From: Teretinema zuelzerae
GTDB lineage: Bacteria; Spirochaetota; Spirochaetia; Treponematales; Treponemataceae
Direction: 5' to 3'
DNA: 64,000 nt
Assembly: GCF_021021555.1 (NCBI RefSeq)
Contig: NZ_JAINWA010000003.1
Location: forward strand, 1,860,001-1,924,000
Shown: one piece after another, positions 1 through 64,000 of the stretch
How the letters are laid out: each line of letters begins with the position of its first letter
How positions within the stretch are numbered: position 1 is the first letter of the stretch
The notes under the pieces: generated by a model
The model's database searches: none
Told to the model about the DNA's origin: nothing
The model's input: only the letters and a program-made list of their open reading frames with translations
Made by a program: the position numbers and the translations under genes

Positions 1-193
1 CGAAAGAAAAAGTTTTAATCACGATAACACTTTAAGTAATAAACTAGGTGCCAACTGTATAACCGTCTTCCAGAGTGTTATCATCTGTTGAACTTTTTCT
101 TAAGTCTATTTTCAGTGACAGTTTACTTCAGTTATACACAATCTTCTTCCAAATCTCTTTCTTTTTCTTCTATTAATAAGTGTAGATTGGTCG
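1..193 (-). other. Partial gene-less cassette body (third copy)
   Basis: This is the right-hand part of the gene-less cassette seen complete at 14780-15169 and 16209-16598. No reading frame of note is present. It keeps the nested inverted repeats of the other copies: an outer arm pair aagaaaaagtt/aactttttctt and an inner pair gataacact/agtgttatc. Its attC lies outside the window. Confidence 0.75.
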
Positions 194-315
194 AACTAAC
201 ATTTGCTTAACCTGTATTTTCGCGCCCGCAGGGCTTGGCGCATTTTGTGCGTCAGGAGCGTAGCGACAGCACAAAATGTGACAAAGAAAATATCAGGTTG
301 AAGCAGTTGTTAGGT
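194..315 (-). other. attC site 1
   Basis: Outer arms CTAACATTTGCTTAACCTG and CAGGTTGAAGCAGTTGTTAG pair, apart from a two-base central spacer and one extra G on the right arm. The long middle belongs to the TTTTCGC/GGCGCATTTTG subtype shared with site 12. There is no leader hairpin on its left, because the neighbouring cassette is the gene-less structured type. Confidence 0.9.
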
Positions 316-325
316 GAGTATTTCT

Positions 326-886
326 TTAAAGCTCTTTTTTTGATTCCTCGTTGCTTTGTTGTACTGCTTTTTCTTGAATTTCATTTGGTTCATAAACAAC
401 TCGTAACGCAAGATTTCCAGCACCGCCACGTAAGATTATACTTATTTTTGTATCGCTAATAAACCAAGTACTCATATATATTCCACGACCATTCTGTAAT
501 GCAACAGCTTTAAGCGTAACATCATCAGGATCACCAATAATTGTCCGATCATCAGTTGTTGGTTTTCCATATTTTTCAATTAATAATTTATAAATGCTTT
601 CATATTCTACCACATATTGCTCTGGTACCAATATTGATTCTGTATATAACAACATGCCTCTAATCAATTTATCATCTGCATAGCCGAAATACGCTCTATA
701 TAATTGATTGTTTAATTTAATGTCATATCCATAGAATATGGCATCTGAAGATTTTACTATTTCTAATTCTTTTCCATTTTTTAACTGCATTTCAGCTCTG
801 GTAGAATTCCACGAAAATCCTCGAAATTCTGCGAACAATGGAGAAATACACAAGAAAACGATCGCAAAAATAATAATTCGTTTCAT
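326..886 (-). CDS. Small exported protein of unknown function
   Basis: This 186-residue protein begins with a clear Sec signal peptide: a basic start (MKR), a hydrophobic stretch at residues 4-15, then a probable cleavage after LFA near residue 19. The rest is soluble and rich in lysine and tyrosine, so it is probably periplasmic. The start follows AGAGGT at a normal distance. It is the second gene of a two-gene cassette whose first gene is at 921-1214, and it ends 10 bp before attC site 1. I do not recognise the family. No catalytic motif is visible. Confidence 0.75.
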   Translation of the reverse strand: MKRIIIFAIVFLCISPLFAEFRGFSWNSTRAEMQLKNGKELEIVKSSDAIFYGYDIKLNNQLYRAYFGYADDKLIRGMLLYTESILVPEQYVVEYESIYKLLIEKYGKPTTDDRTIIGDPDDVTLKAVALQNGRGIYMSTWFISDTKISIILRGGAGNLALRVVYEPNEIQEKAVQQSNEESKKEL

Positions 887-920
887 ATAATTACCTCTTT
901 TACTAAAAGTTTTTAGGTGC

Positions 921-1214
921 TTAAATATACATAATTACTTGATCTGAAATATTTTTTGGGTTGTTAACAGCCATTATTACTAAAACACTGTAAATAATTA
1001 CATACGTATTATGGTCACCACTGTATTCCATATTATAGTTCTTTTTAATTTGATTATACAGTGTATCATTCACATGTTTTAATGCATTTGTCATTATATC
1101 TGACAATTCAAATAATTCATTTTTTTCACGATTTGAAATTAATGTTGCGAATAATTGTTGAATACGACTAATTGGGTAATTAGTCTTTAAAAGCGACTCA
1201 TTTATATCTTTCAT
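921..1214 (-). CDS. Small soluble protein of unknown function
   Basis: A 97-residue protein starting MKDINES. The start is fixed by AGGAGG six bases upstream; the frame stays open further upstream through the leader hairpin, but that extension is not credible as protein. It is predicted mostly helical with no signal peptide or membrane segment, except a moderately hydrophobic stretch near the C-terminus. It is the promoter-proximal gene of a two-gene cassette, 34 bp ahead of the exported protein at 326-886, so the two may work together. The family is not recognised. Confidence 0.7.
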   Translation of the reverse strand: MKDINESLLKTNYPISRIQQLFATLISNREKNELFELSDIMTNALKHVNDTLYNQIKKNYNMEYSGDHNTYVIIYSVLVIMAVNNPKNISDQVIMYI

Positions 1215-1251
1215 AGATCCTCCTGATATAACTATTGCGCCGAAGGCGTCC

Positions 1252-1360
1252 ACCTAACATTTGCTTAACCTGCGTTTTGCTTGGCGCGGTTTTTGCCGAG
1301 CGTAGAGAAGTGCAAAAATCCGTGACAAGCAAATAAGTCAGGTTGAAGCAGTTGTTAGGT
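1252..1360 (-). other. attC site 2
   Basis: A 109-bp site with perfect ACCTAAC and GTTAGGT ends and the GCGTTTTG...GGCGCGGTTTTTGCC middle, the commonest subtype here. The leader hairpin of the adjoining cassette lies at 1237-1249 (GCGCC-GAA-GGCGT on the plus strand). Confidence 0.92.
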
Positions 1361-1362
1361 TT

Positions 1363-2175
1363 TTACTTCTTTACTTGTCCAATAAGAATCTCCATTCTCC
1401 AAGAAAATGTGTTTTGATTACGACTCAAAAAATACTTTTTTGCTTTTGGTCCATATAACCGTCCAGCGATTGCTGCGACCTCTTCAGGAGAATCATATAT
1501 GGAATTATAGGTGAATATATGAGCATTTACTGAATCAATCAATGGAACACCAGAGAATATTGTCTTGTCCTTTTTAATAACTTCATCAGGATAATTACCA
1601 AGAAATATTTTTGGATCATTATTATTTGTTCCATTTAAATGGTCAGTTAGTTCTCCACATAATGCTTCTGGAATTGAACCCATCTGTATTAAGTAACCAT
1701 TATTTTTTAATACACGATATGCTTCTTTATGATTTACCTCAGCCCATGAAAAAGTAACAGCATCGAATGTACTGTCAGAAAAAGGCAAATTATCTCTATC
1801 ACCATATTCATAGTGAATGTTGTTAATTCCTTGTTTAGAAATTTCATCTTTTGCGAAATTCATTACAGAATCATATACATCCGTACTGGTAACGTACTTT
1901 GCTTTTTTTGACAATTCTATTGATGATCTACCAGTACCAGCCCCTATATCCAATACATTCATATCAGAGAAATCAATGATAGTATGAAGTTTTGAAATAA
2001 GCCCAACTGTAGATAGCGCAAAATCGTGATACAAGTCAGGAAATCGACTACTGAGCCAATCAAATTGAAAGTAACCTGGAACAGGATTTTCCTCGTTATA
2101 TACTTTCCAAGAACCTTTTTCTGCAGCTTGCAGTTTGTAACCAGCATTTTTAATTGCTTCCAATGTTAATTCCAT
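1363..2175 (-). CDS. Class I SAM-dependent methyltransferase
   Basis: A 270-residue protein with a Rossmann methyltransferase core. Motif I is seen as NVLDIGAGTGRSS (about residues 88-100), an acidic end of strand 2 in TSTDVYDS, and a motif-IV-like region DAVTFSWAEVNH. An N-terminal helical segment of about 85 residues precedes the core. The substrate cannot be told; small-molecule or natural-product methyltransferases have similar architecture. The start MELTLEAIK is supported by GAGGAG, and the preceding frame reads through the leader hairpin. It is the only gene of its cassette, with its stop 3 bp from attC site 2. Confidence 0.85.
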   Translation of the reverse strand: MELTLEAIKNAGYKLQAAEKGSWKVYNEENPVPGYFQFDWLSSRFPDLYHDFALSTVGLISKLHTIIDFSDMNVLDIGAGTGRSSIELSKKAKYVTSTDVYDSVMNFAKDEISKQGINNIHYEYGDRDNLPFSDSTFDAVTFSWAEVNHKEAYRVLKNNGYLIQMGSIPEALCGELTDHLNGTNNNDPKIFLGNYPDEVIKKDKTIFSGVPLIDSVNAHIFTYNSIYDSPEEVAAIAGRLYGPKAKKYFLSRNQNTFSWRMEILIGQVKK

Positions 2176-2213
2176 TCTTTTCTCCTCTTTTTTGCGCCGC
2201 GAAAGCGGCGTCA

Positions 2214-2330
2214 ACCTAACATTTGCTTAACCTGTAATTCCGGCCCGTAGGGATTGGCGTGCTTTTTGCCGAGCGTAGCGACTGCAAAAAGCATGACAAA
2301 AGGAATTATCAGGTTGAAGCAGTTGTTCGA
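2214..2330 (-). other. attC site 3
   Basis: The site has an ATTCCGGCCCGTAGGG middle. Its right end reads GTTCGAT instead of GTTAG, matching the atypical ATCGAAC left end of site 4, as expected if that junction was made by insertion. The leader hairpin at 2194-2211 is an extended version with a GAAA loop. Confidence 0.88.
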
Positions 2331-2334
2331 TGTA

Positions 2335-2853
2335 TTATTCTGTTAATGGATTTTCAGGATACTTCTGCTCATCCCAATATTTCCCAGAAAATCTATAACC
2401 TGATATTTCTGGTAATAGAAAACCAATATCATTCCAGTTACAAATGACAATTTCTCCATAAATTTCATTATCTAGAATACCCTTAATATTTTGACTATTC
2501 ATTGCTGGTAATAAAGAATTAATAAATAGCTTTTCAGATAAATTGATTGCTTCACCCCATGATTTACTATTTCCATCATCTCTATTCAGTAATTTTCCAA
2601 TATATAATTTATTAATTCGTGGAACATTTGTAAAATCAAAATCTGAATGCTGGGACAACCTATAACCAAACCTCTGATCTTGAGATTTTCCTAGATATAG
2701 TAATGTGTTTTGCCCGTATAAAAAATGAGATCCTGTAATATAGTATAAGCCATAACAATCTGATTCATTTAGAAAATGCTTATTACTATTTAAATTTTCA
2801 GAAATAATATGATCCCATTCAAATGATTCCCATGTAAAGTGATAAATTGTCAT
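2335..2853 (-). CDS. GIY-YIG-like nuclease domain protein
   Basis: A 172-residue protein with GIY-YIG hallmarks. GLYYITG (about residue 35) and LLYLGKSQD (about 52) form the two tyrosine strands, followed by R61 and RLSQH on the next helix and a conserved-looking glutamate in GEAI. GIY-YIG domains cut or nick DNA through a tyrosine, arginine and glutamate centre. Here the domain stands nearly alone, with a C-terminal tail of unknown role. It is preceded by AAGGA and lies 52 bp after a small zinc-finger gene (2906-3139) in the same cassette. A role in DNA processing or defence is inference. Confidence 0.7.
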   Translation of the reverse strand: MTIYHFTWESFEWDHIISENLNSNKHFLNESDCYGLYYITGSHFLYGQNTLLYLGKSQDQRFGYRLSQHSDFDFTNVPRINKLYIGKLLNRDDGNSKSWGEAINLSEKLFINSLLPAMNSQNIKGILDNEIYGEIVICNWNDIGFLLPEISGYRFSGKYWDEQKYPENPLTE

Positions 2854-2905
2854 ATATTTTTCCTTCTTAAGTATTCACTATGAGTCAGGAATTTCGATTC
2901 ATTAC

Positions 2906-3139
2906 TTAGATAGCTGGATGGTGCCTTTTAGTTGGACTTTTTGAACAAACATTATTCGTTAAGTTTGAAATTGTGGTACTTTTATATCCGCAATATATGC
3001 ATGTATATTGACTTTTTTCATTTCCTTCATAAAGCTCATGATTTTTCCCATTTGGATTATGAGAACACTTATTATTTACCAGATTTGAAACACTTGATTG
3101 GTTATAACCGCACCACTTACAATAAAATTTATTTGCCAT
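2906..3139 (-). CDS. Small tandem zinc-finger protein
   Basis: A 77-residue protein made of two repeats of CxxCGY-(S/T)-(S/T)-(V/I)-SNL-x-N-x-C followed by a basic GK/KRxH segment. Each repeat offers three cysteines and a histidine, enough for one zinc. Such repeats are usually C-terminal tails of larger bacterial proteins and may bind nucleic acid or protein; here they form a free-standing protein. AGGAG stands upstream at a normal distance. It is the first gene in a cassette with the GIY-YIG protein, so it may be a targeting subunit for it (inference). Confidence 0.75.
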   Translation of the reverse strand: MANKFYCKWCGYNQSSVSNLVNNKCSHNPNGKNHELYEGNEKSQYTCIYCGYKSTTISNLTNNVCSKSPTKRHHPAI

Positions 3140-3194
3140 AATTTACTCCTACTAGATTAATTTCATTTATATTTAGCGCCGCTACGCGGCGTCC

Positions 3195-3253
3195 ATCGAA
3201 CATTTGCTTAACCTGCATTGCGAAGCAATGTCAGGTTGAAGCAGTTGTTAGTC
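3195..3253 (-). other. attC site 4 (short, transposase cassette)
   Basis: A minimal 59-bp site. The arms join directly through ATTGC-GAA-GCAAT, giving one compact hairpin with a GAA loop. Identical arms and loop occur at sites 22 and 23, which serve the same transposase cassette. The leader hairpin of the neighbour (3176-3192, GCGCCGC-TAC-GCGGCGT) is at its left. Confidence 0.92.
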
Positions 3254-3473
3254 GCTTCTCTCTTATTGCATTTCAAATGATTTGATTTGGAAGATTTTAC
3301 AGGTTTCTTTCTATTATTTGCTGCTTTTAATACTTATACTCATCATCTTTTGTACTAGTTTCTTTTTTTATTATATCTCTTTCACATTTATTTCTTTCAT
3401 TTCTCTTTTTTGGACATATCTTTACCAGGTCTTTTACTATCTTGGAGTCGCTATACTCTTACACCCATTCTCT

Positions 3474-4544
3474 TTACGTTTCAGGAAGCTTTATCTTACA
3501 CAATATTTCATGTGCAGGAACTTCTTCATACGGTTCCAAGGTCATAATGATTTCCATTGCCGCATGACATATAGGACAATGATCTACACATTCCGCTTCT
3601 TCCATCTCTATTTCCATCGGAAATATTTTCTGCAGTTTTTCTAACTTATCGCTGTATTGGTTTGAGTATAATCCATAATTCCGTACTGTTACAGTATGAG
3701 GGACAGGTATGTGATTCATGTATCGAGATACAAACAGTTCCTTATCCAACTCAATTCGCGTCTCTTTCCCTGCATGACGTTCAATATAACTAAATGTTCC
3801 TTTCTCTTCGTTTTCCACCAATTCTTGATTAAGGTTTATCACTACACCCTTAGCGGCGTGTGCTAAATATCCTATTATCTTTTGTACATTTCCCTGATAA
3901 TATGTTGCGTATACATTCCATTCGCGATCATTAATATCCTTCTGTTCAGGAATATCTTGTATATGTTTTCTCTGTAATTCTTTAACAAGATATTCTTTTA
4001 TCACATCAGTAATTCGCGTATATGATATCGTTCCTAACGGCATCCAGTCACCGTTACCAGTCAGTCCACCATCAGATAACACGCAATGTATATGCGGTTT
4101 ATAAGACATCCCCTTTCCATGTGTTTGAAATACCGCTATACATCCAGGGGTTATTCCATAATATTTCGATATGTTATTTATTGCACGCTTTACACATTCG
4201 AAAAAAGCGTTCATGAAATCTTTCTTATTTCTGAGCCACACGCCAGTGAAAACCTGTGGAATTGATATGACTAAATGAAAGTGATTAACATTTAATACAG
4301 ATGTTAATACCTTATCCTCCCATCTTTTCTGGTTCGCTTTATAACAGATAGGACAACCACGTTGGTTACAGGAATTATATACAGTTGCGATTGTTCCACA
4401 TTTTGTGCATTGCACAACTCGGCCGCCATACCGGGTTGTTTTACACTCCCTCATATTCTGAAGAGAGCGTTTTTGTTTCGCATCAAGCTTAAAGGATCTT
4501 TTAAGCGCAACAGAGCATATCTGCTCGAGTATACGGTTCTTCAT
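3474..4544 (-). CDS. IS91-like HUH transposase carried as a gene cassette (copy 1)
   Basis: A 356-residue protein. An N-terminal zinc-binding region has C46xxC49, C59 and C64xxC67. The HUH metal motif is H151-I-H153 in KPHIHCVLSDGG. The helix that carries the nucleophile has Y226 in GYLAH, where IS91 relatives read YLxRY. The second tyrosine is therefore replaced by A230, suggesting a one-tyrosine enzyme. A second CxxC (323/326) is near the C-terminus. HUH enzymes of this family nick and rejoin single-stranded DNA during rolling-circle-like transposition. The gene fills a 1422-bp cassette (3201-4622) with attC site 4 at its 3' end. The hydrophobic plus-strand frame across its 3' end is not credible. 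Confidence 0.88.
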   Translation of the reverse strand: MKNRILEQICSVALKRSFKLDAKQKRSLQNMRECKTTRYGGRVVQCTKCGTIATVYNSCNQRGCPICYKANQKRWEDKVLTSVLNVNHFHLVISIPQVFTGVWLRNKKDFMNAFFECVKRAINNISKYYGITPGCIAVFQTHGKGMSYKPHIHCVLSDGGLTGNGDWMPLGTISYTRITDVIKEYLVKELQRKHIQDIPEQKDINDREWNVYATYYQGNVQKIIGYLAHAAKGVVINLNQELVENEEKGTFSYIERHAGKETRIELDKELFVSRYMNHIPVPHTVTVRNYGLYSNQYSDKLEKLQKIFPMEIEMEEAECVDHCPICHAAMEIIMTLEPYEEVPAHEILCKIKLPET

Positions 4545-4616
4545 GCATAGCTTGTATGCACAAATTCCTTTTCCTGCCTAACATATTCTTTCTTTTCCTC
4601 GGCGCCGTAGGCGTCC

Positions 4617-4725
4617 GACTAACATTTGCTTAACCTGCGTTTTGCTTGGCGCGGTTTTTGCCGAGCGCAGCGAAGTGCAAAAATCCGTGACAAGCAAATA
4701 AGTCAGGTTGAAGCAGTTGTTAGTT
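4617..4725 (-). other. attC site 5
   Basis: A 109-bp site of the GGCGCGG subtype, serving a gene-less cassette and identical to site 9. The leader hairpin of the transposase cassette lies at 4602-4614, with a GTA loop. Confidence 0.9.
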
Positions 4726-5004
4726 TTTTCTTAATCAATACTAGTTATGTGTAGAAATGTCTTAAACAAGTTAACTGGTTTAATTTCTTTTATACATTTC
4801 CATTTTGTGTAGATGCATTTTTATCAGAACAACTGGTCTAATTATATTTAACAATATTAATTCTTTCTCTTAATCATGTTTATTATGTGTAGAAGAGGTC
4901 TCATCAGATTAACTGGTTCAAGTCCCTTTTAAATCATTTCTAATTATGTGTCGAACTGTTACAGCATTTTAATGTTCTTCTGTCCTCGGGCGCCGAAGGC
5001 GTCA
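4726..5004 (-). other. Gene-less cassette with phased two-box repeats (copy 1)
   Basis: No reading frame over 60 codons is present. On the plus strand the motif TNTGTGTAGA occurs at 4746, 4804 and 4884, each followed exactly 27 bases later by AACTGGT (4773, 4831, 4911). A variant TATGTGTCGAA lies at 4945. The same two-box element sits ahead of a gene at 6395. An exact 388-bp copy of the whole cassette is at 7636-8023. It could be a regulatory or promoter cassette acting on the cassette downstream, or encode an RNA; neither is shown. Confidence 0.6.
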
Positions 5005-5122
5005 AACTAACATTTGCTTAACTTGTAATTCCGGCCCGTAGGGATTGGCATGAAAATTGCCGAGCGTAGCGACTGCAATTTTCATGACAAAAGGAATTAT
5101 CAAGTTGAAGCAGTTGTTAGTT
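5005..5122 (-). other. attC site 6
   Basis: The inner arm reads AACTTG on the left and CAAGTT on the right, where other sites have AACCTG and CAGGTT. This paired change supports hairpin folding. The leader hairpin is at 4990-5002. Confidence 0.9.
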
Positions 5123-5131
5123 TATTTTTTC

Positions 5132-5893
5132 TTAGACTTTGTCTTTGAATTCCTCATATTTCATTCCTAACTTATCTTCAATTTTTGGTAATATTGAATT
5201 CCACATATTGAAAAAGACTTTTTTTCTTCTTTCAATTTCTTCTACTGTTATTGAATGTACTATTTGAATATTACTAATATCTTCAGAATAATTTGGTGGA
5301 AGTGTTTCAAGCTGTTTTGAGCAGAATATTCTCCATTTATAATCTGGTACTAATTCATTATTTAATGCAAACAAAGCATTAAAGAAATGTGTTAACCCCT
5401 CACTAAATTGATAATGAGCATTTTCAATATCTCCTCTGCGAATCCATAAGTCGGTTAACCTATTTATATACCATTCAGAAAGTGTGATTCCTGACATTAA
5501 GAACCATTTTTTTTCACTTTCACTTATTGATGTTTTATTTTCTATTAAACTTGTAATCAGGTTGCTTTTCTCCCAATACACTTGAGAGGTAGAATAAGCC
5601 CACCTTTTCCCCATTTCCCATTTAATTGCGAGTTCATTTTTATAATCAACATCAAAAATATGTAACTGATATCCATGATAATCAAATGTATCGGAAGTAA
5701 TCTTTTGTCTATATTTTTTTCTAAAAATCGTTATATCAATATCAGAATCATTATCATAATAACCACGAACAATTGCACCGAGGAAAGCAATTCCTATTAC
5801 ATCTTTCTTGTTAATTTCATCAACATATTTTACTGCTAATTGGTAAGCTTCATTAAGCTTTTCATTATTGTTTGTTTTAAGCTTAAATTTCAT
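5132..5893 (-). CDS. Nucleotidyltransferase-fold protein
   Basis: A 253-residue protein with the polymerase-beta-like nucleotidyltransferase signature. FLGAIVRGYYDNDSDIDI (about residues 37-54) gives the G-[x]-[x]-RG turn and the paired metal-binding aspartates in SDID. A later acidic segment (HIFDVDY) could supply the third carboxylate. The C-terminal half is helical, as in stand-alone nucleotidyltransferases that modify small molecules such as aminoglycosides, or tRNA/protein targets of MNT-type toxins. The substrate is unknown. The start follows GAGGAAAAAA, which directly abuts the leader hairpin, a good example of the conserved cassette start. Confidence 0.75.
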   Translation of the reverse strand: MKFKLKTNNNEKLNEAYQLAVKYVDEINKKDVIGIAFLGAIVRGYYDNDSDIDITIFRKKYRQKITSDTFDYHGYQLHIFDVDYKNELAIKWEMGKRWAYSTSQVYWEKSNLITSLIENKTSISESEKKWFLMSGITLSEWYINRLTDLWIRRGDIENAHYQFSEGLTHFFNALFALNNELVPDYKWRIFCSKQLETLPPNYSEDISNIQIVHSITVEEIERRKKVFFNMWNSILPKIEDKLGMKYEEFKDKV

Positions 5894-5920
5894 TTTTTTC
5901 CTCGCGCGCCGAAGGCGTCA

Positions 5921-6030
5921 AACTAACATTTGCTTAACCTGCGTTTTGTTTGGCGCGGTTTTTTGCCGAGCGTAGCGAAGTGCAAAAATCCGTGACAAGC
6001 AAATAAGTCAGGTTGAAGCAGTTGTTAGTT
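5921..6030 (-). other. attC site 7
   Basis: GGCGCGG subtype, with one extra T in the central T-run compared with its relatives. The leader hairpin of the nucleotidyltransferase cassette is at 5906-5918. Confidence 0.9.
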
Positions 6031-6263
6031 TATTTTTTTGTCCGTATTACTGATGTAATAATAATCATTATTCCTGCTGCGAAAGAAAAACAACTTACTG
6101 GTTCTCCGATATTTAGAAAACCTATTAATAGTTGTAAAACACCTAACAGGATTGTACTAATTGATTGTGATTTATTCATTTGACCCATTTTCAATTCTTT
6201 ACCCATAAAATAAATAATCAAAATTATCGTGATTACAAATAAAACAAAAAGAACAGAATTCAT
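6030..6263 (-). CDS. Small membrane protein of unknown function
   Basis: A 77-residue protein with a hydrophobic segment at about residues 3-20, a short basic loop with KELKMGQMNK, a second segment at about 33-50 and a third at about 55-71, ending RTKK. AAGGA precedes the ATG. The stop overlaps the edge of attC site 7. Nothing suggests an enzyme. A long gene-free leader (6264-6708) precedes it in the cassette. Confidence 0.65.
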   Translation of the reverse strand: MNSVLFVLFVITIILIIYFMGKELKMGQMNKSQSISTILLGVLQLLIGFLNIGEPVSCFSFAAGIMIIITSVIRTKK

Positions 6264-6708
6264 TTTTCCTTCTTATTTAAAATCTAAATTTTCTTAAAAT
6301 TCTTAAGTTACTGATAAGTTTCCAAATAATTCTTTATCTAAAGATTACATTATTCTTTTCTTCAACAAAATATTCCTATCTTCATAATAATCATTATGTG
6401 TAGAAGGGTTTTAAGCACGTAAACTGTTTTTATCATTTTTTTTATTTTTTTTAATTTACTAAAAGCACTAAGGATTCTTTATTACATGAGCTAGTCCGTT
6501 CAATTGTTGACAGTTTATTTTACTCAATATTATTGTCTTTATTTTTTTGTAGCTTCATTCTTACTAAGACAAAAACAATCCTATTAATCAATTCCATTAA
6601 TGTGTCGAACTGTTATAAGCATTTATTAAATTCATGTAATTTCCGAAAAAACAGAAGCCTTGTTACAGCATTTTACAATGCATTTTTCCTCGCGCGCCGA
6701 AGGCGTCA
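6264..6708 (-). other. Gene-free leader of cassette 7
   Basis: About 445 AT-rich bases with no convincing gene. It contains one copy of the two-box element (TATGTGTAGAA at 6395, AACTG exactly 27 bases later at 6422) and a variant TGTGTCGAACTG near 6601. The conserved leader hairpin is at its far end (6694-6706). The plus-strand 62-codon frame at 6533-6721 runs into attC and has no ribosome-binding site. Confidence 0.5.
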
Positions 6709-6827
6709 AACTAACATTTAGTTAACCTGCATTTCCGGCCCGCAGGGCTTGGCGGAATTTTTGCTGAGCGTAGCGATTGGCAAAAATTGTGACAACAGGA
6801 AATGTCAGGTTGAACTAGTTGTTAGAT
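6709..6827 (-). other. attC site 8
   Basis: The outer arm pair is TTTAGTTAACC/GGTTGAACTAG, a compensated change from the usual GCTTAACC/GGTTGAAGC. The middle is ATTTCCGGCCCGCAGGG. The site is identical to site 19, which serves the second copy of this cassette. Confidence 0.92.
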
Positions 6828-7537
6828 AATTTTTCCTTTATACAACAGTAAATCAAACCAATTTCATTTCCAGATATTTCAATGCGGTCATTTAACGATG
6901 AATAACATTCTATATTCTTAAAACCAGAATTTTCCAAAAAAAACATACCTTCAGGATATGTCCAATTTCGAAATATGTGGTTTTCTTGAATAAAATTAAT
7001 TACTTTAGATCCTTTTAATATTTTTATTTTTTGAGTTTCGATTAAATAACTTTTTAATAAATCCACTTTATAATCTAATTTTACTTTATATTTGAATCCA
7101 TTATCTTTGAAGATATGTTTACGATTTTTAATATATTTTATTATTCCTAAAATATTTTCCTGATGAAGAATAAATACTCCTCCTGGATTTAATGAATTAT
7201 AAATTGTATTTAATGTGTTCTTAATATTTTCATTTGATAAAATATGCCCAAATGCTCCATATGAAAATATACAATCATATTTTTCTGCATTTAAATCGTT
7301 AGTGAATTTTAGCTTATATTCATCATTGCTTACTTTTTTTTGAGCTAATTTTAACATTTTTTCTGATACATCATATCCAGTTACAGAATACATATTTTTT
7401 GAGAGAAATAATGAATCTATTCCAGTCCCACATCCAAAATCCAGTATTTTATCTATTTTGATTAAAGATTTTTTACTTAAAATAAATTGTATAAAATCAA
7501 AAATCTTCTTGGGATTTTTTTGATATACTTTTTCCAT
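6815..7537 (-). CDS. Class I SAM-dependent methyltransferase (copy 1)
   Basis: A 240-residue protein with motif I ILDFGCGTGIDSL (about residues 31-43), an acidic strand-2 end in VTGYDVSE, and motif IV-like YDCIFSYGAFGHIL. A proline-glycine turn (LNPGGVF) follows, as in small-molecule methyltransferases. I chose the ATG at 7537; a TTG two codons earlier is possible and the nearest GGAG is distant. The stop lies inside attC site 8, so attC encodes the last residues. The same 921-bp cassette recurs at 15176-16096 with an identical protein. The target is unknown. Confidence 0.82.
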   Translation of the reverse strand: MEKVYQKNPKKIFDFIQFILSKKSLIKIDKILDFGCGTGIDSLFLSKNMYSVTGYDVSEKMLKLAQKKVSNDEYKLKFTNDLNAEKYDCIFSYGAFGHILSNENIKNTLNTIYNSLNPGGVFILHQENILGIIKYIKNRKHIFKDNGFKYKVKLDYKVDLLKSYLIETQKIKILKGSKVINFIQENHIFRNWTYPEGMFFLENSGFKNIECYSSLNDRIEISGNEIGLIYCCIKEKLSNN

Positions 7538-7629
7538 TATCAAATCATATTATTCAGCTCCAGATTCATAACTTGTATTCACTGATTATTATCCTTTTAA
7601 TACTTTTTCCTCGCCCGCCGAAGGCGTGT

Positions 7630-7738
7630 ATCTAACATTTGCTTAACCTGCGTTTTGCTTGGCGCGGTTTTTGCCGAGCGCAGCGAAGTGCAAAAATCCG
7701 TGACAAGCAAATAAGTCAGGTTGAAGCAGTTGTTAGTT
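7630..7738 (-). other. attC site 9
   Basis: Same sequence as site 5. The leader hairpin of the methyltransferase cassette is at 7616-7626. Confidence 0.92.
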
Positions 7739-8017
7739 TTTTCTTAATCAATACTAGTTATGTGTAGAAATGTCTTAAACAAGTTAACTGGTTTAATTTC
7801 TTTTATACATTTCCATTTTGTGTAGATGCATTTTTATCAGAACAACTGGTCTAATTATATTTAACAATATTAATTCTTTCTCTTAATCATGTTTATTATG
7901 TGTAGAAGAGGTCTCATCAGATTAACTGGTTCAAGTCCCTTTTAAATCATTTCTAATTATGTGTCGAACTGTTACAGCATTTTAATGTTCTTCTGTCCTC
8001 GGGCGCCGAAGGCGTCA
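7739..8017 (-). other. Gene-less cassette with phased two-box repeats (copy 2)
   Basis: I see no difference from the copy at 4726-5004, and the attC is the same. Here it sits upstream, in transcription order, of the methyltransferase cassette instead of the transposase cassette, so it has moved as a unit. Confidence 0.6.
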
Positions 8018-8126
8018 AACTAACATTTGCTTAACCTGCGTTTTGTTTGGCGCGGTTTTTGCCGAGCGCAGCGAAGTGCAAAAATCCGTGACAAGCAAAT
8101 AAGTCAGGTTGAAGCAGTTGTTAGGC
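8018..8126 (-). other. attC site 10
   Basis: GGCGCGG subtype. The right end GTTAGGC overlaps the stop codon of the acetyltransferase. The leader hairpin of the gene-less cassette is at 8003-8015. Confidence 0.92.
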
Positions 8127-8657
8127 GAAATCTTTTTCAAGAGACACTTCATATTCAACTTCGTCTAATTCAACATTACTCATATTAATACTTTTAAATT
8201 CTTTAACAATTATTCCATTTAAACTCTCTGGAATTTTCCTACTAGAAATATTTCTTTTATCAACTGGATAGCGAGCTTTATTCCATTTATTCTGTTTAAC
8301 AGCCCAATTAACAATTCCTTTAATTGTTTCTTGCCCATATTTATTCCCAAAAGACTCTTTTTTAATCCATATTCCTAATTCTGGAATTTCACTTGTTAAA
8401 TCATGTAATCCAGCACATCCAATAAATTCATGAGTGTCTTTTTTTGTTATAATAACTTGATAATTTGTTCCTTTCTTCATTTCTAATATAGAGTTGCTCA
8501 AAAAATCTATTGTTTCACTAATATCATTTGCAGGTTTCGGATACATATATTTTGTGGTTTCACTATTAAAGTTTTTAAATATTTCATTAGCAAATTTTAG
8601 ATCAGCAAGCACTAATAATAATCTTTCTGTCTCAATAACTTCTAATGTGAGATCCAT
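8121..8657 (-). CDS. GNAT-family N-acetyltransferase
   Basis: A 178-residue protein of the RimJ/RimL-like GNAT group. It opens with IETERLLLVLADLKFANEIF, then shows TKYMYPKPAND and an FIGCAGLHDL strand. FGNKYGQETIKGIVNWA resembles the acetyl-CoA loop and its helix, and VDKRNISSRKI matches the NxxSRxI segment that follows in this family. The start is set by AAGGA; the longer upstream frame is not supported. The stop is within attC site 10. A one-base-frameshifted copy is at 10746-11283. The acceptor is unknown. Confidence 0.85.
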   Translation of the reverse strand: MDLTLEVIETERLLLVLADLKFANEIFKNFNSETTKYMYPKPANDISETIDFLSNSILEMKKGTNYQVIITKKDTHEFIGCAGLHDLTSEIPELGIWIKKESFGNKYGQETIKGIVNWAVKQNKWNKARYPVDKRNISSRKIPESLNGIIVKEFKSINMSNVELDEVEYEVSLEKDFA

Positions 8658-8802
8658 ATAAAATTCCTTCTTGTTAAAGTCATTAAAGAAACAATTATAC
8701 AAAACATTATGTTTTGATATTCTGTGGTTATTAAGTCTAAAAAATTTTAAGTAATTCAAATCACTTTTTGGGTATTCTTTATCTTCGCCGCCGAAGGCGT
8801 GC

Positions 8803-8911
8803 GCCTAACATTGGTTTAACCTGCGTTTTGTTTGGCGCGGTTTTTGCCGAGCGCAGCGAAGTGCAAAAATCCGTGACAAGCAAATAAGTCAGGTTGAAAC
8901 CGTTGTTAGTC
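8803..8911 (-). other. attC site 11
   Basis: The outer arm pair is TTGGTTTAACC/GGTTGAAACCG, another compensated variant, shared with site 21. The leader hairpin is at 8788-8800. Confidence 0.92.
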
Positions 8912-9175
8912 GCTTTCTCTTGATATAAACACACCACCAAATAAACTTGTCATTGCATAGAAAGTGATATATTGATCATTATTTATTGATAACCGCACAT
9001 AATATTTTGTCCCAGATCCTGGACCAACTGGACCAAACAATGACCAACAAACACTTAATCCTGTGATATTTTGATAGTTCTTTTTTACATATTTAACAAT
9101 TCGTTGTCGCAAGTAATAAATATATATTACATACACAGGAATAACGACAGCTATACTCATTAAAAATGATTTCAT
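8906..9175 (-). CDS. Small membrane-anchored protein (copy 1)
   Basis: An 89-residue protein with one N-terminal membrane segment (about residues 5-22) and a basic stretch (RQRIVKYVKKNY), then a probably folded domain with a GPVGPGSGTKYYVRL core. The stop falls inside attC site 11. It is the second gene of a two-gene cassette after the acetyltransferase at 9238-9738. An identical protein is at 16702-16971. The family is not recognised. Confidence 0.65.
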   Translation of the reverse strand: MKSFLMSIAVVIPVYVIYIYYLRQRIVKYVKKNYQNITGLSVCWSLFGPVGPGSGTKYYVRLSINNDQYITFYAMTSLFGGVFISRESD

Positions 9176-9237
9176 TGTAACTTCCTTTTATTATGATTAT
9201 CAATTAAACTCATCAATCAAAAAAGTTAAATAAATAC

Positions 9238-9738
9238 TCAATTATTACCGGTTATTAAATATTCTGCTTTAATTAATTTTGATACATGTTGATTGCTTAT
9301 TGTATCAACTGGATTAAATCCGTTTCGTGTATACATCTCGGTAATAGGTTTTCTGTTTCCATCATAATCTAATCGTATGTATTTTTTATTCATTTCTCGT
9401 CCATATTCTTTTACCCACTTAAGTATTCTATCAGAGTAATTCTTACCACAATACTTATTACTGATAACAAATTTGTGAAAAAAATATGTTGAATTATCAG
9501 TTACTTCTGGCCAATACAACCGATCATACTCAACTAAAATGAAACCACCAATAATTTCATTATTAATTATTCCTACATAAAAAACGGGATTCTCATATTT
9601 TTTATTCAATGCCTCAAGAGTAAATTGAGATTCATCCCATAATGGTTTATTCATTGATCGCAACCATTTTACTTTCTCAATATAGATAGAAAGTAATGTA
9701 TTTATTTCAGTAGAATCAGCTGTTTTTATCGTTAACAT
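9238..9738 (-). CDS. GNAT-family N-acetyltransferase (copy 1)
   Basis: A 166-residue GNAT protein. It has an N-terminal TIKTADSTEINTLL strand-helix, central VFYVGIINNEIIGGFILVEYDR strands, HKFVISNKYCGKNYSDRILKWVKE as the acetyl-CoA pyrophosphate-binding loop and helix, then IRLDYDGNRKPITEMYTRNGF with the family's C-terminal YxxxGF pattern. AAAGGA supports the ATG at 9738; the longer frame runs through the leader hairpin. It is the first gene of its 975-bp cassette, followed after 62 bp by a small membrane protein. The copy at 17034-17534 differs at a few residues. Confidence 0.85.
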   Translation of the reverse strand: MLTIKTADSTEINTLLSIYIEKVKWLRSMNKPLWDESQFTLEALNKKYENPVFYVGIINNEIIGGFILVEYDRLYWPEVTDNSTYFFHKFVISNKYCGKNYSDRILKWVKEYGREMNKKYIRLDYDGNRKPITEMYTRNGFNPVDTISNQHVSKLIKAEYLITGNN

Positions 9739-9777
9739 AAATTCCTTTAATTTCTTTCCTCGGCGCCGTAGGCGTCC

Positions 9778-9901
9778 GACTAACATTTGCTTAACCTGTA
9801 TTTTCGCACCGCGTAGCGGTTTGGCGCATTTTGTGCGTCAGGAGCGAAGCGACAGCACAAAATGTGACAAAGAAAATATCAGGTTGAAGCAGTTGTTAGC
9901 T
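9778..9901 (-). other. attC site 12
   Basis: Longest site of the array (124 bp), with a TTTTCGCACCGCGTAGCGGTTTGGCGC middle containing its own small hairpin. The leader hairpin with a GTA loop is at 9763-9775. Confidence 0.9.
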
Positions 9902-10063
9902 TTTTCCTCTTCCTATTTGTTTATTTTGCATTAATTGTCTTATGTTAACTTAACATATAATTATTTTCATTAAGTAGTACTATTTAAGCTATCTTAAAAC
10001 GATTTTTGATTAACTATTAATATCCTTACATCATTATAATTATCAAAAAAACATATATATGTA

Positions 10064-10564
10064 TTATTTTAAGTACATTGAATCAATCAAATATTTTCCA
10101 GTATTTGTCTTAAATATATTTTTCTTAACATTTTCGATTTCTCTTTTTTGTATATTATCTTCGTAAATATTCACAATGAAATCTGCTTCAACTAATATTT
10201 GAAAATCTATTCCATCTATCTTTTTATATGAATGATGATTACCAATTATAAATTTAATTCTTTCGATTTGAGTATTACTAATATCAATTTTATTTTTTAC
10301 TAATAACTCTTCAGCTATTTTTGGGCCTTCAATTTCTTGATATTTTCCTGAACTAGACTTATATTTAATTTCCGCTTCATGAATACCAATATCATGTAGT
10401 ATTCCACATATTTTTATAACGGTTAACTCATTAACAGTTACTTCTTCTAAATTTGCGATAATTTCAGAAAATTGAAAAACCTTAAGAGCATGATTAATTC
10501 TCTTAACATCCGGTGAATTATAATTTATCATTGATAATATTATGTTATTAATCGAATTTTCCAT
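10064..10564 (-). CDS. HD-domain phosphohydrolase
   Basis: A 166-residue protein with an HD metal centre. RINHALKVFQF supplies the first histidine (about residue 23), CGILHDIGIHE the HD pair (about 54-55), and NHHSYKKIDG and LVEADFIVNI the later histidines and aspartate. HD proteins hydrolyse phosphate esters such as nucleotides or signalling nucleotides; the substrate here is open. The start MENSINN is backed by GAGGAAGA. The open frame upstream crosses attC site 13, so it cannot be real protein. About 160 gene-free bases (9902-10063) separate the stop from attC site 12. Confidence 0.8.
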   Translation of the reverse strand: MENSINNIILSMINYNSPDVKRINHALKVFQFSEIIANLEEVTVNELTVIKICGILHDIGIHEAEIKYKSSSGKYQEIEGPKIAEELLVKNKIDISNTQIERIKFIIGNHHSYKKIDGIDFQILVEADFIVNIYEDNIQKREIENVKKNIFKTNTGKYLIDSMYLK

Positions 10565-10642
10565 CTTCTTCCTCTTCAAGTTAGTATTAACAAAAATAGA
10601 GTAAATCAATATAACATTCTTTCTGCCGCGCGCGCAGCGTCG

Positions 10643-10751
10643 AGCTAACATTTGCTTAACCTGCGTTTTGTTTGGCGCGGTTTTTGCCGAGCGCAGCGAA
10701 GTGCAAAAATCCGTGACAAGCAAATAAGTCAGGTTGAAGCAGTTGTTAGGC
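10643..10751 (-). other. attC site 13
   Basis: GGCGCGG subtype, same as site 10. The leader hairpin to its left (10625-10640) is the most degenerate in the array (GCGCGCGCAGCGTC). Confidence 0.9.
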
Positions 10752-11283
10752 GAATTCTTTTTCAAGAAACACTTCATATTCAACTTCGTCTAATTCAACA
10801 TTACTCATATTAATACTTTTAAATTCTTTAACAATTATTTCATTTAAACTCTCTGGAATTTTCCTACTAGAAATATTTCTTTTATCAACTGGATAGCGAG
10901 CTTTATTCCATTTATTCTGTTTAACAGCCCAATTAACAATTCCTTTAATTGTTTCTTGCCCATATTTATTCCCAAAAGACTCTTTTTTTAATCCATATTC
11001 CTAATTCTGGAATTTCACTTGTTAAATCATGTAATCCAGCACATCCAATAAATTCATGAGTGTCTTTTTTTGTTATAATAACTTGATAATTTGTTCCTTT
11101 CTTCATTTCTAATATAGAGTTGCTCAAAAAATCTATTGTTTCACTAATATCATTTGCAGGTTTCGGATACATATATTTTGTGGTTTCACTATTAAAGTTT
11201 TTAAATATTTCATTAGCAAATTTTAGATCAGCAGGCACTAATAATAATCTTTCTGTCTCAATAACTTCTAATGTAAGATCCAT
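10746..11283 (-). pseudogene. Frameshifted copy of the GNAT acetyltransferase
   Basis: This is the second copy of the cassette at 8024-8808, one base longer (786 versus 785 bp). The extra base is a T in the plus-strand T-run near 10981-10987. The protein follows the intact copy up to ELGIWIKK and then reads RVFWE and stops, losing the acetyl-CoA-binding loop and everything after it. The remaining C-terminal sequence is preserved in another frame down to a matching stop at 10746. A sequencing error in the homopolymer cannot be excluded. Confidence 0.85.
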
Positions 11284-11428
11284 ATAAAATTCCTTCTTGT
11301 TAAAGTCATTAAAGAAACAATTATACAAAACATTATGTTTTGATATTCTGTGGTTATTAAGTCTAAAAAATTTTAAGTAATTCAAATCACTTTTTGGGTA
11401 TTCTTTATCTTCGCCGCCGAAGGCGTGC

Positions 11429-11537
11429 GCCTAACATTTGCTTAACCTGCGTTTTGTTTGGCGCGGTTTTTGCCGAGCGTAGCGAAGAGCAAAAATCCGT
11501 GACAAGCAAATAAGTCAGGTTGAAGCAGTTGTTAGGC
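11429..11537 (-). other. attC site 14
   Basis: GGCGCGG subtype with GAAGAGC in place of GAAGTGC. The leader hairpin is at 11414-11426. Confidence 0.92.
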
Positions 11538-11552
11538 GTCTATTTGATTAAA

Positions 11553-12107
11553 TTAATACAACATTCCGTTATAGTTATTTTGGAGTGCATCAATTATTTT
11601 ATTTCTTCTTTTATTTTTTGTTTCTTCGGTTTTAGCATCACAATAAAAGCCAGCAAATTGCTTTTGTTTTGATAATGGTTTTTCATTGTATAATCTTACT
11701 ATTTCGGGCATTGTTTGAAGCACATTTCTTAAACACTCTATTTTATCTTCTATACTTAATTGAGTATTTTCGTTGCTAATTTCTGGTAAATAAACATCAA
11801 CACCGGATTTTGTCATTGCATTATTATCTACCATTTTCTTAAATATTTGCTTATTCTTCTCTGACCATTTATGAACATCTTTTCTTTTTGAAAAATATTT
11901 TCTATATCTTTCATCATTTATTGACTTCATAACCCCATCAATCCATCCAAAGCAGATTGATTCCTCTAGTGCGTCATTTGCAGTAAAATCTTTATTACCC
12001 TTTTTAAACTCTATCCAAATACTATTTTCTTTTTTGTGATTAATTACCAACCATTCTCTATATTTAACCCTATTCTCAAATTCAAGAACAACAACATCTT
12101 CATTCAT
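11553..12107 (-). CDS. YdeI/OmpD-associated family protein
   Basis: A 184-residue protein. ENRVKYREWLVINHKKENSIWIEFKKGN and ALEESICFGWIDGVMKSIND, then a YRKYFSKRKDVHKWSEKNK segment, match the YdeI/OmpD-associated pattern (FGWIDG followed by an RFxPRxxxSxWSxxN-like stretch). The C-terminal half is helical and ends in a lysine-arginine-rich tail. Biochemistry of the family is poorly known; members are linked to stress or bacteriocin tolerance by annotation only. The ATG at 12107 follows GCGAGG; a TTG seven codons upstream is less likely. It is the only gene in its cassette. Confidence 0.75.
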   Translation of the reverse strand: MNEDVVVLEFENRVKYREWLVINHKKENSIWIEFKKGNKDFTANDALEESICFGWIDGVMKSINDERYRKYFSKRKDVHKWSEKNKQIFKKMVDNNAMTKSGVDVYLPEISNENTQLSIEDKIECLRNVLQTMPEIVRLYNEKPLSKQKQFAGFYCDAKTEETKNKRRNKIIDALQNNYNGMLY

Positions 12108-12186
12108 ATCGAACCTCGCTACAATCAATACAAAGAAAAAAATATTTCAAGTTTTAATTATATATTTTCCTCTGCCCGAAGGGTCC

Positions 12187-12296
12187 GCCTAACATTTATT
12201 TAACCTGCATTGCGTACATTGGCGCACTTTTTGCCGAGCGAAGCGACTAGCAAAAAGTGTGACAATAGCAATGTCAGGTTGAAATAGTTGTTATCC
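12187..12296 (-). other. attC site 15
   Basis: The outer arm pair is TTTATTTAACC/GGTTGAAATAG, a further compensated variant. The right end reads GTTATCC, matching the unusual GGATAAC left end of site 16. The leader hairpin has changed to CCC-GAA-GGG (12174-12183). Confidence 0.9.
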
Positions 12297-12926
12297 AATT
12301 TTTGGTTTCAGTTCTGCTGTAGCTTCGTTTTCAACTAATTTGTGTACTAAGCTTTTTACTTTTACAAACGTTACCAACGTCTTAAATTTTATTACGCAAC
12401 AAAAATATTTCCTACAAAAAGCTCCGTTTTAGTCTTTATTCTACAGCAGCTGTGTACTAAACTTTTTCCTTACCTTTTCTTTCTCTTTTCTTCTATTATA
12501 TAAGACCAAATCCAGTCCAATTACCTTGATTCGTTTCTGCAAAACATCAAGATCCTATTGTATAAAACAATAGAATGATAACCAGTAACTGAATCAGTTA
12601 CTTATTTTTGATTTGCTTCATACAAGCCACTGTAAGGTTATTTCTCGAAACCAATTGTGCAGGATTCTCATTTTACTGCTGAATAACCACAGTAATCTAA
12701 AAACCTTATATCCAGGATCTTTTCAATTCAAGATGTTAAAATCAATTGAAAAGCAACGTCCTACAGTCGCCTTAAATTCTTGGAAGTGAAAACGGAACAC
12801 TGCTTTGCTGTTTTATTTTTAATGGATCTTCAGCATTTGTCGCGAGAGCTTGCACCGTAATCCAAATTATATTTCGAGATTTATAAGCGTTTTTAGTTCT
12901 TCCATCCTCGCCCGCCGAAGGCGTGG
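12297..12926 (-). other. Gene-less cassette with several inverted repeats
   Basis: About 630 bases without a credible gene on either strand. Inverted repeats are CTGCTGTAG/CTACAGCAG (12314-12322 and 12441-12449), CTATTGT/ACAATAG (12555-12573), AGTAACTGA/TCAGTTACT (12584-12602) and CTTTTCAATT/AATTGAAAAG (12719-12728 and 12744-12753). The phrase TGTGTACTAA occurs twice, at about 12341 and 12451. A structured RNA is possible. The cassette is single-copy here. The leader hairpin at 12913-12923 closes it. Confidence 0.5.
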
Positions 12927-13041
12927 GGATAACATTTAGTTAACCTGCATTGCGTACATTGGCGCACTTCTTGCCGAGGAGCGTAGCGACGACTGCAAAA
13001 AGTGTGACAATAGCAATGTCAGGTTGAACTAGTTGTTAGAC
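12927..13041 (-). other. attC site 16
   Basis: Arms TTTAGTTAACC/GGTTGAACTAG with the ATTGCGTACATTGGCGCAC middle, a combination of the arms of site 8 with the middle of site 15. The left end GGATAAC is atypical. Confidence 0.88.
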
Positions 13042-13051
13042 GCTTTTCTTC

Positions 13052-13537
13052 TCAGAATCCATTAATAATAATGAGTTCTCCTTCATCCTCTGTTGGAAAT
13101 TCAAAATTATCATAATATTTTTCCGTTTCTTCAGTAGTTAACATTATTTCATCTGCATTACTACCATTTCTTTTTTCTATTCTCTCTATTACTATACTTT
13201 TTGGAGTTTTTATAACAATAATCTTAGGTTCAAGATTATATTCTTTTAAAATTTCCTTATATTTATTTCGCATTTTTTTTGATCAAAAAGAAAAATCTAA
13301 AACCACATCTATTCCATTAACAATATTTTCTTTTAGTATTTTTATAAGTCTGTTTTCAATTTCTTGATGCATTTCTTTTGATAAAGGATGTTTAGTAATA
13401 CCCAGTTTAAATGATTCTTCATCAAACGATAAACGTAAAAAACCTTCCCGTTCAAGTTTTTTAGCATAAGTTGTTTTTCCTGATCCTGCTGGACCACACA
13501 TAAAAAAAACATTTGGTTTAATTGGGTTTTTTTTCAT
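13052..13537 (-). pseudogene. P-loop kinase-like protein interrupted by an in-frame UGA at a tryptophan position
   Basis: The start at 13537 (MKKNPIKPN) leads to a Walker A GPAGSGKTT (residues 15-23), LSFDEESFK, and VVLDFSF, followed by TGA at 13283-13285. The same frame continues without a break into SKKMRNKYKEIL and ends FPTEDEGELIIINGF. Relatives in the zeta-toxin/AAA_33 group of small-molecule kinases read LDFGFWSxxxR here, so the UGA replaces the tryptophan and everything else is intact. Two readings fit: a recent TGG-to-TGA mutation, or a gene from an organism that reads UGA as tryptophan. No other tryptophan codon exists in the gene to decide. About 200 gene-free bases lie upstream (13538-13745). 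Confidence 0.82.
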
Positions 13538-13745
13538 AAATAAAGCCTTTATACATTTATAAGATTCTAAATCACAAAATCATATGTTTCGTATATCAAC
13601 CATTATTTTGAATTATACTAGGCTTATAAGGCTTGGTTAAAAATCATTTTTAAATTGAATTACTAACAAAGTAGAAAAATAAGACTGCTAAACAATAGTT
13701 TTTTATTTGTTCTTCATTACTAAATTTCCTCGGCCCGAAGGGTCC

Positions 13746-13864
13746 GTCTAACATTTGCTTAACCTGCAATTCCGGCCCGAAGGGATTGGCGTGAAACTTG
13801 CCAGGCGAAGCCTGAATCAAGTTTCATGACAAAAGGAATTGTCAGGTTGAAGCAGTTGTTAGAC
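13746..13864 (-). other. attC site 17
   Basis: ATTCCGGCCCGAAGGGATT subtype with a distinct CCAGGCGAAGCCTG inner hairpin. The leader hairpin CCC-GAA-GGG is at 13734-13742. Confidence 0.9.
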
Positions 13865-13872
13865 GATTTTTT

Positions 13873-14550
13873 TTATTCCTCAAAATACCAATCCAAAGGC
13901 CTTTGAAAAACAATCATTCTGTTTCCTTTTAGGTGATAATCTAAATGGTATAAATCTATTTTTAGTTGATTAAAATTAATAATATGCAGGATTCTTATCA
14001 TATACTTTTTATCACAGTTTTTACCAAAAAAAACTTTAGTAATTTTAGTATTTGGTAAAGTAATTTTATTAATCTTACTATTGAACAGAACAATTCTTAC
14101 TTCATTTTCATACTTCCACATAGGAAATTTGTGAAAGAATAAATTACATAGATTGTCTGAATACTCCATACTGGGAAGCTTATTACACTTTAATGCATCT
14201 TTTTGATATTTAACTTTACCAACAACGTATTTATTACTATTAATCAATGACTCGTATCTTTTTTCTTTTGTTAATCGAATTTTATCAAATTCATATTCAA
14301 TACAAAAACCTCTATGATTATCTGCATAATGTGACCATAATAAATAGTTATCAGGTTTCTGGCAAAAACAACAAACATTACCAAACATTTTTGGATTAGG
14401 TATCATTGTATGTGTTTTATTCTTATAATTAATATTACAAATACTTTCATAAGGATCATTGAATTTCTCTACACTACTAAAATATAAAGTATTTTTTGTT
14501 ATAGTTTCTTCAACAAAATCATAATTCGAATAATACTTATATAATTTCAT
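13873..14550 (-). CDS. DUF2971-family protein
   Basis: A 225-residue protein. YKYYSNYDFVEETITKNTLYFSSVEKFNDPYE at the start and LLWSHYADNHRGFCIEYEF in the middle (about residues 69-87) are the two hallmark blocks of DUF2971. The second half includes FPMWKYENEVRIVLF, also typical. The function is unknown. Family members often sit in phage-defence or mobile regions, which fits the cassette setting but proves nothing. The ribosome-binding site is weak (GTGGG). There is one gene in the cassette, and the stop is 9 bp from attC site 17. Confidence 0.78.
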   Translation of the reverse strand: MKLYKYYSNYDFVEETITKNTLYFSSVEKFNDPYESICNINYKNKTHTMIPNPKMFGNVCCFCQKPDNYLLWSHYADNHRGFCIEYEFDKIRLTKEKRYESLINSNKYVVGKVKYQKDALKCNKLPSMEYSDNLCNLFFHKFPMWKYENEVRIVLFNSKINKITLPNTKITKVFFGKNCDKKYMIRILHIINFNQLKIDLYHLDYHLKGNRMIVFQRPLDWYFEE

Positions 14551-14670
14551 TTTAATAACCCACTAAATCAAATAGATTAGTTTCTTTTCATTGATGTTTA
14601 TCATTTAACAGGTAAATTAACTCATTGTATTTCTTGAGTTAATTATTTTTTTCGCCCGCCGAAGGCGTGC

Positions 14671-14779
14671 GTCTAACATTTGCTTAACCTGCGTTTTGTT
14701 TGGCGCGGTTTTTGCCGAGCGTAGCGAAGTGCAAAAATCCGTGACAAGCAAATAAGTCAGGTTGAAGCAGTTGTTAGAT
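14671..14779 (-). other. attC site 18
   Basis: GGCGCGG subtype, serving the structured gene-less cassette. Its sister cassette uses the unrelated site 20. The leader hairpin of the DUF2971 cassette is at 14657-14669. Confidence 0.92.
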
Positions 14780-15169
14780 CGCCAACTGTTAAACAATTTA
14801 GTTTATAACCAACTACATCAATGTTAGAAAACGATTTGCAGTACCATTAAAAACCCGAAGGCTGAATCCTTATGACTTGTTATAATGTGAAGACTGAGGC
14901 AACTCTTCTGCATATCGTTTTCTAACATCTGTTCCTGCAAGTTTTAGCACAAGTGGTATGAAGTCAACTTCATCAACGAAAGAAAAAGTTTTAATCACGA
15001 TAACACTTTAAGTAATAAACTAGGTGCCAACTGTATAACCGTCTTCCAGAGTGTTATCATCTGTTGAACTTTTTCTTAAGTCTATTTTCAGTGACAGTTT
15101 ACTTCAGTTATACACAATCTTCTTCCAAATCTCTTTCTTTTTCTTCTATTAATAAGTGTAGATTGGTCG
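14780..15169 (-). ncRNA. Gene-less cassette with long inverted repeats, candidate structured RNA (copy 2)
   Basis: No convincing gene is present. A 21-base inverted repeat with one mismatch pairs 14821-14841 with 14908-14928 around a 66-base loop. A second nested set pairs 14980-14990 with 15067-15077 (11 bp) and, inside it, 14999-15007 with 15050-15058 (9 bp). TGAAGT/ACTTCA at 14959-14972 forms another small hairpin. These stems are kept in the copy at 16209-16598, and the second set also at 1-193. Unlike other cassettes it lacks the conserved leader hairpin. Transcription is not shown, so the ncRNA call is inference. Confidence 0.5.
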
Positions 15170-15288
15170 AACTAACATTTAGTTAACCTGCATTTCCGGC
15201 CCGCAGGGCTTGGCGGAATTTTTGCTGAGCGTAGCGATTGGCAAAAATTGTGACAACAGGAAATGTCAGGTTGAACTAGTTGTTAGAT
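15170..15288 (-). other. attC site 19
   Basis: Identical to site 8. No leader hairpin lies on its left. Confidence 0.92.
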
Positions 15289-15998
15289 AATTTTTCCTTT
15301 ATACAACAGTAAATCAAACCAATTTCATTTCCAGATATTTCAATGCGGTCATTTAACGATGAATAACATTCTATATTCTTAAAACCAGAATTTTCCAAAA
15401 AAAACATACCTTCAGGATATGTCCAATTTCGAAATATGTGGTTTTCTTGAATAAAATTAATTACTTTAGATCCTTTTAATATTTTTATTTTTTGAGTTTC
15501 GATTAAATAACTTTTTAATAAATCCACTTTATAATCTAATTTTACTTTATATTTGAATCCATTATCTTTGAAGATATGTTTACGATTTTTAATATATTTT
15601 ATTATTCCTAAAATATTTTCCTGATGAAGAATAAATACTCCTCCTGGATTTAATGAATTATAAATTGTATTTAATGTGTTCTTAATATTTTCATTTGATA
15701 AAATATGCCCAAATGCTCCATATGAAAATATACAATCATATTTTTCTGCATTTAAATCGTTAGTGAATTTTAGCTTATATTCATCATTGCTTACTTTTTT
15801 TTGAGCTAATTTTAACATTTTTTCTGATACATCATATCCAGTTACAGAATACATATTTTTTGAGAGAAATAATGAATCTATTCCAGTCCCACATCCAAAA
15901 TCCAGTATTTTATCTATTTTGATTAAAGATTTTTTACTTAAAATAAATTGTATAAAATCAAAAATCTTCTTGGGATTTTTTTGATATACTTTTTCCAT
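15276..15998 (-). CDS. Class I SAM-dependent methyltransferase (copy 2)
   Basis: The encoded protein is identical to that at 6815-7537, including the start context and the stop inside attC. The cassette (15176-16096) is exactly 921 bp in both places. In this copy the next cassette downstream is the structured gene-less one, and the upstream neighbour is another copy of it. Identity at the protein level and the apparent near-identity of the DNA point to recent duplication. Confidence 0.82.
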   Translation of the reverse strand: MEKVYQKNPKKIFDFIQFILSKKSLIKIDKILDFGCGTGIDSLFLSKNMYSVTGYDVSEKMLKLAQKKVSNDEYKLKFTNDLNAEKYDCIFSYGAFGHILSNENIKNTLNTIYNSLNPGGVFILHQENILGIIKYIKNRKHIFKDNGFKYKVKLDYKVDLLKSYLIETQKIKILKGSKVINFIQENHIFRNWTYPEGMFFLENSGFKNIECYSSLNDRIEISGNEIGLIYCCIKEKLSNN

Positions 15999-16090
15999 TA
16001 TCAAATCATATTATTCAGCTCCAGATTCATAACTTGTATTCACTGATTATTATCCTTTTAATACTTTTTCCTCGCCCGCCGAAGGCGTGT

Positions 16091-16208
16091 ATCTAACATT
16101 TGCTTAACCTGTAATTCCGGCCCGTAGGGATTGGCGTGAAAATTGCCAAGCGAAGCGACAGCAATTTTCATGACAAAAGGAATTATCAGGTTGAAGCAGT
16201 TGTTAGAT
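16091..16208 (-). other. attC site 20
   Basis: ATTCCGGCCCGTAGGG subtype, while the sister cassette with the same body uses a GGCGCGG-type site (site 18). The leader hairpin of the methyltransferase cassette is at 16076-16088. Confidence 0.92.
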
Positions 16209-16598
16209 CGCCAACTGTTTAACAATTCAGTTTATAACCAACTACATCAATGTTAGAAAACGATTTGCAGTACCATTAAAAACCCGAAGGCTGAATCCTT
16301 ATGACTTGTTATAATGTGAAGACTGAGGCAACTCTTCTGCATATCGTTTTCTAACATCTGTTCCTGCAAGTTTTAGCACAAGTGGTATGAAGTCAACTTC
16401 ATCAACGAAAGAAAAAGTTTTAATCACGATAACACTTTAAGTAATAAACTAGGTGCAAACTGTATAACCGTCTTCCAGAGTGTTATCATCTGTTGAACTT
16501 TTTCTTAAGTCTATTTTCAGTGACAGTTTACTTCAGTTATACACAATCTTCTTCCAAATCTATTTCTTTTTCTTCTATTAATAAGTGTAGATTGGTCG
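16209..16598 (-). ncRNA. Gene-less cassette with long inverted repeats, candidate structured RNA (copy 3)
   Basis: The body matches 14780-15169 with only scattered changes (for example AACTGTTTAACAATTCAG for AACTGTTAAACAATTTAG near attC). The 21-base inverted repeat and nested stems are intact, yet its attC is a different subtype. The body is 390 bases in both copies. Confidence 0.5.
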
Positions 16599-16707
16599 AA
16601 CTAACATTGGTTTAACCTGCGTTTTGTTTGGCGCGGTTTTTGCCGAGCGCAGCGAAGTGCAAAAATCCGTGACAAGCAAATAAGTCAGGTTGAAACCGTT
16701 GTTAGTC
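16599..16707 (-). other. attC site 21
   Basis: Same as site 11, with TTGGTTTAACC/GGTTGAAACCG arms. No leader hairpin lies on its left. Confidence 0.92.
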
Positions 16708-16971
16708 GCTTTCTCTTGATATAAACACACCACCAAATAAACTTGTCATTGCATAGAAAGTGATATATTGATCATTATTTATTGATAACCGCACATAATA
16801 TTTTGTCCCAGATCCTGGACCAACTGGACCAAACAATGACCAACAAACACTTAATCCTGTGATATTTTGATAGTTCTTTTTTACATATTTAACAATTCGT
16901 TGTCGCAAGTAATAAATATATATTACATACACAGGAATAACGACAGCTATACTCATTAAAAATGATTTCAT
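16702..16971 (-). CDS. Small membrane-anchored protein (copy 2)
   Basis: Identical 89-residue protein to that at 8906-9175, with the same single membrane segment and the stop inside attC. It follows the second copy of the acetyltransferase in a 975-bp cassette (16605-17579). Confidence 0.65.
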   Translation of the reverse strand: MKSFLMSIAVVIPVYVIYIYYLRQRIVKYVKKNYQNITGLSVCWSLFGPVGPGSGTKYYVRLSINNDQYITFYAMTSLFGGVFISRESD

Positions 16972-17033
16972 TGTAACTTCCTTTTATTATGATTATCAAT
17001 TAAACTCATCAATCAAAAAAGTTAAATAAATAC

Positions 17034-17534
17034 TCAATTATTACCGGTTATTAAATATTCTGCTTTAATTAATTTTGATACATGTTGATTGCTTATTGTA
17101 TCAACTGGATTAAATCCGTTTCGTGTATACATCTCGGTAATAGGTTTTCTGTTTCCATCATAATCTAATCGTATGTATTTTTTATTCATTTCTCGTCCAT
17201 ATTCTTTTACCCACTTAAGTATTCTATCAGAGTAATTCTTACCACAATACTTATTACTGATAACAAATTTGTAAAAAAAATATGTTGAATTATCAGTTAC
17301 TTCTGGCCAATACAACCGATCATACTCAACTAAAATGAAACCACCAATAATTTCATTATTAATTATTCCTACATAAAAAACGGGATTCTCATATTTTTTA
17401 TTCAATGCCTCAAGAATAAATTGAGATTCATCCCATAATGGTTTATTCATTGATCGCAACCATTTTACTTTCTCAATATAGATAGAAAGTAATGTATTTA
17501 TTTCAGTAGAATCAGCTATTTTTATCGTTAACAT
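17034..17534 (-). CDS. GNAT-family N-acetyltransferase (copy 2)
   Basis: Second copy of the 166-residue enzyme at 9238-9738. Differences include isoleucine for threonine in the N-terminal TIKIADS, isoleucine for threonine in ESQFILEAL, and tyrosine for histidine in YFFYKFVIS just before the acetyl-CoA loop. The reading frame is intact, so both copies may be active with slightly different properties. The start follows AAAGGA as in copy 1. Confidence 0.85.
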   Translation of the reverse strand: MLTIKIADSTEINTLLSIYIEKVKWLRSMNKPLWDESQFILEALNKKYENPVFYVGIINNEIIGGFILVEYDRLYWPEVTDNSTYFFYKFVISNKYCGKNYSDRILKWVKEYGREMNKKYIRLDYDGNRKPITEMYTRNGFNPVDTISNQHVSKLIKAEYLITGNN

Positions 17535-17573
17535 AAATTCCTTTAATTTCTTTCTTCGGCGCCGTAGGCGTCC

Positions 17574-17632
17574 GACTAACATTTGCTTAACCTGCATTGC
17601 GAAGCAATGTCAGGTTGAAGCAGTTGTTAGTC
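17574..17632 (-). other. attC site 22 (short, transposase cassette)
   Basis: A 59-bp site identical in arms and GAA loop to sites 4 and 23. The leader hairpin (GTA loop) is at 17559-17571. Confidence 0.93.
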
Positions 17633-17852
17633 GCTTCTCTCTTATTGCATTTCAAATGATTTGATTTGGAAGATTTTACAGGTTTCTTTCTACTAGTTGC
17701 TGCTTTTAATACTTATACTCATCATCTTTTGTACTAGTTTCATTTTTTATTATATCTCTTTCACATTTATTTCTTTCATTTCTTTTTTTTGGACATATCT
17801 TTACCAGGTCTTTTACTATCTTGGAGTCGCTATACTCTTACACCCATTCTCT

Positions 17853-18923
17853 TTACGTTTCAGGAAGCTTTATCTTACACAATATTTCATGTGCAGGAAC
17901 TTCTTCATACGGTTCCAAGGTCATAATGATTTCCATTGCCGCATGACATATAGGACAATGATCTACACATTCCGCTTCTTCCATCTCTATTTCCATCGGA
18001 AATATTTTCTGCAGTTTTTCTAACTGATCACTGTATTGGTTTGAGTATAATCCATAATTCCGTACTGTTACAGTATGAGGGACAGGTATGTGATTCATGT
18101 ATCGAGATACAAACAGTTCCTTATCCAACTCAATTCGCGTCTCTTTCCCTGCATGACGTTCAATATAACTAAATGTTCCTTTCTCTTCGTTTTCCACCAA
18201 TTCTTGATTAAGGTTTATCACTACACCCTTAGCGGCGTGTGCTAAATATCCTATTATCTTTTGTACATTTCCCTGATAATATGTTGCGTATACATTCCAT
18301 TCGCGATCATTAATATCCTTCTGTTCAGGAATATCTTGTATATGTTTTCTCTGTAATTCCTTAACAAGATATTCTTTTATCACATCAGTAATTCGCGTAT
18401 ATGATATCGTTCCTAACGGCATCCAGTCACCGTTACCAGTCAGTCCACCATCAGATAACACGCAATGTATATGCGGTTTATAAGACATCCCCTTTCCATG
18501 TGTTTGAAATACCGCTATACATCCAGGGGTTATTCCATAATATTTCGATATGTTATTTATTGCACGCTTTACACATTCGAAAAAAGCGTTCATGAAATCT
18601 TTCTTATTTCTGAGCCACACGCCAGTGAAAACCTGTGGAATTGATATGACTAAATGGAAGTGATTAACATTTAATACAGACGTTAATACCTTATCCTCCC
18701 ATCTTTTCTGGTTCGCTTTATAACAGATAGGACAACCACGTTGGTTACAGGAATTATATACAGTTGCGATTGTTCCACATTTTGTGCATTGCACAACTCG
18801 GCCGCCATACCGGGTTGTTTTACACTCCCTCATATTCTGAAGAGAGCGTTTTTGTTTCGCATCAAGCTTAAAGGATCTTTTAAGCGCAACAGAGCATATC
18901 TGCTCGAGTATACGGTTCTTCAT
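17853..18923 (-). CDS. IS91-like HUH transposase carried as a gene cassette (copy 2)
   Basis: A 356-residue protein equal to copy 1 except for glutamine in place of K300 (SDQLEKL). A few silent base changes in the gene and flanks also set this copy apart from the other two. The zinc region, HUH motif and Y226 are intact. The cassette spans 17580-19001 (1422 bp) and abuts copy 3, with only one attC between them. Confidence 0.88.
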   Translation of the reverse strand: MKNRILEQICSVALKRSFKLDAKQKRSLQNMRECKTTRYGGRVVQCTKCGTIATVYNSCNQRGCPICYKANQKRWEDKVLTSVLNVNHFHLVISIPQVFTGVWLRNKKDFMNAFFECVKRAINNISKYYGITPGCIAVFQTHGKGMSYKPHIHCVLSDGGLTGNGDWMPLGTISYTRITDVIKEYLVKELQRKHIQDIPEQKDINDREWNVYATYYQGNVQKIIGYLAHAAKGVVINLNQELVENEEKGTFSYIERHAGKETRIELDKELFVSRYMNHIPVPHTVTVRNYGLYSNQYSDQLEKLQKIFPMEIEMEEAECVDHCPICHAAMEIIMTLEPYEEVPAHEILCKIKLPET

Positions 18924-18995
18924 GCATAACTTGTATGCACAAATTCCTTTTCCTGCCTAACATATTCTTTCTTTTCCTCGGCGCCGTAGGCGTCC

Positions 18996-19054
18996 GACTA
19001 ACATTTGCTTAACCTGCATTGCGAAGCAATGTCAGGTTGAAGCAGTTGTTAGTC
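18996..19054 (-). other. attC site 23 (short, transposase cassette)
   Basis: A 59-bp site of the cassette nearest attI. The leader hairpin of transposase copy 2 is at 18981-18993. Confidence 0.93.
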
Positions 19055-19274
19055 GCTTCTCTCTTATTGCATTTCAAATGATTTGATTTGGAAGATTTTA
19101 CAGGTTTCTTTCTATTATTTGCTGCTTTTAATACTTATACTCATCATCTTTTGTACTAGTTTCTTTTTTTATTATATCTCTTTCACATTTATTTCTTTCA
19201 TTTCTCTTTTTTGGACATATCTTTACCAGGTCTTTTACTATCTTGGAGTCGCTATACTCTTACACCCATTCTCT

Positions 19275-20345
19275 TTACGTTTCAGGAAGCTTTATCTTAC
19301 ACAATATTTCATGTGCAGGAACTTCTTCATACGGTTCCAAGGTCATAATGATTTCCATTGCCGCATGACATATAGGACAATGATCTACACATTCCGCTTC
19401 TTCCATCTCTATTTCCATCGGAAATATTTTCTGCAGTTTTTCTAACTTATCGCTGTATTGGTTTGAGTATAATCCATAATTCCGTACTGTTACAGTATGA
19501 GGGACAGGTATGTGATTCATGTATCGAGATACAAACAGTTCCTTATCCAACTCAATTCGCGTCTCTTTCCCTGCATGACGTTCAATATAACTAAATGTTC
19601 CTTTCTCTTCGTTTTCCACCAATTCTTGATTAAGGTTTATCACTACACCCTTAGCGGCGTGTGCTAAATATCCTATTATCTTTTGTACATTTCCCTGATA
19701 ATATGTTGCGTATACATTCCATTCGCGATCATTAATATCCTTCTGTTCAGGAATATCTTGTATATGTTTTCTCTGTAATTCTTTAACAAGATATTCTTTT
19801 ATCACATCAGTAATTCGCGTATATGATATCGTTCCTAACGGCATCCAGTCACCGTTACCAGTCAGTCCACCATCAGATAACACGCAATGTATATGCGGTT
19901 TATAAGACATCCCCTTTCCATGTGTTTGAAATACCGCTATACATCCAGGGGTTATTCCATAATATTTCGATATGTTATTTATTGCACGCTTTACACATTC
20001 GAAAAAAGCGTTCATGAAATCTTTCTTATTTCTGAGCCACACGCCAGTGAAAACCTGTGGAATTGATATGACTAAATGAAAGTGATTAACATTTAATACA
20101 GATGTTAATACCTTATCCTCCCATCTTTTCTGGTTCGCTTTATAACAGATAGGACAACCACGTTGGTTACAGGAATTATATACAGTTGCGATTGTTCCAC
20201 ATTTTGTGCATTGCACAACTCGGCCGCCATACCGGGTTGTTTTACACTCCCTCATATTCTGAAGAGAGCGTTTTTGTTTCGCATCAAGCTTAAAGGATCT
20301 TTTAAGCGCAACAGAGCATATCTGCTCGAGTATACGGTTCTTCAT
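19275..20345 (-). CDS. IS91-like HUH transposase carried as a gene cassette (copy 3, next to attI)
   Basis: The protein is identical to copy 1 at 3474-4544. Its cassette (19002-20423) occupies the first position of the array, where integrases insert new cassettes, so this is probably the most recent arrival. Upstream of the start are a small hairpin (TGCATA/TATGCA, 20345-20361) and a secondary core-like GCCTAAC at 20377-20383. Both occur in all three copies, apart from small changes in the hairpin loop. Confidence 0.88.
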   Translation of the reverse strand: MKNRILEQICSVALKRSFKLDAKQKRSLQNMRECKTTRYGGRVVQCTKCGTIATVYNSCNQRGCPICYKANQKRWEDKVLTSVLNVNHFHLVISIPQVFTGVWLRNKKDFMNAFFECVKRAINNISKYYGITPGCIAVFQTHGKGMSYKPHIHCVLSDGGLTGNGDWMPLGTISYTRITDVIKEYLVKELQRKHIQDIPEQKDINDREWNVYATYYQGNVQKIIGYLAHAAKGVVINLNQELVENEEKGTFSYIERHAGKETRIELDKELFVSRYMNHIPVPHTVTVRNYGLYSNQYSDKLEKLQKIFPMEIEMEEAECVDHCPICHAAMEIIMTLEPYEEVPAHEILCKIKLPET

Positions 20346-20417
20346 GCATAGCTTGTATGCACAAATTCCTTTTCCTGCCTAACATATTCTTTCTTTTCCT
20401 CGGCGCCGTAGGCGTCC

Positions 20418-20480
20418 GACTAACATTTATTGGACTGTTCCTAAAAAATTGTATGGGTGATGCTTAGTTGCAGTATAATC
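20418..20480 (-). other. attI: attI primary insertion site
   Basis: The array ends at GACTAAC (20418-20424), but the sequence beyond is unlike any attC. It runs ATTTATTGGACTGTTCC and shows no paired right arm. This is the expected single-core structure of attI, lying between the first cassette and the integrase. On the minus strand the core reads GTTAGTC. The outer boundary is a guess. Confidence 0.8.
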
Positions 20481-20778
20481 TGAAATATAAGGGGTTAGGC
20501 TGAAGAGATGCAGGCATGCCAAAGCTTTAAGGGACGGCATGCAGACCGAGGGGTGAGACAGATTGCGCGGCTGCGTGTCCGTGCCGAAACGACGTGACTG
20601 CTGCCGGAAAGCATCAATACTTCCTTGTCCTAAATCAATAAAAAACCTTGATTAAATTCGTGTAAAACGAGCAATTAATGGGAAAATTCAACTGATTAAC
20701 GAATATTTTAAGCAATTCTCATCCTCATATTATTAATTAACACTGATTTTCTCAACGTCGAAGGTTTTTATGCTGATC

Positions 20779-20806
20779 AGTATAACACGAAAAATATAAA
20801 TGTCAC
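20779..20806 (-). promoter_or_regulatory. Candidate cassette promoter Pc
   Basis: On the minus strand GTGACA (20801-20806) and TATACT (20779-20784) are separated by 16 bases, 5 of 6 matches at each box. It lies just past the intI stop and points through attI into the cassettes, about 350 bases away. That is where a cassette promoter must sit in this reversed layout. Confidence 0.55.
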
Positions 20807-20836
20807 TGAGTATTTTGCCCACTAAAGTTGCTTTAA

Positions 20837-22243
20837 TTACAGCTGATCTAAAGGGCTTTTTACTCCAGACGGGCCTTTATTGAGAACATGGGTATAAATC
20901 ATCGTTGTTTTTACGTCTGTATGGCCGAGAAGTTCCTGAACAGTTCTTATATCGTAGCCGTTCTCTAAAAGATGGGTCGCGAACGAGTGCCGAAACGTAT
21001 GGCATGTGGCTTTTTTCGAGAGGCCGGCCTTAAGAACAGCCTCATGGACAGCGCGCTGAAGAATAGATTCATCCATATGGTGCCGCCCCTCTATTCCGGA
21101 CTCTGGATCTTTCCACCGTCGATCTTGAGGAAAAACCCATTGCCAGGACCATGATTTAGACGCGTTGGCATACTTTCTCTCGAGCGAGCCGGGAAGCAGA
21201 ACTCCGCCGAATCCTTCAGCGAGATCCCTTGCATGCAGGGCTTTTATGTGCGAAAGATGCTCGCGAAGAGCCGGCTCAAGAGATTGAGGGAGCATGGTAT
21301 GCCTGTCCTTAGCGCCTTTTCCGTTACGAACAAGGATTTCATTGCGTTCAAAGTCTATATCTTGGACACGAAGAGACAGGCACTCCATAATCCGCATGCC
21401 GGTTCCGTACATAAGACGTGCAATTAAACGTTTTTCATCCTGAAGAAGGGATATAACCGTGTTGACTTCATTTCTACTGAGAACTACAGGAAGACGAACC
21501 GGTTTTTTTGCTCGGATCACTTCTCCGATTTCTTCCGGCGGATGGCCGAGGATGCACTTATACAAAAAAAGAAGCGCAGCAAGAGCCTGATTTTGGGTAG
21601 AAGCGCTTACGTCGCCTTCAACCGCAAGGGCGGTGATGAACTCATTAAGATGCTTTGTCGTTAATTTTCCGGATTCGACCCGGGAGTGTTTGCTGAAAAA
21701 ACGCTCAACCCACTTTACATAGGCTTCGCACGTACGCGGACTATAGTGCCGCGCCTCAAGGGCATCCCGATACTTTTTCAGCAGAGGATGGATGTCGACT
21801 GTATTATTCACAGCAGGCAACTTTGTCCGATGGATAGTAGTCGGAATAGGCGTCTTTGTCCCGTGGACATTAGCCGGAATTGGCGTCTTTGTCCCGTGGA
21901 TAGTAGCCGGAATAGGCGACGACGACGGAGCAGGGGCATCTCCGCAGTCGATTTGGATCGGCCGCGGGATCGTTCCCTGGGGAATTTGCAGGTTCATCGT
22001 TATGGGGAGGCTCTGCAATATTTCAGGATCGCTCAACAGGGAAGAAAAAGAAATGAACCGGTATTTAAACAGAGCGCGAAGAAAGCCACGTAGATATTTC
22101 GTGTTTCGAACCATAATCCATCCATCCATTTTTTGCGACCAGGAAGCGGAAGGAACGGCACGAATAATAGTAATAAGATTCTGGTTGTTTACAGTTTTGA
22201 TTAAGAGCAATTCGGGCGTTAGTTCGCTGATAGAGAGGATCAT
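20837..22243 (-). CDS. intI: Integron integrase (IntI-type tyrosine recombinase) with N-terminal extension
   Basis: A 468-residue enzyme that inserts and excises cassettes at attI and attC. Catalytic residues are R284 ([10 protein letters not shown]), K309 (NGKGAKDR), H415 and R418 (HTFRHSF), H441 (LLGHTD) and nucleophile Y450. The IntI-specific insertion before the second arginine box is present as [11 protein letters not shown]...[11 protein letters not shown] (about 366-391), which separates it from XerC/D. Residues 1-145 are extra compared with typical IntI of about 320-340 residues: a tryptophan-containing domain (30-65) and three 11-residue repeats (110-142). No good ribosome-binding site precedes the ATG. 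The gene has chromosomal GC content, unlike the cassettes. Confidence 0.95.
21818..21916 (-). repeat. Three 33-bp tandem repeats inside intI
   Basis: The repeats encode [22 protein letters not shown] and [11 protein letters not shown] in the linker between the N-terminal extension and the recombinase core. The proline-rich units suggest a flexible tether, and copy number may vary between strains. Confidence 0.8.
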
Positions 22244-22628
22244 GCTTATATATAGAAGATAATTGTTATTTCTGCCCTATGTTTTATCCGGGCAAAGGTT
22301 GTTTTTTTCAATCCGCGCCGATTTTTCTTTCAAATATGAACAGATGACTTTATTATTTTTACATGATTCGGATTATAGAGCGGTATGAGCCGGACGGAAA
22401 AAAACAAGTGGTTTTCATGTTTATAGAGAAGGTTGCGCTTTCGCAGCTGAACGGGTTAAGGCTGCATGCGTACGATGAACTACAAACCTCTCGGGGTTCC
22501 GGGTTTTTAATTCGAATCAGGTGTCGTGCTCAAAAGCATCGGATTGCGTATCCACGACCAAGCGACAGAATCCGCCCATTTCTGCCCTGGAAATCAAATA
22601 CAACCTTCATCGACACGCAGGAGACGGA
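22244..22628. other. Intergenic region upstream of intI and the GNAT gene
   Basis: About 385 bases between divergent genes. Apart from the intI promoter candidate I see only short unsupported frames. This marks the right border of the integron and the change from AT-rich cassette DNA to chromosomal composition. Confidence 0.5.
22283..22311 (-). promoter_or_regulatory. Candidate intI promoter
   Basis: On the minus strand TTGAAA (22306-22311), a 17-base spacer and GATAAA (22283-22288) lie about 40 bases before the intI start. A GCCC/GGGC inverted repeat overlaps the -10 region. I see no clear LexA box. Confidence 0.4.
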
Positions 22629-23150
22629 ATGATTTTTGAAACAGACCGGCTGATCGTAAGGCCTCCGGTATTCCAGGACGCGTCCGATATTTTCAGAAAT
22701 TATGCCCAGGATGCCGAGGTTACCAAATACCTTACATGGAAACCGCACACCGAGTATGCGCAAACCGAGGAGTGGGTGCGATTTTGCATTAAAACGGCAA
22801 ACGACGAATCCGGACTCAAATTCGTCGTTCATCATAAGGCGGATGCGGAAACGATCGGGATGATAGATTTCAGATTCGACGATTTTCAAACCGATTTCGG
22901 CTATGTTCTGGCGCGAAGGTACTGGAACCAGGGACTGATGACGGAAGCAATGCTGCCGCTTATTCGGCATGTATACAGACTGCCGAACATATATCGGATT
23001 TGGGCGACGCACGACATCGACAATCCCGGATCCGGCAAAGTGATGGAAAAGATCGGGATGAAATATGAGGGCACGCTTCGACGCTCGATCATCCATCCGA
23101 ATATCTCGGACCTGCCCAGGGACGCAAAGTACTACTCGATCGTGAAATAA
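22629..23150 (+). CDS. RimJ/RimL-type GNAT acetyltransferase
   Basis: A 173-residue protein starting MIFETDRLIVRPPVFQDASDIFRNYAQD, the typical opening of RimJ-like N-terminal or small-molecule acetyltransferases. ADAETIGMIDFRF and ARRYWNQGLMTEAMLPLIRHVY follow, with the acetyl-CoA loop (RRYWNQGLM), then NPGSGKVMEKIGMKYEG. The start is set by GGAGACGGA; the frame is open 36 codons upstream but unsupported. It is followed after 8 bp by the chromate-transporter gene, probably in one operon. Confidence 0.88.
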   Translation: MIFETDRLIVRPPVFQDASDIFRNYAQDAEVTKYLTWKPHTEYAQTEEWVRFCIKTANDESGLKFVVHHKADAETIGMIDFRFDDFQTDFGYVLARRYWNQGLMTEAMLPLIRHVYRLPNIYRIWATHDIDNPGSGKVMEKIGMKYEGTLRRSIIHPNISDLPRDAKYYSIVK

Positions 23151-23158
23151 GGAGCCGG

Positions 23159-24349
23159 ATGAATAAGCCTGGAAAAAACACCGGATGGGGGGCGTTTCTC
23201 GCAGATGTGTTCGTCTGTTCGCTGGGAGCGTACGGGGGGCCGGAGGCGCATTACGGGGTTTTCGCCGATCATATGGTTTCCCGGAAAAAGCACCTTACAG
23301 AGGAAGAGCTTCTGGAGCTTATCGCGCTCACGGGAATTCTCCCCGGACCGAGCAGCACGCAAACGATCGTCGCGATCGGATATAAGGTCGGAGGGCCGGT
23401 TCTCGGTGCGTTGACCCTGCTGGTATGGGCGGCGCCGGTTCTTGCGGTTATGACGATGCTCTCGTTTCTCGGCGCTTTTTTGGAACAGCGCAGGATTTCC
23501 CCCGGCATTCTCAGATACATCGGGCCGATGGCGGTCGGCTTCATCATAGTCGCGGCATACCGGCTCGGGCGAAAGGCGATCGCAGACAAGACGGCTTTTC
23601 TGCTCATGCTGTTCGCAGGAACAACGACGTACTTCATACACGAGCCGTGGATCTATCCGCTGGTGTTGATCGCGGGAGGAGCGTTCGCCGCGGCCGCGTC
23701 GAAAGAGAAGAACATCTGGAACCGGGTTCGACTCGATCCGCCCTGGGCATACCTTGCGGCTTTCGCGGCAACCGCGCTCGCGGGTTTCGCGGCAATCACC
23801 GTCAGCGACAACAGAATCGTTCATCTGTTCGAAAGCTTCTACCGCTACGGATATCTGGTCATTGGAGGCGGGCAGGTAGTGGTTCCGCTGATGTTCAGCG
23901 AATTGGTGGAAGCCAATCGCTACATGAGCGATCAGGAATTTCTCACCGGGTTCGGCCTCGTTCAGGGATTGCCCGGCCCGATGTTCAGCTTCAGCGCCTA
24001 CGCGGGCGGAATGGCGGCGAGGGGAAGCGGAGTCTTATTCCAGATCCTGGGCGCGGCGGCCGGCGGAATCGGAATCTTTATGCCGGGAGTGCTGCTCATC
24101 TACTTCGTGTATCCGATTTGGGAAAATCTCAAGGCTATCCGCGGAATCCGCATTGCCTTGCGCGGGGTAACCGCTGCCGCGTGCGGCTTGATTGCGGCCT
24201 CTGCGGTCGTGCTGATGCGGAAGAACGGGTTTTCCGCGGACGCGCTCGTTGCGACGGCTGCTTCCGCCGGATTGCTGCTGCTGAGGAAAATCCCGGCGCC
24301 GGTCATCGTCGCGGCATGCATAATTGCCGGAGTCGTTATTCCGTTTTGA
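23159..24349 (+). CDS. chrA: Chromate transporter family protein (long, two-domain form)
   Basis: A 396-residue inner-membrane protein with two homologous halves, each of about five to six membrane segments. The first half carries the signature GAYGGPEAHYGVF (about residues 23-35) and ALTGILPGPSSTQT. The second repeats it as GGGQVVVPLMFSE and GFGLVQGLPGPMFSF. Characterised members export chromate; many homologues have unknown natural substrates. GGAG lies just before the ATG, 8 bp after the preceding acetyltransferase. Plus- and minus-strand frames that overlap it are GC-rich shadows. Confidence 0.9.
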   Translation: MNKPGKNTGWGAFLADVFVCSLGAYGGPEAHYGVFADHMVSRKKHLTEEELLELIALTGILPGPSSTQTIVAIGYKVGGPVLGALTLLVWAAPVLAVMTMLSFLGAFLEQRRISPGILRYIGPMAVGFIIVAAYRLGRKAIADKTAFLLMLFAGTTTYFIHEPWIYPLVLIAGGAFAAAASKEKNIWNRVRLDPPWAYLAAFAATALAGFAAITVSDNRIVHLFESFYRYGYLVIGGGQVVVPLMFSELVEANRYMSDQEFLTGFGLVQGLPGPMFSFSAYAGGMAARGSGVLFQILGAAAGGIGIFMPGVLLIYFVYPIWENLKAIRGIRIALRGVTAAACGLIAASAVVLMRKNGFSADALVATAASAGLLLLRKIPAPVIVAACIIAGVVIPF

Positions 24350-24362
24350 CGAGACAATGCGA

Positions 24363-24475
24363 AAGGACGGTGCGATGGGTCGCTGCGAAAGAGCAATACG
24401 AAACGACGGTGCGATGGGTCGTTGCGAAAGGGCAATGAGAAACGATGCTGCGATGGGCGCTGCGAAAGGACGGCC
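24363..24475 (+). repeat. 39-bp tandem repeat, about three copies
   Basis: Units of the type GACGGTGCGATGGGTCG-x-TGCGAAAG-x-GCAAT-xxGAAAC follow each other between the chromate transporter and the YhhN gene. The last copy is degenerate. No gene is needed to explain them. Confidence 0.8.
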
Positions 24476-24513
24476 CGGCCGGAGTTCAGGATTGATATCG
24501 AATAGGAGAAGAT

Positions 24514-25215
24514 ATGAACAAAAAGACTGCTTCGATTGCATTCTTTGTCGCAGGGCTCGCCGCGGCCGTGCTCTTCATCGTTTTGAGGCACAGCGTGCCG
24601 CTGCCTCAGGCGGTGCTGCTGAAAGCGATCCCGACCCTCTTGATGGCCGCGTGGATACTCGTCGTACGGCTGGACAAGAGCAACGCGTGGATTTTCGCAG
24701 GCTTGCTGTTTTCCATGATCGGGGACATTTTCATGGAACTCCCGGGAGAGACGGCGTTCATGGTCGGCATCGGAGCGAACACCCTGGGAATCGTCTGCTA
24801 CACGCTGTATTTCTATTTTTCGGACAGAAGCCCCGACCTTGTCCGCTTCATACCGGTCGCCATAGTGATGGGAGTCTTTTACATCATTCTCTACGATTAC
24901 CTCGGAGACCTGAAGCTGGCGGTGTTCGTCTACTGCTTCATCCATGCGCTGTTCCTGTGGCGATCGTCCGCGCGCTTCGGAGAAGAACACATCAGCCCGG
25001 CGTCCCAATACGTCTGCTTCATCGGCTGCGTTTCGGTTACCATCAGCGACTTTCTGCTCAGTTTGACGATTTTCGGAATCATACCGAACGTGAATAAATT
25101 CCAGATTGTCGATATGATTCTCTGGTGGTCTGGCCTGTTCATGCTGACGGTAACCGCGGAAATCAGGCGACGAAACATGCTCGCCTCGAAGGACTCCGCG
25201 GCGCCTGTCGAATGA
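24514..25215 (+). CDS. YhhN/TMEM86 family membrane protein (possible lysoplasmalogenase)
   Basis: A 233-residue protein with about eight membrane segments. LKAIPTLLMAAWI, SMIGDIFMELPGETAFMVGIGANTLGIVCYTLYF and SDFLLSLTIF carry the acidic and polar positions typical of YhhN, where conserved aspartates line the active site. Mammalian TMEM86 proteins hydrolyse the vinyl-ether bond of lysoplasmalogens; the bacterial role is less clear. AGGAGAAGAT precedes the ATG. It is separated from chrA by repeats and so may be transcribed independently. Confidence 0.85.
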   Translation: MNKKTASIAFFVAGLAAAVLFIVLRHSVPLPQAVLLKAIPTLLMAAWILVVRLDKSNAWIFAGLLFSMIGDIFMELPGETAFMVGIGANTLGIVCYTLYFYFSDRSPDLVRFIPVAIVMGVFYIILYDYLGDLKLAVFVYCFIHALFLWRSSARFGEEHISPASQYVCFIGCVSVTISDFLLSLTIFGIIPNVNKFQIVDMILWWSGLFMLTVTAEIRRRNMLASKDSAAPVE

Positions 25216-25258
25216 GCAGAGGCAGGAGAGTTTTTCGTATTAAAAGGAGATGCTAGCT

Positions 25259-25636
25259 ATGGATAAAAAAGCGTTCAGCGCGAACGGAGCGGCGGTCGTC
25301 GGCCCCTACTCGCAGGCGATCGGCGCCGGAGACCTCGTGTTTCTTTCGGGGCAGACGCCGATGGATCCGGAGACCAAGAAGCTCGTTTCCGGAAGCATCG
25401 CGGAGCAGACGCGCAGATGCCTGCTCAATTTATTTTCGGTGCTGGAAGCTGCCGGGCTGACTCCCGCCCATGTCGTGAAAACCACCGTGTTCCTGACGAA
25501 CATGGCGAACTTCGCCGAGATGAACGCAGAATATAAGACTCATTTCTCGGAGCCCTTCCCGGCCCGCTCGACTATCGGGGTGCAGGAACTACCGCTTGGA
25601 GCCGAAGTTGAAATCGAGTTGATCGCTCACAGATGA
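25259..25636 (+). CDS. ridA: RidA family enamine/imine deaminase
   Basis: A 125-residue RidA (YjgF/YER057c/UK114) protein. VGPYSQAIGAGDLVFLSGQTPMDPET near the N-terminus, VVKTTVFLTNMANFAEMN in the middle and PARSTIGVQELPLGAEVEIELIAH with the conserved arginine and glutamate near the end are all family hallmarks. RidA hydrolyses reactive 2-aminoacrylate and related enamines made by PLP enzymes. The ATG at 25259 has AGGAG at ideal spacing; the ATG nine bases upstream overlaps that site and is rejected. Confidence 0.95.
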   Translation: MDKKAFSANGAAVVGPYSQAIGAGDLVFLSGQTPMDPETKKLVSGSIAEQTRRCLLNLFSVLEAAGLTPAHVVKTTVFLTNMANFAEMNAEYKTHFSEPFPARSTIGVQELPLGAEVEIELIAHR

Positions 25637-25642
25637 CGGAAT

Positions 25643-25664
25643 CCCCCGGATTGCAATCCGGGGG
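25643..25664 (+). terminator. Strong hairpin after ridA
   Basis: A perfect 10-bp stem CCCCCGGATT/AATCCGGGGG with a two-base centre lies 7 bp after the stop. No T-run follows, so it may be a pause, a Rho-linked end or an mRNA-stabilising hairpin. Confidence 0.55.
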
Positions 25665-25781
25665 GCTTGCGAACGCAGGCGCTATATCCGGCGGCTCAAG
25701 ACGCAACCCCTTGCTATTTTTTTTACTATCAAAAAATCCCGATCGGAACTAGAATAGTCAAAAATACCAAGGGGATCTTCC

Positions 25782-26729
25782 ATGAAAGCAGCAAAAGACG
25801 CCGTAAATCGCGCGGAATCCTGGATTTTCAGAAACGGCCGGCCGTTAGAGGCGGCTCTTTGGAACGCGCTGTTCAAAAAAGAGTGCGGCGATTCGGTTGT
25901 AAAGATTTTGTCGCTCTATCAAAACGAAGACGGCGGATTCGGCAACGCGCTCGAGCCCGACAGCTGGAACCCCGAATCAAGCCCCTACACAACCCTCTAC
26001 GCGATCAAAATTTTACAATCGATCAAGGAAGCCCGCTCCGGAAATCCCGTGGACGAGGGGATCTACCGCTATATCAAATCGCAAAAGGACTTCAATCCTC
26101 AAAGCGGTTGGAGCTTCACCATTAAAAGCAATTCGAATCATCCCTGCGCGCCCTGGTGGATCTACAGCGCGAAAGAAAACAAAATCCAGGGAATAGGACT
26201 CACCGCGGAATTCTGCAGCCATATTCTTACGAATCATACGAGCGATCCGGAGTTGTTCGAGACGGCCTACCGGCTCGCGGTCGTTCTGCTGGCAAAACTC
26301 AAATCCCAGACCGGCTTCGGAGAGATGGGCATAGCGGGCTACGTTACGCTGCTGGAAACCTGCCGCAAAACGGGCCTCCTTTCCGAAGAAAAACACGAGG
26401 GTCTCTTCCGGATACTGTCGAACCTGATTCTTGAAAGCATCGAACCGGACGTCGGCAAATGGGGCGGCTACGTAATCAGGCCGTCGAAGTATGTTTCAAG
26501 CCCGGACAGCCCTTTTTACCCGCTGTGCAAAGAACTTATGGAAACCGAGCTCGACTATTTAATCCGGACGCAAACCGGCGAGGGAGTCTGGCCGATAACC
26601 TGGACATGGATGGAAAACACGGCGAAATACCCGACCCAATTCGCCGTTTCCGAGCGATGGTGGACGGCGATTACCGCTATCGAAAAAATTCGACTGCTTG
26701 CAAATTTCGGCAGACTCGAAGTAAATTGA
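25782..26729 (+). CDS. Alpha/alpha-toroid protein (prenyltransferase/terpene-cyclase-like fold), function unknown
   Basis: A 315-residue protein with repeated helix pairs. The toroid signature LYQNEDGGFGNALEPD (about residues 45-60) resembles the QxxDGGFG/QxxDGSW repeats of squalene cyclases and prenyltransferases. Another aromatic repeat is TQTGEGVWPITWTWMEN near the C-terminus. The acidic DxDD motif of squalene-hopene cyclases is not seen, so terpene cyclisation is not claimed; a carbohydrate or lipid enzyme is equally possible. It has its own intergenic region upstream, after the ridA hairpin. Confidence 0.75.
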   Translation: MKAAKDAVNRAESWIFRNGRPLEAALWNALFKKECGDSVVKILSLYQNEDGGFGNALEPDSWNPESSPYTTLYAIKILQSIKEARSGNPVDEGIYRYIKSQKDFNPQSGWSFTIKSNSNHPCAPWWIYSAKENKIQGIGLTAEFCSHILTNHTSDPELFETAYRLAVVLLAKLKSQTGFGEMGIAGYVTLLETCRKTGLLSEEKHEGLFRILSNLILESIEPDVGKWGGYVIRPSKYVSSPDSPFYPLCKELMETELDYLIRTQTGEGVWPITWTWMENTAKYPTQFAVSERWWTAITAIEKIRLLANFGRLEVN

Positions 26730-26776
26730 GTTACAGGTTATACTAACTACAGTACTCGACAACAGGGAGGATTTCT

Positions 26777-26947
26777 ATGGTGTTACTTGATACGTTCGAT
26801 AGCGATTTGGAAGCGGCCTTCCTCATAGAAAACTTGAAAAAAGCAGGCATTCAATTTACCGAAAAGAAGGCTGAAGAAGGTCTCCAGGTCTTCATCAACG
26901 AGGCCGATATGGGGAAAATCAACGATTTAATCAGCAAGCTGGACTGA
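26777..26947 (+). CDS. Small DUF2007-like protein (56 residues)
   Basis: A short gene with AGGGAGGA seven bases before the ATG. It encodes MVLLDTFDSDLEAAFLIENL, then KKAGIQFTEKK and ends NDLISKLD. The pattern of a phenylalanine strand, an acidic EA-start helix and an aGI turn resembles DUF2007 'signal-transducing' proteins, where the same module often binds partner proteins. It lies 47 bp after the toroid gene and 49 bp before a membrane-protein gene, so it may be co-transcribed with either. Confidence 0.75.
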   Translation: MVLLDTFDSDLEAAFLIENLKKAGIQFTEKKAEEGLQVFINEADMGKINDLISKLD

Positions 26948-26996
26948 AAGATTAACCGGCCTTAATCCGCCGCAAATCAGATAAAAGAGAAGAAAA

Positions 26997-27692
26997 ATGA
27001 AGCGAAACAAAAGCATCGTCATATCGTATATGCACTTGCGGACGCTGATCGGAGTTCTCGGCATTTTGCTCCCCTTTGTCTGCGTTTTCGGATCTCTGCC
27101 GTATAACGGATTCGTGGTTCAGGACTCCATCAGCATGCATTACTACACGAACATGCGCGATATTTTCGTCGGAATTCTCATCGGAGTCGCGCTGTTCCTG
27201 ATGACCTACAAGGGGTACGAGCGGATCGACAACGTCGTTACGAATCTGACCGGCGCCTTCGCCATCGGCATCGCCTGCTTCCCCTGCATAAATCCGGAGT
27301 GGACCGACCCGGTGAGCCTTCTTTTGCTTCCGAACAGCGTAACGAACATCATCCACACGCTGAGCGCGCTTTCATTTTTCAGCCTGCTGGCGGCGAACTC
27401 GATCTGGATTTTCACTAAAAGCTCGCATCCGGTCGAGAAAAATTCGCGCAAATACCGGAGAAACCAGCTCTTCGTCGCCTGCGGGGCGGCGATTTTCGCG
27501 AGCATCGGAATCCTGATACCCGTTACGGTTTTCACCTCCGACGCATTCCGCAAGGAAAGCAGGATCACCCTTGTTCTTGAGATCGTAATGCTTGTAGCGT
27601 TCGGCGTTTCCTGGCTCGTCAAAGGCGGCGCAATACTTCCCGACCTGAAAACCTCTCCCGAAGGGGTCGGGGCGGATTCGCCGGAAAACTGA
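26997..27692 (+). CDS. Polytopic membrane protein of unknown function
   Basis: A 231-residue protein with about six membrane segments. Between the first two are SISMHYYTNMRDIFVG and later LMTYKGYERIDN, a motif set found in a common but uncharacterised bacterial membrane family. The C-terminal tail is hydrophilic. AGAAGAAAA precedes the ATG. No transport or enzymatic motif is visible. Confidence 0.75.
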   Translation: MKRNKSIVISYMHLRTLIGVLGILLPFVCVFGSLPYNGFVVQDSISMHYYTNMRDIFVGILIGVALFLMTYKGYERIDNVVTNLTGAFAIGIACFPCINPEWTDPVSLLLLPNSVTNIIHTLSALSFFSLLAANSIWIFTKSSHPVEKNSRKYRRNQLFVACGAAIFASIGILIPVTVFTSDAFRKESRITLVLEIVMLVAFGVSWLVKGGAILPDLKTSPEGVGADSPEN

Positions 27693-27747
27693 CGGCGAAC
27701 GCAAAAACCGCTGGAAGCTAGCCGGCGGCTTTGATATACTCGCCTCA

Positions 27748-28500
27748 ATGACTCCCGCTCAATGGTCTTCTTTTGCGCATTTCAGAAACGCCTACCGTTC
27801 TTGCTGCGACGAATGGGAAAAAACCGCCGATTCGCCTGCCGGATGGCTTACCCAGCTCCAGACAACCGCATGCGCTTCCGACGGTACGCCCGAATATCCG
27901 CTTGAGACGGCGGTGGTCTACAACCGAAACCTCGACGACATATCGGAACACGACAGGATCGACCTGATCCTGGTCGCCGACAATCCCGGAAAGGACGAGC
28001 AGCTCGCCAAAAACCGCCGGTATCTGGTTGGACAATCGGGCAAGCTGGCCGACAGATTTTTCCGGATGAATCCGGAATTGAACATCGATTTCCGCAAGAA
28101 CGTCGTCATTTTGAATAAAAGCCCGATACATACGGCGAAAACGAAGCAGCTCGGCCTTTTGCGGAAAAACGGCGGAGAGCGGTTCAGGGCCTTTTTCGAA
28201 GAAACGCAGCGCCGCACGGCGGAGGAAACCGTCAAGCTGCAGCGCGGTCTCGGATGTCCGCTGTGGATAGTCGGGTACGCCGAGATGCGGACCTCGGGAT
28301 TGTTCGCTCCCTACTCGCAAGAACTCCAAGTCTTGTACGATCAAAAGCCGGAATCGCCGGTGTTTCTCTATCAGCATTTTTCCATGAACCGGTTCACCAT
28401 AGATCTCGAAGCGCACAGAAAAAACAGCGAAGCCGGTTCGCTACGCGACGCTCTTGAGGCGCTCGGAAAGAAACGCCGCAGGGAGATTCTCGGATGGTAA
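27748..28500 (+). CDS. Uracil-DNA-glycosylase-superfamily-like protein
   Basis: A 250-residue protein. DLILVADNPGKDEQLAKNRRYLVG (about residues 70-93) resembles motif A of the UDG fold (GxxPGxxE). VVILNKSPIHTAK may be the adjacent loop, and LYQHFSMNRF could stand for the HPS-type motif B. A DNA-repair or related base-excision role is inferred from these motifs only. The gene overlaps the next acetyltransferase by 7 bp and begins a tight plus-strand run ending with the MATE transporter at 31389. Confidence 0.6.
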   Translation: MTPAQWSSFAHFRNAYRSCCDEWEKTADSPAGWLTQLQTTACASDGTPEYPLETAVVYNRNLDDISEHDRIDLILVADNPGKDEQLAKNRRYLVGQSGKLADRFFRMNPELNIDFRKNVVILNKSPIHTAKTKQLGLLRKNGGERFRAFFEETQRRTAEETVKLQRGLGCPLWIVGYAEMRTSGLFAPYSQELQVLYDQKPESPVFLYQHFSMNRFTIDLEAHRKNSEAGSLRDALEALGKKRRREILGW

Positions 28501-29123
28501 GGGGCACATTGCGCATACGGCGCGCCGAAGCGCGGGACCTCCCGGCCCTGATGAACATTGAAAGAGCCTCCTTCGCTCCGGAGATTCAAGAGAGCGAAGA
28601 AACCTTTGCGGACCGGTTGAACGCGTTTCCCGGCGGAGCGTTGATCCTCGAGGCTGGAAGCGAAGGCAATAGAAACGACCGCGAAGATTGCCGCCGGGCC
28701 GGCAACTGCAGTAACGGCAGTAACGGCGGCAACGGCGGATGCCGCCGAAGCGGCGAACCGGTCGGCTATCTCACTGCCGAAATTTGGGACAAGGCGCCGC
28801 CGCCCTCAGCGGAAGGATACAGGCTTGGACACCGGGCAAGCGAACGGCATAATCCGGAAGGAAGGGTGCTTTACATTTCGTCCTTCGCCGTTCTCCCGGA
28901 AGCGAGAGGCGGAACGGGACGCGCGTTTTTCTGCGAGGCGCTGGATCTCCTGTGCGCCGAAAACCCGAAAATCGATCGCGTCGTATTCATAGTCCACGAA
29001 CAGTGGCGCGCGGCCCGGCATATTTACGAAGGCTGCGGATTTCAATATACAGGCGTGCTCCCATCTTTTTTCAAGGACGGAGACGCGGGCTCGGACGCAT
29101 TGATAATGGAGAAAAAACGGTGA
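28494..29123 (+). CDS. GNAT acetyltransferase with a glycine-rich insertion
   Basis: A 209-residue GNAT protein. TLRIRRAEARDLPALMNIERASF opens the fold, VLYISSFAVLPEARGGTGRAFFCEAL holds the acetyl-CoA loop (RGGTGR), and IVHEQWRAARHIYEGCGFQYTG closes it. Between strands 2 and 3 lies an unusual low-complexity insert (about residues 60-90) rich in asparagine, serine and glycine (SNGSNGGNGG). Similar enzymes acetylate polyamines or protein ends. The ATG overlaps the previous stop and the stop overlaps the next GTG, indicating translational coupling. Confidence 0.85.
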   Translation: MVRGTLRIRRAEARDLPALMNIERASFAPEIQESEETFADRLNAFPGGALILEAGSEGNRNDREDCRRAGNCSNGSNGGNGGCRRSGEPVGYLTAEIWDKAPPPSAEGYRLGHRASERHNPEGRVLYISSFAVLPEARGGTGRAFFCEALDLLCAENPKIDRVVFIVHEQWRAARHIYEGCGFQYTGVLPSFFKDGDAGSDALIMEKKR

Positions 29124-30010
29124 ACACTGCGGCAGGAAAAATTCGGATTTACATAGTGGCCTTCGCGACCATATTCGTATGGAGCTCGACCTTCATCTCG
29201 ACCAAAATACTTCTGAAGGAATTCTCGCCGGTTGAAATTCTCCTGTACCGGTTTTTCGCCGCGTGGCTTCTCATGTTCATCGTGTATCCGAAAGTGCATC
29301 GCCCCGAAAGCCTGAAGGCCGAGCTGACCCTCGTTCTGGCGGGTATCTCGGGAGGATCGCTCTACTTTTTGGGAGAAAACTTCGCGCTGCGGTTTTCGCT
29401 CGCATCGAACGTATCGCTTTTGGTCTCGACGGCGCCGATACTCACCGCGATTCTGGCTCATTTTTTCATTCGCGGGGAAAAGTTTTCACGCAATTCGATA
29501 TCCGGCGCCCTCATAGCCTTCGCGGGCGCGGCCCTGGTCATTCTGAACGGAACCTTCGTTTTGAAGCTCAACCCGGCGGGGGACCTGCTCGCGCTCAGCT
29601 CGGCGCTTTCCTGGGCGGTCTACTCGATCACCATTAAAAACCTCAAAACGAAATATCCGACTTATTACATCACCCGGAAAATCTTTTTTTACACCCTGCT
29701 TACCTCGCTTCCCGTCGTTATCGTTTCGCCGATCCGCCTGCAATTTTCGGCCTTCGCAGATCCGGTCATGGCCGTCAACTTTCTCTTTCTGGCCGTTTTC
29801 GCCTCCTGCGGAGCCTATGTCGCCTGGAACAGGGTTATCTGGACGCTCGGCGCCACGAAGGCGAACAATTTCATCTATTTCATCCCGCTGTTGACCCTCT
29901 TCGAATCGGCGCTCATACTCGGAGAGCCGCTCACCCCCTTCGCAGGAGTCGGAACGATACTCGTCGTGGCGGGCGTATTCCAGGCGTCGAAAAAAACGGA
30001 ACACTCATGA
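29120..30010 (+). CDS. EamA-family (DMT superfamily) transporter
   Basis: A 296-residue protein with ten predicted membrane segments in two EamA repeats. FATIFVWSSTFISTKILLKEFSPVEILLYRFFAAWLL opens the first, and LLALSSALSWAVYSITIKNL opens the second. Such proteins export amino acids or other metabolites. I chose GTG at 29120, which overlaps the preceding TGA and has GGAGAAAAAAC just upstream; the frame stays open well upstream. Its stop overlaps the MATE gene start. Confidence 0.88.
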   Translation: MNTAAGKIRIYIVAFATIFVWSSTFISTKILLKEFSPVEILLYRFFAAWLLMFIVYPKVHRPESLKAELTLVLAGISGGSLYFLGENFALRFSLASNVSLLVSTAPILTAILAHFFIRGEKFSRNSISGALIAFAGAALVILNGTFVLKLNPAGDLLALSSALSWAVYSITIKNLKTKYPTYYITRKIFFYTLLTSLPVVIVSPIRLQFSAFADPVMAVNFLFLAVFASCGAYVAWNRVIWTLGATKANNFIYFIPLLTLFESALILGEPLTPFAGVGTILVVAGVFQASKKTEHS

Positions 30011-31389
30011 AAATAACCCCGACAACGCTTACAAAATCGATGGCAAACCGGCTGGGAACCGCCGAATTCCACCGCGCGCTTTTCTCTCTGGCGATTCCGA
30101 TCATGCTGCAAAACCTGATCAATTCATCCGTCAACATGATCGACACCGTCATGATCGGCCGTCTCGGAACGGCGGAAATCGCCGCCGTAGGACTTGCGAA
30201 CAACTTCTTCTTTCTGATGAATATGATCCTCTTCGGAGCGGTTTCAGGAGGAGGCGTGTTCGCGGCCCAGTTCTGGGGGAAAAAGGACATAGCGGGCATC
30301 CGGAAAAACTTCGGATTGTGTTTGATCATCGTGTTCGCGATAGCGTCGCTGTTCACGGGAGTCAGCCTGTTCGCCCCGCGAACGATCCTGTCCCTCTACT
30401 CCAGGGACCCGATGGTCGTCGAACTCGGCAGTTTGTATCTCAGGACCGTGGCGCCCTGCTTCATACCTTTCGGGATAAGCTTCGTATTCACCCTGATGAT
30501 GCGGACGATCGAAAAAGTCAAGCTTTCGATGACGGCGACCTTCATATCGCTGAGTTTGAACGTCTGCCTGAACGCCCTCCTCATTTTCGGACTCGGACCC
30601 TTTCCCGAGCTGGGAATCAGGGGAGCGGCCATTGCCACCGTGATCGCCCGCTTCGTCGAGCTTTTGATCCTCGTGACGACTGCCTACGCCAGAAAATACG
30701 CGATCGCGGGAACCTTCAGGGAGCTGTTCGCTATCGACGCCCGCTTCGTATCCCGGTACTTCGCGATCGCTTTTCCGGTGATCGTCAACGAGCTTTTGTG
30801 GTCCCTCGGGGTTTCGATGCAGAACCTTATTTTCGCGAGAACCGGCACGGACGCCTTCGCGGCCTTCAACATAGTGAACACGCTTTCCCAGCTCACCTGG
30901 GTGGTGTTCATCGGACTGGGAAACGGCTGTTCGGTATTGATCGGGAAACGGATCGGCGAAGGCAGGGAGGATGCGGCGCGCGCGTATTCGAGGTATATAA
31001 CCTCATTCGCGCCGCTCATGGCGTTTTGCATCGCGTTTTTGCTGCTGCCGCTTTCGCGCCTGGTTCCGGTTCTTTTCAAGGTTGAGCCAGCCGTTTTGGG
31101 AACCGTCTCCTCGATGATCATGCTGCTCGCGCTCAGCTATCCGTTCAGGGCGTTCAACATGTCCATGGTGATCGGCGTGTGCAGGGCGGGAGGGGACACG
31201 GTATTCAGCGTGTTCTACGATTTGTTTTTCATGTGGACGTTCGCGCTGCCGCTCGGAGCGGCCGCCTCGTTCGCATTCGGCCTTCCGGCGTGGGCAGTAT
31301 ATGCCTGCATCGCGTCGGAAGACGTCCTGAAAGTACTACCCGGATGGTTACGGTTGCGCAGCGGAAAATGGCTGCACAACGTCACCTGA
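30007..31389 (+). CDS. MATE-family efflux transporter
   Basis: A 460-residue protein with twelve membrane segments in two halves. LFSLAIPIMLQNLINSSVNMIDTVMIGRLGTAEIAAVGLANN is the classic MATE opening. The second half repeats it as FAIAFPVIVNELLWSLGVSMQNLIFARTGTDAFAAFNIVNTL. MATE pumps exchange cationic drugs or metabolites for sodium or protons. The ATG overlaps the EamA stop by four bases, so the two transporters are translated together. Confidence 0.93.
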   Translation: MKITPTTLTKSMANRLGTAEFHRALFSLAIPIMLQNLINSSVNMIDTVMIGRLGTAEIAAVGLANNFFFLMNMILFGAVSGGGVFAAQFWGKKDIAGIRKNFGLCLIIVFAIASLFTGVSLFAPRTILSLYSRDPMVVELGSLYLRTVAPCFIPFGISFVFTLMMRTIEKVKLSMTATFISLSLNVCLNALLIFGLGPFPELGIRGAAIATVIARFVELLILVTTAYARKYAIAGTFRELFAIDARFVSRYFAIAFPVIVNELLWSLGVSMQNLIFARTGTDAFAAFNIVNTLSQLTWVVFIGLGNGCSVLIGKRIGEGREDAARAYSRYITSFAPLMAFCIAFLLLPLSRLVPVLFKVEPAVLGTVSSMIMLLALSYPFRAFNMSMVIGVCRAGGDTVFSVFYDLFFMWTFALPLGAAASFAFGLPAWAVYACIASEDVLKVLPGWLRLRSGKWLHNVT

Positions 31390-31403
31390 GAGCATGCGGG
31401 CGA

Positions 31404-31898
31404 TTATTTACCGCAGCACTGTTTATATTTTTTTCCGCTTCCGCAGGGGCACGGCTCGTTGCGGCCGACCTTCGGCACGGAGCGCACGATCGTGGTGGGA
31501 GTCAGATTCCCCTCGGCGTAGAGCCACTTGCCGTCGACCTTCTTGAAGCCGGCGACTTCCCGATGCTCGTCCTTCAAGCCCTTTCTGGAATAATAGGCAG
31601 AGAACTCGACGATGCCTTCTTCGTCGGAAGGGCCGCCCTGTTTGGTTCCGTGGATCTTCAAGCCCAGCCACTCGGATTCCTCGCTCCACTTGCGGGTTTC
31701 CTCCATGTCGATATCGTTCGCGCCCTCTTCCCGGACGCAAGAGGCGGCGATGAAGTCGATCTCGTGCATGACATAGGCTGAATACCGGGCGCGCATAAGG
31801 CTTTCTGCAGTAGGCGCCGACGTTTTACCGGAAATGATCGGACCGCAGCACTCGCTGAATTTTTTTCCGCTTCCGCAGGGGCATACATTCTTTTCCAT
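31404..31898 (-). CDS. ychJ: YchJ-family SEC-C zinc protein
   Basis: A 164-residue protein with a SEC-C zinc motif at each end: [14 protein letters not shown] (residues 6-19) and [14 protein letters not shown] near the C-terminus. Between them lies the YchJ core [21 protein letters not shown]. The N-terminal finger and core define the YchJ/UPF0225 group. Its role is unknown; the zinc motif resembles the SecB/ribosome-binding tail of SecA. It converges on the MATE gene with only 14 bp between stops. Confidence 0.92.
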
Positions 31899-31957
31899 AT
31901 AACAAAAACTCCTTGCTTGTATCTTGTGTATAGTACAATACTTCTGTTTTTTTTACA

Positions 31958-34900
31958 TCAGGATTGATAGTTCTCCAGCATATTCTGCAGAGAATCCGGG
32001 TCGTAGAACCGCTTCTCCCGGCGCTTGTTGAGCAGGGTATACATGATCGGAGTCACGAAAAGAGTAAGAACAGCGCCGGAAAGGATGCCCCCGACAATGG
32101 TGACGCCGATCGGCTGCATCTGCTCTCCGCCTTCTCCCGGGAAAAACCCCATCGGAATCGTGGCGAAAACGGTGGTCAGCGTAGTCATAAGAATGGGCCT
32201 GAGGCGGTTTCTCGCCGCAGCGATGCAGGCATCGCCCACCGGAATTTTGTTCTTCATCAATCCGTTCGTATAATCGACCAGCACGATGCCGTTGTTTACC
32301 ACGATGCCGACCAGGGCGACGATGCCGACCGCCGAAAAGAGGTTGAAGGCCTGGCCGCTGACCGTGTAGACGGCGACGACGCCGATGAGGAGGAGCGGAA
32401 TCGACACGAGAATGATGAGGGGGTCCACCAGAGACTCGAACTGGGCGGCCATCACGATGAAAACCAGTATGACGGCGATGAGGATAACCAGGAGCATCGT
32501 TCCCCCCGATTTTGATAAATCCTGGGCCTCGCCGCCGTAGTCGAGCGCGACGGAATCGGGAAGCGCGAGCTTTTCAGCAATCGCCTTTTCCACGATCGGC
32601 TGCAGCCGGTTCGCCGTCGTACCAAGCTCCAGGGCGGCGGTGACATGATTCACCCGCAGCCCCTCTTCCCGGGATATGGTACGGGGCGCTGTCGTGGACT
32701 GAAAGGACACCAGATTGTCGAGGGACACCATTCCCTTCGTGCCCTTCACCGAAAGACGCGTCAGGTCGGAGAGCGAGGAAATCTCATAGTCCGGCAGATA
32801 GACCCGGATCGAAACCTCTTCGTTGCCGTATTGTATCGTCGTGGACTGGATGCCGTTCAAGGCCGCCTGTATCTCGGAGGAAATCGCGGAAACGGAGACC
32901 CCGAAGGCCGCCGCGCGGTCGCGGTCGACGACAACCGTATACTGCGGGCTGCCACCCTCGAGATCGGTTTTCACTTCCGTGAGGCCGGGAATCCCCTTCA
33001 GGATTTCCACGACGCGGGCGGCGGTATCGGCGACAGCCGTCTGATCTTCTGACGAAAGCCGCACGTCTATAGCGGACCCGGGCCTGAAACTTCGGCCCGC
33101 GGTAAAAAGGAAGGTCGCACCCGGAATCCCGGCGAGGTCTTTTTGAACCAGGTTCCGCACCTCCTCCGGGGTAATCGTTTGTTTTTTGATATCGGGTAGC
33201 GTTATCTGAATGCTCCCCGTATTTCCCGTTCCGACCGTGAGGATAAGGCTTTTATAGCCTTTGACCTTTTGAACGATGATTTCCTGCGCCTGGAATAAAA
33301 TCGCTTCGGTAATGGAATTATCCGTTCCCTCGGGCAGGGTGAGCGATATCGTCACGCTGTCGTCCGTACGCGCCTGAGGAGCGAAACTCAATCCAAGCGA
33401 GAGGAATTGAATCACCGACAGGCCGAACAGCATCGCGACGAAGGTCAGAACAAGCAGCCGGTTGCGCAGTGCGAAGGAGAGAGAGCGTGCATAGCCGACC
33501 TCGATCCGCTGAAACAACCGTTCGATCGCTTCGTCGATTCGCCGGACAACGGGATTGCGGAGCGGTTTCTGAACGCGCGTATTGAGCCTGAGAATGCTTC
33601 CGCTCAGAGCGGGGACCAGCGTTATAGAGACGAACAGAGACACCGTCAGCGAAAGAACCACCGTTACGACCATGTCGCCGAACATCTGCCCCAGATTTTC
33701 GAGCTCAGCCTTGTATATCAGCACGGGGAGGAAGACGCAGAGGGTGGTGAGCGTGGAAGCGGTGATCGCAATCACGACCTCCCCGCTTCCCTTAATCGCC
33801 GCGACTGCGGAATTATCCCCTTTTTCGCGATACCGGTGAATGTTGTCCAGGACGACTATCGAAGAGTCGACGATCATTCCGATTCCGAGAATAAGGCCCG
33901 TCATCGTCATCATATTGAGAGTCAGATCGAGCAGAGACATTCCCAAAAGGGTGACTAAAATTGAAATCGGCATGGATAAGCCGATTATCAGGGTGCCCTT
34001 CATGCTTCGAAGAAAGAGGAGGATGACGAGCATCGCCAGCACGGCGCCCTGGAGGGCTGAATTGTACACTTCGTTCATCGTGGATGATATCATCGTCGTA
34101 TTGTCGCTCAATACCGAAAGCTCCACGCCGAAGGGCAGCAGGGCGTTTATCTCCGGAATAGCATCGCGTACAGCTTCGGCTACCGACGTGCTGTTGGAAT
34201 CCGTTTCATTCGTAACAGAGATATACAGACCGGGAACGCCGTCTATATAGACCGCGTTCCCGCTGTAATCGTAGGAATCCGAAACCTCGGCGACGTCTTC
34301 AAGCCTGACCACGTTCGACCTGGTCACCGAAGAACCGACTGCGGGAATCGAAACGCCAGCGACCACGGTTTGCCGGATATCGTCCAGGGTTCTGAATTTT
34401 TCGTCGACGAAGATCTGATAATTCTTCCCGTCTTCGGTCATCGTCCCGCCGGAGGATTGAATATTCCTGACGGCGAGAGAAGACGCTATCCCCGAAAGGG
34501 TAAGGCCGTAGGCCCGCAAGCGGTTTTCCGTGACGTCTACCCGGATTATCTTGTTTGCCCCGCCCGACACGTTCGTGGCGGCCACTCCGTCCACCCGTTC
34601 AAGGAGAGGAGCGATCTTGTCTTCGGCAAGAGCCTTCAGTTCGCTTATGGGCAGATCGCCCCGCACGGTAAGGCGCATTATCGGCATGGAGTTTATGTCG
34701 AATTTTCTCAGAATAGGAGTGTCGCATTCGTCCGGCAACATCCGGACTACCCGGCTTAAAATCTGGTTAATCGCGTCGGAGGCCTCGGTCAGGTCGGTAT
34801 CGTAGCCGAACTCCAGGCTTATATTGCTTCTTCCCGCGGAAGAAGTCGACGTCATCGATTTAAGCCCGGAAACGACGCTCAGGCGCGATTCCAGCAGCTT

Positions 34901-35092
34901 CGTTACGTTCTGCTCGACCTCCGCGGGACCGACGTTTCCGTAAGTCGTTGAAACCGAAAGCATGGGAAAAGTTACCGAAGGAAACAACGCGACGCCCAGC
35001 CGGGGAACAAAGATGGCCGAAACCACGCAAATCAATGCGAACAGCATGGAAATCGTAACCGGCTGGCGAACGCTCAGCTCAGATATTTTCAT
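31958..35092 (-). CDS. RND-family efflux pump, inner-membrane subunit
   Basis: A 1044-residue transporter of AcrB/MexB type, full length for the family. MKISELSVRQPVTISMLFALICV forms the first membrane helix, followed by a large periplasmic porter domain. GIGMIVDSSIVVLDNIHRY is the fourth helix with the proton-relay aspartate, and the second-half counterpart is GIVVNNGIVLVDYTNG. It pumps substrates from the periplasm or membrane into the outer channel. It is the last gene of a three-gene operon, overlapping the adaptor gene by four bases. Confidence 0.93.
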   Translation of the reverse strand: MKISELSVRQPVTISMLFALICVVSAIFVPRLGVALFPSVTFPMLSVSTTYGNVGPAEVEQNVTKLLESRLSVVSGLKSMTSTSSAGRSNISLEFGYDTDLTEASDAINQILSRVVRMLPDECDTPILRKFDINSMPIMRLTVRGDLPISELKALAEDKIAPLLERVDGVAATNVSGGANKIIRVDVTENRLRAYGLTLSGIASSLAVRNIQSSGGTMTEDGKNYQIFVDEKFRTLDDIRQTVVAGVSIPAVGSSVTRSNVVRLEDVAEVSDSYDYSGNAVYIDGVPGLYISVTNETDSNSTSVAEAVRDAIPEINALLPFGVELSVLSDNTTMISSTMNEVYNSALQGAVLAMLVILLFLRSMKGTLIIGLSMPISILVTLLGMSLLDLTLNMMTMTGLILGIGMIVDSSIVVLDNIHRYREKGDNSAVAAIKGSGEVVIAITASTLTTLCVFLPVLIYKAELENLGQMFGDMVVTVVLSLTVSLFVSITLVPALSGSILRLNTRVQKPLRNPVVRRIDEAIERLFQRIEVGYARSLSFALRNRLLVLTFVAMLFGLSVIQFLSLGLSFAPQARTDDSVTISLTLPEGTDNSITEAILFQAQEIIVQKVKGYKSLILTVGTGNTGSIQITLPDIKKQTITPEEVRNLVQKDLAGIPGATFLFTAGRSFRPGSAIDVRLSSEDQTAVADTAARVVEILKGIPGLTEVKTDLEGGSPQYTVVVDRDRAAAFGVSVSAISSEIQAALNGIQSTTIQYGNEEVSIRVYLPDYEISSLSDLTRLSVKGTKGMVSLDNLVSFQSTTAPRTISREEGLRVNHVTAALELGTTANRLQPIVEKAIAEKLALPDSVALDYGGEAQDLSKSGGTMLLVILIAVILVFIVMAAQFESLVDPLIILVSIPLLLIGVVAVYTVSGQAFNLFSAVGIVALVGIVVNNGIVLVDYTNGLMKNKIPVGDACIAAARNRLRPILMTTLTTVFATIPMGFFPGEGGEQMQPIGVTIVGGILSGAVLTLFVTPIMYTLLNKRREKRFYDPDSLQNMLENYQS

Positions 35093-36072
35093 GACTTTTT
35101 ACCCTCCGCGACTCTGCGGATCGGCGTGCCTTCGGAAACGGAGCCGGAATAAATGACCGCATCCCCGAACGAAAGACCGCTGACTATTTCAGCGTCCTTG
35201 TCGTTCATCAAGCCGGTCGAAACCCGAACCCGGCGGGCCTTCGAATCCGCGTCTACGGTATACACGACGGTTTCCCCGTTATAGATTCGCAAAGCGCTCC
35301 GCGGCACGACGCACACTCCGGATCTTTTTTCCGTGACGAGGCTGATGGCGGCGAACATGCCGGGCTTCAGGCGCTCGTCTTTTGCATCGAACACAAGGAC
35401 GGCTTCCACGGTTCTGGAAACCGAATCCACGACCGGGCTCACCCTGGCCACGCGCGCCGAAAACACTTCTCCCGGAAAGGGAACGAGGGCAACGCTCGCC
35501 TTCAATCCGCTTCGCAGCACGGCGACATACTTTTCCGGAACAAAGGTGATGAGCTCCAGCTCGTCGATAACGCCGACCTTGGCAACCGGAGAGGAGACGC
35601 TGATCGTTTCGCCTATTTTATACGGAAGAGAAATCACCGTTCCGTCGATCGTCGAACGGACGGGGCTCACCGCAAAGGGAGACCCCGGGCGGGAAGGATC
35701 CACAAGAGCGATCACCCCGCCCTTCTTGATCTCGGCTCCCGGTCCCACCTTATAATCGACCAGCTTTCCCGAGGCGTCGGCATAGATCGAAATTTCCGAC
35801 CGCGAAGCGACATCCCCGTTGATGCGGATAGCCTTTTCGATGTCAGCCGGCGCAATATCCCGGACGGCCACGGTGATCGCGTTTTGCTTGTCGCCGCCGG
35901 ACGCGCCGGGAGTTTTCTTCTGCTCTGCAGGCGAAGCGTTTCCGGCGGCAGGCGCCTTTTGCGCGTCGGCTTTATCCGGCGTAAAAACCGCAACCAGAAT
36001 GGCTGCCCCGAAAATAAAAATAAAGGCCAGTAAAAACAGCTGAATGATTCTGTCCGCAGAAGTTTTAATCAT
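35089..36072 (-). CDS. Periplasmic adaptor subunit of the RND pump
   Basis: A 327-residue membrane-fusion protein with an N-terminal membrane anchor (about residues 10-29) and a proline/alanine-rich linker. A lipoyl-like half motif is GDVASRSEISIYADASGKLVDYKVGPGAEIKKGGVIALVD, paired with SPVRSTIDGTVISLPYKIGETIS. A beta-barrel and membrane-proximal domain follow. The alpha-hairpin between lipoyl halves is almost absent, as in short HlyD-type adaptors. It overlaps both neighbours, tolC-like upstream and RND downstream. Confidence 0.9.
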   Translation of the reverse strand: MIKTSADRIIQLFLLAFIFIFGAAILVAVFTPDKADAQKAPAAGNASPAEQKKTPGASGGDKQNAITVAVRDIAPADIEKAIRINGDVASRSEISIYADASGKLVDYKVGPGAEIKKGGVIALVDPSRPGSPFAVSPVRSTIDGTVISLPYKIGETISVSSPVAKVGVIDELELITFVPEKYVAVLRSGLKASVALVPFPGEVFSARVARVSPVVDSVSRTVEAVLVFDAKDERLKPGMFAAISLVTEKRSGVCVVPRSALRIYNGETVVYTVDADSKARRVRVSTGLMNDKDAEIVSGLSFGDAVIYSGSVSEGTPIRRVAEGKKS

Positions 36073-37402
36073 TATCGTCTCCTTGGTTCATCAATTCCGA
36101 AACGGGGATGTTCAGCGCAAAGGTCAAATCGGCGACCACGTTTCGATACGACGATTCGGCGGATAGAAGAGCGAGGCCGGCGTTCAGGCGGTCTTTCCTG
36201 GCTGTTTCCAAATTCGTCGAACCGACGAGGCCGGCTTCGTATCCCTGCCTGGCGAGCTCGTATGCCCTGATCGTATTTCTTTCATTCAATTTATGCACAG
36301 TCAGCGATTCAACCAGCTGATTAGCTGACTCGAACAAACTTTCTATCTCTTTCCGTGCCGCGACGCGGGTTTGCATCAACGCTAGTTCCGCTTCTTTAAC
36401 CGCGGTCTCGGCGTCCCTTTGCGCAACGGCGTCTTTCGAACCCGGCAGATAGCCTCCGAGCGGGAGAGACAGAGACAACGAAAAAGATCCTGTTTCCGGA
36501 AGACCGGAACCTTCAGACAAATCCGCTATCCCGAAATTCTCCGAAACAGAAACAGTCGGGCCGTATCGGGTGAGCGCGCTGTTCCGTGCCGCGCTTTTCG
36601 CCCGCGCCAGCGCAATTCCCGCCGAAACGACGTCGTGCCTGAGCGCGATGTATCGATCCATGTCGTCCGGCTTTTTAATGACCTGCCCGGAACAGGGTTC
36701 GACGGGAGCCATCGGAAGAACCGAATCAAGCGGTATCCCAAGGAGAGAATTGAGGTTTCTCAGGCTTCCCGCCAGGGCGTTTTTCCGAATCATCGCCTGG
36801 GGGAGAAGCGAGGCGGCTGAATATTCAGCCTGAAGCATGTCGAGTTCGGGAATCTGTCCGTTTTCATAATTCGATCGGGCCTTAGCCGCAAGGCTTTGGG
36901 CAAGAACCAGATTATGCTCGGTCAGCGAGAGATCCCCTTGGGCAGCGTAGACTGCGTTCCAGGCCTTCCACACATCCCGATACAGGGACGCCTCGGTTTT
37001 CCGATAATTCGCCGCGGCCGCAAGATACGCCGCCTCGTCCTGAGCCAAACTTTCCGCGATGCCGCTGTTCAACGACAGAGACAAGCCTGCCGACGCGGAC
37101 AGAACGGTTCCAGTCGCGGCAGATTCCGCGCCGCCCGGCAGCGCATGGACGTTTTTAAGGGAACCTGATAACGAAATGTTCGGATAAAAACGATTCGTCT
37201 TCCATTTATTAGCGTATTCGGCCTGTTCGAATGCCAAACGTTGTTTCTTCAGCGCAAGATTATTCTCCCGGGCTATCCGCCATGCGTCGTCCAGGGTAAG
37301 TTCGTCGTCAGGACTAAAAAAATCTGAAGCCTGGGCATAGGAACACACGGACAGAAGGGCAACGGCGCATAAAAGGATGCTTTTTTTCTTCAATATAAAC
37401 AC
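36065..37402 (-). CDS. TolC-family outer-membrane efflux channel
   Basis: A 445-residue protein with a Sec signal peptide (cleavage after YAQA, near residue 25). Two long coiled-coil halves follow the TolC pattern: LTLDDAWRIARENNLALKKQRLAFEQAEYANK, and later the repeat MDRYIALRHDVVSAGIALARAKSAARNSAL. It forms the trimeric outer channel for the pump encoded downstream. It is the first gene of the operon, with AAAGGAG before the start. No regulator gene is adjacent. Confidence 0.9.
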   Translation of the reverse strand: MFILKKKSILLCAVALLSVCSYAQASDFFSPDDELTLDDAWRIARENNLALKKQRLAFEQAEYANKWKTNRFYPNISLSGSLKNVHALPGGAESAATGTVLSASAGLSLSLNSGIAESLAQDEAAYLAAAANYRKTEASLYRDVWKAWNAVYAAQGDLSLTEHNLVLAQSLAAKARSNYENGQIPELDMLQAEYSAASLLPQAMIRKNALAGSLRNLNSLLGIPLDSVLPMAPVEPCSGQVIKKPDDMDRYIALRHDVVSAGIALARAKSAARNSALTRYGPTVSVSENFGIADLSEGSGLPETGSFSLSLSLPLGGYLPGSKDAVAQRDAETAVKEAELALMQTRVAARKEIESLFESANQLVESLTVHKLNERNTIRAYELARQGYEAGLVGSTNLETARKDRLNAGLALLSAESSYRNVVADLTFALNIPVSELMNQGDDND

Positions 37403-37537
37403 GAGAGGCTCCTTTTTTTGTTAAAAGTATACAACATAAAAAAGCAATGGATACAGTTATCTCCGGATACCTTTGGAAAAGTCTATAAACTCTGGTATAC
37501 TAACACTGTGTTTTTTCGGGCCCGGTAAGATACCCTA

Positions 37538-37567
37538 TTGACCTTCCGGGCGTATTCCTGCTATGCT
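37538..37567 (+). promoter_or_regulatory. Promoter of tRNA-Ala
   Basis: TTGACC (37538-37543), an 18-base spacer and TATGCT (37562-37567) end 11 bases before the tRNA. Confidence 0.6.
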
Positions 37568-37578
37568 CTCTTTACCTC

Positions 37579-37652
<74 letters not shown>

Positions 37653-37701
37653 CGAGTTTCCTACCTGCGTTCGGCCGCTGCATATCCAAAAGAAGTAAAT
37701 A

Positions 37702-39336
37702 ATGGATGATCTTGGACTCGATCCGGAACTTGCAGCCCTTCTCGACAATACTCCCATAAAAAAATCCGGACCCGCGATACGAAAAGATTCTCTTTTCTCG
37801 AATTCGCGCGAGGCCGTCGGATCGGCAGACAAGGGCATCGCGGACGTCGATTTGACGGCATCGACATTCACAAAAATCGATAAATTCCTCAACGACACGC
37901 CCCATGCCTTATACGACGATCCTTCGTATTATAAAAAGGTTTTGGGAGGCGAAAACGAATCCGCCCAACGTCTCCACGGCCTTCTCACAAAATTTCTTAC
38001 CTGCCAGGACCCGAAAGACAGAGGCGTATACCGGCAACAGCTGATTACCGCCTATTGGGACTTCTCCTGCAACCTCGCGATTAAATCGGCGTCCCTCAGG
38101 ATGGAACAGGCAAAGCGCTATTCCCTGCGGTACGGCCTCGTCCTCCCGACGCTGCTCACCCCTGAGCAAAAAAGTCTCTTCGCTTCGATCATAGACGAAA
38201 ACATCTGGAGGGAGCCCGTCTACTATCTCGACGAATGGTTCCGGGAAATCGGTTCCGGAAAGATCGGGCCGTCGAGCACAGACGAGGCAAGAACGAACAG
38301 GAAAGACGATTCGGCCCGGTTCCAGCAGCTGTTGTCGAAGGCACAGGGAAAACTCCAAAGTGCTGAAAACCTCCTTCGGGCAAAATCCGAAGAGCGCATC
38401 AGGCTCGAAGACAATATCAAGGAGACGCTCAACATCGCTTTCCAGCATGAGCCGCTAGCGGGATTCGCAGGCGTCAGGGACGCCTTCACCGACCAGCAAA
38501 AGCGGATGATAACGGAAATTTCCGAGAAAATGAGAAAGCTCGCGATTCTCGACAAGGAGCTGCTTTCCTTCATCCGGGACTATGAAACCGCGGAAGACGA
38601 CGTGCGCACGCTTCAACAGAAGGTAGACTCTTCAGGCGGAGGGGAAACAAACATCTCCGGAATAACCGCGGAATTTGAAACGATTCGCCAAATGGCGAAA
38701 ATGACCTGCGGACGGCAGGGAAACCACTTCCCGATCCTTTCCCGCGAATATTTCCACTCCTCCTCGCGGGAAATCGGCATCAGGGAAAACGTCATCGAAG
38801 CCCTTCGAACCATAGAATCCATCGATCCCGAGGCCTACTGCAGGCAATATAAATCTCAGCTCAACCGCATCCCGCCATTCGTCATTCTCATCCCCTCTTA
38901 CGGGGATACCGGGATGTGCTGGGAACCCTTCGACCGCTACAACCGCGTCACCAGCCGCGGCCGCATAGCGATCCCGATGTACGCTAAAAATCTGCAGATT
39001 GCCGTGTTGACCGCAGTCGCGGATCTTCGCTGGCAGGTCGCAAAGGAAAAAGCCTCCTACTACTGGATGGAAGAAGGCCTTACCGGCAACTATTACCAGT
39101 GGTTCCAGGGACAAAAGCTCAAAGGAGACGTCAAGGAATACTTCATCAACGACTATCTGCTGTGGATGCTGAAGGAAAGCGACGGAATCCAGAAACTGAA
39201 CAAGGAAGTACGGGGAATTTTCTGGCGCTATATGCCCTTCCATAAAGACGTCAAACAAAAACTTAAAGGACGGGCCCTCGTGTATCAGGAGCTTTGCCAG
39301 AGAGACCTCAACCGCGAAATGTCCGACGGCTACTGA
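37702..39336 (+). CDS. Large cytoplasmic protein of unknown function (spirochaete-type)
   Basis: A 544-residue protein without signal peptide or membrane segments. Residues about 200-320 are strongly charged and heptad-like (coiled coil), flanked by globular parts. The C-terminal part has several aromatic-rich blocks (YYWMEEGLTGNYYQWFQGQKL). I do not recognise a family; the style matches hypothetical proteins of Treponema. It starts 50 bp after tRNA-Ala and ends before a strong terminator. Confidence 0.8.
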   Translation: MDDLGLDPELAALLDNTPIKKSGPAIRKDSLFSNSREAVGSADKGIADVDLTASTFTKIDKFLNDTPHALYDDPSYYKKVLGGENESAQRLHGLLTKFLTCQDPKDRGVYRQQLITAYWDFSCNLAIKSASLRMEQAKRYSLRYGLVLPTLLTPEQKSLFASIIDENIWREPVYYLDEWFREIGSGKIGPSSTDEARTNRKDDSARFQQLLSKAQGKLQSAENLLRAKSEERIRLEDNIKETLNIAFQHEPLAGFAGVRDAFTDQQKRMITEISEKMRKLAILDKELLSFIRDYETAEDDVRTLQQKVDSSGGGETNISGITAEFETIRQMAKMTCGRQGNHFPILSREYFHSSSREIGIRENVIEALRTIESIDPEAYCRQYKSQLNRIPPFVILIPSYGDTGMCWEPFDRYNRVTSRGRIAIPMYAKNLQIAVLTAVADLRWQVAKEKASYYWMEEGLTGNYYQWFQGQKLKGDVKEYFINDYLLWMLKESDGIQKLNKEVRGIFWRYMPFHKDVKQKLKGRALVYQELCQRDLNREMSDGY

Positions 39337-39371
39337 ACGCGGCGCCGCCGAAGAGCGTTCAAGCAGAACGT

Positions 39372-39420
39372 AAAAAAAAGCCTTTCGCGTGGTCTTCAAG
39401 ACCCGGCGGAAGGCTTTTTT
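39372..39420. terminator. Bidirectional terminator
   Basis: AAAAAAGCCTTTCGC pairs with GCGGAAGGCTTTTTT around a 16-base loop. An A-run and a T-run on the two sides serve the plus-strand gene before it and the minus-strand lspA operon that meets it. Confidence 0.85.
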
Positions 39421-39427
39421 CGTCGAA

Positions 39428-39715
39428 TCAATCCAGATTCGGTTTTCTTTTTCTCGGATTTGAAAACAAAGGCTCCATCTTGTCCGAAAGATGAAAGCGT
39501 TCAATAACCCAGCGGGTAAGACGCTGATAGGCGAACATGGCCAGAACGATCCCCGCGACGAAGGCGAACGGAACGATCGTGCCGACGCTGTTTCCGAAAT
39601 ACGGAACCAACAAGCTCACCCCGTACAAGGCCAGTCCGATAAACAGAATCGCGAGAATAACATTCACCACGGTGCCGCCGAGTATAAAAAGAAGCGTATT
39701 CGCTTTTTTATTCAT
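39428..39715 (-). CDS. Small two-helix membrane protein
   Basis: A 94-residue or slightly longer protein starting MNKKANTLLF with two membrane segments (about residues 9-32 and 44-64) and a basic tail RKRKPNLD. The ATG overlaps the lspA stop (ATGA) with GAGGAGA upstream, so it is translationally coupled to lspA. The longer upstream frame lies inside lspA and is rejected. The function is unknown; similar small proteins follow lspA in some spirochaetes (inference). Confidence 0.75.
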   Translation of the reverse strand: MNKKANTLLFILGGTVVNVILAILFIGLALYGVSLLVPYFGNSVGTIVPFAFVAGIVLAMFAYQRLTRWVIERFHLSDKMEPLFSNPRKRKPNLD

Positions 39716-40236
39716 TTCGCGTCTCCTCGAGAGTCCTTCATCATGAAAAGGATGCTGATTAACAACAGAATGCCGCATACGACTACAGCCGAATCGGCTA
39801 CATTGAAGGTAGGCCAGCGTTCAAGGCCGAAAAGTCCATAAAACTTTACATCCAGGAAATCAAGAACGCCTTCGGGCCGGAAGAACCTGTCGATCAAATT
39901 GCCCAGCCCCCCGCCGACGATACCCGCCACGCACCACCGCTGAAGCGAAGTCAGGTCTGTGCTTCTGAAATACACCCCGATTACGATCACGATCACGATC
40001 AAGGGCATAAGCCCGAAGAGGATGCTCCGGATATCATGCGAAAGCCCTCCGCCGATGCTGAACGCGATTCCGGGATTATACACATGAATTATACGAAAAA
40101 AGTCGCCCCAGAGCGAAAAACCGACAGACCAGGGACGAACCAAAACGCTCACCGCGAGCTTCGTCAGTTGATCTGCCGCCAGGACGGCGGCTGTCAGGGA
40201 AAACGGCAACAGTTTCGCCAGAAATTTAGTATCCAT
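39712..40236 (-). CDS. lspA: Lipoprotein signal peptidase (signal peptidase II)
   Basis: A 174-residue inner-membrane aspartic protease that removes signal peptides from prolipoproteins. Four membrane helices are present. Catalytic aspartates lie in GNLIDRFFRPEGVLDFLDV and FNVADSAVV, the two conserved blocks. AADQLTKLAV near the N-terminus is also conserved. CGAGGG precedes the ATG. A periplasm-rich, lipoprotein-rich spirochaete depends heavily on it. Confidence 0.95.
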   Translation of the reverse strand: MDTKFLAKLLPFSLTAAVLAADQLTKLAVSVLVRPWSVGFSLWGDFFRIIHVYNPGIAFSIGGGLSHDIRSILFGLMPLIVIVIVIGVYFRSTDLTSLQRWCVAGIVGGGLGNLIDRFFRPEGVLDFLDVKFYGLFGLERWPTFNVADSAVVVCGILLLISILFMMKDSRGDAK

Positions 40237-40272
40237 ACGAACCCTCGAATGTAAAAGTTAGGTTCATTGTAC

Positions 40273-41034
40273 CTATAAACCGGTGGGTACGTCTATAAAA
40301 ACCGTATCCAGGGAGGTTTCCCGTCCGAGCCGTTCGGCAAGCAGCTTCACGCCGACTGTTTCAGTCTGGTAATGGCCTCCGGAAATCACCGATATCCCCT
40401 GCTCTAAACAGGCATGATATATTTCATGGCTGACGTCTCCGGTTATGAACAGATCGCATCCTTCGGCGATGGCCTGGTGAACCTCGTCGGTCGCGCCTCC
40501 GGAAACCACGGCGGCCGAATGTATTTCCCGCGGTCCGAACGGCAGAATAGACAGGGGCTTCGAACCGTCCGGAAAAAGCCGCCGGACAGCCTCGTCGATC
40601 GAAACCGGCGAGGCGAAAACCCCTTTATATCCGATCCGAACGCCCCGCCACTCGCCGAAACTCTCCAGATCGATCAATCCCAAACGAGCGGCGATTCCGG
40701 CGTTATTCCCCACCTCCGGATGAGCGTCGAGGGGGAGATGGGCCGCGTACAGCGCGAGATTGGCGTCCAGCAGCGCCTTGATCCTGCGGTAATGGGCGCC
40801 GGTAACGACAACCGGATCCCGCCAAAAGAGCCCGTGGTGAACGATAAGGACACCGGCGCCGGCTTCGGAAGCCCGTAGAATCGTTTCAAGCGACGCGTCC
40901 ACGGCAAAGGCGGCCCGCGAAATATCGCTGCCGTCGTTTTCCACCTGTATTCCGTTCCGCGAAGGATCCGAACCGCTGTATCTTTCCAGGTCAAGAACGG
41001 AATCAAGCCATTTATCGATCTCCGGCAGCCGCAT
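40273..41034 (-). CDS. Nif3-like dinuclear metal-centre protein
   Basis: A 253-residue YbgI/Nif3 protein. Metal ligands are seen as GVLIVHHGLFW (two histidines, about residues 62-72), the AAHLPLDAHPEVGNN block (about 94-108), and near the end GHYQTETVGV. It probably forms the toroidal hexamer of the family and may act as a GTP cyclohydrolase-like hydrolase or repair factor; no firm function is known. AGGAGG precedes the ATG. Its first codons overlap the end of the membrane-protein gene upstream by 23 bp. Confidence 0.9.
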   Translation of the reverse strand: MRLPEIDKWLDSVLDLERYSGSDPSRNGIQVENDGSDISRAAFAVDASLETILRASEAGAGVLIVHHGLFWRDPVVVTGAHYRRIKALLDANLALYAAHLPLDAHPEVGNNAGIAARLGLIDLESFGEWRGVRIGYKGVFASPVSIDEAVRRLFPDGSKPLSILPFGPREIHSAAVVSGGATDEVHQAIAEGCDLFITGDVSHEIYHACLEQGISVISGGHYQTETVGVKLLAERLGRETSLDTVFIDVPTGL

Positions 41035-42100
41035 ACGCCCTCCTCATGTCAAACCAGGAGCCGATCCTCCGCGCCAGCAAAACCGCCGCGGAGCGATCCT
41101 TCTCCCTCGGATAACCGAGAATCACGGCTCCGAGCGGATCGTCGAAAACAAGCTCGCAGGGAATTTCTTTTCCCCCGTCATGAAAAAACACCGCCGGAGC
41201 AGACGAATAAACCGAAGGCATGCTGCCCGAACGGATATCGAACGCCGGCAACGAATCGGAAAGAACCGCTATTCCGTCGCAGATGCCCGGACCCGCCTCC
41301 CACGTTTTGACAACTACGGAAACGGCGTCCCCCTCAGCGACAACATAGAGCGGCTCGTCGTCCGCTTTCATTGCAAGCGCAGTATCGAAGCGCCGGCCGA
41401 CAGAACGCTGCAGGGCATCGCCTGCTTCATCAGGCAGGAGAGCGTCGTTCCGGAGCAAGGCCGCCGAGTAAAACAGTATCTTCCGAATGCCGGATGCGTT
41501 AAATAGAGGGGAAATGAAATCGGAGGCGCTCGAAAACCTCGGCTCGATCACCCGAAAGCCCATTCCGGCGAGAGAGGCCGCAAGGGTGTTCCGGGAGCCT
41601 TCCGTGAAAAAATCTCCCTGAAGAAGCACGAGGCCCCTGCTTCCCGGATATAGCTGCGGATCAGGCTTCCATTCCGAAACAGTCCGCCATGAACCCGGAT
41701 AAAACTGCTCCCTGGACTCGGCGTGCGAAATATCCGAATCGGGAACCGCTTCAGCGACCGGCGCGAAGTACGCAGCGCCGTACGATACGGGGACTAAAAG
41801 CAGCAACAGCAACACCGCCGCAATATAGGAACCGATACCGTACCAATCCGTCGGAAGCCGGAAACAGAACCGCGCGAAACGCGGGAGGTTGAGCAGATTC
41901 AGAAAAACGGAAAACGCCAAAACGGGAACAAAGGAGAGTTGAAACCCGCAGGCGAAAATCAGCGAAACCGCCAAAGCCAGCGAAAGCAGCGGCAGCAGGG
42001 GAATGCCTTCGATGCGCTGGAGCCGCCTGAAAAACGGCCGAAGCAACACCGGAACAGACAGCAGCAATACAAGGATTTCGCCGACAAGTAGATCGCTCAT
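41012..42100 (-). CDS. Membrane protein with a soluble C-terminal domain, unknown
   Basis: A 362-residue protein with three or four N-terminal membrane helices (about residues 5-22, 33-55, 58-70, 87-110), then a soluble alpha/beta region. GLVLLQGDFFTEGSRNTLAASLAGMGFRVIEPRF could be an alpha/beta-hydrolase-like strand and helix, but no catalytic serine elbow is evident. The gene overlaps the Nif3 gene by 23 bp and is divergent from the protease gene at 42157. Confidence 0.7.
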   Translation of the reverse strand: MSDLLVGEILVLLLSVPVLLRPFFRRLQRIEGIPLLPLLSLALAVSLIFACGFQLSFVPVLAFSVFLNLLNLPRFARFCFRLPTDWYGIGSYIAAVLLLLLLVPVSYGAAYFAPVAEAVPDSDISHAESREQFYPGSWRTVSEWKPDPQLYPGSRGLVLLQGDFFTEGSRNTLAASLAGMGFRVIEPRFSSASDFISPLFNASGIRKILFYSAALLRNDALLPDEAGDALQRSVGRRFDTALAMKADDEPLYVVAEGDAVSVVVKTWEAGPGICDGIAVLSDSLPAFDIRSGSMPSVYSSAPAVFFHDGGKEIPCELVFDDPLGAVILGYPREKDRSAAVLLARRIGSWFDMRRAYAAAGDR

Positions 42101-42156
42101 GATGCCCTCACAGGAAAATTAGGGTATACTTTAGTCTGGAAACAAGGAGACTCAAA

Positions 42157-44520
42157 ATGACGCACACCGAAAAAGAGCTTACAGTCGGCCAGATTGCATT
42201 CGCCGTTTCCGAAGAACGAATAAAAAAACTGCGTATTGAAGGAAGAAAGAATCCGCTCATCGGACAGCAACGGGCGATAGAAGCGCTCGAGCTGGGGCTC
42301 GGCATACGGGCCGACGGCTACAACATCTTCATCATGGGAGCGTCCGGAACTGGGCGCAGGACAGTGCTGACTTCGCTTCTGGCAGAATATAAAGCAAATA
42401 CCTCCGAGCTACAAGACATAGCGTATGTATATAATTTCACAAAACCGCTTGAACCGAAAGCCCTTTTTTTTCCGCCGGGTACGGGCGGCTATTTCGCCAA
42501 AAACCTGAAAAGCGCGATCGAATCGATCCGGAGGCAGGCTCTTCAGATAACCAAGTCCGAAGTCTTCGCGGCGGCGAGAAAAAGAGTAATAAGCCGGTCC
42601 GAGACCGACGAGAACCAGGTACTCGCAGAATTTGAAACTCAGATGGCCGCTGAAGGCTTCAAGCTCATCCAGATCAAGGACGACGACGCTCAATCGATGG
42701 ATCTTGTTCCCGTGATAAAAGGCCGCGCCGCTTCATTCGACGAGCTTCAGGAACTCGTGGGCCGGGGGAAATTCCCGCTCCAGCAGCTGAACTCGCTGAG
42801 GGAGCGCTATTACCAATGCCTCGACCGCATGGCGGATCTCTTTAAAATTCTGCGCGAGAAGCGCCGCGCCACCGAGAAGCAGATTCGGGCGCTCAAGGCA
42901 GAATCCGCCTCGCCCATCATAGACAACGAGCTTGCCATGCTGAGAAGCCTGTGCAAGAAAACCCCGGAAAACACAGAAGCCCTGAACCATCTCGACGCGA
43001 TCCGGGAGGATCTCCTCGCGCGAGCCGCGGTGTTCATGGAGCCCTTCAAATCCGCCGCGCATAAAAAAGCCTTCTTCGGAAGATACGCGGTAAATCTCGT
43101 TTCCGAACATCCGGCGGATAAAAAATACATCATCCATGAAGAGGTTCCGACCTTCCCGAATCTGTTCGGAAGCATCGAAACGACCGGCGCAACTGACGAC
43201 ATCAGCATAAACGGACATCTCAAGCTCAGGCCCGGAGCCGTTCACCGCGCGATGGGCGGCTTCCTCATACTCAGGCTTCAGGACCTCCTGCAGGAAGACG
43301 GCGCATGGACCTACCTCAAACGGGTCCTCCAGTCGGGAAAGATCGAAATTCAGGCGCCACCCTCGAGCATCCACGGACCCAGCCTTCTCAAGCCGCAGGC
43401 GGTTCCCGCCAAGCTGAAGGTAGTCATTATCGGCGGCCTGCACTCGTACGACTTCCTGTATCAGGAAGATCCGGATTTCCAGAAATTGTTCAAGGTATGC
43501 GCCGAATTCGACAATGTAATGCCCCTGTCCGACCAGAATCTCGGTGAGTTCATCGCGTTTTGCGACGATTTCATCCAGAAAAACACGCTGCTCCCCATCG
43601 ACGAGGGCGGACTCGCGCGCATCACCGCCCACGCGGCAAGGCTCGCGGAATACCGCGGCATGCTCACTACCCGCTTCATCGCGATATCCGATCTGCTCAC
43701 CGAAGCGGACTATCAGGCAAGAAAAAACGGCGAGTCGGCGATCACCTACGGAACGGTTGCCAAAACAATAGAACGGAGAAACTATCTCCACCGCCTGCCT
43801 GAAGAAAAATACGCGGAAATGATCCAGTCAAAAGAGATTCTTCTCGATGTAAGCGGAACCTCTATAGGCAAGGTGAACGGCCTCGCCGTCCAGGACCGCG
43901 GTTATCACGCCTTCGGCATCCCGGTGGCCGTAACCGCGCAGGCCGCCCCGGGCGACGCCGGAGTCATCAATATCGAGCGGGAATCAGGACTTTCCGGAGA
44001 AATCTACGACAAGGCCCACCTCATCATCCAGGGGCTGCTGCACCGCCGCTACGCCCACAACATCCCCCTCGCCCTCTCGGCGAGCATCTGCTTCGAACAG
44101 TCTTATACGGAAGTGGACGGAGACTCGGCCTCGTGCGCCGAATTTTTCGCCCTCCTTTCCGCGATCGCGGGCATACCGCTCCGCCAGGACATCGCGATTA
44201 CCGGCAGCCTGAACCAGCTCGGAGACGTGCAGCCGGTCGGCGGAATTCCGGAAAAAATCGAAGGCTTCTTCGACGCCTGCTCGATTCTCGGCATAACCGG
44301 AACCCAGGGAGTCATCATCCCCCGGCGCAACGCGGAAAACCTCTTCATCCCGGACAGAATGAACGAAGCCGTAACGAGCGGACGGTTCCATATCTGGGCT
44401 ATCGATACGGCAGACGAAGGACTGGAAATTCTTTCCGGAACTTCCGCGAAGGAATTCGGCGACAAGGTGTACGCGGTGCTGGAAGACTACGCAAAACGGA
44501 TGCAGAAATGCTGCAAATAG
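42157..44520 (+). CDS. Lon-like ATP-dependent serine protease
   Basis: A 787-residue protein of the LonB-like group with AAA ATPase and S16 protease domains but no classical N-terminal Lon domain. Walker A is GASGTGRRT (61-69). The protease dyad is S657 (GDSASCAE) and K700 (GIPEKIEGFF), spaced 43 residues apart as in Lon. A coiled insertion (about 215-280) splits the ATPase. It degrades misfolded or regulatory proteins in the cytoplasm. AAGGAG precedes the start. It is probably the first gene of an operon with the HDOD gene. Confidence 0.92.
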   Translation: MTHTEKELTVGQIAFAVSEERIKKLRIEGRKNPLIGQQRAIEALELGLGIRADGYNIFIMGASGTGRRTVLTSLLAEYKANTSELQDIAYVYNFTKPLEPKALFFPPGTGGYFAKNLKSAIESIRRQALQITKSEVFAAARKRVISRSETDENQVLAEFETQMAAEGFKLIQIKDDDAQSMDLVPVIKGRAASFDELQELVGRGKFPLQQLNSLRERYYQCLDRMADLFKILREKRRATEKQIRALKAESASPIIDNELAMLRSLCKKTPENTEALNHLDAIREDLLARAAVFMEPFKSAAHKKAFFGRYAVNLVSEHPADKKYIIHEEVPTFPNLFGSIETTGATDDISINGHLKLRPGAVHRAMGGFLILRLQDLLQEDGAWTYLKRVLQSGKIEIQAPPSSIHGPSLLKPQAVPAKLKVVIIGGLHSYDFLYQEDPDFQKLFKVCAEFDNVMPLSDQNLGEFIAFCDDFIQKNTLLPIDEGGLARITAHAARLAEYRGMLTTRFIAISDLLTEADYQARKNGESAITYGTVAKTIERRNYLHRLPEEKYAEMIQSKEILLDVSGTSIGKVNGLAVQDRGYHAFGIPVAVTAQAAPGDAGVINIERESGLSGEIYDKAHLIIQGLLHRRYAHNIPLALSASICFEQSYTEVDGDSASCAEFFALLSAIAGIPLRQDIAITGSLNQLGDVQPVGGIPEKIEGFFDACSILGITGTQGVIIPRRNAENLFIPDRMNEAVTSGRFHIWAIDTADEGLEILSGTSAKEFGDKVYAVLEDYAKRMQKCCK

Positions 44521-44568
44521 CAAAATCCGCTGGAAAAATGAACAACGGTAGGTTACACTAAACGAGTT

Positions 44569-46065
44569 ATGCAGGAAAAAAACAAAACGTCGATCGATGT
44601 TGCAAAGATTAAAAAAGCTACCCGGATGGGCGTGCCCTTGTCCATTACCACCTTTACTCTTCCCCACGAGATAGAGCTCTACATCGCGGATGTGCTGTCC
44701 TATTTCCTGGAAGAAATCAATCAGGAAAAGCTGAAAGACTACCTCATTTACTGCATCAACGAACTCGCGACGAACGCGAAGAAAGCGAACACCAAGCGGG
44801 TATATTTTACGGAAAAAGAACTCGACATCAACGACGCCGGGGACTACACCGTCGGAATGTCGAAGTTTAAGGAAGACACCCTTTCAAACATCAACTACTA
44901 CCTCCAGCTCCAAAAGGAAGCCGGGTTATACGTAAAAATTGTCATGCAAGTGAAGGGAAAGGACATTCTGCTGGAAGTCCGGAACAACTCGGAGATGACG
45001 AAGGTCGAGTTCAAGCGGGTGTTCGACAAGCTCGCTCGTTCCCGCCAATTCACCTCGCTCGAAGAAGCCTTTTCACAGGTTCTGGACGACTCCGAAGGCG
45101 CGGGACTCGGCCTGGTTATCCTCATTCTCATGCTGAAAAAGGCAGGCCTCAACGACGATAACTACCAGGTGTTCGTCGAAGGCGGCGAGACGATTACCCG
45201 CATAATCATCCCGATGGACACCCAGATCGAAGAACAGGTGGCGTCTCTCACCAAAGAAATCATCGAGTACATCGACACCTTGCCGAAATTTCCCGAGAAC
45301 ATCGCCGAAATCGAAAAGCTTCTCAACGATCCGGATTCGAAAATGTCGGCGATCGCGGCCCACATCAGCAACGACGTCGCCCTTACGACGGATTTGCTGA
45401 AATTGGTAAATTCTGCGGCTTTCTCGCTCGCGAAAAAATGCACCAGCATCACCGAAGCGGTGAAGATGATCGGAATCCGCGGCATCAAGAACCTTTTGTT
45501 CTCCGTCGGAACCCTTCAGATCCTCGGACACATGTCCGACGAGCAGAAAAACCTGTGGGACCACTCCTACAAGGTGGCCTTCTATTCCTACAACCTTGCC
45601 AGAAATTTCCTGCACGACCGCATCGTCACAGAGGACGCCTACGTATGCGGACTTCTCCACGACCTGGGAAAGATCATCTTCAGCGCCCTGTATCCGGAAA
45701 CGCTGGCTAAAATGGAAGAACTGAAGCACCGGCACAACATACCGGATAAACTCTATAATGCTCTGCTTTCCGGCATGAACCATCCGGACATCGGCGCGGC
45801 CCTGGCGGAAAAGTGGAACTTCCCCCCTGCCTTGATAGCGGCGATCAAGCATCACCATTCGATCGAGACGGCTCCGGAAGAGTACCGCATGCTCGCGTCG
45901 ACCGTATGCCTTGCCGACATGCTGGTTCATTTCTCGGAAGGCGGTCTCGAATTCTACCAGATCAATCCCGAGCTTCTGGCCAAATTCAAGATAACGAACG
46001 AAGCGCACCTCACCAAGATATGCGCCGCTTTTCAGAAGGGCTTCGACGCCGAACAATCAAGATAG
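44569..46065 (+). CDS. HDOD-domain signalling protein with an N-terminal HATPase-like domain
   Basis: A 498-residue protein. The N-terminal part contains YCINELATNAKKAN (about residues 63-76), and SEGAGLGLVILILMLKKAG (about 174-192) resembles the N and G boxes of histidine-kinase-type ATPases. The C-terminal part (about 235-490) is an HDOD domain: LPKFPENIAEIEKLL, then KLVNSAAFSLAKKCTSITEAVKMIGIRGIKNLLFS, plus GLLHDLGKIIF which retains an HD pair. HDOD proteins relay signals in motility and c-di-GMP networks. This fusion suggests a switch that senses ATP or a partner. It lies 48 bp after the protease gene. Confidence 0.85.
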   Translation: MQEKNKTSIDVAKIKKATRMGVPLSITTFTLPHEIELYIADVLSYFLEEINQEKLKDYLIYCINELATNAKKANTKRVYFTEKELDINDAGDYTVGMSKFKEDTLSNINYYLQLQKEAGLYVKIVMQVKGKDILLEVRNNSEMTKVEFKRVFDKLARSRQFTSLEEAFSQVLDDSEGAGLGLVILILMLKKAGLNDDNYQVFVEGGETITRIIIPMDTQIEEQVASLTKEIIEYIDTLPKFPENIAEIEKLLNDPDSKMSAIAAHISNDVALTTDLLKLVNSAAFSLAKKCTSITEAVKMIGIRGIKNLLFSVGTLQILGHMSDEQKNLWDHSYKVAFYSYNLARNFLHDRIVTEDAYVCGLLHDLGKIIFSALYPETLAKMEELKHRHNIPDKLYNALLSGMNHPDIGAALAEKWNFPPALIAAIKHHHSIETAPEEYRMLASTVCLADMLVHFSEGGLEFYQINPELLAKFKITNEAHLTKICAAFQKGFDAEQSR

Positions 46066-46841
46066 GAAGTCCACCGTTCCATGAGGATTCCGAAGGCGAC
46101 GCCGACATTGAGCGACGCCTTCAGGCCGTACATCGGAATGGTGACCCTCCCGTAAGCTGCCTTTTTCAGCCCTTCAGGGCTCACTCCCAACTCTTCAGAC
46201 CCGATAATCACGATGCCCCTCTCGGGAAATTCGAAGTCTTCCAGCGGCGTTCCGCCGGTTTCAAGGGCGAATACCGGCAGGTCTCCGGGAAGATCGTCCA
46301 ACGACGATACGGAATGCGGAAGATAGTCTTGCGTTCCCATCGAGGACCGCACCGCGCGCGGATGAACCATCGGAGCGCACAGGGGCGACGCGTACAAACG
46401 CTCAGCTCCGAAAGCCTCGGCCGTGCGGAAAATCGAACCCAGATTGAACGGAGACCTGATGTCTTCCGCGTATACGCAAACTCCCGGAAAAAAAGGCCGG
46501 GCGGTTCTGGGGCCGTCGACAACAGCGGCGAGGCCGGCGGGAACCACGAGATCCCATTCCGCCGGAAAGGTTCCGATCGCGCCCAATAGCGCGTGGCGGG
46601 CATGGTTGCACACCCGCAGGGGATCGCGGTTTTCAGGCGGTCCGGAAACCAGAGCGGACAGCTCGTCCCGATGAACGGGATCTATCGAGGAATCCTCAAG
46701 CGCGAGCTTTACCAGCCCCCACAGATACTCCAAGTCTCCCGAACCGGCAAGAATCTGCCGCTCCAGGGTCGCGAACGACATCGCGAGCTTTCTCCTCCGC
46801 TGTCCGAACGGGAGACGATCGAGTCTATAGAGAGGAACCAT
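46032..46841 (-). CDS. SpoU/TrmH-family RNA 2'-O-methyltransferase
   Basis: A 269-residue protein with the knotted SPOUT fold. VYAEDIRSPFNLGSIFRTAEAFG (motif 1), GIVIIGSEELGVSPEGLKKA (motif 2) and VTIPMYGLKASLNVGVAFGILMER (motif 3) are all clear. It methylates a ribose in tRNA or rRNA; the site cannot be told. The ATG overlaps the stop of the upstream dehydrogenase gene (TGATG). Its 3' end overlaps the convergent HDOD gene by 34 bp. Confidence 0.9.
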   Translation of the reverse strand: MVPLYRLDRLPFGQRRRKLAMSFATLERQILAGSGDLEYLWGLVKLALEDSSIDPVHRDELSALVSGPPENRDPLRVCNHARHALLGAIGTFPAEWDLVVPAGLAAVVDGPRTARPFFPGVCVYAEDIRSPFNLGSIFRTAEAFGAERLYASPLCAPMVHPRAVRSSMGTQDYLPHSVSSLDDLPGDLPVFALETGGTPLEDFEFPERGIVIIGSEELGVSPEGLKKAAYGRVTIPMYGLKASLNVGVAFGILMERWTSYLDCSASKPF

Positions 46842-47989
46842 CAATACGCCTGCTTGATCAAATCGAAGAGGTCGTCGCTGGACATGGCGCGGGGAATGTA
46901 GTTCATCAAATCCAGGGCAGCCGCGTCTTCGGCGGCCGGAACAAGCTGGTCAATCGAAAGCCCGAGATCCTTTAACCGGGTCGGGATTCCGGAAAGAGCA
47001 AGACGGCGGCGAACATCGTCTATCGCGGCTTTCGCTCCGTCGCTGGCGCTCAAGCCAGCCGTCGAGACGCCCAGCATTTTGCCGATCGTCGCGATCCTGT
47101 CCACGCGGGCGCGGGCGGCGTCTTCCATGATATACGGCAAAAGCACGGCGCACACCAGGGAAGTCGAGGTTTTATAGCGCGCGTTGCAGGCAAGCGAAAT
47201 CGCGGTGGCCACGCCGGGAGAACTCGCCGCGACTCCCATGGACGCCATGCATCCGCCCTGGGCGATGAGCATCTCGGAAGGAGTTCCGACAAGCTTGCTC
47301 TGTTCGGGATCCAGCGCGAGAAGCAGCATTTCAATGGATTTTCCCAGAATGGTTTCCGAGAAAAAATTCGATTTCGTGGAGACATAGCCTTCGATAGCCA
47401 GGGAAATAGCGTGGAAAATCATCGAGGTCGCGGTGTTGGGCGACATGTGCATGTAGAGATTTGGATCCATCACGACGGCTTTGCAGATTCCCGCTTGAGT
47501 CTTCATCAGCCTGATCTGCCTGTTTCTGGCGTCGATGACCGGCGTCCTGTCCATGAAAACAAAGGCGTCGCGGCAGGTAGAGGGTACTTCTATAAAGGGC
47601 ATTGCGCCGGAATACGGCTGCGCTCCTGCAAGATACTCGTATATATCGTGGTTTTCGTTATACAAGGCCGCGAGCGCCCGGCCGAGAGAGGATGTTTTCG
47701 TTCCGCCCAGGGAGATGAACCCATGGACGTGAGCGCCCCGGGCAAGGGAAAGAGCTTGTTCAAGAGTAGTCGAGGTCGCGGCGGAGGGGATGTCGTCGAA
47801 CACGAATACGGAAATCCCCTTGTCTTCCAAAGCCGCTACGGCTTTTTCCACAATGCCGAACTCTTTCAGAATAGGATCGGCGATCAGCATGAAGTTGCTG
47901 CCCCAGTTCGAAGCAACCTGTCCTATTCTGGCTAACGTATGCGGCCCGAGCATGATATTGGGCGATATGCGGAAAACAAAATCTGCCAT
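46841..47989 (-). CDS. Iron-dependent alcohol dehydrogenase homologue lacking the metal ligands
   Basis: A 382-residue protein with the group III alcohol dehydrogenase fold (PNIMLGPHTLARIG, VMDPNLYMHMSPNTATS, AIEGYVSTKSN, VLLPYIMEDAA). Compared with FucO-type enzymes the first ligand block GxDALxHAIE reads IFHAISLAIE. The histidine of AHPLG is leucine (ISLAC), the HG before the LLP block is TS, and the coenzyme motif GGGSxxD is GGTKTSS. The four metal ligands therefore appear replaced. It may be a non-catalytic or altered paralogue. The start at 47989 has GAGGA upstream; the longer frame is unsupported. Confidence 0.8.
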   Translation of the reverse strand: MADFVFRISPNIMLGPHTLARIGQVASNWGSNFMLIADPILKEFGIVEKAVAALEDKGISVFVFDDIPSAATSTTLEQALSLARGAHVHGFISLGGTKTSSLGRALAALYNENHDIYEYLAGAQPYSGAMPFIEVPSTCRDAFVFMDRTPVIDARNRQIRLMKTQAGICKAVVMDPNLYMHMSPNTATSMIFHAISLAIEGYVSTKSNFFSETILGKSIEMLLLALDPEQSKLVGTPSEMLIAQGGCMASMGVAASSPGVATAISLACNARYKTSTSLVCAVLLPYIMEDAARARVDRIATIGKMLGVSTAGLSASDGAKAAIDDVRRRLALSGIPTRLKDLGLSIDQLVPAAEDAAALDLMNYIPRAMSSDDLFDLIKQAY

Positions 47990-48036
47990 AAGAAATCCTC
48001 TTGTCCTTAAATGTATCATCTTCCGGAGAAAAAAAA

Positions 48037-48066
48037 AGCGGTTCCCCCGCAAGGGACCGCTTTTTT
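48037..48066. terminator. Bidirectional terminator between flgM and the dehydrogenase gene
   Basis: AGCGGTTCCC pairs with GGGACCGCT around a short loop. An A-run on one side and a T-run on the other allow termination in both directions. Confidence 0.8.
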
Positions 48067-48093
48067 CCGAAACAACCGCTATTCTGCGTCGTC

Positions 48094-48378
48094 TTATATT
48101 CCGTATACATCCATTAGCCGGTCGGCGACTATGTCCACAACCGCGTTGTTTATATAGGAGGGATCCTTGATTTTCTGCATGACTTCGGCAACACGATCCG
48201 CTCGCACGTCCGGAGCCGAAGAAGCTGCCTCGTTGGCGAAGTAGATCTCGGCTAGTTCTTTCGCTTCAGCGGAAACCGCTATCGAATCCGACTGCGAAAC
48301 CTCGCCGGTTTTCCGGGTTTTATGAGCGTTCTGAACATTGTTGACGGGGTCGATTCCCCCCAAACGGTCAATCATCAT
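48094..48378 (-). CDS. flgM: Anti-sigma-28 factor FlgM
   Basis: A 94-residue protein starting MIDRLGGIDPVNN, with an unstructured N-terminal half and a helical C-terminal half containing IAVSAEAKELAEIYF and RVAEVMQKIKDPSYINNAVVDIVADRLMDVYG. This is the sigma-binding region typical of FlgM. It holds the flagellar sigma factor inactive until hook completion. It lies 29 bp after rsmI on the same strand and about 1.4 kb from the flagellin gene. Confidence 0.88.
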   Translation of the reverse strand: MMIDRLGGIDPVNNVQNAHKTRKTGEVSQSDSIAVSAEAKELAEIYFANEAASSAPDVRADRVAEVMQKIKDPSYINNAVVDIVADRLMDVYGI

Positions 48379-48407
48379 ACATATCCTGCCTTCATACTAA
48401 CTATCGG

Positions 48408-49103
48408 TTACTCATCCGGACAAGTTGAGCTTTTTTTTCCGGAAACATACACAGAAAATTCGCCGAGAATCTTCTCCCGATCCGCGAAACTGTCCCGAAC
48501 TTCGATCGCCGTGCCTGAAACGATTTCTTCGTAGAGCTTGGTAAGCTCCCGACCGACGACAACCATCCGCTCTCCGTCTATTTCGGCAAGTTCAGTCAAA
48601 AGCTTTACAATCCGAAACGGAGATTCATATAAAACAAAACCGAATCCTGTTTCCGCCAGTTCCCGCAAACGTCCCCGGCGCCGACCCGGCCGCGGAGACA
48701 GGAAACCTTCAAATACAACCGACTTGTCGTATCCGCCGGCGACGCTCAAGAGGGTTGCGAAAGCAGACGCTCCGGGAATCGGTATAACCGCATGGCCGGC
48801 GTCGCGGGCCGCGCGAACAAGCACGGAACCGGGGTCGCTCAGCGCCGGAGTTCCCGCATCGCTCGCGTAGGCTACTTTCTGCCCTTTTTTCAGGATCTCT
48901 AAAACGCGTTTAGAGGCTTCCTCTTCATTCCGGGCGCGGCAGGACACCAGCGGCTTCCTGATGCCGAAATGGGTCAGCAGCTGCAAAGTATGGCGGGTAT
49001 CCTCGCACGCGATGACGTCCACCGTTTTGAAAGTCTCGAGAGCGCGATAGGTGATATCCCCGAGATTTCCAATAGGGGTTGCGACAATATACAGTTCTGA
49101 CAC
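48408..49103 (-). CDS. rsmI: 16S rRNA (cytidine1402-2'-O)-methyltransferase
   Basis: A 231-residue RsmI of the tetrapyrrole-methylase fold. [22 protein letters not shown] opens it, [17 protein letters not shown] and [21 protein letters not shown] follow, then [17 protein letters not shown]. This order of blocks is diagnostic. The enzyme methylates C1402 of 16S rRNA using SAM. It is shorter than the E. coli enzyme because the C-terminal extension is missing. It precedes flgM in the same direction. Confidence 0.95.
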
Positions 49104-49156
49104 GTTTTAATGATAACCCAGTTTGAACATTGCGACAAGGCTCGTTTCATGAGACA

Positions 49157-49585
49157 ATGAAGGATATGAATCTTTCGCTTGCGTATATCGTCGTTCTTCT
49201 GTTCGTCGGAATAGCCTTATTAGTCTTTGCCTACGGCCTGTTTACGCTCCCGAACCGCAAAAACAAACGGCCGCCCTTGCTGAAAAAAACGGGAGTTCCC
49301 GGAACCCCGGGAGTCTGTCCTATATGCGGAACCGTTCTTAATAAGAACGAACAGATTAAAACAGCCCTGTATCCGGGAGAAGACGACCGAATCTGTCATA
49401 TCTTCGGCTGCCCGCATTGCCATCCCTACGCCGATGAAAACACCGCCCGGCGCTGCCCTGTCTGCAAAAAGCCGCTTCCCGCCGAAGGATATCTTTTTGC
49501 CCGCCTGTTTTCCCGTCCCGGAAACAAGAATCATGTGCATATTCTGGGATGCTCCTCGTGCCGATTGCCCAAGAAAAAAAACTGA
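49157..49585 (+). CDS. Membrane-anchored zinc-ribbon protein
   Basis: About 142 residues. One N-terminal membrane segment (about residues 6-28) is followed by cysteine pairs VCPICGT, FGCPHCHPY, RRCPVCKKP and LGCSSC, enough for two zinc ribbons on the cytoplasmic side. The function is unknown. The start is uncertain: ATG at 49157 or the one at 49166 are both possible and neither has an ideal ribosome-binding site. It is divergent from rsmI and upstream of flaB. Confidence 0.7.
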   Translation: MKDMNLSLAYIVVLLFVGIALLVFAYGLFTLPNRKNKRPPLLKKTGVPGTPGVCPICGTVLNKNEQIKTALYPGEDDRICHIFGCPHCHPYADENTARRCPVCKKPLPAEGYLFARLFSRPGNKNHVHILGCSSCRLPKKKN

Positions 49586-49629
49586 CCCCCGAATGTCATG
49601 TTTTCATGACATTTTTCTTACAAATCCCC

Positions 49630-49656
49630 TCAAGAGTTTTCTCCCCGCTCCGATAT
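49630..49656 (+). promoter_or_regulatory. Candidate sigma-28 flagellar promoter of flaB
   Basis: TCAA, 15 bases, then TCCGATAT resembles the sigma-28 pattern TAAA-N15-GCCGATAA. It would leave a leader of about 160 bases before flaB. Confidence 0.4.
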
Positions 49657-49825
49657 TTTTAATATGCCGCCGACGACCCCGGAACAGCTGACCGGGGAAG
49701 AAAGCGGCACCGTCTTCTGATGCAGGTAGTCAGAGATCCGGAAAACAAAGATTGGACCGATCGGCAGGGATGCCGCGGCAGGTATATTAAAAAAAACCGC
49801 CGAAAATCGCCAAAGGAGTAGCATT

Positions 49826-50686
49826 ATGATCATCAATCACAACCTGAGCGCTATGTTTTCTTCTCGTTCGCTGGGGGAAACTTCAGGGGCTAACCAGAAA
49901 AACATAGAAAAACTGTCTTCTGGCATGCGGATCAACCGCGCTGGAGATGACGCGTCCGGACTTGCCGTATCTGAAAAGATGCGCAGCCAGGTGCGCGGTT
50001 TGAATCAGGCGAATACCAACGCACAAAACGGTATTTCCTTCATTCAGACCACCGAGGGCTACCTTCAGGAAACCCAGGACATTCTCCAGAGAATCCGTGA
50101 ACTGAGCGTCCAGTCTTCTAACGGCATCTATACCGCAGAAGACCGAATGCAAATCCAGGTCGAAGTATCGCAGCTTGTCGCAGAAATCGACAGGATCGCG
50201 AGCCAGGCCCAGTTCAACGGAATGAACATGCTCACCGGACGTTTCGCACGGGAAACCGGAGAGAATTCTGTCACCGGATCCATGTGGTTCCATATCGGCG
50301 CCAACATGGACCAAAGAACCCGAGTGTACATAGGCACCATGACCTCTACGGCCCTTGGTGTCAGGAATACCGGCGACGAGAAGATCATGTCTCTCGAATC
50401 GCCCGATTCCGCAAACAGATCAATCGGAACTCTTGACGAAGCGCTGAAGAAGGTAAGCAAGCAGAGAGCAGATCTCGGCGCTTACCAGAACCGCCTTGAG
50501 TATACAATGAAGGGCCTCGCCGTCGGCGCGGAAAACCTTCAGGCAGCCGAGTCCCGCATCCGCGACACCGACATGGCAAAGGAAATGGTCGACTTTACGA
50601 AGAACCAGATCCTTTCCCAGGCAGGAACCGCAATGCTCGCCCAGGCGAACCAGTCGACACAGGGCGTCTTGAGCCTCCTCAGATAA
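49826..50686 (+). CDS. flaB: Periplasmic flagellar filament core protein FlaB
   Basis: A 286-residue flagellin. [21 protein letters not shown] and [31 protein letters not shown] form the conserved N-terminal D0/D1 helices, and [36 protein letters not shown] the C-terminal ones. The middle is very short, as in spirochaete FlaB core proteins that lie in the periplasm and lack surface domains. No signal peptide is present, since export is by the flagellar apparatus. AAGGAG precedes the ATG. A long terminator follows. Confidence 0.97.
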
Positions 50687-50707
50687 AGGACTGCTCAGGC
50701 GGACGGA

Positions 50708-50775
50708 ACGGGCAGTTTACAGCGAGTCGCGGCTCCCTCGAGCCGCGATGCCACTGTAAATTGCCCGTTTTTTTT
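50708..50775 (+). terminator. Large rho-independent terminator after flaB
   Basis: ACGGGCAGTTTACAG pairs with CTGTAAATTGCCCGT, with an inner CGCGGCT/AGCCGCG hairpin, followed by a run of eight T. Confidence 0.92.
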
Positions 50776-50793
50776 GGTATAAAGAGAGCCACT

Positions 50794-52356
50794 ATGCGCA
50801 GTTTGTCGGATCTACAGAAAAGAATACTCACGGAAGAATACCCGCATATCAGCCTCGATCACGATTCCGACGTCGAACGGTATTTCGATCTCCGCAGATC
50901 CGGCCGGCAGACAGACGCGCTCAACCTGTACAATTCAAAAATCGTTCAAAAATATCCAAAAGCGGAGCAGAGAAAGCTTCTGATTCAATATTACCGTTCG
51001 AACGATCCCCGGTTCGCGGAAATACTGCAGGAAAGCCTCGTCGAGCTCGCGGATCGGCTTTTAAACAAAACAAGATACATCATCAGTCTGCTCTCAAAAG
51101 ACATAGATACCGTAAATCTATCGGACGCCTACGCGGTAATAAGGCTCGCAGAGAACCTCCTGGCCGTAATCTCTCCCGATAGATACGCTGCCATCGGGTT
51201 CGCGGAGAAATACGCGCGATACGCAAAGCTTCTGAATTTTCAGGAAGTCCAGATGGAGCGTACGGCCGAACTGATCCGGCTGTACGTCACGGAAACCCTC
51301 GACAGCGTCCAGGAACTGAAAAAGGAGCGGGAAGAACGTCGGCGTAAAACCTTGAGGAAGCGCATCGAAGGACGAAGATTCCAGCCTAACTTCAATGTGA
51401 GCCAGATCGTGTTTTCCGCGGAAGACATAAACAAGATCCTCATACCGTCAGGAATCACCCGCATCGAGGACCAGGTAATCGCATACGCCCTGAAGTACTG
51501 GAATAAAGCGTCGGACCCGTCCTTTGAAAAAATAATTGTACTGTACAGCAAGAAATACCATACGCAGCATGCCGACATTTATCAGGCGGTAAAAAACGGG
51601 CGGGATCATGCGTGGAAGGATGAAGAAATACTCAACGCGGTTCTCGCGACGGTCGTGAAAGGCTACTATTACAGCATATCCGGAGACGCCTATCTCCAGC
51701 GCACCTGGGCGCGCTACAAGCAAAATCTCGCTCCGGCGCCGGAAGCAGAGCCGCTGCCGGCTGAGACGGAGAGCCGGACTGTTCCCCGCTCGCAGAAAAG
51801 GCCTTATACCAGGAAGGCTCCTGCCAACAAACGTCGCTTGCCTTCGAAAATTTGCAAACAAGGAAAAACAGCCGCGGCCGCCGGGATCGCGCAAATCGGA
51901 TCGTCGTCCCCGAAAAAAGAAATCCGCAGTACGCACGCGTATTCTAAACATCCGACGAGGAAGGGCGTCAGAAGCTTCATTCCGGAAGACAAGGCCCTGC
52001 GCAATGGATATACGCGAGCCGTGCCCGAAGCGCATCTTTCAAATTCGATAGCGGACATGATTAAAAAAATGACGGGAAAAACATACACGGTGTATAAGGA
52101 ACTCTTCTTTAAGAACGTGAGACCGGCTATCCGATCGGTATTATCCGCGTCATCCAGCCGAAAAGGGCTCTTTTTCGACGCAAAGCAAAACGACGCAGAA
52201 GAGCTCGTGTATCAATTTTTATTCGCGCATTACAACGATCCGTACCAGAATTGGCAGCAGAGCAGCGAATGCAAAAAGCTGAGCGATCTCGGCTATAACA
52301 TTCCCGAAATCGAACCAATCATACAATCATGGATGAAGACATCGGCGCTACAGTGA
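50794..52356 (+). CDS. Large protein of unknown function (spirochaete-type)
   Basis: A 520-residue cytoplasmic protein with a helical N-terminal part (about residues 1-190), a charged segment KKEREERRRKTLRKR, and a basic proline/alanine-rich linker (about 320-385, with KRPYTRKAPANKRR). A C-terminal helical domain follows. The basic linker suggests nucleic-acid contact, but no known domain is recognised. The start follows AGAGAG; the frame is open upstream only through the terminator. It converges on recR with a 9-bp overlap. Confidence 0.75.
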   Translation: MRSLSDLQKRILTEEYPHISLDHDSDVERYFDLRRSGRQTDALNLYNSKIVQKYPKAEQRKLLIQYYRSNDPRFAEILQESLVELADRLLNKTRYIISLLSKDIDTVNLSDAYAVIRLAENLLAVISPDRYAAIGFAEKYARYAKLLNFQEVQMERTAELIRLYVTETLDSVQELKKEREERRRKTLRKRIEGRRFQPNFNVSQIVFSAEDINKILIPSGITRIEDQVIAYALKYWNKASDPSFEKIIVLYSKKYHTQHADIYQAVKNGRDHAWKDEEILNAVLATVVKGYYYSISGDAYLQRTWARYKQNLAPAPEAEPLPAETESRTVPRSQKRPYTRKAPANKRRLPSKICKQGKTAAAAGIAQIGSSSPKKEIRSTHAYSKHPTRKGVRSFIPEDKALRNGYTRAVPEAHLSNSIADMIKKMTGKTYTVYKELFFKNVRPAIRSVLSASSSRKGLFFDAKQNDAEELVYQFLFAHYNDPYQNWQQSSECKKLSDLGYNIPEIEPIIQSWMKTSALQ

Positions 52357-52935
52357 CGTTCTGCCCCTGAAACTGCGCGCGAGAGTCAAACGGTCAGCGT
52401 ATTCCAGATCGCCCCCGACGGGCAGACCGGATGCAAGCCTGGTGACGCTCACGTTCGAGTTTTTCAAAATTCGTTGAATATAGAGGGCCGTCGTATCGCC
52501 TTCGACGGTCGGATTGGTCGCGAGAATCACCTCGGTGACGGATTCGGCCGATATCCGGGCCAGCAGGCCCGAAAGGTTCAACTGCTCGGGCCCCATGCCG
52601 TCGAGCGGGGCGATAACGCCGCCGAGCACATGAAAAAGCCCGTTGAACTCGTGTACCGCTTCTATCGTCTGCACATCCTGAGGCTGCTCGACAATGCAAA
52701 TGGTGTGCCGGTCGCGCCTGGGATCCGAGCAAACCTCGCACAGATCGTCCTCGGTATAGGCTCCGCAGATTCTGCAGGGTTTGATTCTCTCATGCAGCAC
52801 CGATATGTCCCGAGCAAGCTGATCGCACAGCGACTTATCCGTTTTCAGAAGATAATGAGCGATGCGGGACGCGCTTTTTTTACCGACGCCCGGAAGCCGC
52901 GAAAAGGAATCGATAAGATCGTCGAGGGCGTTCAT
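52348..52935 (-). CDS. recR: Recombination mediator RecR
   Basis: A 195-residue protein. LIDSFSRLPGVGKKSASRIAHYLL is the helix-hairpin-helix, CRICGAYTEDDLCEVC the zinc finger (about residues 54-69), and ICIVEQPQDVQTIE begins the Toprim domain, which ends in the usual GLPVGGDLEYADRLTLARSF. With RecO and RecF it loads RecA at gaps. The start overlaps the ybaB stop by four bases. Confidence 0.97.
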   Translation of the reverse strand: MNALDDLIDSFSRLPGVGKKSASRIAHYLLKTDKSLCDQLARDISVLHERIKPCRICGAYTEDDLCEVCSDPRRDRHTICIVEQPQDVQTIEAVHEFNGLFHVLGGVIAPLDGMGPEQLNLSGLLARISAESVTEVILATNPTVEGDTTALYIQRILKNSNVSVTRLASGLPVGGDLEYADRLTLARSFRGRTSL

Positions 52936-53243
52936 AAACCGGGAAAGCCCCCGGGCATTCCGGCGGCCATCGGACCGAGCTTGGCCTTGAGCAATTCTTT
53001 CACCTTATTCGAAGCGTCGGCATGGGCTGCTACGATCAAATCCTGCAGCATGGGAATGTCCCGCTGGTCCACCGCGATCGGATCGAGCTGGATGCCGGTC
53101 ATGCCGAAGTGTCCGTTCAAGACGACTTTCACAATTCCGCCGCCCGCTGATCCGGTAACGGACACAGTCTCCAGTTCGGATTGAACCTTCGCGATCTGTT
53201 CCTGGATCGCTTTCGCGTTTTTCAGCATATCAAACGGATTCAT
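52932..53243 (-). CDS. ybaB: YbaB/EbfC nucleoid-associated protein
   Basis: A 103-residue protein. MNPFDMLKNAKAIQEQIAKVQSEL is the family's N-terminal helix, followed by VTGSAGGGIVKVVLNGHFGMTGIQLDP as the sheet and a C-terminal helix with AAHADASNKVKELL. It forms DNA-binding tweezers-like dimers; in spirochaetes EbfC binds specific palindromes. It sits between dnaX and recR, the usual order, with four-base overlaps on both sides. Confidence 0.95.
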   Translation of the reverse strand: MNPFDMLKNAKAIQEQIAKVQSELETVSVTGSAGGGIVKVVLNGHFGMTGIQLDPIAVDQRDIPMLQDLIVAAHADASNKVKELLKAKLGPMAAGMPGGFPGL

Positions 53244-55180
53244 TTTGTTTCTCCCATTATAGTACCTCGAAACACATGCCGAATCATTTCGACCGATGCC
53301 GGTATTTTATTTTCGCTCTCAGAGCGGGCGGTGCCGCCCCGTGTTTGATCCAAACGAATAGTCAAGGAACCTTTTTTCCCGAGCAGCCGAAAAGCCGCGT
53401 CGGCAATGTTTTTGTGTTCCTGTTCAAGGAAATTGTGCACGAACGGTTTTTCAACCGCGAACGAAATGCCTTCGCCGCTTTCGAGCCAGTCGAACGCCTG
53501 TTCTATTCCGGTTGCGATCATATTCTTCGACGCGCGGAATTCCTCGACAAGAGCAGCCTGCAAGTCGGCAAACGAAACCGACGCGTTCGTCTTCGGAGCT
53601 TCATCCTCTTGGCCGGATGCGGAATTACGCTCAGGGGCCTGTTCCGGCTGATCGCCGGCGGGATTGCGGGAGGGGAAAACATCCGGTGGTTCAGCGGAGG
53701 AATCGCGTACCGGCGAATGTTCCGGCTGTTCCCAAACCTGTCCGCGCGATGCCGTATCGGCGTTCTGCGCCGGAACTTCGGCCGGCTTCTGTTCCGTCCT
53801 CACCCCGAATCGTTGTTTGAGAGCGGCGAAGGGGTTTTCGAGAAACGCGTCCGGATCGTCTGAATCTCCGGCTGCTCCTGCCGGAGCGAGCGCGGCCGTT
53901 TTTTCCTCGCGGCTCGGGGCATCTCGTCCGGACGACGACGGGATCTGAACCGCCGCTTGTTCTTTCGTCTCGCGGACCGATTCGCTTCCCGAGAATCGGG
54001 AAGCGCGATCCGCTCCGTCAAAAGGGCCGCTGCCGCCTGAGACTAAAAGGCCTCGAGCCCTTTCCAGGGAGTTTTTCAATTCGACGGGCGACACATACGA
54101 CGAAAGCCAGCACAGCCGTGAAACAGCAAGCTCGAGCTCATAACGCGGGTCCATCGAGTACCGTATGTCCCGATACAGTTGAAGCATCAGGGAGAGGGCC
54201 CGCTCTGTTTTTATTCGATCCCAGGACTCGCGGACTACCGCGGAAAACCTCTCGGGATCATGTCCCAGAAGAGAATCCCGCGTAATGCCGCTTTGCAGCA
54301 GCAGCAAAGACCGGAAATAATCTGCCAAGTCCGTAACGAACTGCTCGACGGAAACACCGCCGAAAATGATGGAATCAAGCAAGGACAAGGCCGAATCCGC
54401 GTTTCCTGATACGCATTCTTCCATCAGAGGATTGATGCGGTCCACGCCTACCAAGCCGAGTTTGTCCCGAATCTTCGCGAAGGTTATCTCCCCGTCGGAA
54501 AAAGCGGCGACCTGGTCGAACAGCGTATACGCGTCCCGGACGCTGCCTGTTGCCTCGCGCGCGACCCAAAACAGGGCTTCGTCCTCGGCTGCTAAACCTG
54601 ATTCCGAAGCGGCGTCCGACAATACAGCTTTCAGCTGTTCTACCGACACAAGGCGGAAATTGAACTGCTGGCAGCGGCTCTTTATCGTCGCCGGCACTTT
54701 ATGGAGTTCAGTCGTGGCGAATATGAAAATAACGTAGGGCGGAGGCTCTTCGATGGTCTTCAGCAACGCATTGAACGCGCTGGTCGAAAGCATATGCACT
54801 TCATCGATTATATATATCTTGTATTTTGAAGAATTCGGAGGAAACTGAACTTCATCCTTTATCTGGCGCACGTCGTTGACGCTCGTGTTCGAGGCGCCGT
54901 CGATTTCGATCACGTCAAGGCTCGATCCCCGGGTAATTGCCCGGCAAGAGTCGCATTCGCCGCAGGGAGTCGCGGAAGGGCCCGATTCGCAATTCAGAGC
55001 CTTGGCCAAAATACGCGCGGAACTTGTTTTACCGCATCCCCTGGGGCCTGAAAACAAATACGCATGAGCTATTTTTCCGGCCGAAATCGATTTCTGGAGG
55101 GTTGCGACCACGAATTCCTGTCCAACCAAATCTTCGAATTTCTGAGGCCGGCGGCGGGTAGCCGTTACTTCATATGCCAT
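53240..55180 (-). CDS. dnaX: DNA polymerase III subunit gamma/tau
   Basis: A 646-residue clamp-loader ATPase. Walker A is GPRGCGKT (45-52), the zinc module includes NCESGPSATPCGECDSC (63-79), Walker B is YIIDEVHMLS, and the sensor region follows. Beyond about residue 370 lies a long low-complexity linker rich in proline, glutamate and serine, then a short C-terminal domain that likely contacts the polymerase. I see no clear frameshift signal for a separate gamma form. It is first of the dnaX-ybaB-recR operon. Confidence 0.96.
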   Translation of the reverse strand: MAYEVTATRRRPQKFEDLVGQEFVVATLQKSISAGKIAHAYLFSGPRGCGKTSSARILAKALNCESGPSATPCGECDSCRAITRGSSLDVIEIDGASNTSVNDVRQIKDEVQFPPNSSKYKIYIIDEVHMLSTSAFNALLKTIEEPPPYVIFIFATTELHKVPATIKSRCQQFNFRLVSVEQLKAVLSDAASESGLAAEDEALFWVAREATGSVRDAYTLFDQVAAFSDGEITFAKIRDKLGLVGVDRINPLMEECVSGNADSALSLLDSIIFGGVSVEQFVTDLADYFRSLLLLQSGITRDSLLGHDPERFSAVVRESWDRIKTERALSLMLQLYRDIRYSMDPRYELELAVSRLCWLSSYVSPVELKNSLERARGLLVSGGSGPFDGADRASRFSGSESVRETKEQAAVQIPSSSGRDAPSREEKTAALAPAGAAGDSDDPDAFLENPFAALKQRFGVRTEQKPAEVPAQNADTASRGQVWEQPEHSPVRDSSAEPPDVFPSRNPAGDQPEQAPERNSASGQEDEAPKTNASVSFADLQAALVEEFRASKNMIATGIEQAFDWLESGEGISFAVEKPFVHNFLEQEHKNIADAAFRLLGKKGSLTIRLDQTRGGTARSESENKIPASVEMIRHVFRGTIMGETK

Positions 55181-55308
55181 AACAAGCAGGATACCATAAA
55201 ATAAAACCAGATGAAAGAGATTTCAGATTCTGTCCTGCTCGGAAGACTCGGCTGTTCTCGTTTTACTTGTATTATTCTATACTACATTCATAAGCGAACG
55301 GAGGAACA

Positions 55309-55923
55309 ATGACGCAGAACATCAGACCGGCTGCTTTAAGCGACATGCCCTACTTATATGAAATCTGCCTTAAAACAGCTGCGAACGGAGGAGACGCCAC
55401 AGCTCTCTATTCAGACCCATGGCTTGTCGGCCAATATTTCGCCGCGCCGTATCTCGCCAACGACCCGTCGGCATGCTTTGTAGCCGAGCTGGACGGCGTA
55501 CCCCGCGGATACATCGTCGGAACAACGGATACAGCCTCGTTCGAACGCTGGATGCGCGAATCATGGCTTCCTCTCCTTAAACAAAGATATCCGCCCGCCG
55601 GAACCGAAAGCGGACTTTCGTCCATGGAACAATGGATGCGCTCCGTGCTTCACGAAGAACCGGACGGAAGCGAAGAAAAAAGCCGGCTTATTTCTGAATA
55701 TCCTGCGCATCTTCATATAGATCTGTTGCCCGAACTTCAGGGGATGGGAACCGGCAAACTGCTTATCCGCACATTCATGGATGCGCTCAAAAAACGCAAC
55801 AGTCCGGGACTTCATCTGAGCGTCAGCAAAAAAAACGAAAGAGCTGTCGCTTTTTACGAAAAAACAGGATTCTCGGTGATCGCCGACTATTCGAACGCGA
55901 TTACGATGGGGATGCGGTTCTAA
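55309..55923 (+). CDS. GNAT acetyltransferase
   Basis: A 204-residue protein. IRPAALSDMPYLYEICLKTA opens a GNAT fold; a longer insertion (about residues 60-135) includes a W-rich helix. The core then shows LHIDLLPELQGMGTGKLLIRTFMDAL with the acetyl-CoA loop (QGMGTGK) and LHLSVSKKNERAVAFYEKTGF. The insertion resembles that of O-GlcNAcase-like acetyltransferases, a weak hint only. The ATG follows GGAGGA. It converges on the CAAX protease gene with a 23-bp overlap. Confidence 0.85.
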   Translation: MTQNIRPAALSDMPYLYEICLKTAANGGDATALYSDPWLVGQYFAAPYLANDPSACFVAELDGVPRGYIVGTTDTASFERWMRESWLPLLKQRYPPAGTESGLSSMEQWMRSVLHEEPDGSEEKSRLISEYPAHLHIDLLPELQGMGTGKLLIRTFMDALKKRNSPGLHLSVSKKNERAVAFYEKTGFSVIADYSNAITMGMRF

Positions 55924-56665
55924 TAAAACGATTCTTGACCGCAAACCAGGCGATGACACAGCATGCGAATCCGGCGCCGAGCAGAATGAGCATTTCTACG
56001 ACGCCCGGATCCATCGCGCTCCAAACCGGAACGATCGCCAGCAACAGCGAATTATGAAGAACATGCATCAGAATCGAGGGAACGACAGAACCGGTTAGCC
56101 CGGCGGCCGCGCCCAGCGCCAGACCCGCGACGAAAACAACCGGAAGGCTGGCCGGAATCGGATGCAGTACAGCAAACAATAAAGATGAAAGAATCAAGGC
56201 TTTGCGGTTGCTCATCGTCCTCCGCAACGAAAAATAAAAAAAGCCCCTGAATGTAAGTTCCTCGCATATCGCGGGAAGCAGGGCGGTTAAAACGAATTTG
56301 ACGGCAAATCTCTCGTATCGGGGCATCGCTCCGCTTGAAATCTCGGGAAAAAGCCGATGCACGGGAGCGAGGAGGAGGGACAACCCCAACGTTGAGGCGA
56401 ACATCGCGATAAAAAGCAAAACGCAAATGCCGGCGGCGAAACCGGGTAGGCTCTTACAGACTCCGTTCTTGCCCCATGCAAAAAAAGAACGCCGTCTCGC
56501 CATAGAGTAGAAAAGCGGAACCGCAACAATGGCGAGAGAGGTCGAAGCCGACAGAAACTGCGCAGGCATATCGCCCAGAAAAAGCGGAATCAGGTAAATC
56601 GCGGAAACAATGCCGAGATATACGCCGAAGAGAGAAGATACGCTCGTTTCAGTTGTACTGTTCAT
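55901..56665 (-). CDS. CPBP (CAAX/Rce1-like) intramembrane metalloprotease family protein
   Basis: A 254-residue protein with about eight membrane helices. The catalytic EExxxR motif is AICEELTFRGFFYF, a later histidine is in LLFAVLHPIP, and the third motif is ILMHVLHNSLL. Bacterial members process or protect small peptides, and some give bacteriocin self-immunity. The role here is unknown. Upstream is the divergent mntP gene. Confidence 0.88.
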   Translation of the reverse strand: MNSTTETSVSSLFGVYLGIVSAIYLIPLFLGDMPAQFLSASTSLAIVAVPLFYSMARRRSFFAWGKNGVCKSLPGFAAGICVLLFIAMFASTLGLSLLLAPVHRLFPEISSGAMPRYERFAVKFVLTALLPAICEELTFRGFFYFSLRRTMSNRKALILSSLLFAVLHPIPASLPVVFVAGLALGAAAGLTGSVVPSILMHVLHNSLLLAIVPVWSAMDPGVVEMLILLGAGFACCVIAWFAVKNRFIRTASPS

Positions 56666-56710
56666 CCTCAGTTTTATACCTGTTTTACGAAATAACTAAC
56701 ACACCCTCGG

Positions 56711-56738
56711 TTGACCTCATCCCTTGTCAGGTTATATT
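56711..56738 (+). promoter_or_regulatory. Promoter of mntP
   Basis: TTGACC (56711-56716), 16 bases, TATATT (56733-56738). The roughly 60-base leader shows no recognisable manganese riboswitch. Confidence 0.6.
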
Positions 56739-56797
56739 CTGTGCCCTGAATTTCCCGCTCGACGAACTCAATTCTTGTTTAGGACGCACAGAGACGC

Positions 56798-57391
56798 ATG
56801 ACAGAGATCATTTTAATTGCTTTGAGTCTTTCGATGGACGCCTTCGCGGTGTCCGTATCCTCGGCTGCATGCACAAAAAATCTCAGAAAGAAACATATGC
56901 TCCGTGCGGCTCTGGCCTTCGGCGTATTTCAAGGCGCGATGCCCCTGGCGGGATGGTTCGCCGGATACGCATTCATCGAGCGGATTTCCCGCATCGACCA
57001 CTGGATAGCGTTCGGCCTCTTGTTTCTGATCGGAGGCAAGATGCTGATCGAGGCGGCCGAAGACTTCGTAAAACATCCGAATCCGGCCTGTCCGACGGAC
57101 GCCGAAAAGAAAAAGCGCGATCTTTCCAGCAAAAGAGTGCTCATAGCTCTCGCCATAGCGACGAGCATCGACGCTCTCGCGGTTGGGATGAGCTTCGCCG
57201 TCATTCGGCAGCCAATCCTGCTTCCCTCCGCCGTTATCGGTTTTGTCACGGCGCTGGTCTGCGGAGCGGGTTTCATCTTCGGAAAACGCATCGGGCTGTT
57301 GTTCGGGCGGTTCGCCCAGATCGCCGGCGGGATTACGCTCATCGCCATCGGCGCGAGAATCCTCGCCGCCCACCTGCGCCTGGGCATATAG
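56798..57391 (+). CDS. mntP: Manganese efflux pump MntP
   Basis: A 197-residue protein with six membrane helices. IALSLSMDAFAVSVSSA (residues 7-23) and its mirror IALAIATSIDALAVGMSFAV carry the paired aspartates typical of MntP. A charged cytoplasmic loop (HPNPACPTDAEKKKRD) separates the halves. It exports manganese. AGAGACGC before the ATG is a weak ribosome-binding site. It converges on the chemoreceptor gene. Confidence 0.93.
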   Translation: MTEIILIALSLSMDAFAVSVSSAACTKNLRKKHMLRAALAFGVFQGAMPLAGWFAGYAFIERISRIDHWIAFGLLFLIGGKMLIEAAEDFVKHPNPACPTDAEKKKRDLSSKRVLIALAIATSIDALAVGMSFAVIRQPILLPSAVIGFVTALVCGAGFIFGKRIGLLFGRFAQIAGGITLIAIGARILAAHLRLGI

Positions 57392-57400
57392 AAAAATAAG

Positions 57401-59224
57401 CTAAATAATAAAACGCCCCACTATATCCGACACCTTTTCGATATGGTTCTCGTTTTCGCCGGTCGCGTTCATGAAGCGTTCAACCGACTCGCGCATTTCC
57501 GCAATCTGATCCTTCGTCGAATCCGCCTTGCTGAAAATTTCGTTCGTCAGCCGCCGGAGCGCTTCTACTTCCTTCATAACCTGCCGGGCGTCGCCCTTTA
57601 TGGCGGCAGAGTCGGACGTAACGTTCTTGCAGCTCGTCTTCATACCGGTAACGGTTGTAAGAACCTGGCGCGATCCGGTTTTCTGCTCGGCCATCGCGTA
57701 AGAGAGCTCCGTCACCATATTGTTTATTTCTCCGATTTTACTGTTTATCCCCGTAAAGCTTTCTGTCGACGACCTTGAGGACGCAACGATTTGTTCGATC
57801 AATCCGTGGATGCCGTCGAGCATGGTCTTGATGGACGAAGATTGGTCGAGAGACGTTGCGGCCAATTTTCTGATTTCATCCGCGACCACGGCGAACCCTT
57901 TGCCGGCGTCTCCCGCGTGGGCGGCTTCGATCGCGGCGTTCATCGCCAACAGATTCGTCTGGTCGGCGATCGCCTGAATCAGGGTGTTCGCTTCGGAAAG
58001 TCCTTCAGAATGCTGCATGATCGCCGCGATCTTCGTCGACACTTCTTCCTGTATCGTCTTGCCCTGCTCTGATTCTTCCACCAGATTGCGATAATGGTCC
58101 GAAATCCTGTTGATCGTAGAATTCACCGTTTCAATATTCGCGGTCATCTCTTCAATGGCGGAAAAAGAATCGTTGAGTTCATTCGCCTGATCAGACACCA
58201 GCGTGTCCAGCGAATCGATCCGCTTTTCAAGATCGCTTATTTCATTGAAGGTTCCGTCCGTCATCGCATCCTGCTGCTGGGCAAGTCCGCGGATTTCATC
58301 CACAGTTTCGATGAATTTACCCAGCGAATCCCGGGCGACAAGCGAGTTCTCCCGGAGAGACTGTCCGGCAATCCGCAGATGGCCGACGGCATCCCGAATT
58401 CCCCCTATTATGCCGTGCAAAGTCGACACGAACCGGTTAAAACAGCTGGCAAGATATGTAACCTCGTTTTCCTTATGCACGGGAATCTGAACCGTCAGGT
58501 TTCCGGCGCCTTGTGCGATCTCGGTCAAGGGTTCGGCGATGGCTTTCAGAGGACTGAATATCAAACGGGTTATAAAATAAATAAAAACAAGGCCGACGAG
58601 TACCGACAAAACGGTTATCAAAATCTGGATGCGGGTAAACGAATCTATTTGTGCCTTCAAGGCCGATCCGTCGTAGTCGCAGGCTACAATGCCGACTATC
58701 GATCCCGATCTGTCTTTTATCGGAGTCGCGACTGTTATCAGCCAGCCCCATCCTTCCTGATACTCCAAACCGGATTCATACACCGCCCCCGAATCGAATA
58801 CAGCCTGAAACTCAGGCCCGTAGGTGCTTACATCCTCCTCCGATCCGAGCGGAGAAAAATTTTCCTCGTCGTCCGGAGTAGAGCTTCCGTCGATGATGTA
58901 CAAAAAGCGATTGTCGGGCGTTCGGAACATCGAATACAGATACTGGCAATTGTACTGCGTTTTCAATTGGTGCAAAGACTCGCAGGCGGCAAGATACCCC
59001 GGATCGCTTGAATCCAGGGTCGCCGACAATCTTGAGAACAGATCCACATCGAGCAGGGCGACCGCCTTCTCGGCCAGGAAAAGCGCGTCTTTTTGGGAGA
59101 CCTGCACGGTTGTCCGTATCATCGCATTCGTTGAAAGAACGCCGAGAACGACGCACAAACCGATTACAAACACGTTAAAAAGAACCAGAAATTTAAATTT
59201 AATCGTTTTAAAAATAGGAATCAT
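57401..59224 (-). CDS. Methyl-accepting chemotaxis protein
   Basis: A 607-residue chemoreceptor. Membrane helix 1 is about residues 11-31, a periplasmic Cache-like sensor spans 32-195 ([27 protein letters not shown]), and helix 2 is about 199-221, with HAMP to about 272. The cytoplasmic signalling coil carries the conserved tip [27 protein letters not shown]. The ligand is unknown. It lies 18 bp after cheX on the same strand, a suggestive pairing for adaptation and phosphatase control. Confidence 0.93.
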
Positions 59225-59242
59225 CGAAAACCTCTTTATGGA

Positions 59243-59710
59243 TTATTTTTTCTTAAAACACACATCCACCTCGAACGGACCGCTGGGAGAAGAAAAAGGA
59301 ATGGCGATTACCGGCATAGTTTTGGGCCAGGCGATGCGATGGTTTTCGCCGAAAATGACGACCGGCGGCGAAATATCGATCGACGCGTGGTCTATCGCGG
59401 ACGAAGCGTTTCCGGCAATGATGTTCGTCATTTCTCCGATCATCCCGTACACCGTTTCCTGTCTTTCTTCCTCGGTCTTCGTTTCAATGCCCGAGCGCTC
59501 GAGCATTTTGTCGGCTAATAACCGGGGCAGGCGAAAGCCGACCAAGCCTTGATAATCTCCGGTCAATCCGAGAATTCCCGAAATTTCCCAGCGATGCTTA
59601 AGTTCATCGCCGAGAAGATATGGTTCCCCTGCCTGGGCATCGATAGAAAACATATGAGAGAATAAATTTAATGCTGAAGACAAAAATGGATTAATAATCT
59701 TTACGTCCAT
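59243..59710 (-). CDS. cheX: CheX-like chemotaxis phosphatase
   Basis: A 155-residue protein of the CheC/CheX/FliY group. ETVYGMIGEMTNIIAGNASSAI has the ExxN active-site motif once, as expected for CheX. PVIAIPFSSPSGPFEVDVCFKK forms the end sheet. It removes phosphate from CheY; spirochaetes rely on CheX instead of CheZ. It precedes the chemoreceptor gene with an 18-bp gap, so they are probably co-transcribed. Confidence 0.9.
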   Translation of the reverse strand: MDVKIINPFLSSALNLFSHMFSIDAQAGEPYLLGDELKHRWEISGILGLTGDYQGLVGFRLPRLLADKMLERSGIETKTEEERQETVYGMIGEMTNIIAGNASSAIDHASIDISPPVVIFGENHRIAWPKTMPVIAIPFSSPSGPFEVDVCFKKK

Positions 59711-59735
59711 GAGAACTCCTGTAAAGAAAATTGTA

Positions 59736-61493
59736 CTACACCTTTGTCATCTTTGCCCTTTTTCCATTATTTTTTGTGCGGGAATACTCGAAAAAATACC
59801 CTTCGGGTTCTGAGGAACCGGATAAATCCAGTCGTTCATATTCAGTCCGGGCGAAAAGCAGACGATTTGGTTCTTCAGGAGAGGAAGAAATGCATGTCGC
59901 GATCGCTTTTTCATGCTCTTCGCGCGAATACCGCCTCACAAACCAGTCTGGATAGAACCCGGGCTTTCCCATCATGAGATAATCGAGCTTTAAATATTCC
60001 AGTTCAAGGCCGCTACAACGAGTCCTCAAAAATGAGGCAAGACAGGCAAAAATATCGATCGGTTTTCTCGGCAGATATAAATCCCCGTCGGGAAACCAAT
60101 CGCGGACGAATCGGACAAGATCCAGAAACAGACGGAACGGACCGCCTGGATGCATCGAGGCGGCGCGGAAAAGCGCGTTCGGGGCAAAGCCGGAATTATA
60201 CCAGCCGTCGAGCAGATGCTCCACGTCTTTTAAAATCAACAGTTCGCTGTACGACAAAGATCCCGATGAATACACCTCGTACGGCGGAACGCGGGACCAG
60301 GAATATTCAGGGTGCGAGACTGCGTACTCTTCCATCGGAGCCCCGGGGAGAATTTTCAGGAAACCCAGCTGCAGTTGATCAGAGCGCAAATTCCAGGCGA
60401 AGTTGAAAGACTCCTCGAACAGCGAAACGTCTTCGCCGGGCAACCCAGCGATCAGATCGACATGAACATGGATCGTTTTCGGTATTTTCCGGATGCGGTC
60501 TGCGAGAACCTCAGGCGACGAAAATCGGTTGACCCTCTTCAGAATCTCCGGGTGCGCGCTCTGTATTCCGATTTCGAACTGAATTGCGCCCTCGGGCATC
60601 GTCGAAAGCACGGCGAACGCCCGATCGTCGAGAAGTTCCGCGGCGATCTCGAAGTGAAACATCGTGCTTCCGGCATGATGATCCCTGATCCATTCCCAGA
60701 TCGCGAGATACCGTTCGGGTTTTATATTGAAGGTTCTATCGACGAACTTCACCAGCGGCCATTTATTCTCTATAAAAAAACGCAAATCCTGAAACACCAG
60801 ATCAAGAGAACGGAATCGGACCGATTTTTCCAGCGACGACATGCAATACGCGCAATTGAAGGGACATCCGCGAGATGATTCGTAATACACCAGTTGATGG
60901 AAGGGATCGAAGCCGTTTTCCTGTTCTCGATACGGAAAAGCAATGCTGTCCAGATTTTCCAGCGTTTGAGAGGGCGGACCCGACTCGAAGGCTGGCGAAT
61001 CGGGATGCGTCGAGTTCTGCCTCCCGTTGTTTCGGAGATGAATTCCCGGCACGGCCAATAACCGTTCGCGTTCGCCCGAGCCGTTCGCATCGAGAACCTC
61101 GAGCAAGGCAGAAAACGCCAGTTCTCCTTCTCCCGACAGGATGAAATCGGATGCCGGGGATGCCGAAAACACCCGCTCGGGGGACCAGGAAACCTCAGGC
61201 CCCCCGAATCCGATGAGCGCTGCGGGCAGAAGAACCCTCGCCTCGGCTGCGAGGTCGAAAACGAAGCGGCTGTTCCAGATATACACGGAAAAAAGCAATA
61301 CATCCGGCTTCTCTTCGTATATTCCCCGAAGCGCGGACGCAAGAGGCTGGTTTATATTCCATTCCCGAAACAGAACGGAAACGGATCCCTCCTGCACCGG
61401 CCGCGAATGGGCGTGAGCCCATGAGGTAAGAAGACGCACGGCGAGATTGGTTTGAATATATTTGGCGTTTATGCCTACAAGGAGAACTTTCAT
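59736..61493 (-). CDS. B12-binding radical SAM enzyme with DUF4080 tail
   Basis: A 585-residue protein. An N-terminal cobalamin-binding-like Rossmann domain (MKVLLVGINAKYIQTNLAVRLL, then LIGFGGPEVSW) is followed by the radical SAM core with the cluster motif YYESSRGCPFNCAYC (CxxxCxxC, about residues 206-220). HVDLIAGLPGED lies later in the barrel. The C-terminal part matches the DUF4080 type. Relatives methylate or modify small molecules or RNA. The target is unknown. Confidence 0.9.
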   Translation of the reverse strand: MKVLLVGINAKYIQTNLAVRLLTSWAHAHSRPVQEGSVSVLFREWNINQPLASALRGIYEEKPDVLLFSVYIWNSRFVFDLAAEARVLLPAALIGFGGPEVSWSPERVFSASPASDFILSGEGELAFSALLEVLDANGSGERERLLAVPGIHLRNNGRQNSTHPDSPAFESGPPSQTLENLDSIAFPYREQENGFDPFHQLVYYESSRGCPFNCAYCMSSLEKSVRFRSLDLVFQDLRFFIENKWPLVKFVDRTFNIKPERYLAIWEWIRDHHAGSTMFHFEIAAELLDDRAFAVLSTMPEGAIQFEIGIQSAHPEILKRVNRFSSPEVLADRIRKIPKTIHVHVDLIAGLPGEDVSLFEESFNFAWNLRSDQLQLGFLKILPGAPMEEYAVSHPEYSWSRVPPYEVYSSGSLSYSELLILKDVEHLLDGWYNSGFAPNALFRAASMHPGGPFRLFLDLVRFVRDWFPDGDLYLPRKPIDIFACLASFLRTRCSGLELEYLKLDYLMMGKPGFYPDWFVRRYSREEHEKAIATCISSSPEEPNRLLFARTEYERLDLSGSSEPEGYFFEYSRTKNNGKRAKMTKV

Positions 61494-61532
61494 GCGAGGG
61501 GTAGAATAGCATCCGACGGAAAAAGGGACTAG

Positions 61533-61663
61533 ATAAAAAAAACCTTTCCGGGAAGCCCAGGTACACTACGGCACAACTGCGAAGCTCCTACCGTTGCTTC
61601 CTTCCGGATCTGGCGGAGTTCGGAAATCGCAATTTGCATAGGACCTGGGCTATCCGGAAAGGT
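61533..61663 (-). ncRNA. ffs: Signal recognition particle RNA (small type) with its terminator
   Basis: On the minus strand CCGGAAGGAAGCAACGG is the conserved apical loop of SRP RNA. The ends pair closely (CCTTTCCGG...GCCCAGG with CCTGGGC...CCGGAAAGG), and a run of eight T follows, so the molecule ends at its own terminator. Length is about 120 bases, the short bacterial type. Confidence 0.93.
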
Positions 61664-61667
61664 CCGG

Positions 61668-61706
61668 AAAAAAACATGGACCGCGCCTTAACAGGAACGG
61701 CCCATG
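61668..61706 (-). terminator. Terminator after the tRNA operon
   Basis: On the minus strand CATGGGCCG pairs with CGGTCCATG (one G-T pair), followed by seven T. It lies between tRNA-Ser(GGA) and the SRP RNA gene. Confidence 0.7.
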
Positions 61707-61717
61707 CGCTTTTTTTG

Positions 61718-61803
61718 CGGAGAGAGAGGGATTCGAACCCTCGGTACCTTTTGGGCACACACGCCTTCCAAGCGTGCACCTTCGACCACTCGGACATCTC
61801 TCC
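61718..61803 (-). tRNA. tRNA-Ser(GGA)
   Basis: 86 bases with a long variable arm. The acceptor GGAGAGA pairs with TCTCTCC, with discriminator G and anticodon loop TTGGAAG. Confidence 0.97.
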
Positions 61804-61824
61804 AAAGTAACAAAACAAGCGAAG

Positions 61825-61909
61825 CGGAGAGAGGGGGATTCGAACCCCCGATACCTTGCGGTATAACGGTTTTCGAGACCGCCCGATTCAGCCGCTCTCG
61901 CATCTCTCC
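61825..61909 (-). tRNA. tRNA-Ser(CGA)
   Basis: 85 bases. The acceptor is the same as that of the GGA gene, the anticodon loop is CTCGAAA, and a long variable arm is present. Confidence 0.97.
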
Positions 61910-61979
61910 AAAAGGCGTCGCCGCCCTTCACGAAAAGTCAAAAACTTTCCCGAGTAGCACCCGATAGACAGTTTTTTTA

Positions 61980-62053
61980 TGAGACTAAGTGGGTTCGAAC
62001 CACCGGCCTTCAGATCCGCAATCTGACGCTCTATCCAGCTGAGCTATAGTCTC
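61980..62053 (-). tRNA. tRNA-Arg(GCG)
   Basis: 74 bases. The acceptor GAGACTA pairs with TAGTCTC, with anticodon arm TCAGA-TTGCGGA-TCTGA. Position 34 is G, whereas most bacteria use A (edited to inosine) for this codon box. Confidence 0.93.
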
Positions 62054-62157
62054 GCGAAATGGAAATCGTCAAAACTGACGATTTCCATTTCGCTTGGAGT
62101 TTTTTCGCATTGCAAAAAAACTCCACACGCATTTGCGCTTATCAAGCGCTGTTCATA
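62054..62157 (-). other. Spacer with three consecutive hairpins between tRNA genes
   Basis: A perfect 18-bp stem (62054-62071 with 62076-62093, AAAC loop) begins at the very first base upstream of tRNA-Arg. A 14-bp stem with one mismatch (62096-62109 with 62111-62124) and GCGCTT/AAGCGC (62135-62149) follow. These are likely processing signals in the precursor. Confidence 0.75.
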
Positions 62158-62245
62158 CGGAGCAGGGGGGATTCGAACCCCCGAAACCCTTTTGGGGTTT
62201 AACTCCTTAGCAGGGAGCCCGATTCGGCCACTCTCGCACCGCTCC
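62158..62245 (-). tRNA. tRNA-Ser(GCT)
   Basis: 88 bases. The acceptor GGAGCGG pairs with CTGCTCC, with anticodon loop CTGCTAA, a long variable arm and discriminator G. Confidence 0.97.
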
Positions 62246-62296
62246 AAGGAATCTTTCAGTAAGCATCGCCCGGTTAACGCGGCGGAGTATCAAAGC

Positions 62297-62381
62297 CGGA
62301 GCAGGGGGGATTCGAACCCCCGGTACCTTTCGGCACAACGGTTTTCAAGACCGCCTCCTTAAACCGCTCGGACACCGCTCC
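62297..62381 (-). tRNA. tRNA-Ser(TGA)
   Basis: 85 bases. The acceptor GGAGCGG pairs with CTGCTCC, with anticodon loop CTTGAAA. It is the first gene of the operon, closest to the promoter. Confidence 0.97.
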
Positions 62382-62398
62382 ATAAAGATGCTCCTCAC

Positions 62399-62426
62399 AG
62401 TATAGTAAAAGCATTGCGCGTGTCAA
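62399..62426 (-). promoter_or_regulatory. Strong promoter of the tRNA operon
   Basis: On the minus strand TTGACA (perfect), 16 bases, TATACT. It points into the serine/arginine tRNA cluster. Confidence 0.8.
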
Positions 62427-62469
62427 GAAGGCCTCGACGCATGAACTCCCCTCAAAATCCACTTTTTAC

Positions 62470-62498
62470 TTGAGCAGAATCTTCCTTGGTTCTATACT
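62470..62498 (+). promoter_or_regulatory. Promoter of thyX, placing transcription start at the ATG
   Basis: TTGAGC (62470-62475), 17 bases, TATACT (62493-62498). The start codon begins 8 bases after the -10 box, so the mRNA is probably leaderless. Confidence 0.6.
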
Positions 62499-62505
62499 CC
62501 TTCAC

Positions 62506-63342
62506 ATGGCACATTGTATAGTCCCCGAAGCAGAAGCACTTTTGGATAAGGAAATCCCGGTTTTAGACAAGGGATTCATCCGGTTGGTCGATTATCTGGG
62601 CGGAGATTCCCGCATCGTTCAGTCAGCGCGCGTTTCGTACGGAGAAGGAACCAAGACCGTCAGGGAAGACGGCGCGCTCATCGATTATCTGCTGCGGCAT
62701 CAGCACACATCGCCCTTCGAACAGGTGGTACTCACCTTTCACGTAAAACTGCCGATTTTCGTCGCCCGACAGTGGATCCGCCACCGAATGGCCCGCGTCA
62801 ATGAAATCTCGGGAAGATACTCGATCCTGAAAAACGACTGCTATCTGCCGGACCCGGCGGATATCGCCCTGCAAAGCTCGGACAACAAACAGGGGAGAGC
62901 CTCGGAACCAGTGGCCCGGGAAGAGGCATTGAAAATACGCGAAGAAATGAGGATTCAACAGGAAGAGGCCTTTTCCGGCTACGATTCCCTTATAGAACAG
63001 AATCTCGCGCGGGAAATCGCTCGCATAAACCTCCCTGTTTCCACCTACACCGAATGGTACTGGCAGATCGACCTGCATAATCTCTTCCATTTTTTGCGTC
63101 TCCGCTGCGACGAGCACGCGCAAAAAGAAATACGCGACTACGCGAACGCCATGCTTTCCGTCTGCCGGGCGGTCGCGCCCATGGCGACAGCATCTTTCGA
63201 GAGGCATCAAAAGAACGGCGTAAACTTTTCAGGCGAAGAAATGGTTGCGCTTCGGGCCATGCTCGAAGGACAAAAACCGGAGCTTGAAGGAAAAGCGCTC
63301 GAACGGCTCGAAGAAAAAATCCGCTCGGGAAAGCAGCTCTAA
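62506..63342 (+). CDS. thyX: Flavin-dependent thymidylate synthase
   Basis: A 278-residue ThyX that makes dTMP from dUMP using FAD, NADPH and methylene-tetrahydrofolate. The signature RHRMARVNEISGRY (RHRxxxxNExSxRY) is complete, and DYLLRHQHTSPFEQVVLTFHVKLPIFVARQWI precedes it. The C-terminal half has FHFLRLRCDEHAQKEIRDYA. The start at 62506 is chosen because the promoter covers the upstream part of the frame, which begins with TTG. No ribosome-binding site is visible. Confidence 0.96.
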   Translation: MAHCIVPEAEALLDKEIPVLDKGFIRLVDYLGGDSRIVQSARVSYGEGTKTVREDGALIDYLLRHQHTSPFEQVVLTFHVKLPIFVARQWIRHRMARVNEISGRYSILKNDCYLPDPADIALQSSDNKQGRASEPVAREEALKIREEMRIQQEEAFSGYDSLIEQNLAREIARINLPVSTYTEWYWQIDLHNLFHFLRLRCDEHAQKEIRDYANAMLSVCRAVAPMATASFERHQKNGVNFSGEEMVALRAMLEGQKPELEGKALERLEEKIRSGKQL

Positions 63343-63347
63343 GCGAA

Positions 63348-64000
63348 TTATTTAGCGCGCAGCGTTTTTGCGAAAAGAGCGTCGATATCCGTGCGGGCCT
63401 TCACTCCGAAGGCCGGCACGGAGCTTCCCGGCTCCAAAACCCGATACAGATGTTCCGGGTTTTTTCGGTACGCCGGGCTTTCCTTATCGTTCACCCACCA
63501 GTCAAGCACAGACAACACGCCGAACGTCGTCTCGATGAGATACGCGTTATTTCCCTTTTTCGAGTGCCTTCCGCCGCACAGGGCGTCGAGACGCACCGAG
63601 AGAGCGTTTGGAATGGCGAACTTGTAGGGCATCCAGGGATTGCCGATCCCGGGCACGGAGCTTTCAGGATCGGGGTCAGGAACGGAGAACTCGTGGATTT
63701 CGGCGGAGTATCGGGAAAGAAGCCGTTCAAGGCGGCGAACTCGAACGTAAAAGGGCGGAATCCGGTCGTCTTTCTGCAATCGGCTCGATCCGTACATTCT
63801 GATGTCGAAATACGGCAAAAACATATTCTTAATCAGCGAATACATATTGGATAACAGTTTTCGTCCGTAGGGAGACTTGCCGAAATCAGGCTGCGTATAA
63901 ATTTGGTGCGTAAAGGATTTTAAATCGACGCTGAATTGCTTATCGAAGATGCTTTCCTGATACAAAATCCAATCGTCGAGAATCGTATTAATGTCTTCTA
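63348..64000 (-). CDS. Protein of unknown function, start beyond the right edge
   Basis: The frame is open to the window edge (…EDINTILDDWILYQES…), so the true start lies outside; at least 216 codons are inside. The visible part is soluble, with RRLERLLSRYSAEIHEF and SVLDWWVNDKESPAYRKNPEHLYRV as charged helices. I do not recognise the family. It converges on thyX with 5 bp between stops. Confidence 0.7.
   Translation of the reverse strand, partial: EDINTILDDWILYQESIFDKQFSVDLKSFTHQIYTQPDFGKSPYGRKLLSNMYSLIKNMFLPYFDIRMYGSSRLQKDDRIPPFYVRVRRLERLLSRYSAEIHEFSVPDPDPESSVPGIGNPWMPYKFAIPNALSVRLDALCGGRHSKKGNNAYLIETTFGVLSVLDWWVNDKESPAYRKNPEHLYRVLEPGSSVPAFGVKARTDIDALFAKTLRAK

Follow-up and report, generated by a model that had tools for sequence, protein, structure and literature searches.

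Two cassette families of a ~182 kb chromosomal integron, here named A and B, share a repeated two-box sequence element that is restricted to these families and to this array and always has the same orientation. The element was defined as TNTGTGTAGA-N17-AACTG, with a phase of 27 from box 1 to box 2. In the window, i.e., the whole stretch of 64 kb analyzed here, it had seven exact matches, all of them in the positive strand (4746-4777, 4804-4835, 4884-4915, 6395-6426, 7759-7790, 7817-7848 and 7897-7928), compared with none in 100 dinucleotide shuffles, and a search allowing two mismatches gave no site in the window beyond these seven. Discounting identical copies, the exact occurrences reduce to four: three from cassette A (A1, 4746..4777; A2, 4804..4835; A3, 4884..4915) and one in the leader of cassette B (B1, 6395..6426). 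The initial annotation had reported AACTG 27 bases after box 1 at 4746, 4804, 4884 and 6395, and the exact pattern search recovered all four. On the coding (minus) strand A1 reads AACCAGTT-N-TTCTACACATAA. With a confidence somewhat short of even, we tentatively regard the element as belonging to a control region that acts in cis on the coding strand and is carried by the cassette, in all likelihood a promoter.

The first 20 kb of the window corresponded to the integrase end of the cassette array (contig C3, ~1.697-1.880 Mb), whose GC content is 31-36% as compared with 52-58% outside, and in which ~160-180 attC sites were located by script. The integron integrase gene (20837..22243, negative strand) was identified by a match of residues 154-468 of its product to NCBIfam TIGR02249 (455.7 bits, cut-off 265); it has the same direction as the cassette ORFs, the arrangement of a reverse-type integron. 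Several named relatives of the integrase matched it over its full length (468 aa), and these were spirochaete assemblies; on this basis the host was assigned to the spirochaetes. A ~153-aa N-terminal extension containing a short tandem repeat precedes the canonical domain.

Some other features of the array were recorded. In a script count with loose criteria, 114 of the 162 cassettes had a short GC-rich hairpin at their start, immediately within the attC junction and frequently reading GACGCCTTCGGCG (e.g., 4985-5008, 5895-5921 and 6690-6712). In many cases a stretch rich in purines, GAGGA, comes next and might act as a ribosome-binding site. A gene for a transposase resembling the IS91 family, with Y2_Tnp and zinc-binding domains, is present as an array cassette at 3474-4544, 17853-18923 and 19275-20345, in the negative strand; its six copies make up one cassette family, most of them with a short attC of ~51 bp. 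In cassettes c11, c69, c101 and c106 (C3 1711132-1712078 and three other places) the only long ORF, of 135 aa, runs against the array direction. In a cassette at C3 ~1832683-1833434, a ParE-type toxin adjoins an apparent antitoxin start, with a good sigma-70 match (TTGACG-17-TACATT) ahead; promoters of the ordinary kind can thus be recognised within the array.

Family A cassettes are 392 bp long including attC and are present in four copies in the array, 100% identical, attC included. Copy 1 lies in the negative strand and comprises an attC site at 4621..4722, with R''/R' core boxes and palindromic arms, and a body at 4723..5008 without any plausible ORF, the longest being 24 aa in the coding strand and 22 aa in the other. 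The initial annotation spoke of gene-less cassettes, and this holds for the A cassettes only: the site at 6395, which it placed in another cassette's leader, belongs to a cassette encoding a 77-aa membrane protein (see below). The cassette is flanked by attC on both sides within an array that has an intI gene, as integron cassettes are. A duplication of the whole cassette, annotated at ~7636-8023, was confirmed: copy 2 occupies 7634..8021 in the negative strand and is identical to copy 1, as are two more copies elsewhere in the array. Since all four copies are identical, they bear witness to recent copying and not to long conservation. Each has three full elements and one diverged box 1. The latter belongs in copy 1 to a fourth unit, A4 (TTCGACACATAA, 4944..4955, negative strand), without a phased box 2, and lies at 7957-7968 in copy 2. 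The units are spaced 58 and 80 bp apart and the phase is constantly 27, all length differences falling outside the element. Downstream neighbours vary between the four copies. Tiny ORFs following box 1 (MIKRKN* and MYKRN*) were considered and rejected, their start codon not being conserved in family B.

Family B has six copies in the array, 73-95% identical. The one in the window (5925..6712, negative strand) consists of an attC site at ~5925-6026 and a body at 6027-6712, and contains a hydrophobic ORF of 77 aa (6030..6263, negative strand) with AAGAAGGA ahead of the ATG. The ORF, which encodes a membrane protein of 77-79 aa, is open in five of the six copies, the remaining one carrying a frameshift; comparison of the protein with Pfam and NCBIfam gave nothing significant at curated cut-offs. 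It is preceded by a leader of ~450 bp that contains one full element, B1, and one diverged box 1, B2 (TTCGACACATTA, 6598..6609, negative strand). The box 1 of B1 and the B2 box lie within blocks of 25 and 18 nt, respectively, that are invariant in all six copies. The leader also presents a strong antisense sigma-70 match in the positive strand (6507-6536, TTGACA-18-TATTGT), of which the TTGACA is changed in the most diverged copy.

A search of the whole 3.62 Mb genome revealed 17 exact two-box matches, in one strand only, between positions 1,708,983 and 1,867,928 of contig C3, and no exact match to a reversed-pattern control. All 17 are inside the integron and come from families A and B only, and a profile HMM of the unit found A and B copies and no other array cassette. 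When two mismatches were allowed, one extra array site appeared, at 1,732,601 in a B copy, together with 10 scattered sites outside the array, as compared with four for the reversed-pattern control. Box 1 alone had 26 exact matches in the genome, 24 of them in A or B cassettes on the coding strand and two outside the array. The initial annotation had proposed a binding site for a regulator or an unusual promoter, and held that the proposal would fall if there were neither transcription start nor protein binding and, in addition, no occurrences outside the array; the last of these is what the whole-genome search found for the exact two-box element, and a genome-wide regulator is unsupported. 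An operator of a host regulon is likewise unsupported, no exact two-box site being located outside the array. Given this confinement to the array, no host regulon backs a host factor as the reader of the element.

In an alignment of A1, A2, A3 and B1 the mean pairwise identity was 0.93 for box 2 and 0.92 for box 1, compared with 0.50 for the spacer and 0.45 for the 3' flank, a contrast that is biased by the boxes having been picked for being alike. As composition alone would give an identity of 0.28, the values for the spacer and the flank indicate that the whole unit of ~60 bp is related by descent. The alignment of A1 with B1 extends over ~65 bp (score 51, shuffle maximum 42), which makes the two relatives by descent, not independent occurrences. 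Family B offers a less biased test. In its leader all 24 columns of the two box-1 copies were invariant, versus 289 of 393 elsewhere (p = 8e-4, a value that treats columns as independent in six related copies), and the only fully invariant blocks of at least 12 bases were the two holding these box-1 copies. Box 1 is invariant while the leader drifts, and constraint on it is therefore supported by the sequence comparison. For box 2 and its phase the evidence of constraint is weaker: four of six columns were invariant in B, one of the B copies (c31) has lost the box, and A4 and B2 are devoid of it. The earlier argument for a functional site, drawn from repetition at a fixed spacing, thus holds for box 1, invariant in all B copies, and is in keeping with the identity of both boxes relative to spacer and flank; it holds less well for box 2.

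Cassette A, then, is gene-less and belongs to a large chromosomal integron of the sedentary kind; in its body a repeat of ~60 bp stands four times in tandem, the copies being diverged, with the conserved core TTCKACACAWWA on the coding strand and, in three of the copies, an ACCAGTT box upstream at fixed phase. The same repeat makes up the conserved part of the family B leader, upstream of the small membrane-protein gene. We propose that this repeat is a control region, and most probably a promoter that depends on an activator or is of a type other than sigma-70; cassette A would then start transcription through its own attC into whichever cassette lies downstream, and in B the repeat would drive the family's own gene. 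The mobile promoter cassette suggested in the initial annotation is thus plausible and has precedents (PMC6557892, PMC11014356). If CATAAT served as the -10 hexamer, the centre of box 2 would fall at about -40, a position typical of class II activator binding. The control-region reading is favoured by the position of the element in B, ahead of an ORF that remains in frame in five of the six copies, and by the lack in A of both an ORF and an RNA fold above chance. A sigma-70 promoter at the element was rejected, as A1-A3 showed no consensus hexamers. The region had 21 promoter-like matches, no excess over shuffles (17.5 +/- 4.6), and the promoter score of cassette A was about the median of the array windows. 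These results speak against the promoter reading, as do the copies without box 2 and the confinement of the element to the array. In silico promoter prediction is reported to fail for gene-less cassettes in Vibrio (PMC11014356). A more specific version, in which the promoter module works without sigma-70, depends on an activator and travels as a cassette, so that one regulator would govern the B cassettes and everything downstream of A, seems improbable to us; if true, membership of the regulon would be set by integrase shuffling, comprising the cassettes downstream of A copies and the B cassettes.

Several of these observations could also be accommodated by other explanations. The boxes may form an operator without a promoter, bound by a cassette-encoded or host protein that represses or organises the array, with A acting as a decoy or supplying an additional operator. 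The presence of several sites in constant phase within one short cassette, the AAC/GTT half-sites in ACCAGTT, and the constraint on box 1 where promoter hexamers are missing would all suit such an operator; nevertheless, no recognisable DNA-binding protein is encoded by A or B and the HMM of the unit found no site in any other array cassette, and we consider it unlikely. Should the element be either a promoter or an operator, integron cassettes would carry a specific repeated control site common to unlinked cassettes, beyond generic promoters, and the shuffling of cassettes would change regulatory connections in addition to the set of genes.

About equally doubtful is that A is a B-type leader that has lost its ORF and been amplified by the integrase, its repeats being tandem duplications without present function in A. 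The two families have in common their first ~30 bp, AAAATGCTGTAACA and the ~65 bp alignable stretch, and the identity of the four A copies speaks of recent copying and not of long conservation. Against this, box identity within A itself is far above that of spacer and flank, and the same core is constrained in B. If this explanation were correct, A would exemplify a gene cassette that decayed to a gene-less one and is still copied by the integrase. Less probable than either is a cassette coding for a small RNA or a riboregulatory leader, in which case the boxes would be sequence motifs of the RNA. This would agree with the orientation on a single strand and with the existence of sRNA-encoding ORF-less cassettes (sRNA-Xcc1, as cited in PMC6557892); however, neither A (z = -0.23) nor the B leader (z = -0.30) folds better than shuffles and there was no Rfam match, and a structured RNA was rejected on these grounds.

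The most abundant cassette of the array, family C, is also gene-less, with 13 copies (e.g., 14776-15174, negative strand, and 12 more places) and a body of ~398 bp. It does not have the usual cassette-start hairpin and presents a long internal inverted repeat, GTTAGAAAACGAT...ATCGTTTTCTAAC. Its predicted fold is more stable than those of shuffled sequences (z -2.25; equalled by 2 of 100 shuffles); it had no Rfam match and was not found in the other 189 family genomes searched; it is possibly an RNA-encoding cassette. Homology of C with A or B was dismissed, the resemblance at AATCTACACTTATTA being no higher than in shuffles.

Relatives of the element were sought in other genomes. Among 195 genomes of the family, 20 others had the exact pattern, with only one or two scattered matches apiece, and a single recurring sequence accounted for many of these matches. 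Cassette A compared with 393 phylum genomes, and cassette B with the 195 family genomes, gave short weak matches only outside their own genome. The exact element patterns were not found in viral contigs, nor was cassette A in plasmids. Judging by the spirochaete genomes, viral contigs and plasmids sampled, the element appears private to this genome. We found no description of the motif itself; the kind of object, a gene-less cassette, is already known.

The closest known counterparts are the ORF-less cassettes derived from oral Treponema, TMB4 and MMB37, which showed promoter activity in reporter assays (PMC6557892). They resemble cassette A in being gene-less and in belonging to a spirochaete integron of the reverse type, the type of the Treponema denticola integrons (PMC6557892), with intI in the direction of the cassettes. 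They were identified by BPROM and reporter assay, whereas A has no sigma-70 match and carries a repeated conserved motif; the core pattern TTCKACACATWA was absent from the one T. denticola genome tested (G512). The sRNA-Xcc1 cassette of Xanthomonas, cited in PMC6557892, is similarly ORF-less and encodes a trans-acting RNA, whereas cassette A has no fold above chance. The Vibrio superintegrons (PMC11014356) are likewise large sedentary chromosomal integrons with gene-less cassettes and proposed transcription into downstream cassettes. They belong to a different phylum and have a different attC type, and promoter activity was measured there, whereas A is read from its sequence; a repeated motif shared by the gene-less promoter cassettes is not mentioned in the sections consulted. 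The same study reports sense-strand promoter activity for 8 of 10, 3 of 4 and 11 of 13 gene-less cassettes in three Vibrio species, and for all those tested in a fourth. This published base rate for the ORF-less cassettes of Vibrio and Treponema favours promoter activity for cassette A.

Follow-up and report, generated by a model that had tools for sequence, protein, structure and literature searches.

A gene in a 64,000-nucleotide stretch of the Teretinema zuelzerae genome (hereafter, the window) encodes a protein predicted to have the complete fold of an iron-containing alcohol dehydrogenase (Fe-ADH), in which all four metal ligands and the coenzyme loop have been replaced. Homologues with the same losses occur across the spirochaete phylum, usually in the vicinity of flgM. 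Because these residues have been lost and yet the gene is kept beside that of a flagellar regulator across spirochaetes, the protein probably helps to control flagella rather than taking part in alcohol chemistry. To our mind there is an even chance that it is an ancient spirochaete pseudoenzyme that was co-opted into the FlgM/sigma-28 system and acts by protein binding.

The open reading frame that had been picked out from the letters alone was recovered in full, with the same ends, on the minus strand. It belongs to an operon that runs, entirely on that strand, from rsmI through flgM and the pseudoenzyme gene to trmH, the ATG of trmH overlapping the stop codon of the pseudoenzyme gene (Table 1). 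A gene for an HDOD-domain protein (window positions 44569-46065, plus strand) is convergent with the operon and occupies the same position in many loci of the order. A 531-aa open reading frame without a Pfam match (window positions 50761-52356, plus strand) lies beside a flagellin gene and is found near the operon in several relatives.

Table 1. Operon genes of the window and the active-site positions of the pseudoenzyme
Feature	Position in the window	Strand	Basis
SpoU/TrmH-family RNA methyltransferase (trmH)	46032..46841	-	Pfam SpoU_methylase, 100.3 bits
Fe-ADH-fold pseudoenzyme, coding sequence	46841..47989	-	ATG at 47989, stop 46843-46841, 382 aa plus stop
T276, at the FucO His277 metal-ligand position	47162..47164	-	alignments
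L266, at FucO His267, not a metal ligand	47192..47194	-	alignments
T262, at the FucO His263 metal-ligand position	47204..47206	-	alignments
L197, at the FucO His200 metal-ligand position	47399..47401	-	alignments
H193, at the FucO Asp196 metal-ligand position	47411..47413	-	alignments
Former coenzyme loop GGGSxxD, now GGTKTSS (residues 95-101)	47687..47707	-	alignments
flgM, anti-sigma-28 factor, directly upstream of the pseudoenzyme gene	48094..48378	-	Pfam FlgM, 36.6 bits
rsmI-type tetrapyrrole-methylase-family gene, upstream of flgM	48408..49103	-	Pfam TP_methylase, 104.7 bits

By fold and homology, the protein is a member of the iron-containing alcohol dehydrogenases: the Pfam profiles Fe-ADH (77 bits, cut-off 31.3) and ADH_Fe_C (68.1 bits, cut-off 27) both exceed their curated thresholds and together cover its whole length, and Fe-ADHs from the PDB match it at about 80 bits in HMMER. 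An AlphaFold2 model built on a 69-row alignment reached a pLDDT of 92.3 and a pTM of 0.91. With this predicted structure, Foldseek ranked Fe-ADHs first (TM about 0.9), and VIA-align, in which rows within 1 Z were treated as tied, superposed it on E. coli FucO (5br4) with a Z of 49.0 and an rmsd of 2.3 across 375 aligned residues at 20% identity. From the quality of the model, the Foldseek ranking and the Z score to FucO, the protein has, as modelled, the fold of a complete Fe-ADH, which agrees with the fold motifs noticed earlier in the sequence. It has the whole fold and length in common with the lactaldehyde reductase FucO and with iron-containing alcohol dehydrogenases of group III (PF00465 and PF25137), and differs from them in the replacement of all metal ligands and of the coenzyme loop.

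These replacements were mapped by aligning the protein with FucO and two further Fe-ADHs in HMMER and, in MAFFT, with 21 intact Fe-ADHs. With D196, H200, H263 and H277 as the metal ligands of FucO, the D/H/H/H set has become H/L/T/T in the window protein, which also lacks the GGGSxxD loop, so that neither hallmark of an Fe-ADH working as a metal enzyme is present. The sequence-only reading had given the ligand set as H/L/L/T; it was right that all four are lost and wrong in the third letter, because L266 aligns with H267 of FucO, which is not a ligand. Its reading of the coenzyme loop as GGTKTSS was accurate and corresponds to residues G95-S101. Histidines at the metal site, named beforehand as the finding that would overturn the reading, did not appear, H193 being a single histidine at the former aspartate ligand.

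The same losses extend to the whole family, for which we compared 101 pseudoenzyme homologues from across the spirochaete phylum with 21 intact Fe-ADH paralogues. Sixty of the 101 members keep none of the metal ligands, 38 keep one and 3 (L091, L062 and L100) keep two, so that the full set occurs in 0/101 members as opposed to 21/21 paralogues; the coenzyme motif (G97-S98-D101) is likewise found in none of the 101, nor is D101 by itself. Given this complete separation between members and intact paralogues, the replacement of ligands and motif is not due to chance. Judging from the residues, dehydrogenase chemistry has very probably been lost.

The residues that now occupy the former active site lend themselves to an alternative that we consider unlikely, namely, that the protein is a repurposed enzyme or small-molecule sensor whose charged cleft residues (K/R98, R140, D/N141 and K/R276) bind an anionic ligand or allow catalysis without a metal. 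In its favour, K or R occupies position 98 in 75/101 members, R occupies position 140 in 70/101 and K or R occupies position 276, the former last histidine, in 64/101, whereas every one of the 21 intact paralogues carries S, G and H, respectively, at these positions; moreover, R338 is present in 91% of the members and in 0/21 paralogues. However, none of the new residues is invariant, and in the outer lineages (L101-L123) they drift; the window protein itself carries T276. Moreover, most positions with complete or almost complete conservation (G15, G95 and D175) are common to the intact enzymes too. Links among positions 98, 140 and 141 received no support from phylogenetically independent pairs. 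At position 193, 64/101 members have D or E, the equivalent of Asp196 being retained in 37/101, and an acid at 193 is combined with a base at 276 in 53/101 (D-K in 32, E-R in 15, E-K in 5 and D-R in 1). This combination suggests that a salt bridge might take the place of the metal in part of the family, the window itself having H193/T276; it stays a suggestion because the phylogenetically independent pairs did not support covariation of the two positions (5 contrasts, median p 0.625).

The gene is widespread among spirochaetes. It was found in 11 of the 12 genomes of the window's genus, at 81-100% identity, and 224 of the 245 genomes of the family had a match at E<=1e-40. In the order, 143/194 genomes matched at E<=1e-25, one match (genome G274, locus L060) being an intact Fe-ADH, which leaves 142 genomes carrying the pseudoenzyme; among the matches listed in the order profile search, members and fragments scored at least 224 bits and everything else at most 185 bits. 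A single-sequence scan of contigs returned 10 loci, all titled as spirochaetes, and when 296 genomes of the phylum were searched with a profile, the pseudoenzyme was detected far outside the order. We took 40 loci from these matches and as intact controls: 32 of them, scoring 192-376 bits, lack the ligands and the motif, and 8, at 161-191 bits, are intact Fe-ADHs; because the two score ranges almost touch at 190, we give no phylum-wide total. More diverged copies (98-141 bits) lie directly after flgM in four further loci (L133, L136, L137 and L138), in genomes that were negative at the cut-off of the phylum profile.

In a 97-row tree (a quick search including some long rows), the pseudoenzyme sequences form one side of a branch with an SH-aLRT of 100, and the sub-branches follow the host families; at the level of sequence, the tree shows a single origin of the family. 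Within the window's genus, dN/dS was 0.04-0.07 in the 6 of 10 congener comparisons in which dS was finite, values obtained near saturation of dS, and the closest congener pair, with a dS of 0.96, gave a dN/dS of 0.04. The gene is therefore maintained under strong purifying selection, and the low dN/dS, the intact frames and the phylum-wide conservation rule out a decaying pseudogene. Loss of the active-site residues, combined with a fold and a gene maintained by selection, marks the protein as a probable pseudoenzyme.

The genomic neighbourhood links the gene to flgM. In 66 of the 69 order loci, the window included, rsmI and flgM lie upstream, and trmH lies downstream in 61; of the 32 pseudoenzyme loci outside the order, 25 are preceded by rsmI and/or flgM and 5 are followed by trmH. 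The remaining 7/32 loci (L111-L113, L116 and L118-L120) show neither rsmI, flgM nor trmH as a neighbour. In these counts, short locus flanks and single-sequence neighbour queries may conceal neighbours. In two loci, L134 (genome G257) and L135 (genome G294), rsmI, flgM and trmH are continuous, the pseudoenzyme gene is missing and the flgM stop is separated from the next open frame by 13-15 bases. These are natural deletions in flagellated genomes, which implies that flagella can do without the pseudoenzyme. Beyond the divergence of rsmI, the pseudoenzyme co-diverges with flgM (partial r 0.48) and with trmH (partial r 0.57); because the trmH control is no weaker, co-divergence does not single out FlgM, and we discarded it as a sign of a specific flgM link.

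Presence of the gene follows that of flagella. Flagellin was detected in 175/194 genomes of the order sample, and the pseudoenzyme gene in 142/175 flagellin-positive compared with 0/19 flagellin-negative genomes. All 19 flagellin-less genomes belong to one group (f3), whose flagellin-positive genomes carry the gene in 11/11 cases, so the association reflects few independent losses. The next gene of the operon, trmH, is kept in 18/19 of the flagellin-less f3 genomes; hence, the pseudoenzyme gene is missing there although the region as a whole has not been lost. The gene is not universal in genomes with a FlgM/sigma-28 system: the 33/175 flagellin-positive order genomes without it include G030 (1.1 Mb), G305 and many of group f5, and several of the 33 still keep flgM. 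In the phylum sample, FlgM was found in 241/296 and flagellin in 281/296 genomes, and one group (f7, 30 genomes as we counted them) has flagellin and neither FlgM nor the pseudoenzyme gene. Two genomes of group f10 (G570 and G590) have FlgM-like matches (E about 1e-27) and no flagellin match. A sigma-28-like promoter was sought in the window and not found, CCGATAA occurring 8 times against 12.8 expected and a further search returning 0.

Co-occurrence with flagellin, together with a full fold that has conserved C-terminal residues, would also suit a protein that, instead of regulating, forms part of the periplasmic flagellum or its export apparatus or helps in their assembly. We hold this to be improbable, as the linkage is to flgM and not to structural flagellar operons, and the gene is lacking from those 33 flagellated genomes of the order. 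There is similarly little to recommend a role in ribosome modification, in which the protein would partner the adjacent RNA methyltransferases and flgM would be a mere operon neighbour. The overlap of the stop codon with the trmH start in the window, the position of trmH as the next gene in most order loci and the co-divergence with trmH, as strong as that with flgM, are all consistent with such a partnership, as are three of the 69 order loci (L041, L042 and L080, from genus g15), in which the gene sits beside trmH, away from flgM. Against this, the flagellin-less f3 genomes nearly all keep trmH and none has the gene, and a trmH neighbour is missing in 8/69 order loci and in 27/32 outside the order. 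The fold, the Pfam match and the partly retained Asp196 equivalent might point to an ordinary Fe-ADH whose metal site is unusual. That reading is ruled out on the residues, with at most two of the four ligands in any of the 101 members and the coenzyme motif in none, and has next to no probability.

We therefore return to co-option into the FlgM/sigma-28 system. The intact fold, the family-wide residue loss, the purifying selection and the flgM linkage uphold the suggestion, already made from the sequence, that an enzyme gave rise to a binding or regulatory protein, and flgM linkage and co-occurrence with flagella suggest that it serves the FlgM/FliA system by binding. A group-III (iron) metal- and NAD-dependent alcohol dehydrogenase would have been captured beside flgM before the spirochaete families split, would then have lost its metal site and coenzyme loop, and would have been retained as a folded protein working by binding. 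Most likely, it would sit in the cytoplasm as an accessory to the FlgM/FliA (sigma-28) switch that controls the periplasmic flagella, its putative binding of FlgM, FliA or another flagellar regulator tuning the level of free sigma-28. We infer that the protein works through binding and that its partner is FlgM or FliA, and the regulatory mechanism with them. The sharper proposal, that this dead dehydrogenase is a third component of the spirochaete sigma-28/FlgM switch and holds FlgM or FliA, is one that we advance tentatively and would not ourselves bet on.

The FlgM/FliA switch of Treponema denticola is relevant here, since flgM is the conserved upstream neighbour of the pseudoenzyme gene. 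FlgM of T. denticola is TDE0201 and opposes FliA (PMC9481697), and TDE0200 is a tetrapyrrole methylase (PMC3914990). Because the two are consecutive in number, the same operon is likely to exist in T. denticola, which would then share the rsmI-flgM-pseudoenzyme gene order. A review describes T. denticola FlgM as unusual in that it stabilises FliA and in that its loss lowers flagellin expression (PMC12655853); a dehydrogenase holding FlgM or FliA, if real, could explain both effects. The accessible text on T. denticola FlgM/FliA (PMC9481697, PMC12655853) makes no mention of a dehydrogenase-fold component, and a full-text literature search, with most subscription papers outside its coverage, returned no account of such a protein. 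If the pseudoenzyme acts on FlgM or FliA, it would supply a component so far missing from the control of periplasmic flagella, for which the loss of the gene in some flagellated lineages provides natural comparisons.

The nearest precedent for a regulatory Fe-ADH is ErcA / YiaY of Pseudomonas, likewise a protein of this fold that has been given a regulatory role, in ethanol oxidation (PMC12997753). There, ercA and a hybrid histidine kinase gene are co-cistronic, whereas the same-strand neighbours of the pseudoenzyme gene are rsmI, flgM and trmH, and no hybrid histidine kinase gene adjoins it in the window. A score of 96 bits against the NCBIfam ErcA profile (NF041833, cut-off 550) rules out orthology. 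In many spirochaete genomes, profile-based annotation would label this gene as an alcohol dehydrogenase, carrying false metabolism into models. Against the lactaldehyde reductase profile of NCBIfam, the pseudoenzyme scores 115, the cut-off being 523.
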